Source of the DNA: an uncultured Persicobacter sp.
GTDB taxonomy: Bacteria > Bacteroidota > Bacteroidia > Cytophagales > Cyclobacteriaceae
DNA length: 44,870 bases
Assembly: GCA_947498325.1 (NCBI GenBank)
Contig: CANMKE010000037.1
Span: 1-44,870 of the forward strand
Direction: 5' to 3'
Below the pieces are notes generated by a model. That model was not told the DNA's origin. It did not search any database and saw only the letters and a program-made list of their open reading frames with translations. Below, in pieces: positions 1-44,870 of this stretch. The position numbers and the translations under genes are program-made. Positions within the stretch are counted from its first letter, which is position 1, and each line of letters opens with the position of its first letter.

Positions 1-83
1 ATTTTATTGAAGCTCATACTTTCTTCAATTTACCAATGGTTATGGATTGCCCGATCAGCTGTTATACAAATCAATAGGGTACT

Positions 84-152
84 CTATCGCGAGACTCCGT
101 CTCGTGTTAGTTGTGGGTATTGTTGTTATCGCGAATGGGACACTTGCGATAG
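84..152. repeat. Pair of REP-like palindromic repeats
   Basis: Two imperfect 26-nt palindromes lie at 85-110 and 127-152. Both open with TATCGCGA and end in TAG. The first contains the hairpin CGAGAC-TCC-GTCTCG (90-104). The second has the arms TATCGC and GCGATA (127-132, 146-151). CTATCGC at 84-90 can also pair with GCGATAG at 146-152, so the pair may fold as one larger structure. Related copies occur near 21.0-21.2 kb. No gene is seen in bases 1-240. Confidence 0.55.
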
Positions 153-240
153 GTTGACCTCAATGGTCAATTAAAATACTTAAATAAACCTTTAAAAAGT
201 CCATTGTTATTTATCGATTTTTGTACATGATGATATTTCA

Positions 241-837
241 TTAGTAGTTATAAAGCGCCCAAGCATCAGTTAGTTTTTTCGTTTTGTTTATTCTCGAATA
301 GCCTAAGCCTAAAGGAGGGACTTGTTCAGCATTCAGTTTAAAATAATATCCACCAGAATTTTTAAGGAATCCTCCAAACTCAACATAACAATACCCATTC
401 TCATATTGACAAGGATTAAGTTTATTAAAGTTTTCACAAAGCGAAATATAGTCCTTAGTAGGCAGGTTGTTTTTTAAATAATAATCTTCAACAATCCATG
501 AGCCACTAACTTTATTCTCTAATGGCATGACCGAATGATAGGTACGAAATACATTGATTGTTTTGGCATGGTATATAGAAAGATACCCTATTGAAAGATA
601 ATCACCTATGGAGAAATACATGGCCCCAATCAAAGAGATATGCACGGCAGTCATTTTTAGGTTATGGAATGTTCTATACTTCTTGAAAATTAACCTGTAA
701 ATTAATACGAATACAAAAATTATCTCAATGAAAATGAGTAGGACAAATAAAAATATCCAGTTCATGATAGAAGCTCGGAGGATAAAGAATAGGCCAATTA
801 ACATCACATTTGATAGGATCGTGTATTTAGAGTTCAT
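241..837 (-). CDS. Unknown membrane protein, 198 aa
   Basis: I do not recognise a family. The first half is strongly hydrophobic, with about three membrane segments (near residues 10-25, 28-50 and 65-90). The last 100 residues are polar and aromatic and include a Cys-containing stretch (LCENFNKLNPC) and a Gly/Tyr-rich part (FGGFLKNSGGYYFK), probably a soluble domain on one face of the membrane. It starts with ATG at 837, with no Shine-Dalgarno sequence. It stands alone on the minus strand, followed by palindromic repeats and preceded by a 307-base gap, so no function can be inferred from context. Base composition is slightly AT-richer than the large housekeeping genes nearby. Confidence 0.6.
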   Translation of the reverse strand: MNSKYTILSNVMLIGLFFILRASIMNWIFLFVLLIFIEIIFVFVLIYRLIFKKYRTFHNLKMTAVHISLIGAMYFSIGDYLSIGYLSIYHAKTINVFRTYHSVMPLENKVSGSWIVEDYYLKNNLPTKDYISLCENFNKLNPCQYENGYCYVEFGGFLKNSGGYYFKLNAEQVPPLGLGYSRINKTKKLTDAWALYNY

Positions 838-1144
838 TTTTTAAGATTTTATCCGAATCATAGGTAGACGAAAGGTCGATTTTCCATAACCCCAACACAT
901 TACCAAATTTTGTTAGGCAAAAAAATATGTTATATTAATTTAGTCATATTTGAAGGTCCTCAAAAGGTTATTTTGATATTTTAGGTATTACTTATACGGA
1001 GAGTGGTGATTTTGCAAAAGTCAAACCTCGCAGTAGGGACGTTGGATGGGACGTCCGTACCGAGAGTTCAAAAATATTTGATAGCCTAAAAGTGTTCTGA
1101 ATTAGAAAATTTCAATTTTAAAAGACAAGAAATTAATTCCATGT
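838..1144. other. Gene-free stretch with one long hairpin
   Basis: These 307 bases hold no convincing ORF. The only structure I see is an inverted repeat at 1027-1064. CTCG and CGAG form the base. After a 2-nt bulge, GTAGGGACGT (1033-1042) faces ACGTCCGTAC (1051-1060) with a single mismatch around an 8-nt loop. There is no T-run on either side, so it is not a standard terminator. It could be a REP-like repeat or a structured RNA end for the 371-aa gene at 1145-2260. Confidence 0.45.
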
Positions 1145-2260
1145 CTATAATTGATGTTTTTGCTTCAGTGTCTTTAACCATTTCTGCTCGGTATCTGTCA
1201 AAAGGTTGATGTTTGCTTTATATTTTGAGTTCGCCGTATACCATTCTTGCTTTTCGTAGTATTGTTGAATTAGGGGTGTTTTAAAGACATAACCTCTTCG
1301 AGCGAAAGGGAGATTTCTTAGGATTTTGTATGAGTCCTCATTTTTTATTTCAAATTTGTGGATGAAATTTTTCACATTGAACGGAATATCCATCGTTGTA
1401 TGATCGAATGATTTTGACATAAGGAATTCCATGTCAGTGGTAGCGTAAATAATAAGCTCCCCTTTGGGTGAGAAATTTTTCTGTTTGAATACAACAGGAT
1501 TATGTCCCGTGATTACTCTTATTGGTTTAGATATTTGAGAGAAGGATGATTGTTTTTTTGAATTAAGTATTTTAGTGGCCCCCGTCCAATTTTGGAAACC
1601 TGTAAAAAATGTTTGCTCAATTAGATAGTCATAGTAATCACCTAAATCAAGAATTAGGGTAAAGTCATCGATCTGTTTATTTGCCCACCGCGTTGCAGGA
1701 GTTAAAAGGTAATGAAGCTCAAATATGGTATTGAAGTGAGCTGAAATGTCTATTCTATAGCTGTGTTTAATGGTATTTATTCCCTTCTTGAATTTTGTGT
1801 TAAAATGGTAAACATAGAAGAAATTAGGCTCATTTTTATTGAAGTTATCTCCTTTAGCTTCTTGTTCAGTTAAGCCTTGAATTTGGCCATTTTTGAAATA
1901 TTCTTCAGTATGGACGATAGAAGATTGGAAGGGAAGAGGTTTTCCATTAAAGATAACCTTGAAGTCGGTCATGTAGGGGTGTTGTCCATTCTTAGGTGTT
2001 CCATCAACATCTCCAGCAGGGGATGGTGCTTCGAACCCAACCAAGAGTTCTTTTTGATCTTTCGGGTTGTTAAAGGTGTAGTTGACTGTTACTAAAAATT
2101 GATTGTTAGTTGTACGTTCTATTTTAAGTATCTCTTTTGTTATACTGATGTCGGTTTCTTGGATAGGAATAAGCTGATTTCCCGATGCGTAAAACACACC
2201 GTCATTGGCTTTTGCAAAAAGGGCGGTAATGGTTAGAACAATCAAAAAAATGTATTTCAT
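1145..2260 (-). CDS. Secreted protein with C-terminal YARHG domain, 371 aa
   Basis: A signal peptide (MKYIFLIVLTITALFAKA) indicates export. Residues 20-300 form a beta-rich region resembling DUF4424-type extracellular domains: it handles an 'upward' strand pattern with KEILKIERTTNNQFLVTVNYTF-like stretches, and no catalytic motif is visible. The C-terminal 60 residues match the YARHG domain pattern (LRNLPFARRGYVFKTP followed by a QxYYEKQEWY stretch), which is known as an extracellular domain of unknown function in many bacteria. The canonical YARHG here reads FARRG. ATG at 2260 sits directly before the signal peptide. It is monocistronic on the minus strand between purL and the 198-aa gene. 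The YARHG assignment is firm; the N-terminal family is tentative. Confidence 0.75.
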   Translation of the reverse strand: MKYIFLIVLTITALFAKANDGVFYASGNQLIPIQETDISITKEILKIERTTNNQFLVTVNYTFNNPKDQKELLVGFEAPSPAGDVDGTPKNGQHPYMTDFKVIFNGKPLPFQSSIVHTEEYFKNGQIQGLTEQEAKGDNFNKNEPNFFYVYHFNTKFKKGINTIKHSYRIDISAHFNTIFELHYLLTPATRWANKQIDDFTLILDLGDYYDYLIEQTFFTGFQNWTGATKILNSKKQSSFSQISKPIRVITGHNPVVFKQKNFSPKGELIIYATTDMEFLMSKSFDHTTMDIPFNVKNFIHKFEIKNEDSYKILRNLPFARRGYVFKTPLIQQYYEKQEWYTANSKYKANINLLTDTEQKWLKTLKQKHQL

Positions 2261-2431
2261 TTTCTTTTAGGTTTACATGGAGTCACAAAATAAATGGATT
2301 GCCAATGTTTTTGTCTTTATCTTCTTAAAAATGAATTAATTAATATAACCATATCAACCCAACCTCAAAAATTTATTCAATTATTTCAATAATTTTTATT
2401 CCCATAAATGAAGGGTATTCCCCAAAAATAG

Positions 2432-2466
2432 AAAAAATCCCCTGCCTCATCTGAAGCAGGGGATTT
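2432..2466 (-). terminator. Intrinsic terminator of purL
   Basis: On the minus strand AAATCCCCTGC and GCAGGGGATTT form an 11-bp stem around a 10-nt loop, followed by a T-rich stretch. It begins about 25 bases after the purL stop and separates purL from the YARHG gene. Confidence 0.85.
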
Positions 2467-2490
2467 ATATTTATGTTAAATACGTTCGTA

Positions 2491-5400
2491 TTATTTCTCT
2501 TCTGTTTGAGCTTCTACCCATTGGCGGGCATTTACGAAAGCTTCGATCCATGGGGATACTTCGTCGTTTTTGCGAGAAGCAGGGTAGTGTGCCCAGTTCC
2601 AAGGGAAGATCGCGCGCTCCAAGTGAGGCATCATTGCCAAGTGGCGACCGTCGTGTGAAGCAACCGCTGCGGTATTGAAGTCTGAACCGTTAGGGTTGGC
2701 AGGGTATGACTCGTAAGCATATTTACCAACGATGTTGTACGACTCTTCGGCATAAGGGAAAGAGAATTGACCTTCACCGTGAGCGATCCAAACACCCAAA
2801 CGCGAACCAGACAAGCTGTTCAACATCACGGCATTGTTTTCAGGGATGGTCATGTTCACGAAGCCAGACTCAAATTTACCTGATTCGTTGTGAAGCATGG
2901 CTGTTTTCTCTTCGTGGTCAGGGTTAATTAATCCCAACTCGATCATCAACTGACAACCGTTACACACACCCAACGACAAGGTATCAGGGCGAGCGAAGAA
3001 GTTATCCAAAGCTTCTTTGGCTTTCGGGTTGTACAAGAATGCACCAGCCCAACCTTTGGCAGAACCCAAAACATCTGAGTTAGAGAAACCTCCAACGAAA
3101 ACGATCAAGTTTACATCTTCCAAAGTCTCACGTCCTGCGATCAAGTCGGTCATGTGAACATCTTTCACATCGAAACCTGCCAAGAACATTGAGTATGCCA
3201 TTTCACGGTCACCGTTCACCCCTTTTTCACGGATGATCGCTGCACGAACGCCTGACTTGCCTTTGCGGTCTTGCGTCAATCCGTAATCAGCTAACTTACC
3301 AGTGAATTCCGTATTGAAAGTGAAACGTAGTGGCGAGTTTTTGTAAGAATCAAAACGCTCAGATGCCAACTCTTCACCTGATTGGTGACGATCCAACAAA
3401 TAAGAAGTTTTGAACCATACATCACGCAATTCAGGAACAGGGATGAAGAATTTAGTGCCGCCATTGCGAACCGCCAATTCTTTATCTTCTACAGGAATAC
3501 CGATCAATGTCGCTTTGATACCCGCTTTTTCGAAGAACTCCGTTACGTAAGCCTCATCATTTACCTGAAGCAATACTGCACTGTTTTCTGCGAACAATAC
3601 TTTGATCAAGTCTTCTTCTTCCAAAGCAGTCAAGTCCACATCAGCGGCCAAGTTTTGCTCAGCGAAACACATCTCCAACAAGGTAGTAATCAAACCACCC
3701 GCAGAAATATCGTGTCCAGCTTCCACTTTGTCTTCCATGATCAACGTTTGGATGGCGTTGAAAGCTTTCTTGAAGTATTCAGGATCTTTAACGGTAGGAG
3801 CAGAATCACCCAATTTGTTTTGCGCTTGCGCGAATGCAGATCCACCCAAGTTCAAAGCGTCAGATGACAAGTCAATATGGAAGATTGGCTTGTCCACTCC
3901 TTTTTGCAATACAGGAGAAACAACTTTCTTCACGTCTTCAACTTCACCAGCCGCAGAGATGATCACCGTACCAGGAGCGATAACAGTTTCGTCCTTGTAC
4001 TTTTGTGTCATCGACATCGAATCTTTACCTGTTGGAATATTGATGCCCAAAGCACATGCGAAATCCGAAGCGGCTTTTACTGCATCGTACAAACGAGCGT
4101 CTTCCCCTTCGTTTTTACATGGCCACATCCAGTTGGCAGACAAAGAAACACCGTTCATTTGGTGCGTCAATGGTGCCCAAACCAAGTTGGTCAATGATTC
4201 CGCAATAGAGTTTACAGAACCTGCTTTTGGGTCGATCAAACCTGAAACAGGATCGTGACCGATTGCCGTAGCCACACCGCCTTTACCTTTGTAATCCATG
4301 GCCATTACGCCCACGTTGTTCAAAGGCAATTGCAAAGCCCCAGCAGTTTGTTGTTTGGCAACTTTACCAGAAACCGAACGGTCCACTTTGTTGGTCAACC
4401 AGTCTTTACAAGCCACTGATTCCAATTGAAGGACATCCACAAGATAATCCAAAAGTTTATCGGAGCTGTATTCAACAGGAGCAAATTTTTCGTTTTTGGC
4501 ACGGTCTTTCATGATCGTTTTCGGTGGGTTACCGAACATGTCCGCCAAGTCCAAATCGATTGGGTTTTCACCCGTTTGTTTATCTTCAAAAGTGAAACGC
4601 ATATCGCCCGTAGCCTCACCAACCTCATAGATTGGAGAACGCTCACGCTCACCGATGCGCATCAATTCGTCAATGTCTTCTTTTTTCATCACAAGACCCA
4701 TACGTTCCTGCGACTCATTACCAACGATCTCCTTGCCAGAAAGGGTAGGGTCACCCACAGGCAACTTGCGAAGGTCGATTTTTCCACCCACTTCTTCAAC
4801 CAACTCAGAAAGCGAGTTCAAGTGACCACCAGCACCGTGGTCGTGGATAGAAATGATGGTGTTTTTATCTGACTCCACCAATGCACGGATGGCATTCATG
4901 GCACGTTTCTGCATCTCAGGGTTCGAACGCTGAACGGCATTCAACTCAATCGCTGAAGAAAATTCTCCTGTATCCACAGAAGATACAGCGCCACCGCCCA
5001 TACCGATGCGGTAGTTGTCACCACCCATCACTACGATGCGATCTCCTTTGGAAACGGCTTTCTTCAAGGCATGCTCGTGCTTGGCAAAACCAACACCTCC
5101 CGCCAACATGATTACTTTATCGAAACCTAATTTGCGGTCGTTCTCCTCATGCTCGAAAGTCAGCAACGATCCTGTGATCAATGGCTGACCGAATTTGTTA
5201 CCGAAATCAGAAGCACCGTTAGAGGCTTTGATCAAAATTTCGATAGGCGTTTGGTACAACCATGGACGTGGAGCGATGTTTTTCTCCCAGTTACGTGCTT
5301 CTTCCAAACGAGAGTAAGGCGTCATGTAAACCGCCGTTCCAGCCAATGGCAAAGAACCTTGTCCACCTGCCAAACGGTCACGAATCTCACCACCCGCACC

Positions 5401-6186
5401 TGTTGCCGCGCCATTGAATGGCTCAACAGTGGTTGGGAAGTTGTGCGTCTCTGCCTTAATAGAGATCACCGATTCGATCTCTTTGGTCTCGAAGAAATCA
5501 GGTTTGTCTTGTGTTGCAGGAGCGAATTGCTCCATTTTTGGTCCTTTTACAAAAGCCACATTGTCCTTATAAGCAGACACCAAATGGTTTGGGTGCTCAT
5601 TGGACGTCTTGCGGATCATCTTGAAAAGGGAATCTTCTTTTTCTTCTCCATCAATGATGAAGGTCCCGTTGAAGATTTTGTGACGACAGTGCTCAGAGTT
5701 CACCTGTGAGAACCCGAAAACTTCTGAATCGGTCAATTTGCGACCCAACTTCTCGGTCAGGCCTTCGAGGTACTGAATTTCTTCCGCACTCAAAGCCAAT
5801 CCTTCAGCTTTGTTGTAAGCGGCAATATCCTCAATATAAACCACCGCTTCAGGGGCTTTGCTGATATTGAATACCTGTTGATCTAATCCATCATATTTGG
5901 CTTGCAACATTGGGTCAAAAGTAGCCTCAGCATCTTGCTTCTCGAATTGCTCGATGCGGACGATACCTTCGATCCCCATGTTTTGAGTGATCTCCACGGC
6001 GTTGGTACTCCATGGCGTGATCATTTCTTTTCTCGGTCCGATGAACGTCCCTTCAATTGTGGTTTGATCTATAGCTTTCGCATTTCCGAACAACCATTTC
6101 AACTTATTGCAGTCTTGCTCATTTAAAGGCTTTTGAGCTTCAACTACAAAAAAATTATTTTGTACGCCTTGATAGAATGTGATCAT
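2491..6186 (-). CDS. purL: Phosphoribosylformylglycinamidine synthase (large, single-chain)
   Basis: This enzyme makes FGAM from FGAR, ATP and glutamine, the fourth step of purine synthesis, in the cytosol. At 1231 residues it is the large single-chain form that carries both activities. In order: an N-terminal PurS-like domain, a linker with SEHCRHKIFNG (about residues 165-175), two AIRS-like synthetase halves (SIKAETHNFPTTVEPFNGAATG; later GHDISAGGLITTLLEM), and a C-terminal class I glutamine amidotransferase. The amidotransferase carries the nucleophile in GVCNGCQ (Cys1075) and the His/Glu pair in PHLERAIFPW. All expected motifs are intact. ATG at 6186 fits the family start. It is monocistronic, with its own -7 box upstream and a terminator downstream. 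Confidence 0.97.
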   Translation of the reverse strand: MITFYQGVQNNFFVVEAQKPLNEQDCNKLKWLFGNAKAIDQTTIEGTFIGPRKEMITPWSTNAVEITQNMGIEGIVRIEQFEKQDAEATFDPMLQAKYDGLDQQVFNISKAPEAVVYIEDIAAYNKAEGLALSAEEIQYLEGLTEKLGRKLTDSEVFGFSQVNSEHCRHKIFNGTFIIDGEEKEDSLFKMIRKTSNEHPNHLVSAYKDNVAFVKGPKMEQFAPATQDKPDFFETKEIESVISIKAETHNFPTTVEPFNGAATGAGGEIRDRLAGGQGSLPLAGTAVYMTPYSRLEEARNWEKNIAPRPWLYQTPIEILIKASNGASDFGNKFGQPLITGSLLTFEHEENDRKLGFDKVIMLAGGVGFAKHEHALKKAVSKGDRIVVMGGDNYRIGMGGGAVSSVDTGEFSSAIELNAVQRSNPEMQKRAMNAIRALVESDKNTIISIHDHGAGGHLNSLSELVEEVGGKIDLRKLPVGDPTLSGKEIVGNESQERMGLVMKKEDIDELMRIGERERSPIYEVGEATGDMRFTFEDKQTGENPIDLDLADMFGNPPKTIMKDRAKNEKFAPVEYSSDKLLDYLVDVLQLESVACKDWLTNKVDRSVSGKVAKQQTAGALQLPLNNVGVMAMDYKGKGGVATAIGHDPVSGLIDPKAGSVNSIAESLTNLVWAPLTHQMNGVSLSANWMWPCKNEGEDARLYDAVKAASDFACALGINIPTGKDSMSMTQKYKDETVIAPGTVIISAAGEVEDVKKVVSPVLQKGVDKPIFHIDLSSDALNLGGSAFAQAQNKLGDSAPTVKDPEYFKKAFNAIQTLIMEDKVEAGHDISAGGLITTLLEMCFAEQNLAADVDLTALEEEDLIKVLFAENSAVLLQVNDEAYVTEFFEKAGIKATLIGIPVEDKELAVRNGGTKFFIPVPELRDVWFKTSYLLDRHQSGEELASERFDSYKNSPLRFTFNTEFTGKLADYGLTQDRKGKSGVRAAIIREKGVNGDREMAYSMFLAGFDVKDVHMTDLIAGRETLEDVNLIVFVGGFSNSDVLGSAKGWAGAFLYNPKAKEALDNFFARPDTLSLGVCNGCQLMIELGLINPDHEEKTAMLHNESGKFESGFVNMTIPENNAVMLNSLSGSRLGVWIAHGEGQFSFPYAEESYNIVGKYAYESYPANPNGSDFNTAAVASHDGRHLAMMPHLERAIFPWNWAHYPASRKNDEVSPWIEAFVNARQWVEAQTEEK

Positions 6187-6233
6187 CCTTATAAGAAAAT
6201 TTGAACGGTTAAGGGATTTGTTCCTTCAAGCGG

Positions 6234-6241
6234 CAAAAATA
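6234..6241 (-). promoter_or_regulatory. Putative -7 box of the purL promoter
   Basis: On the minus strand the sequence is TATTTTTG, an exact match to the Bacteroidota TAnnTTTG box, 48 bases upstream of the purL ATG. I do not see a clear -33 TTTG at the usual spacing. Confidence 0.5.
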
Positions 6242-6661
6242 AGGCTTTATTTGATAGAATATGGGCTTTTGCTAATAAAAATACCTGCCGAAGGAAATAT
6301 TTTTTTCGGTAGATACTTTAAATATGATTTTTAGCATGGAAAAGTAGCTTGTTTGGCCTAAAAATAGGGAATGCAGCGGTTTTTTGGGTAATTTTTTGGG
6401 GAGGGATGGTTTGAAGGGTGCGTTGATTTGAAGAAGGAGGGTGTTTTTCTTTCGGCTTGTTTTCGTTGTTTTTCTACCACAGCTGAAGCAGTGGGCTAAC
6501 AGCGTGAAACCTTCTGAAGCAGGTTGGTGTGGATTACATAGGGAGTTCCTCCTTAAACTTTAAGCTGCTGTATTTACATGGGAACTCATTTGAAATGCAA
6601 GACCAACCCATTTTAATGGGTTTGACTCTGTTAGGCCAAGGTTTCAACCTTGGTTTATTTA
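6242..6661. other. Gene-free stretch with two short palindromes and a direct repeat
   Basis: Between purL and the ATPase gene there is no credible coding sequence. It holds two adjacent perfect palindromes with 2-nt centres: AACCCATT/AATGGGTT (6605-6612, 6615-6622) and CCAAGGTT/AACCTTGG (6636-6643, 6646-6653). It also holds a direct repeat CTGAAGCAG (6483-6491, 6514-6522). The palindromes lie just after the ATPase stop on the minus strand and may end its transcript, but neither is followed by a T-run. Confidence 0.5.
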
Positions 6662-8257
6662 TCAACCCTGCACGCTATCATCCACCTCAAACCAATCCAA
6701 ATTTCGCTCGGCTTCATTGAAGTGCATTCCGATCAAAATGATTTTTCGATCATCATTTAGATACGGCGCATAGTATTTTTTTTCATGGATTTGCTGAATG
6801 GCTTCGCCTTTCTCTTTGCCTTCAGGCTTCGGTGCATTCACCTTGAATTCGACGACATAAATATGCGTTGGGGTTTCCATCACCAAGTCGATTCTGCCGT
6901 GAGAGGTGGCTTCTTCGGTGTGGGTTTTCAAGCCTAAAGCCAACAAATAAACATACATCACTGAGGCGTAATAGCCTTCAAATTTATCGATGTTGTTTTG
7001 TACATAATTATTGTATGGGATCGCCGAAAACATGGCCTTGATCGCTTTTTCGAAATCCCCTAATCGATGATCATAAATAGCATCAAAGGCTTTATAATTA
7101 TGGTGCTGACTGCTTTGTCGGAGCCCCGTCAGATCCATCAAAAACAGATTATTCAAAGAAACCTGAATTTCATTGTTGGGAATGGCCATTCGGTAACGAT
7201 AACCACGCATAGGCACTTTGATTCGCTCAGCAATGGTCAGATATCCCGCTTGCCATAAAAGAGAAACCAGGTTCAGGTTGTTCAAATTAAATTGCTTCAA
7301 CTCCTCCGATGGCAAAACCATATTACTCAATTGGTAGGGCATCATTTCACCTTTGGAAAAAATCTTAGTGATGAAAGTGGGCTGACCTGAGTCCCACCAA
7401 TAATTATCAAAATCCGCCTGTTTTTTCAGGAACAGTAAAATGTCAAATGGATTATAGACCTTATCGCCAAGGTAGTTGTAGCCATTGTACCAAGCCTTGA
7501 CCTCCTCCATATCGACATCATCAAAATAGTTTCCAAAGCAAGTTTCCAATTCATTTTGGGTAAAACCACAAATGGATGCGTATTGACTATCAAGGGTAAT
7601 GTCCTCAAAATTATTTGCCCCACTGAAAAGCCCTACGCCCGTGAATTTGGTAATCCCAGTCATGAAGCAGAAGCGAATGTATTGATCTGAGGCTTTAATC
7701 GCTGAATAAAAACCACGCAAAACATCCAATGACTTAGCTGCTAACTGGTCATCACTGGACAGGGTGTCCTGCACGGGTTTGTCGTATTCATCGATGAGGA
7801 TTACGATCTTCTTTCCTGATTTTTGATGTATTTTTTCAATCAATTCACCAAATTTTGGACCTACACCTTTTAGCTCTAAGTCTTCATATGATAAATTATG
7901 CTTTAAGCAGTTTCTCAATAATGAATTAGCAAGTTGATCATTTACAGACTCAAGGTTCTTATAATTTATTCCACTTAAATCAATCCGAATCACCGGATAA
8001 CTTTGCGACCAATCCCATTTGTCATGAATGTAAAGCCCTTCGAAAAGCTCCTGTTTTCCTTCAAAAAGTGACTGAAAGGTCGAACAAAGCATTGATTTTC
8101 CGAAGCGGCGAGGGCGCGAGAGGAAGTAATAGCCTTTGGGTAAAGCCACCATGTTATGAATGTGCTGTGTTTTATCAACATAAACATAATCAGCTTCCTT
8201 GGTTCGTAGGTCCGCAAATGTCTGTATTCCGATCGGTAATGCCTTTTGTTGGTTCAT
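6662..8257 (-). CDS. DUF1703-type AAA-ATPase with C-terminal PD-(D/E)XK nuclease-like domain
   Basis: The N-terminal part (about residues 5-280) is the AAA-ATPase-like family domain, opening with LPIGIQTFADLR and YVYVDKT. It has a degenerate P-loop region (YYFLSRPRRFGKSML) and a Walker B-like IVILIDEYDKP. The C-terminal 110 residues match the PDDEXK_9 pattern: HGRIDLVMET then IYVVEFKV, giving the D...ExK catalytic set. Such proteins occur in many copies in Bacteroidota genomes; their role is unknown, and a nuclease or defence role is inference. I chose ATG at 8257, because the family starts directly at LPIG; in-frame ATGs at 8269 and 8326 would add 4 or 23 unconserved residues. Palindromic repeats follow the stop. 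Full length (531 aa), not broken. Confidence 0.85.
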   Translation of the reverse strand: MNQQKALPIGIQTFADLRTKEADYVYVDKTQHIHNMVALPKGYYFLSRPRRFGKSMLCSTFQSLFEGKQELFEGLYIHDKWDWSQSYPVIRIDLSGINYKNLESVNDQLANSLLRNCLKHNLSYEDLELKGVGPKFGELIEKIHQKSGKKIVILIDEYDKPVQDTLSSDDQLAAKSLDVLRGFYSAIKASDQYIRFCFMTGITKFTGVGLFSGANNFEDITLDSQYASICGFTQNELETCFGNYFDDVDMEEVKAWYNGYNYLGDKVYNPFDILLFLKKQADFDNYWWDSGQPTFITKIFSKGEMMPYQLSNMVLPSEELKQFNLNNLNLVSLLWQAGYLTIAERIKVPMRGYRYRMAIPNNEIQVSLNNLFLMDLTGLRQSSQHHNYKAFDAIYDHRLGDFEKAIKAMFSAIPYNNYVQNNIDKFEGYYASVMYVYLLALGLKTHTEEATSHGRIDLVMETPTHIYVVEFKVNAPKPEGKEKGEAIQQIHEKKYYAPYLNDDRKIILIGMHFNEAERNLDWFEVDDSVQG

Positions 8258-8349
8258 GGGATTATCCATTTTTGAATTGGTGCTTAAAGATACAGTTTTT
8301 TTGGAAAAGGGGACTGAAAAGGACATAAGGTTATTTTGATGAGATTAAA

Positions 8350-9201
8350 TCAAACCCAATTCCTCTTTCTGTACTCCGTCGGGCTCATCTGTTTCCTTCT
8401 GACAAACTGCTCATGGAAATAGCTGAGGCTATTGTATCCACAACCGTAGGCGATTTGAGAAATGGCCTCGTCCGTTTCTGTCAGCAGGGTGGAGGCATGT
8501 TTTATTCTGATTTGGTTCAGGTATTCGGAGAAGGTTCTTTTGGTTCGTTTTTTAAAAAATCGACAAAAGGCAGGTGGCGACATCTCCATTTTCTCGCAAA
8601 TGCTCTGGAGGGTGATCTGTTGGTTGAAATTGACAAAAATTTCCTCTAAAATGCGACTGAAGACTTCATGGTTTTGGTGAAGCTGCATTTGAGATTCTTC
8701 ACTGAAAGACAAAAGTGTTCTTTCCTCCACGGCGCTTAATTTGTTCAGGAGCTTGTACAGCTGCATCAGTTTTTCAAATCCATTCGCCGCCAAAAGTTCG
8801 TGGATTGCTTGTAGAAATTGCGCTCCCTCGGGGAAATGAATACCTGCATCCGCCATTCTTAGCATATTTTGTATAGCAGAAAATTCCTTTAACCCTCCTT
8901 GCGGACAGACCTGTGGTTTGAATTGTATCACGATCGATTCGCTGAATAAGCCTGTATCCTCCACCCATTGCAGGTCAGTTTCCCAATAATGCGAAAGATC
9001 GGGGCCGAGCAACACCAAATCTCCGGCCTTGAATGTCGTCTTGTGATCGCCCACATAGCGAATGCCTTCTCCCTGTATAATATAGGTTAATTCATATTCG
9101 GGATGAAAATGCCTTGGCATATCGAAGGCGGGCATTTTAAAATGCTGCACAAAAAAAGACTGATCATCTGTCGGCAATATTCTTTCCCTGATGGCTTTCA
9201 T
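8350..9201 (-). CDS. AraC-family transcriptional regulator with cupin sensor
   Basis: The 283-aa protein has an N-terminal cupin domain (about residues 15-100; PRHFHPEYELTYIIQGEG, then GDLVLLGPDLSHYW) that likely binds a small-molecule effector. The C-terminal AraC DNA-binding domain has two helix-turn-helix motifs (about residues 180-283; the signature includes AISQIAYGCGYNSLSYFHEQF and ends with MSPTEYRKR). It is transcribed divergently from the dioxygenase/isomerase pair, across a 102-base gap that carries two direct repeats 21 bp apart and a long palindrome. It therefore probably controls those genes. The effector is unknown. The DUF1703 gene follows on the same strand after about 90 bases. 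Confidence 0.93.
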   Translation of the reverse strand: MKAIRERILPTDDQSFFVQHFKMPAFDMPRHFHPEYELTYIIQGEGIRYVGDHKTTFKAGDLVLLGPDLSHYWETDLQWVEDTGLFSESIVIQFKPQVCPQGGLKEFSAIQNMLRMADAGIHFPEGAQFLQAIHELLAANGFEKLMQLYKLLNKLSAVEERTLLSFSEESQMQLHQNHEVFSRILEEIFVNFNQQITLQSICEKMEMSPPAFCRFFKKRTKRTFSEYLNQIRIKHASTLLTETDEAISQIAYGCGYNSLSYFHEQFVRRKQMSPTEYRKRNWV

Positions 9202-9206
9202 GTTTG

Positions 9207-9238
9207 GTTAATATAGTAGATGCTAATGTTAATATACT
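9207..9238. promoter_or_regulatory. Tandem direct-repeat operator candidate
   Basis: GTTAATATAGT (9207-9217) and GTTAATATACT (9228-9238) differ at one base and start exactly 21 bp apart, two helical turns. This is the usual geometry for paired AraC half-sites. They lie next to the AraC start codon, in the divergent control region. Confidence 0.55.
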
Positions 9239-9263
9239 GAAAAATGGTCTAAATCACATTCAC

Positions 9264-9286
9264 GATATTGAATAATATTCAATATC
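9264..9286. promoter_or_regulatory. Palindromic operator candidate before the dioxygenase
   Basis: GATATTGAAT and ATTCAATATC are perfect 10-bp arms around AAT, ending 17 bases before the dioxygenase ATG at 9304. The site overlaps a possible upstream TTG codon. This supports the ATG at 9304 as the true start and the palindrome as a control site or leader hairpin. Confidence 0.5.
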
Positions 9287-9303
9287 AAACAAAACCCAAA
9301 ACG

Positions 9304-10209
9304 ATGGAAACTACAATAACCGCTGACCTGTCGAAAACCCACCAATTGGTTGGTGAACTTTTTAAATGGCCGACTTCTGCTGAAGAATGGGAAACTTATA
9401 AATTATCTCAGGAGCAGATCGATCAATTTCATGAATTGGGCTATGTCGCCAATATTCAGCTTTTAACGGCGGAGCAGCTTGATTTTTTAGGCAGTGAGCT
9501 CGCTGAAATCATGGATCCTAATCATCCGCAGCACCATTTGTTTTATGAGTTCTGGAGCAATGAATCGGGGGACCCCGACAAGGTGTTGTTTCATGCACTC
9601 GGCGCATGGCGCATCACTCAGGGATTTCATGATATTCTGTGGAACCCGTCCTTTGTGATGAAAGCCGCCCAGTTACTTGGTGGAGGCGTTCGCTTTTGGC
9701 ACGATCAGCTTTTCTGCAAGCCAGCGAAGCATGGAGGTGTTGTGGCTTGGCATCAGGATTATTCCTATTGGACCCGTACCTCGCCCATGCAACATCTGAC
9801 CTGTTGGGTGGGTATCGATGATGCCACGCCAGAAAATGGCTGTTTGCAATATGTTGAGCGAAGCCACGAATGGGGACTGATTCCCAAGCCAGACCTTGCG
9901 GGGGAAATGAATGGCTTGTTTGAATTCTTGACCGAGGAGCAAAAGGCGGACTTCAAGCCTGTGCATATTCCGCTGAAACGGGGATTCTGTTCCTTCCACC
10001 ATCCGTTGTTGGTGCATGGGTCGGAGGCCAATGATTCTGAAATGTCGAGAAGGGCTTTTGTGCTGAATGTATTTAAGGATGGCACCCTGTCGGAGACTGA
10101 TGAAGTCCTGCTAAAAGGTGTTCCCGTGATACAGAAAGGAGAAAAGATGGAAGGTCAGTTTTTTCCTTTACTGACGGATGATCTCGTTTTAGAGGCTTTG
10201 GGGGAATAA
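9304..10209 (+). CDS. Phytanoyl-CoA dioxygenase (PhyH)-family Fe(II)/2-oxoglutarate oxygenase
   Basis: A 301-aa cytosolic oxygenase of the PhyH family, which couples oxidative decarboxylation of 2-oxoglutarate to hydroxylation of a small substrate. The metal ligands are visible: the HxD of VVAWHQDYSYW, and the distal His in SFHHPLLVHGSEAND. These are followed by the Arg that would bind 2-oxoglutarate (SRRAFVLNVF). The mid-region LTCWVGIDDATPENGCLQYV is typical of the family. The start at 9304 is preferred because upstream codons (TTG at 9268) lie inside a palindrome. It is followed after a 378-base gap by a sugar isomerase on the same strand, and both are divergent from the AraC gene. The substrate cannot be deduced; a sugar- or polyol-related compound is an inference from the neighbour. 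Confidence 0.9.
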   Translation: METTITADLSKTHQLVGELFKWPTSAEEWETYKLSQEQIDQFHELGYVANIQLLTAEQLDFLGSELAEIMDPNHPQHHLFYEFWSNESGDPDKVLFHALGAWRITQGFHDILWNPSFVMKAAQLLGGGVRFWHDQLFCKPAKHGGVVAWHQDYSYWTRTSPMQHLTCWVGIDDATPENGCLQYVERSHEWGLIPKPDLAGEMNGLFEFLTEEQKADFKPVHIPLKRGFCSFHHPLLVHGSEANDSEMSRRAFVLNVFKDGTLSETDEVLLKGVPVIQKGEKMEGQFFPLLTDDLVLEALGE

Positions 10210-10587
10210 TTTTTGAATTTGGGGGCCTGAGCCGTCTTTATATCATTCAAAATAAATATTAGTTAGTCAAATCTTCTGCTCAGGCTATTGCACAGCTCGA
10301 GTTTATCCTTCTTATGAAAGATTATTTTGATTGCTGTATGGATGCACCTATGTGTGTATCCTTTATTATGATATATTTTTAATAAAACGGGCAGACACAT
10401 AGGTCAGCCCGTACAGCGCCCAAATTAAATTTCGTGTTGCAACATCAATTCTAATAGTTTAGGGTGAGAACTCAAACCTTCAATAATTATTCATCTCCCT
10501 AAAATAGCTAACACCTCGCCATGAGGTATGCCCTTACATTTAACTTTACCGAATCCTTCTTATCAGGAGAACTTAATCAACATCAAC
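10210..10587 (+). other. Gene-free leader with competing hairpins before the isomerase
   Basis: No ORF is supported here. A hairpin at 10387-10412 pairs ACGGGC-a-GAC with GTC-a-GCCCGT around ACATAG. Upstream, ACCTATGTGT (10346-10355) is the perfect complement of ACACATAGGT (10395-10404), which covers that hairpin's loop and inner stem. The two pairings exclude each other. A small hairpin, ACCTC-GCCAT-GAGGT, follows at 10513-10527. No T-run follows the main hairpin on the plus strand. Confidence 0.45.
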
Positions 10588-11448
10588 ATGAAAATCAAGA
10601 TTTTTTGCCCCCTTTGGGGACAGGAGCATTTACCCTTTGAGGAATTTTGTCAGAAGGTAAAAGCTGCAGGATATGATGGGGTGGAAATGCCTTTTCATAA
10701 CTATCCCAGTCAGGCGGATCAGCAGCGGGTGGTTGAAACTTTGCAACAATATGGATTAGGGCTGATTGCTCAGCATTGGGAAACCGCAGAGATTGATTTT
10801 GAAGCCCATAAAAAAACGTATGCCGAACACCTCAAAAAGCTTTTGGCACTGAACCCAATCATGATTAATACCCATACGGGTAAGGACTATTATTCTTTTG
10901 ATAGGAATAGCGCCTTGATTGAGATGGCTAATGAAATGGGGGCGGAAAAGGGCGTCAGGATTTTGCACGAAACCCACCGTGGGCGCTTTAGTTTTTCGGC
11001 GCAACAGACCATGCAGTATTTACAGGCCTTGCCTGATTTAAGGATCACGACCGACTTTTCGCATTGGTGTTGTGTGTCGGAATCTTTGCTTGAGGGGCAA
11101 GAGGAAGCCCTGCGCTTGGCCATTGATCGTGCCGATTACATTCATTGTCGTGTGGGGCATGGGGAAGGTCCACAAATTACCGACCCAAGATCGGAGGAGT
11201 GGCGACAGGAATTGGAAGCACATTTGGGCTGGTGGGACCGTATCGTTGCCCGTCACCGCAAAGAAGGGCAGCAAGTGCTTTACATGACGCCTGAATTTGG
11301 TCCGCATCCTTATATGACGAGCAGTCCATTTGGTGGTGCGCCTCTGGCCGATCAGTGGGAGGTGAACTACTTTATGCAAGATTTACTGAGAAAGCGTTAT
11401 GCCGAAGCCGCAATGACGGACAGTGAAAAGATTGAAAATTATTCATAG
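10588..11448 (+). CDS. TIM-barrel sugar phosphate isomerase/epimerase-like protein
   Basis: The 286-aa protein belongs to the AP-endonuclease-family-2/xylose-isomerase-like TIM barrels. It starts with the first barrel strand, KIKIFCPLWG, followed by GYDGVEMPF. Candidate metal ligands are Glu in RILHETHRGRF, Asp/His in TTDFSHWC, His in DYIHCRVGHGEG and Glu in YMTPEFGPHPY, the usual E-D-H-E set. I chose ATG at 10588 because the fold starts there; an in-frame ATG at 10528 lies inside a small hairpin and adds 20 unconserved residues. The Asp/His/Glu set implies an isomerase or epimerase on a sugar or inositol, and the neighbours suggest a catabolic role. A terminator follows directly. Confidence 0.88.
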   Translation: MKIKIFCPLWGQEHLPFEEFCQKVKAAGYDGVEMPFHNYPSQADQQRVVETLQQYGLGLIAQHWETAEIDFEAHKKTYAEHLKKLLALNPIMINTHTGKDYYSFDRNSALIEMANEMGAEKGVRILHETHRGRFSFSAQQTMQYLQALPDLRITTDFSHWCCVSESLLEGQEEALRLAIDRADYIHCRVGHGEGPQITDPRSEEWRQELEAHLGWWDRIVARHRKEGQQVLYMTPEFGPHPYMTSSPFGGAPLADQWEVNYFMQDLLRKRYAEAAMTDSEKIENYS

Positions 11449-11472
11449 GATTTCGTTTTGGCTTTCTTTTTG

Positions 11473-11498
11473 CTCCTTTGAGATTAAAGGAGATTTTT
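11473..11498 (+). terminator. Intrinsic terminator after the isomerase gene
   Basis: CTCCTTT (11473-11479) and AAAGGAG (11486-11492) form a 7-bp stem with a 6-nt loop, followed by ATTTTT. Confidence 0.75.
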
Positions 11499-11533
11499 AA
11501 CCTTTTTTTATCGGTGATTTCCATCAAATGGAA

Positions 11534-11541
11534 TACTTTTG
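11534..11541 (+). promoter_or_regulatory. Putative -7 box for the PP-loop gene
   Basis: TACTTTTG matches the Bacteroidota TAnnTTTG box, 52 bases before the ATG at 11594 and downstream of the preceding terminator. No clear -33 element is seen. Confidence 0.45.
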
Positions 11542-11593
11542 TCGGTGAAAAAATTTAAGGATCACTTAAATTAAATATCAATCATCAAATTCT

Positions 11594-12601
11594 ATGAAGG
11601 TGGAGCAAAGAAGAGCTTTGGCATTATATTCAGGTGGGCTTGACTCGCTGTTGGCAATGAAATTGGTAAAAGACCAAGGGGTGGAGGTTATCGCATTAAA
11701 TTTTGTTTCCCATTTTTTTGGGGGAGAAAATGAAAACGCGCAGCGTTTGTGTGATCAGATTGGAGTAAAACTCGAGTATGTTGATTTCAAAAAAGAGCAT
11801 ATGGAAGTGGTAAAAGACCCTGCCAATGGTCGAGGGAAAAACATGAACCCCTGTTTGGATTGTCATGCTTTAATGATGAGCTACACTGCCGATTATTTGA
11901 TGAAAAGATATGAGGCTGATTTTCTGATTTCTGGAGAGGTACTGAACCAGCGTCCGATGTCGCAAAGAAAAGATGCGCTTGAACGTGTTCAGGAGTTATC
12001 GAAAATGGATGATTTGATCGTTCGCCCGATGTCAGCAAAATTATTGCCGCATACCAAGCCGATTCGCGAGGGCTGGTTGGATATCGAACAGTTGGAAAAT
12101 ATTTCTGGTCGCAGTCGCCACCGTCAAATGGAGATGGCCAAAGCTTGGGGGATTGAAAACTATCCTAAACCTGCGGGTGGTTGCCGCCTGACGGAGCCGA
12201 ATTATTCAAGACGCCTGAAGCAGTTGGAGGCAGATGGCATGTTGCACCATGAGCATTCGGATTTGTTTGAATTGATCAGACACAGCCGTTTTTTACGCCT
12301 TGATGAGAAAAAATATATCTTCATGGCCAGAAATCAGCAGGAAGAAGAAGCCGTGGAATCCTATGCCGATATGGCAACCTTTATGGTAGAGGGTACTTCG
12401 GAAACCCCTGGTCCAGCAATTTTGGCTTATGGTGAAATGACGGAAGAGGATTTGGAGATCGCCAAACAGTTGTATTCAAGATACTCTAAAGCCAAAGGAA
12501 AAGTGGAGGCTACGATGGTGATCAATAAAGAAAAAGTTGTTTACCCTGCATTTGATGTAGAGGAGCTGACTACAAAAATGAAAGCTTATACGATGGACTA
12601 A
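11594..12601 (+). CDS. PP-loop ATPase related to tRNA thiolation enzymes (MnmA/ThiI-like)
   Basis: The 335-aa protein opens with a PP-loop ATP-pyrophosphatase motif (LYSGGLDSLLA, residues 11-21), which adenylates its substrate in tRNA sulfur-transfer enzymes. A CxxC (NPCLDCHAL, about residue 95) sits where MnmA carries its first catalytic cysteine. A third cysteine in PAGGCRLTEP (about residue 196) occupies the place of the second MnmA cysteine. The C-terminal 100 residues, past SRFLRLDEKKYIFMARN, are not the MnmA beta barrel; they resemble the RNA-binding-like DUF814/NFACT-R fold seen in related proteins. A bona fide mnmA lies at 42781-43977, so this is a different enzyme. tRNA thiolation or another RNA modification is inference. 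It is monocistronic, with its own -7 box and terminator. Confidence 0.75.
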   Translation: MKVEQRRALALYSGGLDSLLAMKLVKDQGVEVIALNFVSHFFGGENENAQRLCDQIGVKLEYVDFKKEHMEVVKDPANGRGKNMNPCLDCHALMMSYTADYLMKRYEADFLISGEVLNQRPMSQRKDALERVQELSKMDDLIVRPMSAKLLPHTKPIREGWLDIEQLENISGRSRHRQMEMAKAWGIENYPKPAGGCRLTEPNYSRRLKQLEADGMLHHEHSDLFELIRHSRFLRLDEKKYIFMARNQQEEEAVESYADMATFMVEGTSETPGPAILAYGEMTEEDLEIAKQLYSRYSKAKGKVEATMVINKEKVVYPAFDVEELTTKMKAYTMD

Positions 12602-12630
12602 TTTCAGTCTTCAAAAAATAACACACAAAA

Positions 12631-12659
12631 AAACTCGGTCAATAAGCCGAGTTTTTTTT
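12631..12659 (+). terminator. Intrinsic terminator after the PP-loop gene
   Basis: AAACTCGG and CCGAGTTT form an 8-bp stem, followed by a T-run, about 30 bases after the stop at 12601. Confidence 0.85.
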
Positions 12660-12707
12660 ATGGGCTCCAATTAACGAAGCCTTGAAATTCATGTTTAAGT
12701 CAGGCGA

Positions 12708-14060
12708 TTATGGCAATAAGACCATATCAATTACATGTGCTACGCCGTTAGAGGCCATTACGTCAGGAATAACCACTGTTGCGCTACCATTAATCACCAC
12801 GCCATTATCCAGGTTAACAGAGATGGTATTTCCGTCGAGCATGGTATAATTGGTGGCTTGTAAGTCAGAGGAAAGAATTTTCGCACCTGCTACATGGTAA
12901 GTCAAAACGGCCTTCAGAGTAGCTTCATCAATATCATCCAAAGAATTCCAGTCAGGATTTGAATCCAATAGCGCCTGAAAAGCATCATTTGTTGGCGCAA
13001 AGACCGTAAGCTGCGCAGATTCATCACTTAAAGCTGTTACAAGGTCAGGGTATTTGGATACCGCCGCTACCAAGGTGCTCAAATCTGGCGTTGCAATTGC
13101 CGTTTCTACCAAATTCATTTTAGGGATCAGTACCGCATCTATTGCGTGAACAACCCCATTACTTGCCTCCACATCTGGAATGATAACGTTGGCATCGTCA
13201 ACCATTACGCCATTCGAAAGATCTACGGTAACAAATTTACCATTGAGGGTTTCAACACGTCCATCACTCAAATCAGTAGAAAACACGCTGCCTTCAACAA
13301 TATGATATGTCAGAACGGCCTTCAAAGTGGCTTCATCAATATCATCCAAAGAATTCCAGTCTGGGTTTGAATCCAATAGCGCCTGAAAGGCATCGTTGGT
13401 TGGTGCAAAAACGGTCAGATCGCTGTCAGGGCTTGAAATCGCCGCTGTAAGGTCGTCGAATTTTGATACCGCTGCAACAAGCGTAGAGAAGTTTTCATTC
13501 CCCGTAGCGATTTCCGCTATGGTCATTGCTGGTTCGTCATCTTCTTCAGGGATTGTCAATACCATATCGATTTTATGCATCACACCGTTGGTCGCTTCAA
13601 TGTCACCTTTGGTAATCATGATGCTGTCATTAAGCATTACCACCAAACCATCGTTTTTAGTTACGGTAATGGATTCTCCCTGAGCAGTCAGGTAACTGTC
13701 CCCTGTTTTCAGGTCAGCGAGCATTTTGGTAGTAGTAAGTACATGGTACTGAAGGGTCGCTTTTACCTGATCTTCTGTAACGTCAGGGTTTGCTTCAAGA
13801 AATTTGGTAAAGGCGTCGTTGGTAGGAGCAAAAAGGGTCAGGGTCTGATCATCATCGTCGAGCAGGTCAGCAATATCACTGAATTGGGATGCCTGATCGA
13901 GCAGGGTGGAAAGATCAGCGTCTTTTTTGATTTCATCGAGAATGGAATCGGTAACCTGAGGCGGGGTCGGATTGTCGTCATCATCATCCTTACAGGAAGT
14001 GAACACAGTGACTGCCATTAAAAGGAGCAGTAACGGAAAGGTTAACTTAGAAAGTTTCAT
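12708..14060 (-). CDS. Surface lipoprotein with three fasciclin (FAS1) domains
   Basis: The 450-aa protein has a lipoprotein signal peptide with the lipidated Cys in FTSCKDDDDDN. The acidic stretch after the cysteine resembles Bacteroidota surface-export signals, so it probably faces outward. Three FAS1 domains follow at about residues 38-172, 178-311 and 315-450. Each carries the H1 box TLFAPTNDAF or TVFAPTNDAF and the H2 box with YHV/YHI and ASNGV.H.ID. FAS1 domains mediate adhesion to proteins or carbohydrates. Domains 2 and 3 share a 39-residue identical block, with only a few silent DNA differences, pointing to a recent duplication or gene conversion. It is the most downstream gene of a minus-strand envelope block but has its own ATG and gap. 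Confidence 0.95.
   Translation of the reverse strand: MKLSKLTFPLLLLLMAVTVFTSCKDDDDDNPTPPQVTDSILDEIKKDADLSTLLDQASQFSDIADLLDDDDQTLTLFAPTNDAFTKFLEANPDVTEDQVKATLQYHVLTTTKMLADLKTGDSYLTAQGESITVTKNDGLVVMLNDSIMITKGDIEATNGVMHKIDMVLTIPEEDDEPAMTIAEIATGNENFSTLVAAVSKFDDLTAAISSPDSDLTVFAPTNDAFQALLDSNPDWNSLDDIDEATLKAVLTYHIVEGSVFSTDLSDGRVETLNGKFVTVDLSNGVMVDDANVIIPDVEASNGVVHAIDAVLIPKMNLVETAIATPDLSTLVAAVSKYPDLVTALSDESAQLTVFAPTNDAFQALLDSNPDWNSLDDIDEATLKAVLTYHVAGAKILSSDLQATNYTMLDGNTISVNLDNGVVINGSATVVIPDVMASNGVAHVIDMVLLP
12893..13415. repeat. Internal duplicated segment in the fasciclin gene
   Basis: Bases about 12893-13010 and 13298-13415 are near-identical copies of the same roughly 115-bp stretch, encoding an identical block around FAPTNDAFQALLDSNPDW in FAS1 domains 3 and 2. 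The few differences are mostly synonymous. The rest of the two domains has diverged much more. Confidence 0.7.
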
Positions 14061-14213
14061 AATGCGTTGGAATTTTAGTTGGTGAGTATAATTAGTTCAG
14101 GTATTCCAACACCTTGTTTCTTTTTTCGGATAAGAATGTGGCTAAATTTTTTTTCTTAAAATAAAATATGTCGGCCTAAAGACATTTACTTTACGCGTAA
14201 AACTGTTGAGTTT

Positions 14214-14789
14214 TTAGGAAGGGGAAATTGAGATCAGGGGGTCATTTTCTGAGAGGAAATCCCCACAGTTGGCTTCAATGCCTTTCACAACGCCATCAAT
14301 AGGGGTTTTAATGAGGAGTTCTTTTTTTATTTTCGTCCAATATTGTTCTTCCGCCTGAAATTCTTTGAGTCTTTGCTTGAGTTGTCTTTCCTCCATATTG
14401 AATCGAACCCTGATGTCAAGCATTTCATTTTCTATGGCATCTCGGATTTTGAGATCAAAAGAACTGTTGAGCTTTTTGGGTTGCAGCATGGTAAGCAGTG
14501 TTTGCTTTTCGGTGCGTAGCTGTATCAGCTTGACCTGAGTTTGATGAATACTTTCGCGTGCCATCCACAGTTTTTTTTCCACCGTAGGGCTTTCAAGCAA
14601 TAAGACCTGATCTCCCTTGTTAATTGCAGCACCACCTGAAACGAATATTTTTTTGATGCGCACATTGTATTTGTCCACCTTAAGGGTTACCGAATGATGC
14701 GGCAGTTCCTCGGAGGGCAAAGCGTAAAAGCTCAGTGCGATAATGAATAAAAGAAGTGCGGTAACGCTATAGATCGTTTTCTTAGGCAT
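14214..14789 (-). CDS. Short HlyD-like periplasmic protein (lipoyl/coiled-coil)
   Basis: The 191-aa protein has one N-terminal membrane anchor (YSVTALLLFIIALSFYAL). The first half of a biotinyl-lipoyl domain follows (IKKIFVSGGAAINKGDQVLLLES), then a long charged coiled-coil hairpin (about residues 75-155). The second lipoyl half (LLIKTPIDGVVKGIEA, GDFLSENDPLISI) comes at the C-terminus. This is the core of membrane fusion proteins of export pumps, but the beta-barrel and membrane-proximal domains that normally follow are absent; the protein stops right after the second lipoyl half. No pump, ABC or outer-membrane partner gene is nearby. It sits between the MscS and fasciclin genes on the same strand. 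Confidence 0.8.
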   Translation of the reverse strand: MPKKTIYSVTALLLFIIALSFYALPSEELPHHSVTLKVDKYNVRIKKIFVSGGAAINKGDQVLLLESPTVEKKLWMARESIHQTQVKLIQLRTEKQTLLTMLQPKKLNSSFDLKIRDAIENEMLDIRVRFNMEERQLKQRLKEFQAEEQYWTKIKKELLIKTPIDGVVKGIEANCGDFLSENDPLISISPS

Positions 14790-14958
14790 ATTTTACATTC
14801 GGTATTTATTAATGAATATACCGCATGTAATAAAAGTAACCTTTGTGTCTCGCTTTAGGGATGAACAGTGAGGAGGATAAGATGAATGCAAGCTTAATTT
14901 GTTTAAGGCACCAAGCGGCCTTCAAGAAAACCCTCCTTTATTTATGGTCAGGATGATG

Positions 14959-15873
14959 TTATTCCTGTGGAGTCATGGCCTTTTCGGTGAGGTGCAAACC
15001 AGACCTGATGTGGAGGTCGCGCTGTGGGAAAGGAATTTCAATGTTATTGGCTTTAAATTCCCTGAAAATATTGTAATAAATTTCACTTTTGAGAATGTCG
15101 AATTTGTGGAGGTAAGATTCTGTCCAAACATCAAGGGAAAAGTCCAGGGAGCTGTCGCCAAAATTGACAAACAAGACCTGTGGCGCAGGGTTTTTCATGA
15201 TGCCCTTGTGTTCATCAACCACGCTTAGAAGGATTTCCCTGACCTTTTCAGGATCTTCATTATAAGAGACGCCTACGGGAAAACGAAGGCGGATTCTGAA
15301 GTTGTTGTGCGACCAGTTGGTTACGGCCTGGTTGGTCAGGTAGGAGTTCGGCAGGATGATCGAAATGTTGTCGTTGGTAATGACTGAAGTCGCTCTTGCA
15401 CCGATTTGGGTAATGATTCCGTTCACATCATCCACCTCAATACGGTCGCCGACTTTTACAGGGCGCTCAAACATGATGAGCAGTCCAGAGATGAAGTTCT
15501 CGGTCAGGTTTTGCAAACCAATACCAATTCCGACCCCCAGGGAACCAAAAATTACATAGAGGGAAGAAAGGTTGATGCCAATGGAATTGATGACGATCAT
15601 GAAACCGAAAATCAGGATCAGGTAGCGTACCACATTCCCGATGGTGTGCCGATAGGGATGTATAGCGGGCGAGTTTTTGAACAGGCGGTGAATGAGCAGG
15701 TTTCTGATGCCTCGGGCAAGGAAAATGACCAAAAGGGTCGCCAGAAAAAAGTGCAGTAAATCTCCGAGGGTAATGATATAGCCTGCGTCGGTACTCCAGA
15801 TTCGGGTACTGAAAACGGTATTGAAGGACTGCCTGATGTAGTCGGTCAGTTCGGTTAAGGTGTTGTCGAGCAT
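14959..15873 (-). CDS. Small-conductance mechanosensitive ion channel (MscS family)
   Basis: The 304-aa inner-membrane channel opens under membrane tension in hypo-osmotic shock. It has an N-terminal amphipathic part, three membrane segments (about residues 25-45, 70-90, 100-125), the Gly/Ala-packed pore helix with GSLGVGIGIGLQNL, and the MscS beta domain FERPVKVGDRIEVDDVNGIITQIG with LPNSYL. The C-terminal alpha/beta domain (RLRFPVGVSY, FGDSSLDFSL) completes the fold. Length and motifs match the MscS core, with no additional sensory domain. It lies in the same orientation as the envelope-stress genes pspA and ybjN, after a gap containing the pspA terminator, so it is likely a separate transcript. 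Confidence 0.95.
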   Translation of the reverse strand: MLDNTLTELTDYIRQSFNTVFSTRIWSTDAGYIITLGDLLHFFLATLLVIFLARGIRNLLIHRLFKNSPAIHPYRHTIGNVVRYLILIFGFMIVINSIGINLSSLYVIFGSLGVGIGIGLQNLTENFISGLLIMFERPVKVGDRIEVDDVNGIITQIGARATSVITNDNISIILPNSYLTNQAVTNWSHNNFRIRLRFPVGVSYNEDPEKVREILLSVVDEHKGIMKNPAPQVLFVNFGDSSLDFSLDVWTESYLHKFDILKSEIYYNIFREFKANNIEIPFPQRDLHIRSGLHLTEKAMTPQE

Positions 15874-15990
15874 GGTTGATAGTTTGTGCTTTTACTAAGG
15901 GGGCGTTTAAAATGGCCGTTTAGGGTGGGTTGACAGTTTTTAAACACGCCCTAAAGTACACAGAAGATTTAATAAGTGGAATATGGGCAC

Positions 15991-16020
15991 AAAAAAAACA
16001 ACCCCAAAATTGAGGTCGTT
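15991..16020 (-). terminator. Intrinsic terminator after pspA
   Basis: On the minus strand AACGACC and GGTTGTT pair with one G-U wobble, followed by a run of eight T, about 40 bases past the pspA stop. Confidence 0.7.
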
Positions 16021-16055
16021 CTGAACTATTGAATTGCGATGTTGTTGCTTTTTGC

Positions 16056-16757
16056 TTAGTTGCCTTTATTCATCTTGGCTTTCAACTCTTCCAAAGCGCT
16101 CAGGCCTTTGGCTTCTGCGCCCAAAGCGCTGTCGATTTTAGAGTCAAGGCTTTCGTTAGAATCGGCAATGTCGCCATAGGCTTCGGCAAGGGCTTCATTT
16201 TCGTCCACTTTGGTTTTCATCTTCTCGAGCATGGCTACAGTAGAAGAAGAGTCGATATTGGCCATTTGCTTGTTCAGGCGTTGGGTCGATTCACTCACCT
16301 TCACACGCGCCTTCAGGGTTTTAAGTTCATTTTCCCATTGGCTGATGTTCGAGCGAAGTTTCTTGACGTTGGTTTCCAAAGCGGGAACTTTCTGGTCGAA
16401 TAGTTCCTTCTCCTTGGTTGCACGTGCAAAGTCAGCATCGATTTCCGCCTTTTTAGACAAAATTTCTGCCGCCAACTCATCCGCCTCAGCTTCTGTCATG
16501 CTGCCTGCCTGTGCTTTCTGAATCACCAGCATGGCCTTATTTTCATAATCTTTCGATTTGCTTCTGAAGTTGTTCACATCGTTTCTTGCACGAATTTGCA
16601 TGGCTTTCACCTCTGCCAACGCTTGCAGGCTGCTGTCCAGATCCTTTTTAAGATCGCGGATTCCCTGCTCGGTCATTTTTATAGGGTTTTCCAATTTATC
16701 CACTGCAGAATGTGCCTCGGCACTACCAATTCTAAATAAACGCTTGAAAATATTCAT
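16056..16757 (-). CDS. pspA: PspA/IM30-family membrane-stress protein
   Basis: A 233-aa, almost fully helical protein starting with MNIFKRLFRIG, the amphipathic membrane-binding helix typical of PspA/Vipp1. Charged coiled-coil heptads then run to about residue 190. The family forms oligomeric ESCRT-III-like assemblies that protect the inner membrane under stress. The length is close to E. coli PspA (222 aa). The gene follows the YbjN-like gene by 19 bases on the same strand, so the two are an operon. There is no PspF or PspBC in the window; regulation probably comes from the divergent XRE gene upstream. Confidence 0.92.
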   Translation of the reverse strand: MNIFKRLFRIGSAEAHSAVDKLENPIKMTEQGIRDLKKDLDSSLQALAEVKAMQIRARNDVNNFRSKSKDYENKAMLVIQKAQAGSMTEAEADELAAEILSKKAEIDADFARATKEKELFDQKVPALETNVKKLRSNISQWENELKTLKARVKVSESTQRLNKQMANIDSSSTVAMLEKMKTKVDENEALAEAYGDIADSNESLDSKIDSALGAEAKGLSALEELKAKMNKGN

Positions 16758-16776
16758 AATATTATATTTTTAAATT

Positions 16777-17169
16777 TTATCCTTTTGAAAAACGGATGAT
16801 CTCATCCATGTACTCGTTGAGTAAAAGCCCTAATGCATTGAAGGAAGCTTCAATTTCATTGAGGTCAAGGTTTTCGAGCTGTAGGGTATCCCTGAAAATC
16901 ACCTTAGTGCCTGTCTCGTCCAAAACAAACGCTCCATGAACCATGTCGCGATTTTTCTGAAGTAAAGAAAGCAATACCTCAGGATCTTTGGCGGGCAGGT
17001 CAAACAAATGCTGTTCCATAATCAGGATGGGTTCAGCCACACCCAGCATCATGTTGTTAATACCATTGGCTTCATAGTTTACCACAAAAATTCCATCTGA
17101 TTCATTCTCAAAATGGATGGCATAATCGAGTTCTACCAAGTACTCTCTTACTTTATCAAAATTACTCAT
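16777..17169 (-). CDS. YbjN-family small protein
   Basis: A 130-aa cytosolic protein whose layout (DKVREYLVELDYAIHFENESDGIFVVNYE, then VHGAFVLDETGTKVIFRDTL) fits the YbjN/sensory-transduction regulator fold, an alpha/beta domain related to type III secretion chaperones. The family is linked in other bacteria to stress and often sits next to PspA genes; its biochemical role is unknown. Here it is the first gene of the ybjN-pspA operon, with an inverted repeat (17195-17227) in its leader. No Shine-Dalgarno is evident. Confidence 0.75.
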   Translation of the reverse strand: MSNFDKVREYLVELDYAIHFENESDGIFVVNYEANGINNMMLGVAEPILIMEQHLFDLPAKDPEVLLSLLQKNRDMVHGAFVLDETGTKVIFRDTLQLENLDLNEIEASFNALGLLLNEYMDEIIRFSKG

Positions 17170-17194
17170 TGGGAAGAAGGTTTAAAATTTTAGA

Positions 17195-17227
17195 TTCCCG
17201 ATCAATTACATTATCAATGTACGGGAA
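17195..17227. promoter_or_regulatory. Nested inverted repeat between ybjN-like and XRE genes
   Basis: TTCCCG (17195-17200) and CGGGAA (17222-17227) enclose a perfect inner palindrome TACATT-ATC-AATGTA (17207-17221). As DNA it is a candidate operator for the XRE protein; as RNA in the ybjN leader it could form a 12-bp stem with a 6-nt bulge. Confidence 0.45.
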
Positions 17228-17344
17228 AAAAATGACATAAGTTTTAACATGGCTCAAAAAAGTAGCAATTTTTTTCTTGCTTTCTTTTCCACACCTAAAT
17301 ATTATGATTACTTTCGGAATATAAATTATAATTTTTATCGATTA

Positions 17345-18091
17345 ATGTCACATATAGGTAGAAATATCCGAAAAATACGTTCGGTCAAAAATTTGAGCCA
17401 AGCCAAATTTGCCGAGCTTTTCAAACTTGCCCGTCCGTCGGTCGGGGCGTATGAAGAAGGGCGCTCGGAACCAAAGATCGATACCGTGATTGCAATTGCG
17501 CAGCATTTTAACCTCAGCATAGATTTACTACTGACCAAGGATATTACCGTCAATCAGCTTTATCATTTTGATATCGATAAAGTGGAAGAAAAGATTGAGC
17601 CCCTCGTAAAACAGGTGGAGGGTATCCCGATGCTCGAAGGAAAAAATTGGTTAAATTATATATTAGGGCAGCGAAAGCCCGATTTTATTGATAACCTTCC
17701 TCAAATAGTGATACCCAAGATCAGTCCAAAAAATCACCTTGCTTTTGTTTTTAATCGCCAACAGGCAGGGGGGAGCAGGGCTTTGAACAATGGGGATATT
17801 TTAATCGGGACGATGGTAAAGCCTTCGGAGATTGCAGCGGTACAAGGCATGTTGGGCATCGTTATTCACAATCGCCGGGCTTACGTGCTTCGGATTGTAA
17901 AAGAAGAGGGCGACCAGCTGATTCTCAGCTATTGGGAAGACCCGAGCGAACAGGTGCCGCTTTCGATGGAAAAGGTGGAGGAGATTTGGGCAGTTAAGCA
18001 ACGCATCACGCAGCAACTCGACGCCCCGAACCTGTTGGAACGCCGTGTTTTACGCCTCGAAGAACAAATAGAAAAACTGTTGCGTGACTAA
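17345..18091 (+). CDS. XRE-type regulator with a LexA/S24-like C-terminal domain
   Basis: The 248-aa protein begins with a helix-turn-helix (residues 1-60; IRKIRSVKNLSQAKFAELF, RPSVGAYEEGRSEPK). A middle linker precedes a C-terminal region resembling the S24/LexA fold (NGDILIGTMV, GIVIHNRRAYVLRIVKEEGD, SYWEDPSEQVPLS, IWAVKQRI) and ending in a coiled coil. The Ser-Met of active S24 peptidases is missing (NNGDIL) and the usual Lys position reads Arg, so self-cleavage is unlikely. ATG at 17345 is preferred; the in-frame ATG at 17249 would add 32 residues encoded by the AT-rich promoter region. It is divergent from ybjN-pspA and its 3' end overlaps the flavoprotein stop by 4 bases. Confidence 0.85.
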   Translation: MSHIGRNIRKIRSVKNLSQAKFAELFKLARPSVGAYEEGRSEPKIDTVIAIAQHFNLSIDLLLTKDITVNQLYHFDIDKVEEKIEPLVKQVEGIPMLEGKNWLNYILGQRKPDFIDNLPQIVIPKISPKNHLAFVFNRQQAGGSRALNNGDILIGTMVKPSEIAAVQGMLGIVIHNRRAYVLRIVKEEGDQLILSYWEDPSEQVPLSMEKVEEIWAVKQRITQQLDAPNLLERRVLRLEEQIEKLLRD

Positions 18092-19605
18092 ATTGTAGGA
18101 GTGCTCATTTTTTGAGCAGCTTGTATTCCACTGTCTATGGCTTCAAATAGTAGCGGCAGACGGAAGGTATCCACGCCTGCAAAAGCGAGATTATCAGGGC
18201 TCTGTATCGGTTGGTTAAGGTAACCTACTGAAGGGATGGGCATGGCATGTCCCATAAAGTGTAGATAGGCGGTTGCTACCTGCTCAGTGATGTCCTCCTG
18301 AATCAATTCCTCAATCGCTTTCAGCCCAAACTGAAACACTTCGGAAGGGTCATTTTTGATCTTCAAAAGGTGTTGCCTTTCCTGTGGCTGATAATTATGG
18401 TAGAGGCTAATAACCTGAACAGATTCCTGCTCACGATGACTCGCCGTATTCACTATGCCTACCAGCGGATGATTGGCAGTGATGTATTCGTTCTGCCAAA
18501 AATTGGTCGACTGATGCAATGGCTTTTTCAGGACATAATTAATCACCAACCACGGACTGTACTTTACGGCTTTAAAAGTGGAGGCATGCGCAGGGAAAAT
18601 TGTCGGCAACAAAAACTTGGGCGCCGCAAAAATCAACTGCTCACAATGAATATGGTATTGCCGTTCCTTTTTCAGGTCAAGCACCTGTAAGGAGTAACCA
18701 TGCGCAGCCGTTTCAATGTTGACCACCATTTGCTGAAGCCTACATTTTGCTGACGGCAATTGCTTGGCCATTTTATCGATGAAATAGTAATTCCCTGATG
18801 TTGGCGAAAATATTTCCACGGAAGGATCACCGTAAGGGCGACACATAAAATAATGGATGCCCGACAAAGCTGATACCTGATCCGATTTGGCGCCGTAATC
18901 ATCACGCATCACATAATCTATGGCTTCCAGACTTTGCAATTTAAAGGGGTGAGCCTGCGTCAGGAAATCTTTGAAAGAAAGTGAATTAAGGTGGTGATGT
19001 TCCTTGTCGATCAGTCGTGAAGGCAAAGGCATTTTTCCGTGGTACTCCGAAAGCAATGCTGTAAAAGCTTGATGATCGTCAAAATCGCCGATCAATTGAG
19101 GGCGTCGGTCTCCCTGTTGCCAATATTGCGCCTCCGCATATGGCGGGATAATATGCTGCCGATCGTTGAACTGCCATAATTTGGCAATCGGGTTATAGCG
19201 GATAATTTTCAGCTGCTCCAAAAACGCCAGCACCTCCTTTCCGAAATTTTCAGGGTACGCTAAATCGTAATGCGCGCCCTGCCCAATCCATTGTTGCTGA
19301 TGTTCAACGGCTGAAGAGGTCCCTCCCAGGCGGTCGGCCATTTCTAGTAATACAAAATCCTGATCTCGCAGGTGACAGGCGGCCGACAAACCTGCAACGC
19401 CTCCACCGACCACCACGGTTTTAAAGTGTTGATCCTGTTCTGCTTCCCAGTCGGGCAAGCCAAATCTTAAAAAATGACCGCTTTGATCCTCACTTCTAAT
19501 CTTAAAAGGAAAGGGCAAAGTGCTTTTTTGATTACAGGCCATCTGCCATAAGGGGAGGGCGAACAAACCTGCGGTACTCAGTTTAATAAATTGACGTCTT
19601 TGCAT
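18088..19605 (-). CDS. Exported FAD-dependent amine-oxidase-like protein
   Basis: The 505-aa flavoprotein has a twin-arginine signal (MQRRQFIKLSTAGLFALPLWQMACNQ), with a Cys that could make it a lipoprotein, so it works outside the cytoplasm. The FAD-binding Rossmann motif is clear: TVVVGGGVAGLSAACHL, then VLLEMADRLGGTSS. The C-terminal dinucleotide motif reads NLAFAGVDTFRLPLLFEAIDSGIQAA. The family includes monoamine and polyamine oxidases, desaturases and protoporphyrinogen oxidase; the substrate here is unknown. The gene follows the spermidine-synthase-like gene by 3 bases, an operon, which suggests that polyamine-like chemistry links the two (inference). Confidence 0.88.
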   Translation of the reverse strand: MQRRQFIKLSTAGLFALPLWQMACNQKSTLPFPFKIRSEDQSGHFLRFGLPDWEAEQDQHFKTVVVGGGVAGLSAACHLRDQDFVLLEMADRLGGTSSAVEHQQQWIGQGAHYDLAYPENFGKEVLAFLEQLKIIRYNPIAKLWQFNDRQHIIPPYAEAQYWQQGDRRPQLIGDFDDHQAFTALLSEYHGKMPLPSRLIDKEHHHLNSLSFKDFLTQAHPFKLQSLEAIDYVMRDDYGAKSDQVSALSGIHYFMCRPYGDPSVEIFSPTSGNYYFIDKMAKQLPSAKCRLQQMVVNIETAAHGYSLQVLDLKKERQYHIHCEQLIFAAPKFLLPTIFPAHASTFKAVKYSPWLVINYVLKKPLHQSTNFWQNEYITANHPLVGIVNTASHREQESVQVISLYHNYQPQERQHLLKIKNDPSEVFQFGLKAIEELIQEDITEQVATAYLHFMGHAMPIPSVGYLNQPIQSPDNLAFAGVDTFRLPLLFEAIDSGIQAAQKMSTPTI

Positions 19606-19608
19606 AAG

Positions 19609-21006
19609 TTAAATACTTCCCAGAATTTCGGAATTAAAAGTGGAGGCTAAAATATTGTTTTGTAGCGTGTTGATCTGCTGATCATTAGATTTTGGGCCTT
19701 TCGGAAAGTGAGTGATCAGGGAAATACTTTCCTGCGTCAACCATTTTGTTTGCAGACGATCAAAGTCCAGCGCATCCTGCTGTTCAAAATCCGCCTTACT
19801 TGCCATAATCCATGCTCGGTCGCCAAGTGAGGGCGCGCTGTTATGAAAAGCTTTGGTGTGCATACCTGTGGAGGCGATGGTGTTTTTGATGATTTTAAAA
19901 CTGTTGGCAAAAAGAAAAGGATTTGTGGCATTACAAACCATGATTCCTGTTTCTGACAATTGATTTTTGACCAGCTGAAAAGACTTTTGACTGTACCACC
20001 TCCCGAATTGAATGGTTAAAGCTTCGGGCAGGTCCATCAAAATTAAATCATAAGGATCGTGCTGATCGTTATTCAAAAACATGCCTAAACTTTGCTGAAT
20101 CCAATGTGTGGAGGAGTCTTTGTCTTTTCCCTGAATGGCTTTTGCGCCATCATAATCCAATGGCAAATAATCAATTTGCGCCCATGAATTTGACCTTTTT
20201 GCAATCTGTCGGATACTTCCATTAAGATCGCCAATAATCAATAGTCGTTTTGGTTTGTGGAGGTATTGCATCGGGTACAAGACGAAAGGCTCGTGGTACA
20301 TCGCTTGATCGACATTGCATTGTATCAGCTGTTGATTTTTATAGGTCCACTGCGTGTTTTTGAATTGAGTGAAGGTGTATTTTCCCAGCGTCCCCTGAAT
20401 TTGTTGCGTGATCAGTTCACCGAAAAGGGGCTGATCTTTGAAAGGCTTTTTATTGATATTCCAATGACAGTAAAGCGAAGAAATGATTATCAGGAGTACG
20501 AAAGGGTAGTTGACTTTCCTGTTTTTAGGAAAAAAAGTGGACAAATTGTGACCAAAGATACCATAGGCACAGGCGACAAATATCAAAACAGCCGAGGAAA
20601 TATATGGGATACTGAAGGCAGGAGTAAGAAGCCCAACCAGTAATAACACGGTGGAGGAGCACAGCAATGCTTTCACTGATTTTCCCCAGATTTTGGGCAT
20701 GAAAAATCCCGTAGCCATGGCAATGGCATAAAAGATGGGCTCGTAATAAAGGGATTGCGCCTTTAGAAAGCCATAAATGCTATCGGCAAAAACTAATGGG
20801 AAGAGGGCCAGACCAAAGCAGAACCTTTCGGTTTTTTTTGTCAGGGGTGCTTTTTGTCGGATCAGCAGTCCCAATATCAAACATAAAAAAATCAGCAAAT
20901 AGCCTTTATGCTGCGGACCTGCCCATTGCATACCGAAGGCAGATGCCCAGCAAAAAAAGAGGGCGGGGCCAATGATTCCTAAAAATAGGGAAGATTTGTT
21001 GTTCAT
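19609..21006 (-). CDS. Membrane protein with spermidine-synthase-like methyltransferase domain
   Basis: The 465-aa protein has about six hydrophobic segments in residues 8-195, then a soluble domain (about 200-465) resembling spermidine synthase: RLLIIGDLNGSIRQI, LPLDYDGAKAI, DPYDLILMDLPEAL and WYSQKSFQLVKNQL. In active spermidine synthases the first motif is a GGGDG-type loop and the third is an acidic DxxD-like stretch; both are altered here, so decarboxylated-SAM binding is doubtful. Membrane-anchored members of this family are known but uncharacterised. It overlaps no neighbour, and directly precedes the amine-oxidase-like gene. No SAM decarboxylase gene is in the window. The activity is left open. 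Confidence 0.78.
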   Translation of the reverse strand: MNNKSSLFLGIIGPALFFCWASAFGMQWAGPQHKGYLLIFLCLILGLLIRQKAPLTKKTERFCFGLALFPLVFADSIYGFLKAQSLYYEPIFYAIAMATGFFMPKIWGKSVKALLCSSTVLLLVGLLTPAFSIPYISSAVLIFVACAYGIFGHNLSTFFPKNRKVNYPFVLLIIISSLYCHWNINKKPFKDQPLFGELITQQIQGTLGKYTFTQFKNTQWTYKNQQLIQCNVDQAMYHEPFVLYPMQYLHKPKRLLIIGDLNGSIRQIAKRSNSWAQIDYLPLDYDGAKAIQGKDKDSSTHWIQQSLGMFLNNDQHDPYDLILMDLPEALTIQFGRWYSQKSFQLVKNQLSETGIMVCNATNPFLFANSFKIIKNTIASTGMHTKAFHNSAPSLGDRAWIMASKADFEQQDALDFDRLQTKWLTQESISLITHFPKGPKSNDQQINTLQNNILASTFNSEILGSI

Positions 21007-21024
21007 TTATTAATCATGTAGTGC

Positions 21025-21174
21025 TATCCCGAGTGGGACGCTCGCTATAGTTTAGTGTTTTTGTCGCGGATTTTAGTTCAAGCGTCCCGCTTGGACTAAC
21101 CATAAAAATTGGATTGCCCCTAAGGGGACGATTAAACCAGAATTGGGTTATCACGAGCGGGATTCTCGCAATCG
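21025..21174. repeat. Three REP-like palindromic repeats
   Basis: Copies lie at 21025-21050, 21075-21100 (inverted) and 21149-21174. They share the layout TATC-n-CGAG, GGGAC, CTCG, ATAG with the two copies near base 84-152. Copy 21025-21050 and copy 127-152 match at 21 of 26 positions. No protein is encoded in this intergenic stretch. Confidence 0.55.
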
Positions 21175-21228
21175 CCCTTGCACCATTTAAAGCTAACAGA
21201 ACGATAATTAGCACAAAAATTAATTTGT

Positions 21229-21255
21229 GGAAATCTGTGTATTCTGTGGACAAAA
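21229..21255. repeat. Dispersed 27-nt repeat, copy 1
   Basis: The sequence opens with GGAAATCTGTGTATTCTGTG and continues GACAAAA. A second copy at 30152-30178 matches at 23 of 27 positions. Both are intergenic. Confidence 0.5.
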
Positions 21256-21281
21256 CCTTATCAAAACCTCTCCAAACTGCA

Positions 21282-22748
21282 TTAATGCTTGCGCAAAGTG
21301 TGAATCATCTGACGTTTCTTTTCGTCCAATTTTGGCTCCAAGCCCACCGTATAATGGTGTGGGTGTGTGAATCGCTTTACGCTATCGTCGAGGGTCATCA
21401 TATTTTGCAGGGTGTTTTCACGGATTTCCACTAAGGAAGGCGACTGATAAACTTTTTTACCCTTTTCAAAAATAGGCTCGAGCAACAATTTTTCGTCCCA
21501 GTCGATCTTGATTTTTTTTCTGCGGGTAACATCCGTTGGATCGACGAAATACTCGGCATCCTGCCCAAGGTGGACGTCAAAAACCATGTCTCCCCGCATT
21601 TTACCATTTTTGTAAAAACGTACAATTTGATGATCTCCAGGCGTAGTTACCTTGATGGCCTGCTCGGAAAGTTTAATTTTTGATTCCCATTTACCATCCT
21701 GATTCTTGATGTTGGTTAGTTTGTAAACTCCCCCCAGAGCAGGTTGGTCATAGGCGGTAACGAGTTTGGTGCCAACACCCCAAATATCAATTTTTGCATT
21801 TTGGGAATTTTTCAGGGATTGAATGATGTATTCGTCCAAATCATTGGAAGCGACAATTTTTGTGGCGGTAAAGCCTGCCTGATCAAGCATTTTTCGGGCT
21901 TCGATACTCAGGTAAGCCAAATCTCCTGAATCCAGTCGGATACCATGAAAGAGGATATTTTTGGACCTGAGCTTTTTCATGGTTTCAATCGCTGAGGCGA
22001 CTCCTTCGAGGGTGTCGTAGGTATCGACCAACAGAATGGTATTTTCGGGCATCGCTTTGGCAAAAGCCTCAAAGGCTTCCACTTCCTCGTCAAAAGATAA
22101 AATCCAAGAGTGGGCATGGGTGCCCTTTACAGGAATGCCGAAAAGCATGCCCGCCTGCACGTTTGAAGTCGCATCTACTCCGCCAACGAAAGCGGCACGG
22201 GTAGCAGATAAGCCGCCATCGATTCCCTGAGCTCTTCGGAGGCCAAATTCCAGGATGGTATCGCCGTCGGTAGCTAATTTTAACCTTGCGGCTTTGGTGG
22301 CAATCAGGGTTTGGAAGTTAATCAAAGTCAGTAGGGGTGTTTCGATTAATTGCGCTTGAAGCAAAGGACCTCTGACTTTTAAGACTGGTTCAAATGGGAA
22401 AATAATTTCCCCTTCAGGGATGCCTTCTACCGAACAGCTGAATTTCATTTGCTCCAAATAATCCAAAAAGCCTTTCTCAAACATCGGACTGCCCGAAGGG
22501 TTTTTCAGCGAAGCCAAATATTTGATTTCCGCTGCTTCGAATGTCCAGTTTTCGAGGTAATCAATAACAGTAGCCAATCCTGCTGAAATGCTGAAACCCC
22601 CACCGAAAGGATTTTTACGGAAGTATAATTCATACACAGCCTCTTGCTCGTGCTTGTTATTTTTCCAATAGCCATAAGCCATGGTGATTTGGTACAGGTC
22701 GGTGAGTAGCGAAAGATTCGATTTGTATATTTTCGAAAGATCAGTCAT
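21282..22748 (-). CDS. pncB: Nicotinate phosphoribosyltransferase
   Basis: The 488-aa enzyme converts nicotinate and PRPP to nicotinate mononucleotide, the Preiss-Handler NAD salvage entry, in the cytosol. Diagnostic segments are LLTDLYQITMAYGYW near the start, GLRRAQGIDGG, VDTYDTLEGVASAI, IRLDSGDLAYLSIEARKML, VASNDLDEYII and IWGVGTKLVTAYDQPALGGVYKL. Length fits the family. It starts at ATG 22748. It is monocistronic on the minus strand, upstream of a repeat-filled gap. Together with nadA (25190-26194), the window covers both salvage and de novo NAD supply. Confidence 0.95.
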   Translation of the reverse strand: MTDLSKIYKSNLSLLTDLYQITMAYGYWKNNKHEQEAVYELYFRKNPFGGGFSISAGLATVIDYLENWTFEAAEIKYLASLKNPSGSPMFEKGFLDYLEQMKFSCSVEGIPEGEIIFPFEPVLKVRGPLLQAQLIETPLLTLINFQTLIATKAARLKLATDGDTILEFGLRRAQGIDGGLSATRAAFVGGVDATSNVQAGMLFGIPVKGTHAHSWILSFDEEVEAFEAFAKAMPENTILLVDTYDTLEGVASAIETMKKLRSKNILFHGIRLDSGDLAYLSIEARKMLDQAGFTATKIVASNDLDEYIIQSLKNSQNAKIDIWGVGTKLVTAYDQPALGGVYKLTNIKNQDGKWESKIKLSEQAIKVTTPGDHQIVRFYKNGKMRGDMVFDVHLGQDAEYFVDPTDVTRRKKIKIDWDEKLLLEPIFEKGKKVYQSPSLVEIRENTLQNMMTLDDSVKRFTHPHHYTVGLEPKLDEKKRQMIHTLRKH

Positions 22749-23023
22749 TGAGGTGCAGTTTATTTGAGTTCATAACCATTGTCGGGCGGCCACATTGTTG
22801 GAGCGCTGCATGTATCGTCGGTACCGAATGTTTTCAGTAAAAGCCTTCCATGCTTTTTGCCATCAGTTAATTATTGAGCAAGGAAAGGAAAATTTATCGG
22901 ATTGAAAAGAAGTCGGTCGAGGATAATCAAATGGAGGCTTGAATAGCGGTCAGGTCTTGAATAGTAAGATTATTATTCCTATTTTAATTGTAACAAACTT
23001 ACTTTTTAAAATAATCATTTTTT

Positions 23024-23452
23024 ATGACTCGATATTTTCCTTTTGTTGGCGTAGGGTTAACGGCCTTGATTGCCGTTTCTTTTTTATTATTTGGCTTTGC
23101 CGAGGCTGAGAACGATCGGGCAGTGGTGCATTCGGAGTCTTTTCAAATCATTTTTGAAAAAACCGAAAATGGGCTGTCCATTAAATCCCACAAAGGCACC
23201 GCATGGGAGAAATTAGCCTTCAGCCTCCACGGCCAGAAGGTGTTTGTCAATCAGTTTGGGGAATCTTCCCCGAAGGCTGTTCAGAAAAAGGGTGAAAATG
23301 ATGATTTAGCGGATTTTGAATTCTCCATTGAGTCCAGCGACAATGAGGTCATCCTGAAATCAAATGGGGGTACTGCCTGGGAAGAGCTGAAATTTTCCCT
23401 TCAGGAAGGAAAGAAGATTTTGGTGAATGAATATGGGCTCAATCGCATTTGA
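23024..23452 (+). CDS. Exported protein with a duplicated 40-residue unit, 142 aa
   Basis: Unrecognised family. An N-terminal signal or anchor (YFPFVGVGLTALIAVSFLLFGFAEA) precedes two copies of a beta-like unit, about residues 38-80 and 95-138. Shared core: F-x-I, then K-[SG]-x-x-GTAWE-[KE]-L-x-FSL, and VN-[QE]-[FY]-G. The copies are linked by a charged stretch (KAVQKKGENDDLADF). Aligned positions are close enough that the protein looks like a recent internal duplication. It stands alone on the plus strand and ends in a strong bidirectional terminator. The function is unknown; a periplasmic small binding protein is only a guess. Confidence 0.75.
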   Translation: MTRYFPFVGVGLTALIAVSFLLFGFAEAENDRAVVHSESFQIIFEKTENGLSIKSHKGTAWEKLAFSLHGQKVFVNQFGESSPKAVQKKGENDDLADFEFSIESSDNEVILKSNGGTAWEELKFSLQEGKKILVNEYGLNRI

Positions 23453-23474
23453 TAACCCTTTTCAGTGAAAAATA

Positions 23475-23507
23475 AAAAAGCAAGCACCCATAGATGCTTG
23501 CTTTTTT
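23475..23507. terminator. Bidirectional terminator between the duplicated-unit gene and the ferredoxin gene
   Basis: AAAAAGCAAGCA (23475-23486) and TGCTTGCTTTTTT (23495-23507) form a 12-bp stem with T-rich tails on both strands. It ends the plus-strand 142-aa gene and the minus-strand ferredoxin operon. Confidence 0.85.
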
Positions 23508-23522
23508 GGTGGGTAAGAAAAA

Positions 23523-23750
23523 TTAATGTTCCCTTACCTGAATGATATTTACAGGGCAGGCTTTTGCTGCCCGCTGGTTTTCTTCCAATTCATCTTCACT
23601 GACTTTGACACTCCAAAAGCCTCTTTTATTCTGGGCGCCCAAAAGGACACTTTTGCCATCCTTTTTGGACATTCGCCAACGGTTGTATGCGATTTCCACG
23701 CAGTAATGGCAACCGATGCATTTATCCCTTTGGTGGATGATCGTAACCAT
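23523..23750 (-). CDS. Single-cluster ferredoxin coupled to the U32 gene
   Basis: A 75-aa iron-sulfur protein with Cys11, Cys14, Cys17 (CIGCHYC) and Cys65 (KACPVNII), the ligand set for one [4Fe-4S] cluster. The rest is ferredoxin-like, with an insertion between the two halves. Its ATG overlaps the last base of the upstream U32 stop codon (TAATG junction on the minus strand), so the two are translationally coupled. It probably supplies electrons or assists cluster maintenance for the U32 hydroxylase (inference). Confidence 0.9.
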   Translation of the reverse strand: MVTIIHQRDKCIGCHYCVEIAYNRWRMSKKDGKSVLLGAQNKRGFWSVKVSEDELEENQRAAKACPVNIIQVREH

Positions 23751-25000
23751 TATGCCTCAACGATTTTATAAAGTTTGTCAGAAGGACGAACGCGGTCTGG
23801 AACTTTGATCGAGAAGTTTTCGCCTTTCTTGGCTTCTTCCACCGACTGCCCATCCACGTGAATTTCCTCGGCATCCAATTCCATCACACCTGTTGTTACA
23901 CCAGTGATGAGCAGTTTGTCGCCTTTTTTCAATTTCTGTGCCTCCACTTTAAATTCTGCAACCCCAATTTTGGTGAAGTAATGCTTCGCTAAACCAAGGT
24001 AAACTTTTTTCTGTGTGGCCTGCGAACCTGGCTGGTCTGCCCATTCGCCCATTTCCTGACCGAGGTAATAGCCTCCCCAGAAATCGCGGTTATAAACGGT
24101 GCGTAAATCGTCCATCCATTCTTCCGCTTTTTCGGCGCTGTAAGTACCATCGTAAATCGCATCAACTGCTTTACGATAAACACCGACCACCTTCTTGACA
24201 TACTCAGGCCCTTTGCCACGTCCTTCAATTTTCAGTACCTGAACACCTGTATCCAAAAGCTGATCCAGGAAATTCACCGTACACAAATCTTTCGGCGACA
24301 TGATGTATTCGTTGTCGATCTCAAACTCAATGCTTGGATCTTCAACATCTTTAACCGTATATTTTCGGCGACAGTTCTGGTTGCAAGCACCACGGTTGGC
24401 CGACGAATTATAGGTATGCAAAGACATGTAGCACTTCCCAGAAACGGCCATACAAAGCGCACCATGGGCAAAAACTTCGATCTGAACACGTTTTCCTGAA
24501 GGACCCTTAATGTCTTCTTTTTCTACTGCATCGCAGATATGCTTCATCTGCATCAGGCTCAATTCCCGAGACAATACCATGACATCGGCGAAGTGGGCAT
24601 AAAAACGGATGGTTTCCACATTGGTGATATTCACCTGTGTGGAGATATGAATTTCCACACCGATAGACTGTGCATAGGAAATTACGGCCTGATCTGAGGC
24701 GATAATCGCCGTGATTCCAGCTTCCTTTACACGGTTACAGACATGCTTTACAATCGACATGTCGTGATCGTAAACAATGGTGTTCAGGGTTAAATAGCTA
24801 CGAATCCCATGTTCCTGGCAGATGCCTGCCACCTTTTCCAAATCATCCAACTTGAAGTTCATGGTCGCCCGTGCACGCATGTTCAGTTGCTCAACCCCAA
24901 AATAAATGGAATCTGCGCCACCCTGAATTGCGGCCATTAACGATTCAAACCCTCCCGCAGGAGCCATGATTTCAATATCCTTTCTTAAAGGTGCTCTCAT
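23750..25000 (-). CDS. trhP: U32-family protein, probable tRNA hydroxylase
   Basis: The 416-aa protein has the U32 signature EVFAHGALC and a clear iron-sulfur ligand set: Cys183, Cys190, Cys206, Cys210 and Cys240 (four of these should bind the cluster). It starts with DIEIMAPAGGFESLMAAIQGGADSIYFG, a TIM-barrel nucleotide-binding edge, and ends with a C-terminal domain (about residues 330-416). Members of this group, once called peptidases, are now known to hydroxylate RNA bases; TrhP makes 5-hydroxyuridine in the tRNA wobble position, using prephenate. Length and motifs fit TrhP rather than the shorter 23S rRNA enzyme RlhA, but the split is not certain from sequence alone. A TATATTTG box lies 42 bases upstream. 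Confidence 0.82.
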   Translation of the reverse strand: MRAPLRKDIEIMAPAGGFESLMAAIQGGADSIYFGVEQLNMRARATMNFKLDDLEKVAGICQEHGIRSYLTLNTIVYDHDMSIVKHVCNRVKEAGITAIIASDQAVISYAQSIGVEIHISTQVNITNVETIRFYAHFADVMVLSRELSLMQMKHICDAVEKEDIKGPSGKRVQIEVFAHGALCMAVSGKCYMSLHTYNSSANRGACNQNCRRKYTVKDVEDPSIEFEIDNEYIMSPKDLCTVNFLDQLLDTGVQVLKIEGRGKGPEYVKKVVGVYRKAVDAIYDGTYSAEKAEEWMDDLRTVYNRDFWGGYYLGQEMGEWADQPGSQATQKKVYLGLAKHYFTKIGVAEFKVEAQKLKKGDKLLITGVTTGVMELDAEEIHVDGQSVEEAKKGENFSIKVPDRVRPSDKLYKIVEA

Positions 25001-25041
25001 TTTGTATCTATCTATTTTTTTTGAAGCATTGAAGGTGCTTA

Positions 25042-25049
25042 CAAATATA
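25042..25049 (-). promoter_or_regulatory. Putative -7 box of the U32-ferredoxin operon
   Basis: The minus strand reads TATATTTG, an exact TAnnTTTG match, 42 bases before the ATG at 25000. No -33 TTTG at a normal distance is evident. Confidence 0.5.
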
Positions 25050-25111
25050 CAGTTTTTAAAGCCAAAATCCTTATCTTCAAGCTGATACGCTTTTCAGGGG
25101 AATGGCTTATG

Positions 25112-25142
25112 AAAAAAGCCTAACCAAAAAGGTGAGGCTTTA
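25112..25142 (-). terminator. Intrinsic terminator of nadA
   Basis: AAAGCCTCACC and GGTTAGGCTTT (minus strand) form an 11-position stem with one mismatch around TTTTT, followed by TTT, about 50 bases past the nadA stop. Confidence 0.75.
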
Positions 25143-25189
25143 ATGTCATTCAAATATGATGCAAGTTATTTCAAAAACTGATAAAAACG

Positions 25190-26194
25190 CTATTTTATCC
25201 CCAGTTTGTTGGAGATTTCAAGCATCTTTTCAATAGGTTTTTTCGATAATGCTATTTGTTCGTCAGTCAAAAGAATTTCTGGCTGCTCAAATTTCAGTGC
25301 ATTGTATAATTTTTCCATCGTGTTGAGCTTCATGAAAGCGCAATCGTTACAGCCACAGGTGGCATCTACCGAAGGGGCAGGGATAAGCGTTTTCGATGGG
25401 GCGTTTTTCTGCATTTGATGCAAAATACCGCTTTCAGTGGCCACGATAAATTTATTGCATTTATTGTTTTGCTCCACATAACGCAACAGGGCAGTGGTTG
25501 AGCCTACAAAATCGGCCGCCATTAGCAATGGGCGCTCACATTCTGGGTGGGCGATAAATTCCGCATCAGGGTGCTCCTCTTTAAGGTCAAGGATTTTTTC
25601 CAGCGAATATTGCTCATGAACGATACATGCACCATCCCAAAGGACCATTTCACGACCTGTCAGGTTGTTGATGTAATTCCCGAGGTTTTTGTCAGGAGCA
25701 AAGATAATCTTCTGATCTTTTGGGAAAGATTCGACAATCTGAACGGCATTGGAAGAAGTCACGATTACATCAGAAAGCGCCTTGATGTCGGCGGTACAAT
25801 TGATGTAAGAAAGCACGATATGATCAGGGTGCTGCGCTTTGAAAGCCGCAAAGGCATCTGCAGGAGCAGATTCTGCGAGGGAACAAGAAGCTTTAAGATC
25901 AGGAATAATCACTTTTTTGTGGGGGTTGAGGATCTTCGCCGTCTCTCCCATAAAGTGTACGCCAAGGAAAACGATCACTTCAGCATCGGTGTCTGCCGCT
26001 GCACGTGCAAGCCCAAGGCTGTCACCGAGGTGGTCAGAGATGTCCTGAAGGTCACCTGTGATGTAATAATGCCCAAGAATTACGGCATTTTTTTCCTTCT
26101 TCAATTTCTTGATCTCAGCAACAAGATCTAATTCAGGATTTACGGGCGCGTTTATAAAGCCCTCTTCGCTTAATGCGGGATGTGTACTGTCCAT
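25190..26194 (-). CDS. nadA: Quinolinate synthase
   Basis: The 334-aa [4Fe-4S] enzyme condenses iminoaspartate with dihydroxyacetone phosphate to quinolinate in de novo NAD synthesis. The three-fold repeated layout and cluster cysteines are visible: [22 protein letters not shown] and [20 protein letters not shown]. The start [28 protein letters not shown] is typical. Three cysteines of the cluster are conserved. It is monocistronic with a terminator. nadB and nadC are not in the window. Confidence 0.96.
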
Positions 26195-26283
26195 TTTAGG
26201 TATTAATACAATATATTAGACTGTAAAGGTAATGAAAAATTTGTGAAAGAAGGATGTTTTATGTCCTTGAGATTGCCTAAAGC

Positions 26284-26319
26284 AAAAAAAATCCCGACAA
26301 AATAGGCTTGCCGGGATTC
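26284..26319 (-). terminator. Terminator of the small 40-aa gene
   Basis: AATCCCG and CGGGATT (26290-26296, 26312-26318) form a 7-bp stem, extended by further pairs, followed on the minus strand by eight T. It lies between the small gene and nadA. Confidence 0.75.
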
Positions 26320-26346
26320 GTTTTTGGGGGAGAAGTAATTGGGGGC

Positions 26347-26469
26347 TTACTTCTTTTTGTTTGGTTTACTGTTGTCGTTTTTACCTTTGGCAGACTGTTT
26401 GGCTTGCCATTCTTTGTAAAATTTTGCTGCACTTGCAATAGGGGCGGAATGTGAAAAATCGTTAGACAT
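26347..26469 (-). CDS. Small basic protein, 40 aa
   Basis: Reads MSNDFSHSAPIASAAKFYKE and ends in a lysine-rich tail (NDNSKPNKKK). No similar family is known to me. It is supported as a gene by its surroundings: a TATCTTTG box 38 bases upstream, and an intrinsic terminator starting about 28 bases after its stop. The short 5' leader has no Shine-Dalgarno sequence. It is isolated between nadA and the DUF6134-like gene. The function is unknown; the basic tail suggests contact with nucleic acid (weak inference). Confidence 0.6.
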   Translation of the reverse strand: MSNDFSHSAPIASAAKFYKEWQAKQSAKGKNDNSKPNKKK

Positions 26470-26506
26470 ATCTGTTTATATAAATATTGGGGGATATTTT
26501 ATAAAA

Positions 26507-26514
26507 CAAAGATA
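26507..26514 (-). promoter_or_regulatory. Putative -7 box of the 40-aa gene
   Basis: The minus strand reads TATCTTTG, an exact TAnnTTTG match, leaving a leader of about 30 nt before the ATG at 26469. Confidence 0.5.
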
Positions 26515-26593
26515 GGTGAAATTTCAATCGTTTGCATAAAAATTTCCATTAAAAAATGCTCAAAAACGATGATTATTCAACATTTGTATTATT

Positions 26594-27193
26594 TTATTTT
26601 TGACGTAAGAAAGTGAAGCTTGTTGGCCCAAATTTACCTTCCACTTTCACACATTTATTGTCCTGGTAATAGAAATGACTTTCCTTCATCATGCCTACCT
26701 TTAATTTATAGGCATTTTCACTTTCTTTTTTCAGGTCGAGGAACTCTCCGAGTCTTTCGCTGAAAAGTACTTTTTGTCCAGTAGGTTTTTCAAAATATGC
26801 ACGAATGATGGAAAAAGGTACTTCACCTATAAAATAATGGTCATCTTCCTTGGTGACAGAGAGTTTCCCTTGTTTTGTCTGGATGATCGTTTTTTCCTTC
26901 AAGTCTTGATTTAAGTAATTTTCAAAATAACTGTAGGTCAATTTGCCATTGATATACTCTGCATCAATGGTAAATTCATTGATCATCTTTTTGAAAAGAT
27001 TCACTTCCATGGAGGATTTCATGGAGTATTGTTCAAGTGATCCTTGAAGCTTTTTCTCCACCTGCATCTCACCAACCACTTTTCCGCCAATAAAAATATC
27101 AAACATGAGCAATTGTGCTGTTGCAAATTGAACACCGTTGATCATCAGCAGTAAGAGGAGCATATAGGTTTTTACGGAGTTCATGGGCAGCAC
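26594..27193 (-). CDS. Secreted DUF6134-like protein, 199 aa
   Basis: A signal peptide (MNSVKTYMLLLLLMINGVQFATA) precedes a beta-rich domain: LLMFDIFIGGKVVGEMQVEKKL, SSMEVNLFKKMINEFTIDAEY, ITYSYF-like strands and a C-terminal ESHFYYQDNKCVKVEGKFGPTSFTFL. The pattern fits the DUF6134 family of Bacteroidota, of unknown function. No catalytic residue can be recognised. Two ATGs are possible, 27193 (MLPMNSV) and 27184 (MNSV); the signal peptide starts well at the second. It is monocistronic and divergent from folC. Confidence 0.72.
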   Translation of the reverse strand: MLPMNSVKTYMLLLLLMINGVQFATAQLLMFDIFIGGKVVGEMQVEKKLQGSLEQYSMKSSMEVNLFKKMINEFTIDAEYINGKLTYSYFENYLNQDLKEKTIIQTKQGKLSVTKEDDHYFIGEVPFSIIRAYFEKPTGQKVLFSERLGEFLDLKKESENAYKLKVGMMKESHFYYQDNKCVKVEGKFGPTSFTFLRQK

Positions 27194-27302
27194 AGGATTA
27201 ATGGGTCTTCTATATTATATCTTGATTACTGTCGTTTGGTTTGCCTTCTAAGCTGATCAGTGGAAATATTAGATAAAAACGGTGGGGTATGGATCAATTT
27301 TG

Positions 27303-27310
27303 TATTTTTG
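27303..27310 (+). promoter_or_regulatory. Putative -7 box of the folC operon
   Basis: TATTTTTG, an exact TAnnTTTG match, lies 52 bases before the folC ATG. Confidence 0.45.
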
Positions 27311-27362
27311 TCCTACTTAATCAGCAAAAATAGCCTAATTATTACTTTAGGTTGATCAAATT

Positions 27363-28640
27363 ATGAATTATAAAGAAACACTTGACTTTTTGTATCAACA
27401 GTTGCCGATGTTTCAGCGTCAGGGAGCGACGGCATTCAAAAAGGACCTCACCAATACTTTGAATTTGTGCGATGCTTTGGGCAATCCGCAGGAAAAATTC
27501 AAGAGTGTCCATATCGCTGGCACGAATGGCAAAGGCAGTTGCTCACATATGATTGCCGCCGTGATGCAGTCCGCAGGTTTCAAAGTCGGTTTATATACCT
27601 CTCCGCATTTAAAGAGTTTTCGGGAGCGCATTAAAGTGAATGGGCAGGAAATTGCGGAGCAGGATGTGGTGGATTTTGTGGCAAAGCATCAGGATATGAT
27701 CGAGGATGTTTCTCCTTCATTTTTTGAATTGACCGTGGCGATGGCTTTCGACTATTTTGCGCAGGAAGCTGTGGATATTGCGATTGTTGAAGTAGGGCTT
27801 GGTGGCCGACTTGATTCCACCAATGTGCTTTCGCCAATGGCGACGATGATCACCAATATTGGCCTTGACCACCAGGGGATGCTTGGGGAAACGCTTGAGG
27901 AAATTGCGGCTGAAAAGGCGGGCATTATCAAGAAAGAGGTTCCCGTGATTATCGGGAGAAAGCAGGAAGCATTGATTCCTGTTTTTGAAAAGATCGCTGA
28001 GGAGAAAAATGCAGGTTTGGTTTATCCATCGGACTATTGGCAACTGAAAGAACAGGGAGGTCTGTATGTGATTTCTTCGGAGCAGGACGGTATTTCGTTT
28101 GCAGTGGCACCACAATTGAAAGGAAGCTATCAGAAAGAAAATATTCTTGCGGTGCTTGAAATGGTTTTGAGCCTTAAAAGTATGGGCTGGCATATTGAGC
28201 TTGGTGATATTGTTGCTGGTTTGGAAGAGGTTGTCAGCCTGACTGGCCTAAAAGGGCGTTGGCAGGTGCTGGCTGAATCACCAAAAATAATTTGTGATAC
28301 AGGACATAATATCGATGGGGTAACCGCCGTGATGGAACAGCTGAAAACGGAGCAATTCGAACGACTGTTTATCGTCTGGGGGATGGTCAATGACAAAGAC
28401 TTGTCACCAATTCTTTCGCTATTACCGCAATCGGCAACATATTTGTTCTCTCAGGCGCAAGTGCCGAGAGCGATGGCTTCGTCGGAATTGCTTGCCATGG
28501 CTGAAAAACAAGGCCTCAAGGGGCAGGATTGTGGCACGGTGGCTCAGGCAATTGAACAGGCCAAAGCAATGGCAACGGAAAAAGATTTGATTTTTATAGG
28601 CGGCAGTACATTCGTCGTCGCAGAAATAGAACAACTATAG
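27363..28640 (+). CDS. folC: Folylpolyglutamate synthase / dihydrofolate synthase
   Basis: A 425-aa Mur-ligase-family enzyme that adds glutamate to dihydropteroate or folates, in the cytosol. Motifs: P-loop HIAGTNGKGSCSHMIAAVM (about residues 50-68), SPHLKSFRERI, the IVEVGLGGRLDSTNV segment (Glu/His metal and nucleotide site), and the C-terminal ligase domain with ICDTGHNIDGV. Length fits FolC. It heads a folC-trmB-PAP2 operon; the next ATG follows its stop by 6 bases. Confidence 0.95.
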   Translation: MNYKETLDFLYQQLPMFQRQGATAFKKDLTNTLNLCDALGNPQEKFKSVHIAGTNGKGSCSHMIAAVMQSAGFKVGLYTSPHLKSFRERIKVNGQEIAEQDVVDFVAKHQDMIEDVSPSFFELTVAMAFDYFAQEAVDIAIVEVGLGGRLDSTNVLSPMATMITNIGLDHQGMLGETLEEIAAEKAGIIKKEVPVIIGRKQEALIPVFEKIAEEKNAGLVYPSDYWQLKEQGGLYVISSEQDGISFAVAPQLKGSYQKENILAVLEMVLSLKSMGWHIELGDIVAGLEEVVSLTGLKGRWQVLAESPKIICDTGHNIDGVTAVMEQLKTEQFERLFIVWGMVNDKDLSPILSLLPQSATYLFSQAQVPRAMASSELLAMAEKQGLKGQDCGTVAQAIEQAKAMATEKDLIFIGGSTFVVAEIEQL

Positions 28641-28646
28641 AATACA

Positions 28647-29339
28647 ATGGGGAGATGCAGTAAATTAGCACGTTTTGCTGATAATGCGGTTCGATACAAT
28701 ATTATTGAACCAGGAAAAGAAAAGTTCGAGGTAATTAAGGGAAAATGGAATAGTGACCATTTCCCGAAAAATCAACCTTTGGTGGTTGAGTTAGCCTGCG
28801 GAAGAGGAGAATATACAGTAGGCTTGGGGCGTACCAACCCAGACAAAAACCATATTGGGGTGGATATTAAAGGGGCCAGAATCTGGCTCGGCAGTTCCAA
28901 AGCAATTGAGGAAGGACTTGAGAATATCGCTTTTCTGAGAACAGAAATTCTGCATATTGAAAAGTTATTCGATAAGGAAGAGATTGACGAGCTTTGGATT
29001 ACCTTCCCTGACCCACGACCAAAAGACAGGGATGAAAAGCGCCGACTTACGCACCCGAGATTTTTGGAAATGTATAAAAAATTGATGGCCAAAGACGGCT
29101 GGGTGAAATTCAAAACGGACAACACGCCATTATTTGAATACACCCTTGAAGTACTGAAAGCACGAAAGGATATTTTGAATTTGGAGTACACATTTGATTT
29201 GTACAAAGAGGAGGAGTTACTGAAGGAGCATTATGGCATTAAAACCCATTATGAAAAGCTCTTTACAGAGAAAGGAGAGGATATCAAATATCTTAAATTT
29301 AAATTTGATCAATCCATTCCTACCACTTATACCAAATGA
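28647..29339 (+). CDS. trmB: tRNA (guanine-46-N7)-methyltransferase
   Basis: The 230-aa SAM-dependent enzyme methylates G46 in the tRNA variable loop. The SAM motif VVELACGRGEYTVGL and the TrmB-specific LWITFPDPRPKDRDEKRRLTHPRFLEM are complete; the C-terminal TKYE-like recognition stretch reads KTHYEKLFTEKG. The start MGRCSKLARFAD is normal for Bacteroidota TrmB. Its last bases overlap the PAP2 start by an ATGA junction, indicating translational coupling. Confidence 0.96.
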   Translation: MGRCSKLARFADNAVRYNIIEPGKEKFEVIKGKWNSDHFPKNQPLVVELACGRGEYTVGLGRTNPDKNHIGVDIKGARIWLGSSKAIEEGLENIAFLRTEILHIEKLFDKEEIDELWITFPDPRPKDRDEKRRLTHPRFLEMYKKLMAKDGWVKFKTDNTPLFEYTLEVLKARKDILNLEYTFDLYKEEELLKEHYGIKTHYEKLFTEKGEDIKYLKFKFDQSIPTTYTK

Positions 29340-29962
29340 AAAACAAACTAAAAGTTGTAATGCCCATATACGGCCTGTTTCTGCTGATCGCAGGTTACTT
29401 GTTGCTGATGTATGGGAAAGGACCTGTAGAAATTTGGGTGAACCATCACCATTTTCCATTTGGGGATGTGTTCTTTAAATATGCCACCAAACTCGGAGAA
29501 GGGGTAACATTGGTGCTCTTTGCCATTGGGCTCGCGCGCATCAGTCGTTATGTTTTGTTTGAAGGGGCACTGGTGATCATCGTTCAGACGATCCTGACAT
29601 TCATTGCCAAGAGGGCTTTTGATATTCCAAGACCGTCGGCCTGGTGGCCTCATGATGTTACACTGAACATTGTGGAAGGTGTAAGCTTGCACAGTCGGTG
29701 GTCGTTTCCGTCAGGGCATACTGCAATGATTTTTGCCGTTTGTGGTTACCTGATCATTGTTGCACGGAAATCCAGCTGGGCAACCTTGTGGTTGGTTATC
29801 GCACTGACAACCGCCATCTCAAGGGTGTATCTGGCACAACACTTCCTGGTGGATATCTATTTCGGTTCACTGCTCGGAATGGGTTGCGCCTTTGCCGTTC
29901 ATTATCATATGAACTATTGGCATCCGCAACTGCGAAAAAAATGGGCTAAACCATTATTCTAA
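29336..29962 (+). CDS. PAP2-family membrane phosphatase
   Basis: The 208-aa integral membrane protein has about five to six transmembrane segments. All three phosphatase motifs are present: KRAFDIPRP (Kx6RP), WSFPSGHTAM (PSGH) and SRVYLAQHFLVD (SRx5Hx3D). Members dephosphorylate lipid phosphates such as undecaprenyl pyrophosphate or phosphatidate; the exact substrate cannot be told. Overlapping ATGA with trmB and a downstream terminator show it ends the folC operon. Confidence 0.93.
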   Translation: MKNKLKVVMPIYGLFLLIAGYLLLMYGKGPVEIWVNHHHFPFGDVFFKYATKLGEGVTLVLFAIGLARISRYVLFEGALVIIVQTILTFIAKRAFDIPRPSAWWPHDVTLNIVEGVSLHSRWSFPSGHTAMIFAVCGYLIIVARKSSWATLWLVIALTTAISRVYLAQHFLVDIYFGSLLGMGCAFAVHYHMNYWHPQLRKKWAKPLF

Positions 29963-29969
29963 GTACAGA

Positions 29970-29999
29970 AAACACAGCAATTATTGCTGTGTTTTTTTT
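29970..29999 (+). terminator. Intrinsic terminator of the folC operon
   Basis: AACACAGCAAT and ATTGCTGTGTT form an 11-bp stem with almost no loop, followed by a T-run. Confidence 0.85.
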
Positions 30000-30151
30000 A
30001 TCCTGCAATTCGTGAGTCGTCAATTGTTGTCGGTCTTGTCGGTAATTTTCAGACCTCTATACCCTTGATTTGAATGGTTTTTTTGATTTGTGGTTTAGTT
30101 CAATTAAGCAAGCCCCAATGAAATCCCCATGGGCGATAAAAAGTAGTCTGC

Positions 30152-30178
30152 GGAAATCTGTATAATCTGTTGATAAAA
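30152..30178. repeat. Dispersed 27-nt repeat, copy 2
   Basis: The sequence opens with GGAAATCTGTATAATCTGTT and continues GATAAAA; it matches the copy at 21229-21255 at 23 of 27 positions. Confidence 0.5.
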
Positions 30179-30374
30179 AAGTAGACATTATTCGTTTGAC
30201 AGAACACTAAGAGAAGAAAATAGAACAGTAGACTTCAAAGAGAAACTTGAATCATTTGAATAGTTTATTGGGATTAAATGAAGTGATTTTTAGTATAGAT
30301 AAAATAATTTATTGGACAGGGCTTGTGGCTGTATGAAATTTCGTATTTTGGGGAATTAAATCACCACTTTTTGA

Positions 30375-33300
30375 ATGAAGACCCACCTTTTTTTACTTAT
30401 AGCTTTTGTGTTTTTTTCCACTTTTGTCGTGGCGCAGGATCGGTTTACCGAGCAAGCGACAGGATTAAGTGTGAGTGCGAAAATTGAACAGGTTCCGATA
30501 GGTCAGCCGATATTTCAGGATCAGCAAGGCTTTATTTATTTTAAGAATAGCTATCATCAGGTGCGCTTGGTCAACGATCAGGCCTTCTCTAAAGTCAGTA
30601 GGTTTCCAATGGATTCGACGACCCTGCACAGTTATATTGCTGAGGACGGTCGGTATGTCAGTGTAAATCCCACGGAATTATTTTACACTTCCGTTAGTGG
30701 AGATCAGCAAAATATTGCACTGCCTGATGCGCTCAAGGGAGTAGATATTGAACTGCTGAAGTTGCGTAAAAAAACGATTTATATCCTCCTGAAATCTGCA
30801 TTTTGGGTCTATAATATTCAGCAAGACAAGTGGTCATCTTTTCCACTTACCTTTGGTCATTCCTTTTACTTTATTGGCCATCAGATTTGGATTACCGATA
30901 TTTTAAAAGGCATTTATATTTATGAGAATGGAGAAATTCACCTATCTGATTTTCAGGTGAATTTCAGAAAACGAAGCACCCCCGTTGGTATATTAAAAGC
31001 TGAAAATGGGTTGGTGTATTTTTTCAATCGTCGGGGCTATATTATTCAGTATGACCCGAAAACCAAAGAGGTGGTTACCCGAAGCCAATTAAAGGGCTTG
31101 GTCAGTTATGGTTTGACAGGGGCGCAATTTCTTGATCAAAACCATGTGGCACTGAGTTTTGAATACAGCGCTCCTATTGTATATAATCTCAAGAAACATT
31201 CGTGCTACCCCGTTACAAAGGCAAGTCAGAATTCTTCCTCTTCTTATATGTTCGTCGATCATGCGAAAAACATTTGGTGGCTGAATAAAAATGAGCTCAA
31301 GCATGTTTCTTTTGAACAAGTATTTCGGGAAATAACGCTCGATGATCCTATTATTAAAGTTGAGGGCACAGATAGCCTTCTTTATGCTGATGGTTATTTG
31401 CGCAAGGTGGCTTTGGCGGAAGATAATTTTGGGATTACACTCGAGAAGGTGAAAGCGCTGAAAGGAGATTTCAATCACATCTTTTTGAAAGACAGTACAC
31501 TGCTTTGTTCAAAAATCGGCACTTTGATAGGTCGTATCGATCAGCAAAAATTGTTGCTGCTTACCAGGATGAGTTACCGCAGGTTTGAGGCTTTTAAGTG
31601 GGAAAATAAAGAATATATTGCCTGCTTTGGTCCTTACCGCCTGGGAATCCTCGCGTTGGATCCTTATGGGAAAATTGAGACTTTCTGGTTTACAGCATAC
31701 AATAAAGACATTGATCCAGAATATGGCATGTATATTGGCAGCCCCAATAAAAACCCTCAGTTTCTATTTCATGACGGAAATAATATTGGTTTGCTGGAAC
31801 TGAAAGACGGCTGGAATAAGGCGGGAAGAAGTGTGGATTTATTGACCGCAAAAGCATCGAACAAATCGCCTCTTTTTGTTACCAATAACCATGATGATCT
31901 TCTTGATTACAAAGTAATTTGTAAACAATTCATCACTGACAAAAAAACAAAAGCCGTGAAATTTTTCAAGGTTAAGCAGGAGGTCTATGCGTGGTTCAAC
32001 GATGATATTTACAAGTTTGACGCGCAGAACAATAAAATGGTGCTTTTCCGAAAAAATTTCGAAGGGCTTATCCTGACCTCCCAGGCAGGTGAACTGTGCG
32101 TACTGACGGTCAAAAATAATATGGTGTACAAATCTGATGTACTCGATGACACTGAACCCAAAATACCATTTCCTGCCACAGTGAAGGAGCTTTATCAACT
32201 AAAAGGTTTTTTCAAGCTTTCAGATAACATCACTGCTTTTTATTCCGCCAAAAGCATCTATCTGTACGATCAGCGGTTGGCGATGGGAAAGCCGATGAAA
32301 GTAAAAGTGCTCAATCATAAATTACTTTCAGCAGGCACATCGGTTGCCTCTTTGGCTTTGCCTCAGGTACTCGCTTATGGTGATGGTTTGCGTCTGGAAG
32401 TTGGAGTGCCCCTTTACAATAATCATGAGCCCAACAAGTTTAGGTACCGCCTGAATAAAGGGGAGTGGAGTGAATGGTCGGCATCTAAAAATATAGACCT
32501 GATTGGTTTAAACACGGGGCGCTATCTGCTCGAAATTGAAGGGCGGGAATACATGGGTGCCCGAATTTCCCGATTTGACCATCATTTTAGGGTGGCCTGG
32601 CCCTGGTATTTGAGTCAGCCGGTTTTGTTGATTTATTTATTGCTCATCTTGTTTATTTATCGATTGATGATCAAGCGGGTAAAAAAGAAAAACAGGATAC
32701 TGGAAATTCACGTCGCAGAACGTACCCGAGAGCTGAATCGGAAAAATGCGGCTTTATCACGAAAAAACATTGAAATCAAGCTGCAATCCGATATGATTGA
32801 AGAAGGTCGTAGGAAGCTTGAAACCAGAAACGGCCTGCTGGAAGCCTCCATCAATTATGCCTCAAGGGTACAGAAAATGTTTACCAAGTCAGAAGCTGGT
32901 ATCAGGGAAATTATGCCAAAATGTTTTCTGTTTTCAAAGGCTAAAGACAAACTGACGGGGGATTTCTTCTGGATTCATAAAGTGCCTCAAGGGGTGGTTT
33001 TTGCCCTTGCAGATTGTACCGGGCATGGGGTGCCTTCAGCATTATTAACCATGTACGGACGCCGATGTCTCGAAGAAGTGGTCGTTACGAAGAAACAACA
33101 TAATCCTGCATTGATCCTTCTCGAACTTCAGCGCCAATTTCTGGAGAAAGAAAAGCATGATCATGACATGGATACCGAAGGGCTGGAAATTGGTGTCGTC
33201 ATGATTAATGTTGAGGAGGAGAAGCTTTATTTCTCAGGGGCAAATATCAATCTATTTCATAAATCACGGACGGTGGAAGAGGTGTTTAAAGGGAACCGCT

Positions 33301-33653
33301 TTTATATCGGAACACCGACAACCTCATCGCAGACAGGTTTTACCTGTTTTGAAGCCGATATTGAAGAAAGTACGGAAATATTTCTGGCAACAGATGGCTA
33401 CTCCGATCAGTTTGGTGGACCCAGAGGCCGAAAAATGATGGTTCACCGACAAAATAAACTGTTTTCTGAAATTCATGGGCTCGATGCCAATGAACAGGGA
33501 GAGAAGGTAAGGGCTTATTACAAAGCTTGGCGTGGCGCCGAAGAGGCAATTGATGATGCGATGGTGATTGGCTGTAAACCTTATGCTTTGATTGAAAAAG
33601 CAGCAATGCAACAACAATCCACCACGGATAATGCGCAGCTTCTTTTGAATTAG
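30375..33653 (+). CDS. Propeller/Y_Y_Y sensor linked to SpoIIE-type PP2C phosphatase (paralog 1)
   Basis: A 1092-aa membrane protein. In order: a signal peptide (to about residue 20), a large periplasmic beta-rich region probably a beta-propeller (about 25-665), and a Y_Y_Y-like domain (about 670-745; FRYRLNKGEWSEWS). One membrane segment (about 750-770), a coiled coil (775-840) and a C-terminal SpoIIE phosphatase (about 880-1075) follow. Catalytic/metal motifs are complete: KDKLTGDFFW, FALADCTGHGVPSALLTM, EIFLATDGYSDQFGG and IDDAMVIG. It is likely to sense something outside and act on a phosphorylated anti-anti-sigma-like partner inside; no STAS or kinase gene is in the window. A close paralog follows on the same strand. 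Confidence 0.92.
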   Translation: MKTHLFLLIAFVFFSTFVVAQDRFTEQATGLSVSAKIEQVPIGQPIFQDQQGFIYFKNSYHQVRLVNDQAFSKVSRFPMDSTTLHSYIAEDGRYVSVNPTELFYTSVSGDQQNIALPDALKGVDIELLKLRKKTIYILLKSAFWVYNIQQDKWSSFPLTFGHSFYFIGHQIWITDILKGIYIYENGEIHLSDFQVNFRKRSTPVGILKAENGLVYFFNRRGYIIQYDPKTKEVVTRSQLKGLVSYGLTGAQFLDQNHVALSFEYSAPIVYNLKKHSCYPVTKASQNSSSSYMFVDHAKNIWWLNKNELKHVSFEQVFREITLDDPIIKVEGTDSLLYADGYLRKVALAEDNFGITLEKVKALKGDFNHIFLKDSTLLCSKIGTLIGRIDQQKLLLLTRMSYRRFEAFKWENKEYIACFGPYRLGILALDPYGKIETFWFTAYNKDIDPEYGMYIGSPNKNPQFLFHDGNNIGLLELKDGWNKAGRSVDLLTAKASNKSPLFVTNNHDDLLDYKVICKQFITDKKTKAVKFFKVKQEVYAWFNDDIYKFDAQNNKMVLFRKNFEGLILTSQAGELCVLTVKNNMVYKSDVLDDTEPKIPFPATVKELYQLKGFFKLSDNITAFYSAKSIYLYDQRLAMGKPMKVKVLNHKLLSAGTSVASLALPQVLAYGDGLRLEVGVPLYNNHEPNKFRYRLNKGEWSEWSASKNIDLIGLNTGRYLLEIEGREYMGARISRFDHHFRVAWPWYLSQPVLLIYLLLILFIYRLMIKRVKKKNRILEIHVAERTRELNRKNAALSRKNIEIKLQSDMIEEGRRKLETRNGLLEASINYASRVQKMFTKSEAGIREIMPKCFLFSKAKDKLTGDFFWIHKVPQGVVFALADCTGHGVPSALLTMYGRRCLEEVVVTKKQHNPALILLELQRQFLEKEKHDHDMDTEGLEIGVVMINVEEEKLYFSGANINLFHKSRTVEEVFKGNRFYIGTPTTSSQTGFTCFEADIEESTEIFLATDGYSDQFGGPRGRKMMVHRQNKLFSEIHGLDANEQGEKVRAYYKAWRGAEEAIDDAMVIGCKPYALIEKAAMQQQSTTDNAQLLLN

Positions 33654-34117
33654 GGAATTTTATTCTTCTCAATTGATCCCTACAATTATTCTGATGAGTC
33701 AAAGTTGTTTAACATAATGCAAAGTCGGGATTGTATAATATTTTCAACCCAACATAAATATTAGATGTAACCCACAACCCATGGGGTAGTATTACAAACC
33801 GTAATTCATATACAATTTTCCTGGAGGCCTGCCTCATTCAAAAGTAGGCTGTCAATTATTTTTTATCTATCGGTAAAACTCAAGTTTTTAATTAGGGTGA
33901 TGGCATATTTTCGACAGGCTACACCATAACCTGTCGGAAGCTGTTGCGATACCATTCTTATTGGAATGGCGAGACCGATAAAATAAAAGTTGAACCATTT
34001 GAAGGATATTCAGCCCAAATAAAGCGATACATTTGCGGCTTAATAATTTAAATAATACATTAAGTAATTATTGATATGGGAGCATGACGCTTTTATTTTT
34101 TTATTTGGATTACCGCA
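33654..34117. other. Gene-free stretch between the SpoIIE paralogs
   Basis: No ORF is supported. It has a weak terminator-like hairpin (GCCTGC/GTAGGC, 33827-33850) and, at 33869-33981, a cluster of self-pairing segments described as a separate leader feature. The rest is AT-rich. Confidence 0.4.
33869..33981 (+). promoter_or_regulatory. Structured RNA leader candidate before paralog 2
   Basis: TATCGGT-aaaa-CTC (33869-33882) pairs with GAG-ACCGATA (33972-33981), closing a domain. Inside are the hairpins CGACAGG/CCTGTCG (33913-33919, 33931-33937) and CCATTC/GAATGG (33953-33958, 33965-33970). The loop segment CACCATA (33923-33929) can pair with TAGGGTG (33894-33900) as a pseudoknot, 6 of 7 positions. 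The domain ends 136 bases before the ATG at 34118. Confidence 0.4.
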
Positions 34118-37100
34118 ATGTCTTATATATACCTATTACTGCTTGCCTTGCTTCACTTTACGGAGGCAAAACCCACTCAGGGATCAATAGATCACAAACT
34201 GACCACCATCACCCTTGAGGATGAAATATCAGAATTTACTTTTGAGCAGAAGATTTTTGAAGATGATCAAGGGTTGATTTATGTGGTCGGTAAAAGCCAG
34301 TCCATAGGTTTGGTACAGGGCGAAAAAGTTATTCCTTTAAATGATAAATACCCTTCACCAAAACCTTATATAAAGCGATTTTTTAATAAAAAAAGGGTCA
34401 TGTTTGGCCTGACGGAGGATAGTTTACATCGCTATGATCCCGCGAAAGGCGCCATGTTAAAATGTGCATTGCCTTTCAGTGTTGAACCTAAAGATAGTCC
34501 AATATTTAGTGTTCAAGACGATCGGGTAACAATCCTCATCGATACAAAAGTTGGTCAATATGATTTTCAGGAGCAACAGTGGCGTACTTTTGATCTTCGG
34601 AAAGGTCATAGTGTGTATTATGATGAGGGTAATTATTGGGTAACGGACATTTTTAAAGGGGTATTTCAATTACAAGGGGAAGATTTAGTGGCCGTTGAAC
34701 CGTTGGCCCACCTCAAATTGAGAAGCACTCCCGTAGGATTTTGCAGCCTGAATAACAATACTTTTATATTTAACCGCAAAGGGGAAGTTTATCAATATAA
34801 TACAGCAGGGAAGAGTATCACGGATTCCTTGTTTTTTGAGGAATTACTGGAGTACAAGGTAAAAGCAGCCATTAAATATGATGATGACCACATTCTCCTT
34901 GACGTGGCCCGATCGGCGCCTTTCCTGTTTAACATCCATAGCAAGGCGTTGAAAAAAATGGGCAGTTTTCAAGATGAAGACCAAGCTTATGGTTTTTTGG
35001 TAGATCGGCAGCAAAATATTTGGTGGGGCAGTCATGGAAATTTGAAATGTTTATCAAAAAATCAGCAACTAAATATTTATGTTCCTGAGGGAAACCGAAT
35101 AAGTGTAGCGGAAAATGATCTACAATATTATATTGCTGATGAGCAGTTTAATCATTTTACTTATGACGATTCTGCTGGGCGGTTTTCAGTAGAAACCTTG
35201 CATAAGATAAATGATCACCTTGAGCGAATAAGTGTGTATTATCCTTTAGTTGTGGGCGGTAAATCGGAGCTCCTTTATTGCTATTTGGATAAATCTAAAG
35301 GCTTCAAAAAAATCGGCAATCTTTCGATTACCCAGTATAAAAAGTTTGTCTACAAAGGTGAGGTATATTATGCGTGTTTCGGGGCAGAAACTATTGGGGT
35401 GGCGAAATTTATTGGACGTCAGCTGTTCTTCTTTTCAGTTTATCTGGATACTAAATTTTCCCCTTTAAAAGTTCACCATAATCACAAAAATGGTGAAGGC
35501 TTTTCTTTTTCATTTTTTGATGGCAACAATATTGGATTCCTTGAATTAGACAACGTTCAAATTGATTTCTTGATGGATCACTTGCTGCCGATAGAGGAGT
35601 ATACTAAAAAATATACTAACGGTAAACGATTGCCAAATACCGATCAACTCTATAAAAGAATGGACAATCGGGTTGTTGTAACTCAAAAACAGAGCGATGA
35701 AGGGATGTTTTATTTTGAGAACAAGGAGCTATATTTTGCCTTTAAGGAACAAACCTTCCATGTTGATGCAGAAGAAGGTGCTCTTCAGTTGGTAGAAAAT
35801 ATGGCCGATTCACATCGCATCTATGTTCAGGAAGAGGGCCCAGGGAAAGTGGTGCTGACCAAAGCGGGTTTTTCTTACTTTCAAAATGCAAATGGAGATC
35901 GTTACCCATTGGGTTTAGGCCACCGTGATGCAGCGCATATCAGCCTTTCAAAAAAAATCGGGCAAGATAAGTATTTGTTTTTTCTGACAGATCATTATGT
36001 CTATCGAGATTTCACGATGGCCAAAGACAGTCTGCAATTGTGCTTCTTCAAATATCAAAAGGTGGTTAATGCACCTCGAGACACTTCCACCACTTTTGTT
36101 AATCAGGATTTACAGCCGACCTTATTGCAACTGAAAAGCGATGAGAGCCTGTTGTTGCAAGTGGCGACGGCAAATTACGACCACCATTCTAAGATCATGT
36201 ACAGGTGTCTGGTGGATGGGGAAGTTTGGCAGAGCTGGGGTTCGGGGCAGCAGTTTCAGTTGTCTGGGCTGGCGTTTGGAAAACATCGAATAACGATTGA
36301 GGCACGGCATAATTTTGATCATTTCATTGCGCCAATAACTTTCGACCTGAGTGTCGGTGCGCCATGGTATTTGTCTTATTATATGCTGGCGCTCTATGTA
36401 TTTTTGCTACTGATAAATATCTACATTGCCCGCAGGTACAGCCTCCATAAAATAAAGGCCAGAAATGAATATCTCGAGGAACAGGTGCATAACAGAACGC
36501 AGGAATTGGAACATCGAGCGGTGGTTTTAGAGGAGCAAAATAAAAAAATTGCCATTCAGGCTCAGGAGATTGAGGGTTTTAACCGAGAATTGGAATCAAG
36601 AAACCAAAACCTTGAGGCGTCGATTGTTTATGCGAAGCGGGTTCAAAAAGTTTTTTCACCTTCATTATCTACCATCAGAAAGTTCATTCCTCATTCCTTT
36701 CTTTTTTCGCGGGCGAAAGATCACCTAAGTGGTGATTTTTTCTGGATTGAAGAGGTGCCTCAGGGCGTAATTTTTGCAGTGGCAGATTGTACAGGGCATG
36801 GGGTTGCCTCGGCACTGCTGACCATGTATGCAAGGCGAACATTGGAGGAAATTGTCCTCAATAGAGCAGAAACCAATCCTGCGATAATTTTAAGGGAGCT
36901 TCAAAAACAGTTTACTTTCCGAGAGGCTACGGCAAAGAATCGCAGCGGTGAAGGACTTGAAATAGGGATTGTACTGGTCGATAAAAATCAGCAGGTTTTG
37001 AATTTCGCTGCGGCAAATATGAATTTATTGCTGGTGCAGCATTCAGAAGTGAAAGTGATCAAAGGTGATCGTTTTTATATCGGCAATAACACCTTTGATC

Positions 37101-37417
37101 GTGATTTCAGCTTTACTTATTTTGAGGAACCCTTTGACAAGGATTGCGAAATATTTTTGGCCACAGATGGTTTCTCCGATCAGTTTGGGGGTGAGCATGG
37201 GCGGAAGATGAAAAAAAGACTACAGAATGAATATTTTGAGTCGATCATCGGACAACCTGCAGAGGAACAGGGGACGCGCATTGCTGAGTTTTTCGATAAA
37301 TGGAAAGGTATGGAAGAATTGGTGGACGATGTGATGGTGTTTGGCTGCCGCCCTGCCTCTGTTAAACACAAGGGGCCGCGTCATGGCGTCTTCAATCGGG
37401 ATGAATTTATGGCTTAG
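34118..37417 (+). CDS. Propeller/Y_Y_Y sensor linked to SpoIIE-type PP2C phosphatase (paralog 2)
   Basis: The 1099-aa paralog has the same order: signal peptide (MSYIYLLLLALLHFTEA), a long periplasmic propeller-like region, a Y_Y_Y-like domain, one membrane segment (about residues 750-770), a coiled coil (about 775-845) and a SpoIIE phosphatase (about 880-1080). Motifs are KDHLSGDFFW, FAVADCTGHGVASALLTM, EIFLATDGFSDQFGG and VDDVMVFG. The catalytic C-termini align throughout with few gaps; the sensor halves are much more divergent, though they share a conserved block (Y..W.TDIFKG..). A different signal may thus feed the same output. Its stop overlaps the convergent glycosyltransferase stop by 11 bases. 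Confidence 0.92.
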   Translation: MSYIYLLLLALLHFTEAKPTQGSIDHKLTTITLEDEISEFTFEQKIFEDDQGLIYVVGKSQSIGLVQGEKVIPLNDKYPSPKPYIKRFFNKKRVMFGLTEDSLHRYDPAKGAMLKCALPFSVEPKDSPIFSVQDDRVTILIDTKVGQYDFQEQQWRTFDLRKGHSVYYDEGNYWVTDIFKGVFQLQGEDLVAVEPLAHLKLRSTPVGFCSLNNNTFIFNRKGEVYQYNTAGKSITDSLFFEELLEYKVKAAIKYDDDHILLDVARSAPFLFNIHSKALKKMGSFQDEDQAYGFLVDRQQNIWWGSHGNLKCLSKNQQLNIYVPEGNRISVAENDLQYYIADEQFNHFTYDDSAGRFSVETLHKINDHLERISVYYPLVVGGKSELLYCYLDKSKGFKKIGNLSITQYKKFVYKGEVYYACFGAETIGVAKFIGRQLFFFSVYLDTKFSPLKVHHNHKNGEGFSFSFFDGNNIGFLELDNVQIDFLMDHLLPIEEYTKKYTNGKRLPNTDQLYKRMDNRVVVTQKQSDEGMFYFENKELYFAFKEQTFHVDAEEGALQLVENMADSHRIYVQEEGPGKVVLTKAGFSYFQNANGDRYPLGLGHRDAAHISLSKKIGQDKYLFFLTDHYVYRDFTMAKDSLQLCFFKYQKVVNAPRDTSTTFVNQDLQPTLLQLKSDESLLLQVATANYDHHSKIMYRCLVDGEVWQSWGSGQQFQLSGLAFGKHRITIEARHNFDHFIAPITFDLSVGAPWYLSYYMLALYVFLLLINIYIARRYSLHKIKARNEYLEEQVHNRTQELEHRAVVLEEQNKKIAIQAQEIEGFNRELESRNQNLEASIVYAKRVQKVFSPSLSTIRKFIPHSFLFSRAKDHLSGDFFWIEEVPQGVIFAVADCTGHGVASALLTMYARRTLEEIVLNRAETNPAIILRELQKQFTFREATAKNRSGEGLEIGIVLVDKNQQVLNFAAANMNLLLVQHSEVKVIKGDRFYIGNNTFDRDFSFTYFEEPFDKDCEIFLATDGFSDQFGGEHGRKMKKRLQNEYFESIIGQPAEEQGTRIAEFFDKWKGMEELVDDVMVFGCRPASVKHKGPRHGVFNRDEFMA

Positions 37418-39098
37418 GTGAGGAAGTTGCTTTTTCCTTTTCAGGATCCTGATGAACCGCAGGACGGTGATAAAAATAGAAGCCATTTTCTTCATATATC
37501 AACCTTAGGTTTCTCACGCCTCTAACCCTGAAATGCTGCTCTTTTCGGATATAGATGTACAGGTCTTTATCAATATTGCCAAAAAGCAACCAGTCAGCAG
37601 ACTGACTTTTAGGACCGCTTTTTTGCTGTTGACCATAAAATAAAGGGGACGCATTATTGGTGCCACTGGCCAAAATGTAGCAATCTTCTGCCTTATGAGC
37701 TTTAATAAACCGCAGGGCAGGCCCCTGGTAGGCCTCCTCAACAACCGGCAAATAGCGGTAAAGGGAAAACTGAATGCTCAGGACAATAGAGAAGAAAATG
37801 ATCTCGACGGCAAAGGTGATTTTTTTTCGCTCCATCAGGTAGAGGCCGTACAAAATACCTGCGGTGTATAATAGGCCTATAATACCGTCCTGTTCTCCAT
37901 TGAATTTCAGGGTTTCAAACATTTGTCTGATCAGCGGGTAATCTTCGAGCGGCAATACCCCACTGATTTCGGCAAGCTTGGGTAAAATATACAGCCCTAC
38001 GCCGAAAATTATGGCCATCAGGGAAATAGATGAATACAACCAAACAGGAAAGGTACGCTTCTGCAGGAAGATCTGATTGAGGTACAGGCCCGAAAAGTAA
38101 CTGAGTGGAAACAAGGCCAAGGCATTAAAATAAAACCAGTTTTTTGAAGGCAGAAAAGCAAATAAAATCAGGATTACCCAAAGGGTAATGGCCATAAATT
38201 TTTTAAAAAGCTTGTTGCGCTGTTCATTGATATTGGAAATGAAATAGGCAATCGCAAGTAAGCTCATCGGGAAACAGGCTGCAATAATCAGCCATAAATG
38301 GGTACTTGGAATTGGCCCATGATAGGAGTGGTAGCGATCCATCAAGCTCATGTTTGGAAATACCGAAAGTGCAAGATCCTCGATGCTGTGTTGCATCAGA
38401 AAGAAAACGCAATAAATGAGTATTGGCGCACAGAAACCCATTAAAATCAGTGTAAATTGAGTGGCTTTGAAGGGGGGCATTTTTCTGTTGATGGTATAAA
38501 TGACCACCATCACCACTATCGGAATAATGAGTGCCTCAGAACCTGCCAGCAAAAGGTTGAGGGCCGTAAGGAAACCACACAGCAAAAGGTTTTTCTCAGA
38601 TTTTTTATGAATGCCGATGTAGAAATAATACAATGCACTGAAAAATAGCAGGTGATGTAGTGGAATTGGGTTAATAAACCTGAAGAAGAAATGAGGAAGA
38701 AAGGAGGTCAGGTAGCTGCCCAGCCACAGCCATCCCATTCGGATACCATGAAGGCTTTTACCCATCCTGTAAATCATGATTAAAGTAAAAACACCACTAA
38801 TAGCATTTGGGAGCCTAAAAAATAGAGGGTTATCACCCAAAAGTTGTGTGCAAATTGTAATCAACCAGCTAAAGAGTGGCAGGTCGCCCCAAATCTTTTT
38901 AAAGCCTATCTGCGGAATCCACCATTCCTTGGTGAGCCACATTTCTCGGGATTTTTCTGCCAAGTTGAGCTCCTGACCTTCAATCAGTGGAAGGCTTTGC
39001 GTATAGGGTACAAACAGCAGAAGTCCTATAATAGTGATAAATATCTCTGCTTGATATTTACTCCATAACTGTTGCGTTTTGCTGTTGGGTTTGTTCAA
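37407..39098 (-). CDS. ArnT/PMT-like membrane glycosyltransferase (GT-C fold)
   Basis: A 563-aa protein with about ten to twelve transmembrane segments. The opening periplasmic loop reads PLIEGQELNLAEKSREMWLTKEWWIPQIG, the place of the catalytic acidic pair in ArnT-type enzymes (usually D-E). KIWGDLPLFSWL is the substrate loop, and LPNAISGVFTLIMIYRMGKSLHG completes the family pattern. The C-terminal 100 residues are soluble and periplasmic (FIKAHKAEDCYILASGT...). Such enzymes move a sugar from a polyprenyl phosphate donor to lipid or protein. The acceptor is unknown. It has no operon partner; the upstream hairpin at 39148-39179 separates it from the TrpF-like gene. Confidence 0.85.
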   Translation of the reverse strand: MNKPNSKTQQLWSKYQAEIFITIIGLLLFVPYTQSLPLIEGQELNLAEKSREMWLTKEWWIPQIGFKKIWGDLPLFSWLITICTQLLGDNPLFFRLPNAISGVFTLIMIYRMGKSLHGIRMGWLWLGSYLTSFLPHFFFRFINPIPLHHLLFFSALYYFYIGIHKKSEKNLLLCGFLTALNLLLAGSEALIIPIVVMVVIYTINRKMPPFKATQFTLILMGFCAPILIYCVFFLMQHSIEDLALSVFPNMSLMDRYHSYHGPIPSTHLWLIIAACFPMSLLAIAYFISNINEQRNKLFKKFMAITLWVILILFAFLPSKNWFYFNALALFPLSYFSGLYLNQIFLQKRTFPVWLYSSISLMAIIFGVGLYILPKLAEISGVLPLEDYPLIRQMFETLKFNGEQDGIIGLLYTAGILYGLYLMERKKITFAVEIIFFSIVLSIQFSLYRYLPVVEEAYQGPALRFIKAHKAEDCYILASGTNNASPLFYGQQQKSGPKSQSADWLLFGNIDKDLYIYIRKEQHFRVRGVRNLRLIYEENGFYFYHRPAVHQDPEKEKATSSPKP

Positions 39099-39147
39099 AG
39101 TAATAAGGAAGGGATGGCGTTAATCCTTATTACGATGACGCATAAAA

Positions 39148-39179
39148 AAAGTCGCATTCAAATGACTGAATGCGACTTT
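39148..39179. terminator. Bidirectional terminator between the TrpF-like and glycosyltransferase genes
   Basis: AAAGTCGCATTCA (39148-39160) and TGAATGCGACTTT (39167-39179) form a perfect 13-bp stem with T-rich sequence on both sides; it should end the minus-strand TrpF-like transcript. Confidence 0.85.
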
Positions 39180-39201
39180 TTCTTTATCAATGCTCAAAAG
39201 A

Positions 39202-39816
39202 TTATTCTTCATCAAGCGCCTCAAGGATTTCTTCAAATTCATCGTAGTTTTTAAATCCAGGACGAATTTCCTCACCACCTTTAATGGCGATACCCTTAAT
39301 TTCAGAGTTCAGCAATTTTGGCAGACTTTGCTGATTTACTTCAAAGCCAAGCACAATGTCATACTCTTTCGACAATTCATAAACCGCCTCAAGGTCTTCC
39401 TTCATGCTTACCGCACGGCTGTCCTCAATGAGGACAAATTCGATATAACTTTCAATATCACTGATTTCATCCTCGACTTCATCCATTGATTTCTGCGCAA
39501 GATCAACCTTGTAAATCAACTTTTTGCCGGTGCTCTGTAGTGCTTCCAAAAGATCAATGTGCATGACCTGAATGTAGTCCACCTGATGCTCAACGGTCAT
39601 CTGCTGAATAAGCTGAAGATCATTGCTTTCGAATTCTACCACTTTGGCAATGCCTGAAATCCACTCCGTAATTTCGGTATATTCCTCTGGCTTCAGGTAG
39701 TTTGCCATTGCAGGATCCACAGGGAAGCCAATTGCATCAACCATCATTCCTGCACAGTAGCGCGCATCACTCAGGTTGTTTACTTCACTGATTTTGACAA
39801 ATGTTTTTAGGGCCAT
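39202..39816 (-). CDS. Phosphoribosylanthranilate isomerase-like protein without the catalytic cysteine
   Basis: A 204-aa TIM-barrel protein clearly related to TrpF: the start VKISEVNNLSDARYCAGMMVDAIGF matches TrpF's VKICG-type opening, and the end GGEEIRPGFKNYDEFEEILEAL matches the family's phosphate-binding end. But Ser10 replaces the general-base cysteine, and the central region with the acid catalyst (around VLIEDSRA) does not show the usual aspartate in a GGTG-type context. It probably lacks isomerase activity. No trp genes are adjacent. It is monocistronic, divergent from the thioredoxin gene, and ends in a strong terminator. The role is unknown. Confidence 0.8.
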   Translation of the reverse strand: MALKTFVKISEVNNLSDARYCAGMMVDAIGFPVDPAMANYLKPEEYTEITEWISGIAKVVEFESNDLQLIQQMTVEHQVDYIQVMHIDLLEALQSTGKKLIYKVDLAQKSMDEVEDEISDIESYIEFVLIEDSRAVSMKEDLEAVYELSKEYDIVLGFEVNQQSLPKLLNSEIKGIAIKGGEEIRPGFKNYDEFEEILEALDEE

Positions 39817-39958
39817 ATCAATATTATAAAAAATCTATTTTAATTTTACTGCTGATTTCGCTGCTATTTCGTTTAGCAAGTAAACCTAACGGCGAAATGT
39901 GCTACGAATTACGAAATAGTCTGTGTACTTCACAACCTTTAATTAGAATTTTAGTGCT

Positions 39959-40291
39959 ATGGAAGCAAATTCCCCAAATATAAAATCACTTTCGGAAGCC
40001 GATTACCGGTCATCGATTCAGGAACGGCAACGTGCGGTAGTGCTATTTACAGCGCCCTGGTGCGGTATGTGCAAACGGCTGAAACCCCTGTTCGCCGCCA
40101 AGTCTGTCGAATTTCCGGCGATTGATTTTTTCACCGTAGATATTGGGCAATTTCCTGATTTGCGAAAGGAGGCCAATGTAACAAGTTTGCCATTTTTTGC
40201 GACTTATAAAGAAGGAGTGCTGCAAGCGCACCAAGCCACCAACAAGCCAGATGTTTTCATAAACCTTCTCAAATCTCTTTTAGATGACTAA
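39959..40291 (+). CDS. Thioredoxin-family protein
   Basis: A 110-aa thioredoxin fold with the active site APWCGMCKRL (CxxC) and the cis-proline in TSLPFFATYKEG. No signal peptide is visible, so it should be cytosolic. Its last 8 bases overlap the start of the subtilase gene, a translationally coupled pair. Typical thioredoxins read WCGPC; here Pro is Met, which usually shifts the redox potential. It could support the folding of exported partners only indirectly, since it lacks an export signal. Confidence 0.9.
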   Translation: MEANSPNIKSLSEADYRSSIQERQRAVVLFTAPWCGMCKRLKPLFAAKSVEFPAIDFFTVDIGQFPDLRKEANVTSLPFFATYKEGVLQAHQATNKPDVFINLLKSLLDD

Positions 40292-41891
40292 ACGATTAAC
40301 CGTTTTACTGCTATTTTTCTTCACCTTCTGTTCCGCCTTTGCTCAGGATGCACGTTTTCTGCTTCAGTTTGCCGATAAGGCAGGAAGCCATTATTCCATC
40401 AGCAAGCCCGAAGAATTTCTTTCTTCAGCAGCTATTGAACGCCGAAACCGCCTGGGGATTAGTGTTGACGAAACGGATTTGCCCGTCAGTAAAAAATATA
40501 TCGAAGAGGTTCAAGATGCCGGATTTTCCCTAATCGGTCAGACCAAATGGCTGAATGGAGTGGAAGTTATAGCGGATAAAGATCAGCAGGAGGCGCTTTT
40601 GGCGATTGATGGCGTAGATGCGGTAACTTACCTCGGCCCTGTGGATGACCACGAACACGTACAGCCCATAGAACGTGAAGCAGGCAATGGTACCGATCAA
40701 AACCTGACCAATGTACAGAATAACAATTTTCTTAAAGTGGATTCACTGAGAAATGAAGGGTGGAATGCAGAGGGCATAAAAATCGCCATTTTCGACGCCG
40801 GCTTTATTCATATGAAAGATGCCGGGGGCGCCGGTTTTCAGGCAATTGCTCAGGGGCGGTTAATTGGACAGAAAAATTTTATTGAACCTGACAAAGATGT
40901 ATTTCGCTACCACGCACATGGCACCCATGTTTTTTCGGTGATGGGGTATTATGAGCAGGGGAAATTTGAAGGGATAGCGCCCGATGCGGATTATTTATTG
41001 TGCGTTACCGAGGATGTCCGTAATGAGTATCGCTATGAGGAGCTCAACTGGATGATGGCGGCAGAGTATGCCGACAGTGCCGGCGTGGATATGATACAGT
41101 CTTCACTGGGTTATTACGATTTCGATGATCCGGAGATGAATTATACCTGGGACGACCTCGATGGTGCGTCGGCAATGATTACCCAGGCGGCGAATTTTGC
41201 CGCAAGCCGTGGTATCTTGGTGGTCAATTCTGCAGGAAATGAAGGGCGGAAAAGCTGGCAAAAAATTTCCATGCCCGCTGATAGTAAAGAGGTATTGGCC
41301 GTAGGGGCGGTAACCTCTACCTGGGGAAGAGCAAGCTTTTCTTCTTTCGGCACCAAAGACCCCGACGAAATAAAGCCTGATGTAGTCACGTTGGGCAGTG
41401 GCGTGGTGGTGGCCTCCTGGCAGGATCGATTTGGCACCAATTCCGGAACTTCGTTTGCGAGTCCAATGGTGGCGGGTGTTGCGGCCATGGTTCTTAAAGA
41501 GCACCCTGATTGGCGGCCTGAAAGAGTGATCGCGTATTTTCATGAAATCAGTCACCGATGTGAAAGCCCTACCGTTGAGCTTGGCTACGGGGTACCATTC
41601 AATGAATGTAAGCCATTGAGCAATGAAAAGCCACTGACTGCTTTGTTTAAAATAGCCCCAAATCCTATTGAAGGAAACCGGATTCAGTTGTTAGTGGGGG
41701 CTTCCCCAGTTACAGATTGTCAGTTTTTGATTTATGACAGTAAGGGGAGCCAGGTCGTTTCAACGAATGCCCAGCTGGAGGCCTACAGCCTGGTCTCTTT
41801 GCCCATAAATACCTATTTGAATCCAGGAGTGTACAGTCTGGTTTGGAAGTGTGCTCGTGGGCAGGGCAGTCAAAAGCTGGTAGTGAAATAA
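40284..41891 (+). CDS. Secreted subtilisin-like serine protease with T9SS sorting tail
   Basis: A 535-aa S8 protease. Signal peptide (to about residue 20), an N-terminal propeptide-like region to about residue 160, then the catalytic domain with Asp171 (IAIFDAGF), His212 (HAHGTHVFS), Asn319 (NSAGNEG) and Ser390 (GTSFASPM). The C-terminal 80 residues (KIAPNPIEGN ... LNPGVYSLVWK ... SQKLVVK) are a type A sorting domain, so it is exported by the type IX system and anchored or released at the cell surface. It starts 8 bases inside the thioredoxin gene. The following TPR gene has the same orientation. Confidence 0.94.
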   Translation: MTKRLTVLLLFFFTFCSAFAQDARFLLQFADKAGSHYSISKPEEFLSSAAIERRNRLGISVDETDLPVSKKYIEEVQDAGFSLIGQTKWLNGVEVIADKDQQEALLAIDGVDAVTYLGPVDDHEHVQPIEREAGNGTDQNLTNVQNNNFLKVDSLRNEGWNAEGIKIAIFDAGFIHMKDAGGAGFQAIAQGRLIGQKNFIEPDKDVFRYHAHGTHVFSVMGYYEQGKFEGIAPDADYLLCVTEDVRNEYRYEELNWMMAAEYADSAGVDMIQSSLGYYDFDDPEMNYTWDDLDGASAMITQAANFAASRGILVVNSAGNEGRKSWQKISMPADSKEVLAVGAVTSTWGRASFSSFGTKDPDEIKPDVVTLGSGVVVASWQDRFGTNSGTSFASPMVAGVAAMVLKEHPDWRPERVIAYFHEISHRCESPTVELGYGVPFNECKPLSNEKPLTALFKIAPNPIEGNRIQLLVGASPVTDCQFLIYDSKGSQVVSTNAQLEAYSLVSLPINTYLNPGVYSLVWKCARGQGSQKLVVK

Positions 41892-41956
41892 GCTTTTGGA
41901 CAATAATTTTCAGCATTTGATTTTTTCTGCCATATTTGATAAAATTTTTTATACCA

Positions 41957-42682
41957 ATGAAATACACCCTGACATTAATGCTACTGCTGATATGCAGTTT
42001 TGGAGCGGTAGCTCAGACATCAACAAATGCTCAAAAATTAATCGATAAAGGACTCGCCCTTTATGATAAAGGTGAGATTGAAAAGGCGGAAGCGACTTTT
42101 ACGGAGGCTGTAAACGTGGACATGAAGAATGCTGCGATTTATATGCTCAGGGGAATGGCACGTGAAGCCTTGGAAATGGGGCAGGAGGCCGTGGAAGATT
42201 ATAATATGGCACTGACGCTTAATCCTGAAGATACCATGGCCTATGTGGTGCGTGGGCAGTTGAAAATGTCTTTGGGAAATGATGACGGTGCCGTGATGGA
42301 TTTCACTCACGCCCTTGATCTTAATGACGAACTGCCGGAAGCCTATCGCTCACGGGCGATGGTGTATTACCTGCAGGACAATTTCAAACGGGCATTGGGC
42401 GATTTTCAGGAAGCACTTTTGCTTGAAGCTGATGAAGCCTCAGACTATTTCTATATTGGCATTTGCCTCCGCCAACAGGGAAAAAACACCCGCGCCATCG
42501 GCTTTTTCAATACCTGTCTGATGTTTGACCCAAATAATGCGGAGGTCTATTATCAGCGAGGGCTTGCAGAAAATGATTTAAAAGAACTCGATTACGCCTG
42601 CGAAGATTTCAATAAGGCTTATGAGCTTGGGATGACGGAACTCAAAGACCTTATCAAGGATTATTGTAAGCCCAAGCCTTAA
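41957..42682 (+). CDS. Exported tetratricopeptide-repeat protein
   Basis: The 241-aa protein has a signal peptide (YTLTLMLLLICSFGAVAQ) and about six TPR units, with repeating GxAxYxxGxxxxAxxxFxxAxxLxP-like patterns (for example YDKGEIEKAEATFTEAVNVD and QDNFKRALGDFQEALLLEAD). It is likely periplasmic and serves protein-protein contacts. ATG at 41957 is favoured because it begins the signal peptide; an in-frame ATG at 41936 adds seven residues. It lies 65 bases after the subtilase on the same strand and may belong to the same transcript. Confidence 0.88.
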   Translation: MKYTLTLMLLLICSFGAVAQTSTNAQKLIDKGLALYDKGEIEKAEATFTEAVNVDMKNAAIYMLRGMAREALEMGQEAVEDYNMALTLNPEDTMAYVVRGQLKMSLGNDDGAVMDFTHALDLNDELPEAYRSRAMVYYLQDNFKRALGDFQEALLLEADEASDYFYIGICLRQQGKNTRAIGFFNTCLMFDPNNAEVYYQRGLAENDLKELDYACEDFNKAYELGMTELKDLIKDYCKPKP

Positions 42683-42725
42683 ATTTCTTTATTATCGTAA
42701 AATAACGTTGATCGATGCCTACTTT

Positions 42726-42775
42726 TTTGGTTCGCAATTTGTAGTTCCTTAACTTTGAGATTCAATCGAAAGGAG
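42726..42775 (+). promoter_or_regulatory. mnmA promoter and ribosome-binding site
   Basis: TTTG (42726-42729) and TAACTTTG (42750-42757) form a full Bacteroidota promoter with a 20-nt spacer. AAAGGAG (42769-42775) lies 5 bases before the mnmA ATG, a rare clear Shine-Dalgarno in this window. Confidence 0.65.
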
Positions 42776-42780
42776 AATAG

Positions 42781-43977
42781 ATGAAAAGAGTGGTAGTTGG
42801 TTTGTCGGGAGGCGTTGATTCCTCTGTGGCGGCCTATTTACTCAAAGAGCAAGGCTACGATGTAATCGGCCTGTTTATGAAAAATTGGCATGATGATTCC
42901 GTAACGATCAGCGACGAATGTCCTTGGTTGGAAGACTCAAATGATGCCCTAATTGTAGCCCAGAAATTGGGAATCCCATTTCAAACCATTGATTTAAGCA
43001 CGCAGTACAAGGAACGTATTGTGGATTATATGTTCAATGAGTATGAAAAGGGCAGAACCCCAAACCCTGATGTGCTATGTAACAGAGAAATAAAATTTGA
43101 TATATTCTTAAAGACTGCACTGGAGCTTGGTGCTGATTACGTGGCTACCGGACATTACTGTCGTAAATCATCCATAGAGAAAGATGGTGAGCAGGTATAT
43201 CAGTTATTGGCTGGTAAGGATGATAACAAGGATCAAAGTTATTTCCTTTGCCAATTAAATCAGGAGCAATTATCCAAAGCATTGTTCCCTGTTGGTGATC
43301 TTGAAAAACCGGAAGTAAGAAGAATCGCTAAAGAAGCCGATTTGATCACTGCCGAGAAAAAGGATTCTCAGGGTTTGTGTTTTATTGGGAAGGTGCGCTT
43401 GCCAGATTTCCTTCAGCAAAAGCTGAAACCGAAGGCGGGAAAAGTGTATGAGATTCCTGCGGATGCGCCAGTTTTTGAAGCCTATCAAGCCAAAATAAAG
43501 AATGCTGCAAACGAGGAAGAATGGCTGAAAGCCATTGCTGCACCTTTCTTTTTTCATCCGAGTATGGGGAAAGAGGTTGGTGATCATCGTGGTGCACATT
43601 ACTATACTATTGGTCAGCGTAAAGGACTGGGAATCGGTGGAACTGTGGAGCCGTTGTTTGTTATTGATACCAACACGGAATCCAATGTGATTTTCACCGG
43701 ACAGGGAAAAGATCACCCAGGTTTGAAGCGTTTCGGGATTTTTGTGAGCAATGAAGAGACCCATTGGGTTCGGGAAGATTTACGCATGAAGGTCGGAGAG
43801 ATGAAGCGCTTTCAGGCAAGAATTAGATACCGAGAGGATCTTTCATCAGCAACCTTATATCAGAAAGAAGAAGGCCTGTACGTGGTTTTCGATACTGAAA
43901 GAGTAGGGGTCGCTGCCGGGCAATTCGTTGCTTGGTATGATGGCGAAGAACTGATAGGATCAGGGACAATCGGTTAA
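42781..43977 (+). CDS. mnmA: tRNA-specific 2-thiouridylase
   Basis: The 398-aa enzyme installs the 2-thio group on wobble uridine of Lys/Glu/Gln tRNAs. The PP-loop is GLSGGVDSS (residues 8-16). Cys100 ([12 protein letters not shown]) and Cys200 (DSQGLCFIG) are the two catalytic cysteines. ATGHYCRKS binds the nucleotide and the C-terminal beta barrel ends with [18 protein letters not shown]. Sulfur is delivered by cysteine desulfurases, not encoded here. It has a strong Shine-Dalgarno and its own promoter and terminator, so it is a single transcription unit. Confidence 0.97.
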
Positions 43978-43987
43978 AAATATTAAA

Positions 43988-44024
43988 AAAAATAGCCGTG
44001 GGCGTTCCCTAAAGCTATTTTTTA
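43988..44024 (+). terminator. Intrinsic terminator of mnmA
   Basis: AAAATAGC (43989-43996) and GCTATTTT (44014-44021) form an 8-bp stem with a 17-nt loop, followed by a short T-run. Confidence 0.7.
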
Positions 44025-44026
44025 CG

Positions 44027-44304
44027 TATATTTGAATATAGAAAATGACTAAAGATAAATCCTATCAGTGGTCACGTTTTTCAAATCTAACAGTTTTAAT
44101 ATTACCGGGTAAAGCGATTCAGTAAAACCAGGCCTCAACTGAGTTTATCTCAGTCAGTCATCTTCGGAAGGCTGTCAACAGTGGAAGGTTGATCTGGTTA
44201 GCAGCCCAAATCGTGTTATAATAGAGATTTTGATAAAACCTCTCAAAAGCCATTGGTAGGTACCTTATAAAAAGCCATCACCCCTTAATTGGGGTGATGG
44301 CTTT
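44027..44304 (+). ncRNA. Candidate structured non-coding RNA (6S-like?)
   Basis: The TATATTTG box (44027-44034) is followed by a self-complementary unit ending in a 14-bp terminator. CCTATCAGTGG (44061-44071) pairs fully with CCATTGGTAGG (44250-44260), 11 bp with two wobbles. Inside, G-TTTT and CAAATCT (44076-44088) face AGATTTTG and AAAA-C (44225-44239). GCGATT (44114-44119) pairs with AATCGT (44209-44214) and AACCAG (44126-44131) with CTGGTT (44194-44199). Between the second and third helices is an open asymmetric bubble (25 versus 10 nt). Three local hairpins fill the distal end, one with a C(UUCG)G loop (44155-44174). About 201 nt from helix to helix fits 6S RNA; identity is unproven. Confidence 0.5.
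44271..44304. terminator. 14-bp perfect inverted repeat, terminator of the candidate RNA
   Basis: AAAGCCATCACCCC and GGGGTGATGGCTTT surround TTAATT. The plus-strand tail is CATATTTTTA, a broken T-run; the minus-strand tail has five T. It lies between the candidate RNA and the next gene. Confidence 0.7.
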
Positions 44305-44329
44305 CATATTTTTACTGAAATTTTTTATC

Positions 44330-44671
44330 ATGAAGGTATACCAATCCATAGGGTATCGGTTGGCCATGCTCAGCTGGCTTTTGACGGCAGGCTGCATAGC
44401 GGTTAGCATTGTGAATGAAAGTGCCATGTGGCCCATCAACGGATTACTCAGTATCATTTTTATGCTGATAGGTTTAATAGGAGCCGCAAAATACCAGGCA
44501 TTGAAGCAGTTGATTTCAGTCCATCCTCAGTCAGGCATTGGCAAGAAAAGAATGAACACTTTTCTGAAATGGGAATTCCTTATGATCAGCGGTTATGGAC
44601 TCCTCGGGTATTTGTTTTTGGCAATGGCCATCCACAGGACCTTTATCGAAAAGCAGCCTGTTTTTGGGTGA
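44330..44671 (+). CDS. Small membrane protein of unknown function, 113 aa
   Basis: Three hydrophobic segments (about residues 10-28, 32-52 and 82-104 from this start) flank a short basic loop (PQSGIGKKRMN). I do not recognise a family. ATG at 44330 (MKVYQSIGYRLAML) is preferred, since earlier in-frame ATGs lie within or just after the terminator hairpin. It follows the candidate RNA on the same strand. Confidence 0.6.
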   Translation: MKVYQSIGYRLAMLSWLLTAGCIAVSIVNESAMWPINGLLSIIFMLIGLIGAAKYQALKQLISVHPQSGIGKKRMNTFLKWEFLMISGYGLLGYLFLAMAIHRTFIEKQPVFG

Positions 44672-44850
44672 TGGTTAGTGATGGACTTTCAGAATTAAGC
44701 AATGAAGTTTTATAGTGAAGAGAAGAAGGATATTTACTTTGGTTAAGAATAATAATTGACCGTATTTAACATAATACAAATTATAAACATTTTTGAAATG
44801 AGCTAAAATATGTCTACACAGTTGTATAACTTGTTAAATTTTAGTTCATT

Positions 44851-44870
44851 ATGAAATCAACGAAACGAAT
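44851..44870 (+). CDS. Possible start of a further gene (partial)
   Basis: The last 20 bases begin with ATG and read MKSTKR, a basic start like that of an exported protein, then run off the window. Only the start is visible; no product can be given. The preceding bases are AT-rich, with no clear -7 box. Confidence 0.3.

Follow-up and report, generated by a model that had tools for sequence, protein, structure and literature searches.

The element at positions 44027 to 44304 of the window (the whole 44,870-nt stretch of DNA analysed here) is very probably the Cytophagales homolog of the Bacteroidota 6S RNA. We put the probability that it is a 6S RNA gene of a Cytophagales bacterium close to Persicobacter, with its own −7 box and intrinsic terminator, at about 0.93. 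6S RNA restrains RNA polymerase by mimicking an open promoter. The assignment is based on homology, structure, covariation, a recurrent promoter box and the presence of a single copy; by analogy with the 6S family, the RNA may bind polymerase, serve as template for a product RNA and have a growth-phase role. Wehner et al. 2014 may already list Cytophagales 6S RNAs, so that no first description is claimed here.

As indicated by the promoter box, the terminator and the genome scans, the element is a free-standing RNA gene of about 200-265 nt. Its parts are a TAnnTTTG box, a 12-bp closing helix, a central bubble, an irregular apical arm, a two-hairpin head and a terminator (Table 1), and like 6S RNA it forms a rod of about 200 nt with a closing stem, a central bubble and an apical stem. 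A sequence-only reading of this DNA had proposed a structured, separately transcribed RNA unit at this place. The structured unit was confirmed by homologs, covarying helices, promoter box and terminator, and separate transcription was supported by the unit's own box, terminators on both sides and varied neighbours; on sequence evidence, this is a single gene that stands by itself and has a promoter and a terminator of its own, as in 6S RNA. The exact TATATTTG box, the 14-bp terminator hairpin, the nested helices and the asymmetric internal bubble of that reading were all recovered, and the pairing of the RNA ends, given as 11 bp, measured 12 bp. We also agreed that the element holds no credible ORF: the only ATG frames of at least 20 aa inside 44020-44320 are of 26 and 31 aa, and on this length a small protein was rejected as the explanation.

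Table 1. Features of the RNA gene and its upstream context.
Feature	Position	Strand	Basis
Probable mnmA terminator (AAATAGC...GCTATTTTTT), upstream context	43990..44023	+	By eye; not reported by terminator scan
−7 promoter box TATATTTG, consensus TAnnTTTG of Bacteroidota primary sigma factor	44027..44034	+	Exact match
Closing (terminal) helix, 5' strand, 12 bp with 44249-44260	44061..44072	+	Fold; homologs
Helix B ("downstream duplex" of 6S), 5' strand, pairs with 44225-44239	44076..44088	+	Consensus, fold
Central bubble, 5' strand, conserved AACA	44089..44106	+	Consensus of 20 sequences
Apical arm, 5' strand, irregular helices with 44187-44207	44107..44129	+	Consensus, fold
Distal head: short C-G stem around two hairpins	44133..44184	+	Consensus, fold
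Head hairpin 1 (ACTGAG/CTCAGT)	44138..44154	+	Fold
Head hairpin 2	44155..44174	+	Fold
Conserved block AACAGTGGA, base of head	44177..44185	+	Alignment A1
Central bubble, 3' strand; 44208-44215 AAATCGTG is the site of the "−10/−7"-like element	44208..44224	+	Alignments
Helix B, 3' strand	44225..44239	+	Consensus, fold
Closing helix, 3' strand	44249..44260	+	Fold; homologs
Intrinsic terminator: 14-bp stem, 6-nt loop, then CATATTTTTA	44271..44304	+	Terminator scan

The RNA sits between mnmA and a small membrane-protein gene, all in the same orientation. The downstream gene (44330-44671) is predicted to encode a small membrane protein of 113 aa from the ATG at 44330; it adjoins the RNA in both genomes of the species (G000 and G072) and in no others, and was not found in the flank examined in G001, the other genome of the genus. 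Such a position between two genes of like orientation would suit a cis-acting element, either a leader or attenuator or a 3' UTR, that belongs to mnmA or to the membrane-protein gene. We tested these two neighbours at 89 loci, most with about 1.5 kb per side. mnmA adjoined the RNA in three genomes alone (G000, G072 and G001), and the downstream gene in just the first two of these. Cis-regulation of either gene was rejected because, within these flanks, neither adjoins the RNA outside the genus, and the RNA's own promoter box and the terminators before and after it further argue against such an element, which we regard as highly improbable. The rarity of both neighbours fits an RNA acting in trans.

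Homologs were located by BLAST (E ≤0.001), with matches in 49 of 390 family genomes and 20 of 84 genera; a few of the matches were short and may be due to chance. Alignment A1 comprised 20 sequences: the window copy, 18 others from BLAST and locus L036 (genome G005), which entered through a sub-threshold match to RF01685. The covariance model R1, built from A1 (window copy and 19 homologs), gave matches in 137 of the 148 genomes scanned in the family, which cover 79 of 84 genera; 136 genomes had one match, one had two (the second weak) and 11 had none. Among 241 genomes drawn from the order, 41 were positive, 25 of the window family (f1) and 16 of other families, and among 247 drawn from the phylum, 38 were positive (7 of the window family, 31 others). 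A further model, R2, was built from 62 R1 matches and is therefore no independent test; it matched 43 of the 241 order genomes (25 f1, 18 others) and 61 of 198 class genomes, and lost G043, a weak R1 match of 28.3 bits. Both models were run on genomes with strict filters, so that absences are not firm: presence outside f1 is patchy at this setting, whether through loss, divergence or filtering. In named genomes, 52 stretches matched an exact pattern taken from the 3' half of the RNA, with genera including Cyclobacterium, Echinicola, Litoribacter, Lunatimonas and Persicobacter and MAGs including ones labelled Algoriphagus, Cyclobacteriaceae and Spirosoma.

Two genomes of the class each gave two R2 matches: G882 (C93:5474-5682 and C37:11958-12160, 130.3 and 89.3 bits) and G909 (C3:61111-61305 and C7:46660-46855, 57.3 and 49.7 bits). 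It is possible that these are paralogous 6S RNAs or mixed assemblies.

Single-sequence folding alone is weak evidence for the structure, and covariation is decisive. Compared with shuffles, the fold had a z of −5.19 with the terminator, a value largely due to the terminator; when this was left out, z was −2.19 and 3 of 200 shuffles were as good. The sequence-only reading had named covariation in related genomes as a check on its helices, and the helices do covary. The RNAalifold consensus of A1 contained 35 pairs, 22 of which had two-sided changes against a shuffle mean of 13.5, with none of 500 shuffles as high. The same 500 shuffles gave 79.3% of cells paired and a covariation score of 0.190, as against 92.5% and 0.428 in A1, and none was as high in either measure. 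When partner columns were slid by 1-3, A1 pairing fell to 29-53%. Five of the eight consensus pairs of helix B change on both sides in A1, and the apical arm pairs GGGT/GCCC in the window where others have GAGT/GCTC. In the 62 sequences aligned to the model (alignment A3), 31 of the 35 pairs had two-sided changes, a count from an alignment fitted to the structure and thus leaning towards it. Conservation of the structure by covarying base pairs, as in 6S RNA, was found in the MAFFT alignment and also in the structure-fitted one.

The closing helix was tested apart from the alignment and forms in 62 of 62 sequences despite differing bases. Cognate strands paired with a mean energy of −23.0 kcal/mol compared with −11.8 for strands of different loci. 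At most 5 of 100 single-base shuffles were as good at any of the 62 loci, and none at 57. Between 0 and 9 of 61 foreign 3' strands equalled the cognate strand per locus (1-9 at 39 of the 62 loci), because related loci share strands.

TAnnTTTG is the sequence read by the Bacteroidota primary sigma factor (PMC7366714). It occurs 46 times on both strands of the window against 44.0 expected by chance, so that a box in one sequence proves little, and the box was rejected as stand-alone evidence. In 38 of 62 homologs, a perfect TAnnTTTG precedes the model start by no more than about 50 nt; the number expected is 2.7 by base shuffling and 1.3 by comparison with other stretches of these loci. Both loci of f30, which like f26 is a family of another order, carried a perfect upstream box. 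Perfect boxes were found upstream of none of the 11 f26 loci in A3, where the best had 3-4 of 6 positions; locus L082 (family f60) likewise had 3-4 of 6.

In Rfam searches, the whole window gave no match above cut-off, and region 43960-44340 at E ≤10 gave 12 matches, none of which reached cut-off or belonged to a 6S family. The 6S-model search that the sequence-only reading had suggested thus came back empty, also in the genome itself, where RF00013 had no match at E ≤0.001. RF01693 had none there at E ≤1 and RF01685 had no match, so that no rival 6S gene was seen in this genome. The window copy fails the gathering scores of RF01685 (85 bits), RF01693 (60 bits) and RF00013 (46.4 bits), and none of 39 distinct family loci reaches any of them. 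RF01685 in 19 relatives, the genome itself included, had one match below cut-off, at 41.4 bits: this is L036 in G005, itself a homolog of the window RNA. Sub-threshold matches lay exactly on the element at 7 of 20 family loci (RF01685 at 5, RF01693 at 2). The best scores among family homologs besides L036 were 35 bits for RF01685, and 34.4 and 29 bits for RF01693. The window 6S RNA has very probably diverged too far in sequence for Rfam to recognise it.

The reverse search linked the window RNA to known families. Among the 31 out-of-family R1 matches of the phylum sample, 23 loci were given to Rfam, 22 of them f26 or f30 loci (of 24). All 22 coincided with RF01685 (20) or RF01693 (2), 12 scoring above cut-off and 10 below (74.0-84.1 bits). 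RF01685 lay at the same place at 20 of 20 tested f26 loci, 10 of them above cut-off. The top scores were 184.4 and 166.6 bits for RF01693 (both f30 loci) and 115.9 bits for RF01685. At L054 (f17), RF01693 scored 35.2 bits. L082 and L063-L066 (families f19 and f16 of the order) had no Rfam match at E ≤1; as divergent R1 finds, they are probably 6S RNAs of further Bacteroidota families.

Since L036 had come in through RF01685, model R3 was built without it, with a structure of 26 pairs from which helix B and the central T-A pair were dropped. R3 matched all 29 loci tried, L036 at 115.6 bits. In 22 whole f26 and f30 genomes, chosen because R1 had matched them, it gave exactly one match in 21, at the same places as R1 (20 of 20 in f26). 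Genome-wide it missed G826, one of the two f30 genomes; both f30 loci were matched when the locus alone was searched. The R3 result indicates that a model from the window's family picks known Bacteroidota 6S RNAs from whole genomes.

These matches bear on the suggestion of the sequence-only reading that the element may be a new RNA family. A family unrelated to 6S would agree with the lack of any Rfam family reaching cut-off in the window, and with a branched head and a AACAGTGGA block that are not textbook 6S. It is contradicted by the models from the window copy and its homologs, whose R1 and R3 matches coincide with 6S-Flavo (RF01685) and Bacteroidales-1 (RF01693), and by the recurrence of helix order and bubble motif, and can hardly be credited. 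The resemblance to 6S RNA noted in that reading is supported by the same homology and by covariation.

6S-Flavo and Bacteroidales-1 were listed in 2010 (PMC2864571), and 6S RNA has been detected in Flavobacterium psychrophilum (PMC9723704). Rfam labels RF01693 "6S-Bacteroidales RNA suggested". A link of RF01693 to 6S function is suggested by this label together with the Bacteroides study (PMC7366714), whose passages on 6S RNA name no Rfam family. The Rfam output assigns no clan to RF01685 or RF01693, though one model links them by homology.

Bacteroidales-1 RNAs, as seen at the f30 loci, resemble the window group: AAACUC../GGAGUUU stands where helix B is expected, the apical arm opens with CCGAG, the 3' bubble carries CUCAAAUCNUGU, and the two-hairpin head lies between GGCGGGCC and GUGGA. 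They differ in that the window closing helix, helix B and head have other sequences and the head block reads AACAGTGGA in most Cytophagales, and the RF01693 model has no match to the window copy at E ≤10. 6S-Flavo agrees in the order of its helices, carries AAAC(U/C)UG in the 3' bubble, and has a U run after the closing helix; unlike the window RNA, 10 of 11 f26 rows are without the two-hairpin head, and the model has no match to the window copy. Canonical 6S RNA (RF00013) of E. coli and B. subtilis is described as rod-shaped and about 200 nt long, with a closing stem, a central bubble and an apical stem (PMC8876501), which the window RNA resembles, whereas the latter has a branched head and a Bacteroidota −7 promoter and is without an RF00013 match.

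In 6S RNA, the 3' strand of the central bubble is described as carrying a −10-like element, the 5' bubble strand and adjoining helix as the product-RNA template, and product-RNA synthesis as the step that releases polymerase (PMC8876501). Both 6S and product RNAs of Bacteroides thetaiotaomicron were detected by dRNA-seq (PMC7366714). In the 20-sequence consensus, the only pair made by the 5' bubble of the window RNA is a T-A (44103:44210); when the single sequence is folded, 44093-44102 also pairs with 44213-44222 within the bubble. On the 3' side, AAA(T/A)CNTG or TAAACNTG was found in 60 of 62 rows. The site AAATCGTG agrees with TAnnTTTG at 3 of 6 fixed positions, and 8 of 11 f26 loci have TAAAC(T/C)TG in the 3' bubble (5 or 4 of 6 positions), the other 3 having CAAAACTTG. 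These letters suggest that the 3' bubble motif may resemble TAnnTTTG, a likeness that is suggestive only, the register of the comparison having been chosen by us. On the 5' side, the conserved AACA adjoins helix B and would lie near the predicted product-RNA start, opposite C44091, from which an RNA beginning 5'-GUUAGAUUUGA is predicted; the 5' strand of helix B would be its template.

If the window RNA acts as other 6S RNAs do, its rod of closing helix, helix B, central bubble, apical arm and branched head would resemble an open promoter. Under nutrient scarcity it would occupy the holoenzyme of RNA polymerase and the housekeeping sigma factor. The polymerase would then use the 5' strands of the bubble and of helix B as template for a short product RNA with the predicted start 5'-GUUAGAUUUGA, and this synthesis would release the RNA and free the housekeeping polymerase.

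A structural 6S homolog could instead work like Ms1 of Actinobacteria, binding core polymerase without sigma and yielding no product RNA. Ms1, compared here by its description only, is structurally related to 6S RNA and bound to RNA polymerase, and is reported to bind the core enzyme (PMC9130861); the weak −7-like bubble motif of the window, 3 of 6, would be in keeping with such a function. However, the window RNA is homologous to RF01685 and RF01693, 6S and product RNAs are reported in Bacteroides (PMC7366714), and the part that is the product-RNA template in 6S, the 5' bubble beside helix B, is conserved. We therefore consider an Ms1-like function unlikely, and a 6S RNA that binds the holoenzyme and directs product-RNA synthesis the preferred reading.

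The sequence-only reading had described three distal hairpins in a head foreign to 6S. Two hairpins were found (Table 1), and a branched head is also part of the Bacteroidales-1 model in the Rfam alignments, which contradicts the second point. In hairpin 1, 5 of 5 consensus pairs had two-sided changes, with 82.1% of cells paired; in hairpin 2 the values were 2 of 3 and 82.5%. About 52 of the 62 aligned homologs have bases at both helices, the rest being f26 (6S-Flavo) loci; of the 11 f26 rows of A3, 10 have an apical arm that ends with no two-hairpin head. The AACAGTGGA block is invariant in A1, as are parts of the bubble. A1 rows were located with the motif AACAGTGG(A/G) or AACAGTGAA, so that the invariance of the block is partly a matter of selection. 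One or other motif is present in 34 of 35 BLAST loci, some from the same genome, the exception being a terminator-only match; AACAGTGGA itself is present in 21 of 27 loci found by R1 alone, outside f26 and f30. The branched head with AACAGTGGA is thus kept in most Cytophagales loci, partly common to Bacteroidales-1 and missing from most 6S-Flavo RNAs.

The AACAGTGGA block lies far from the promoter-like bubble and yet is kept. Tentatively, the branched head and AACAGTGGA might form a second functional module on the 6S RNA, making a specific contact with the sigma factor or polymerase of the Bacteroidota, which are unusual, or with another protein, and could so tune capture or release.

With the gene described here, a Cytophagales family for which Rfam models reach no cut-off (0 of 39 distinct loci) gains a 6S RNA. 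It links 6S-Flavo and Bacteroidales-1, which are separate in Rfam, into a single homologous 6S RNA of the Bacteroidota. If the models were merged, annotation pipelines could name the gene, and its behaviour over the growth phases could be followed in RNA-seq data that already exist.
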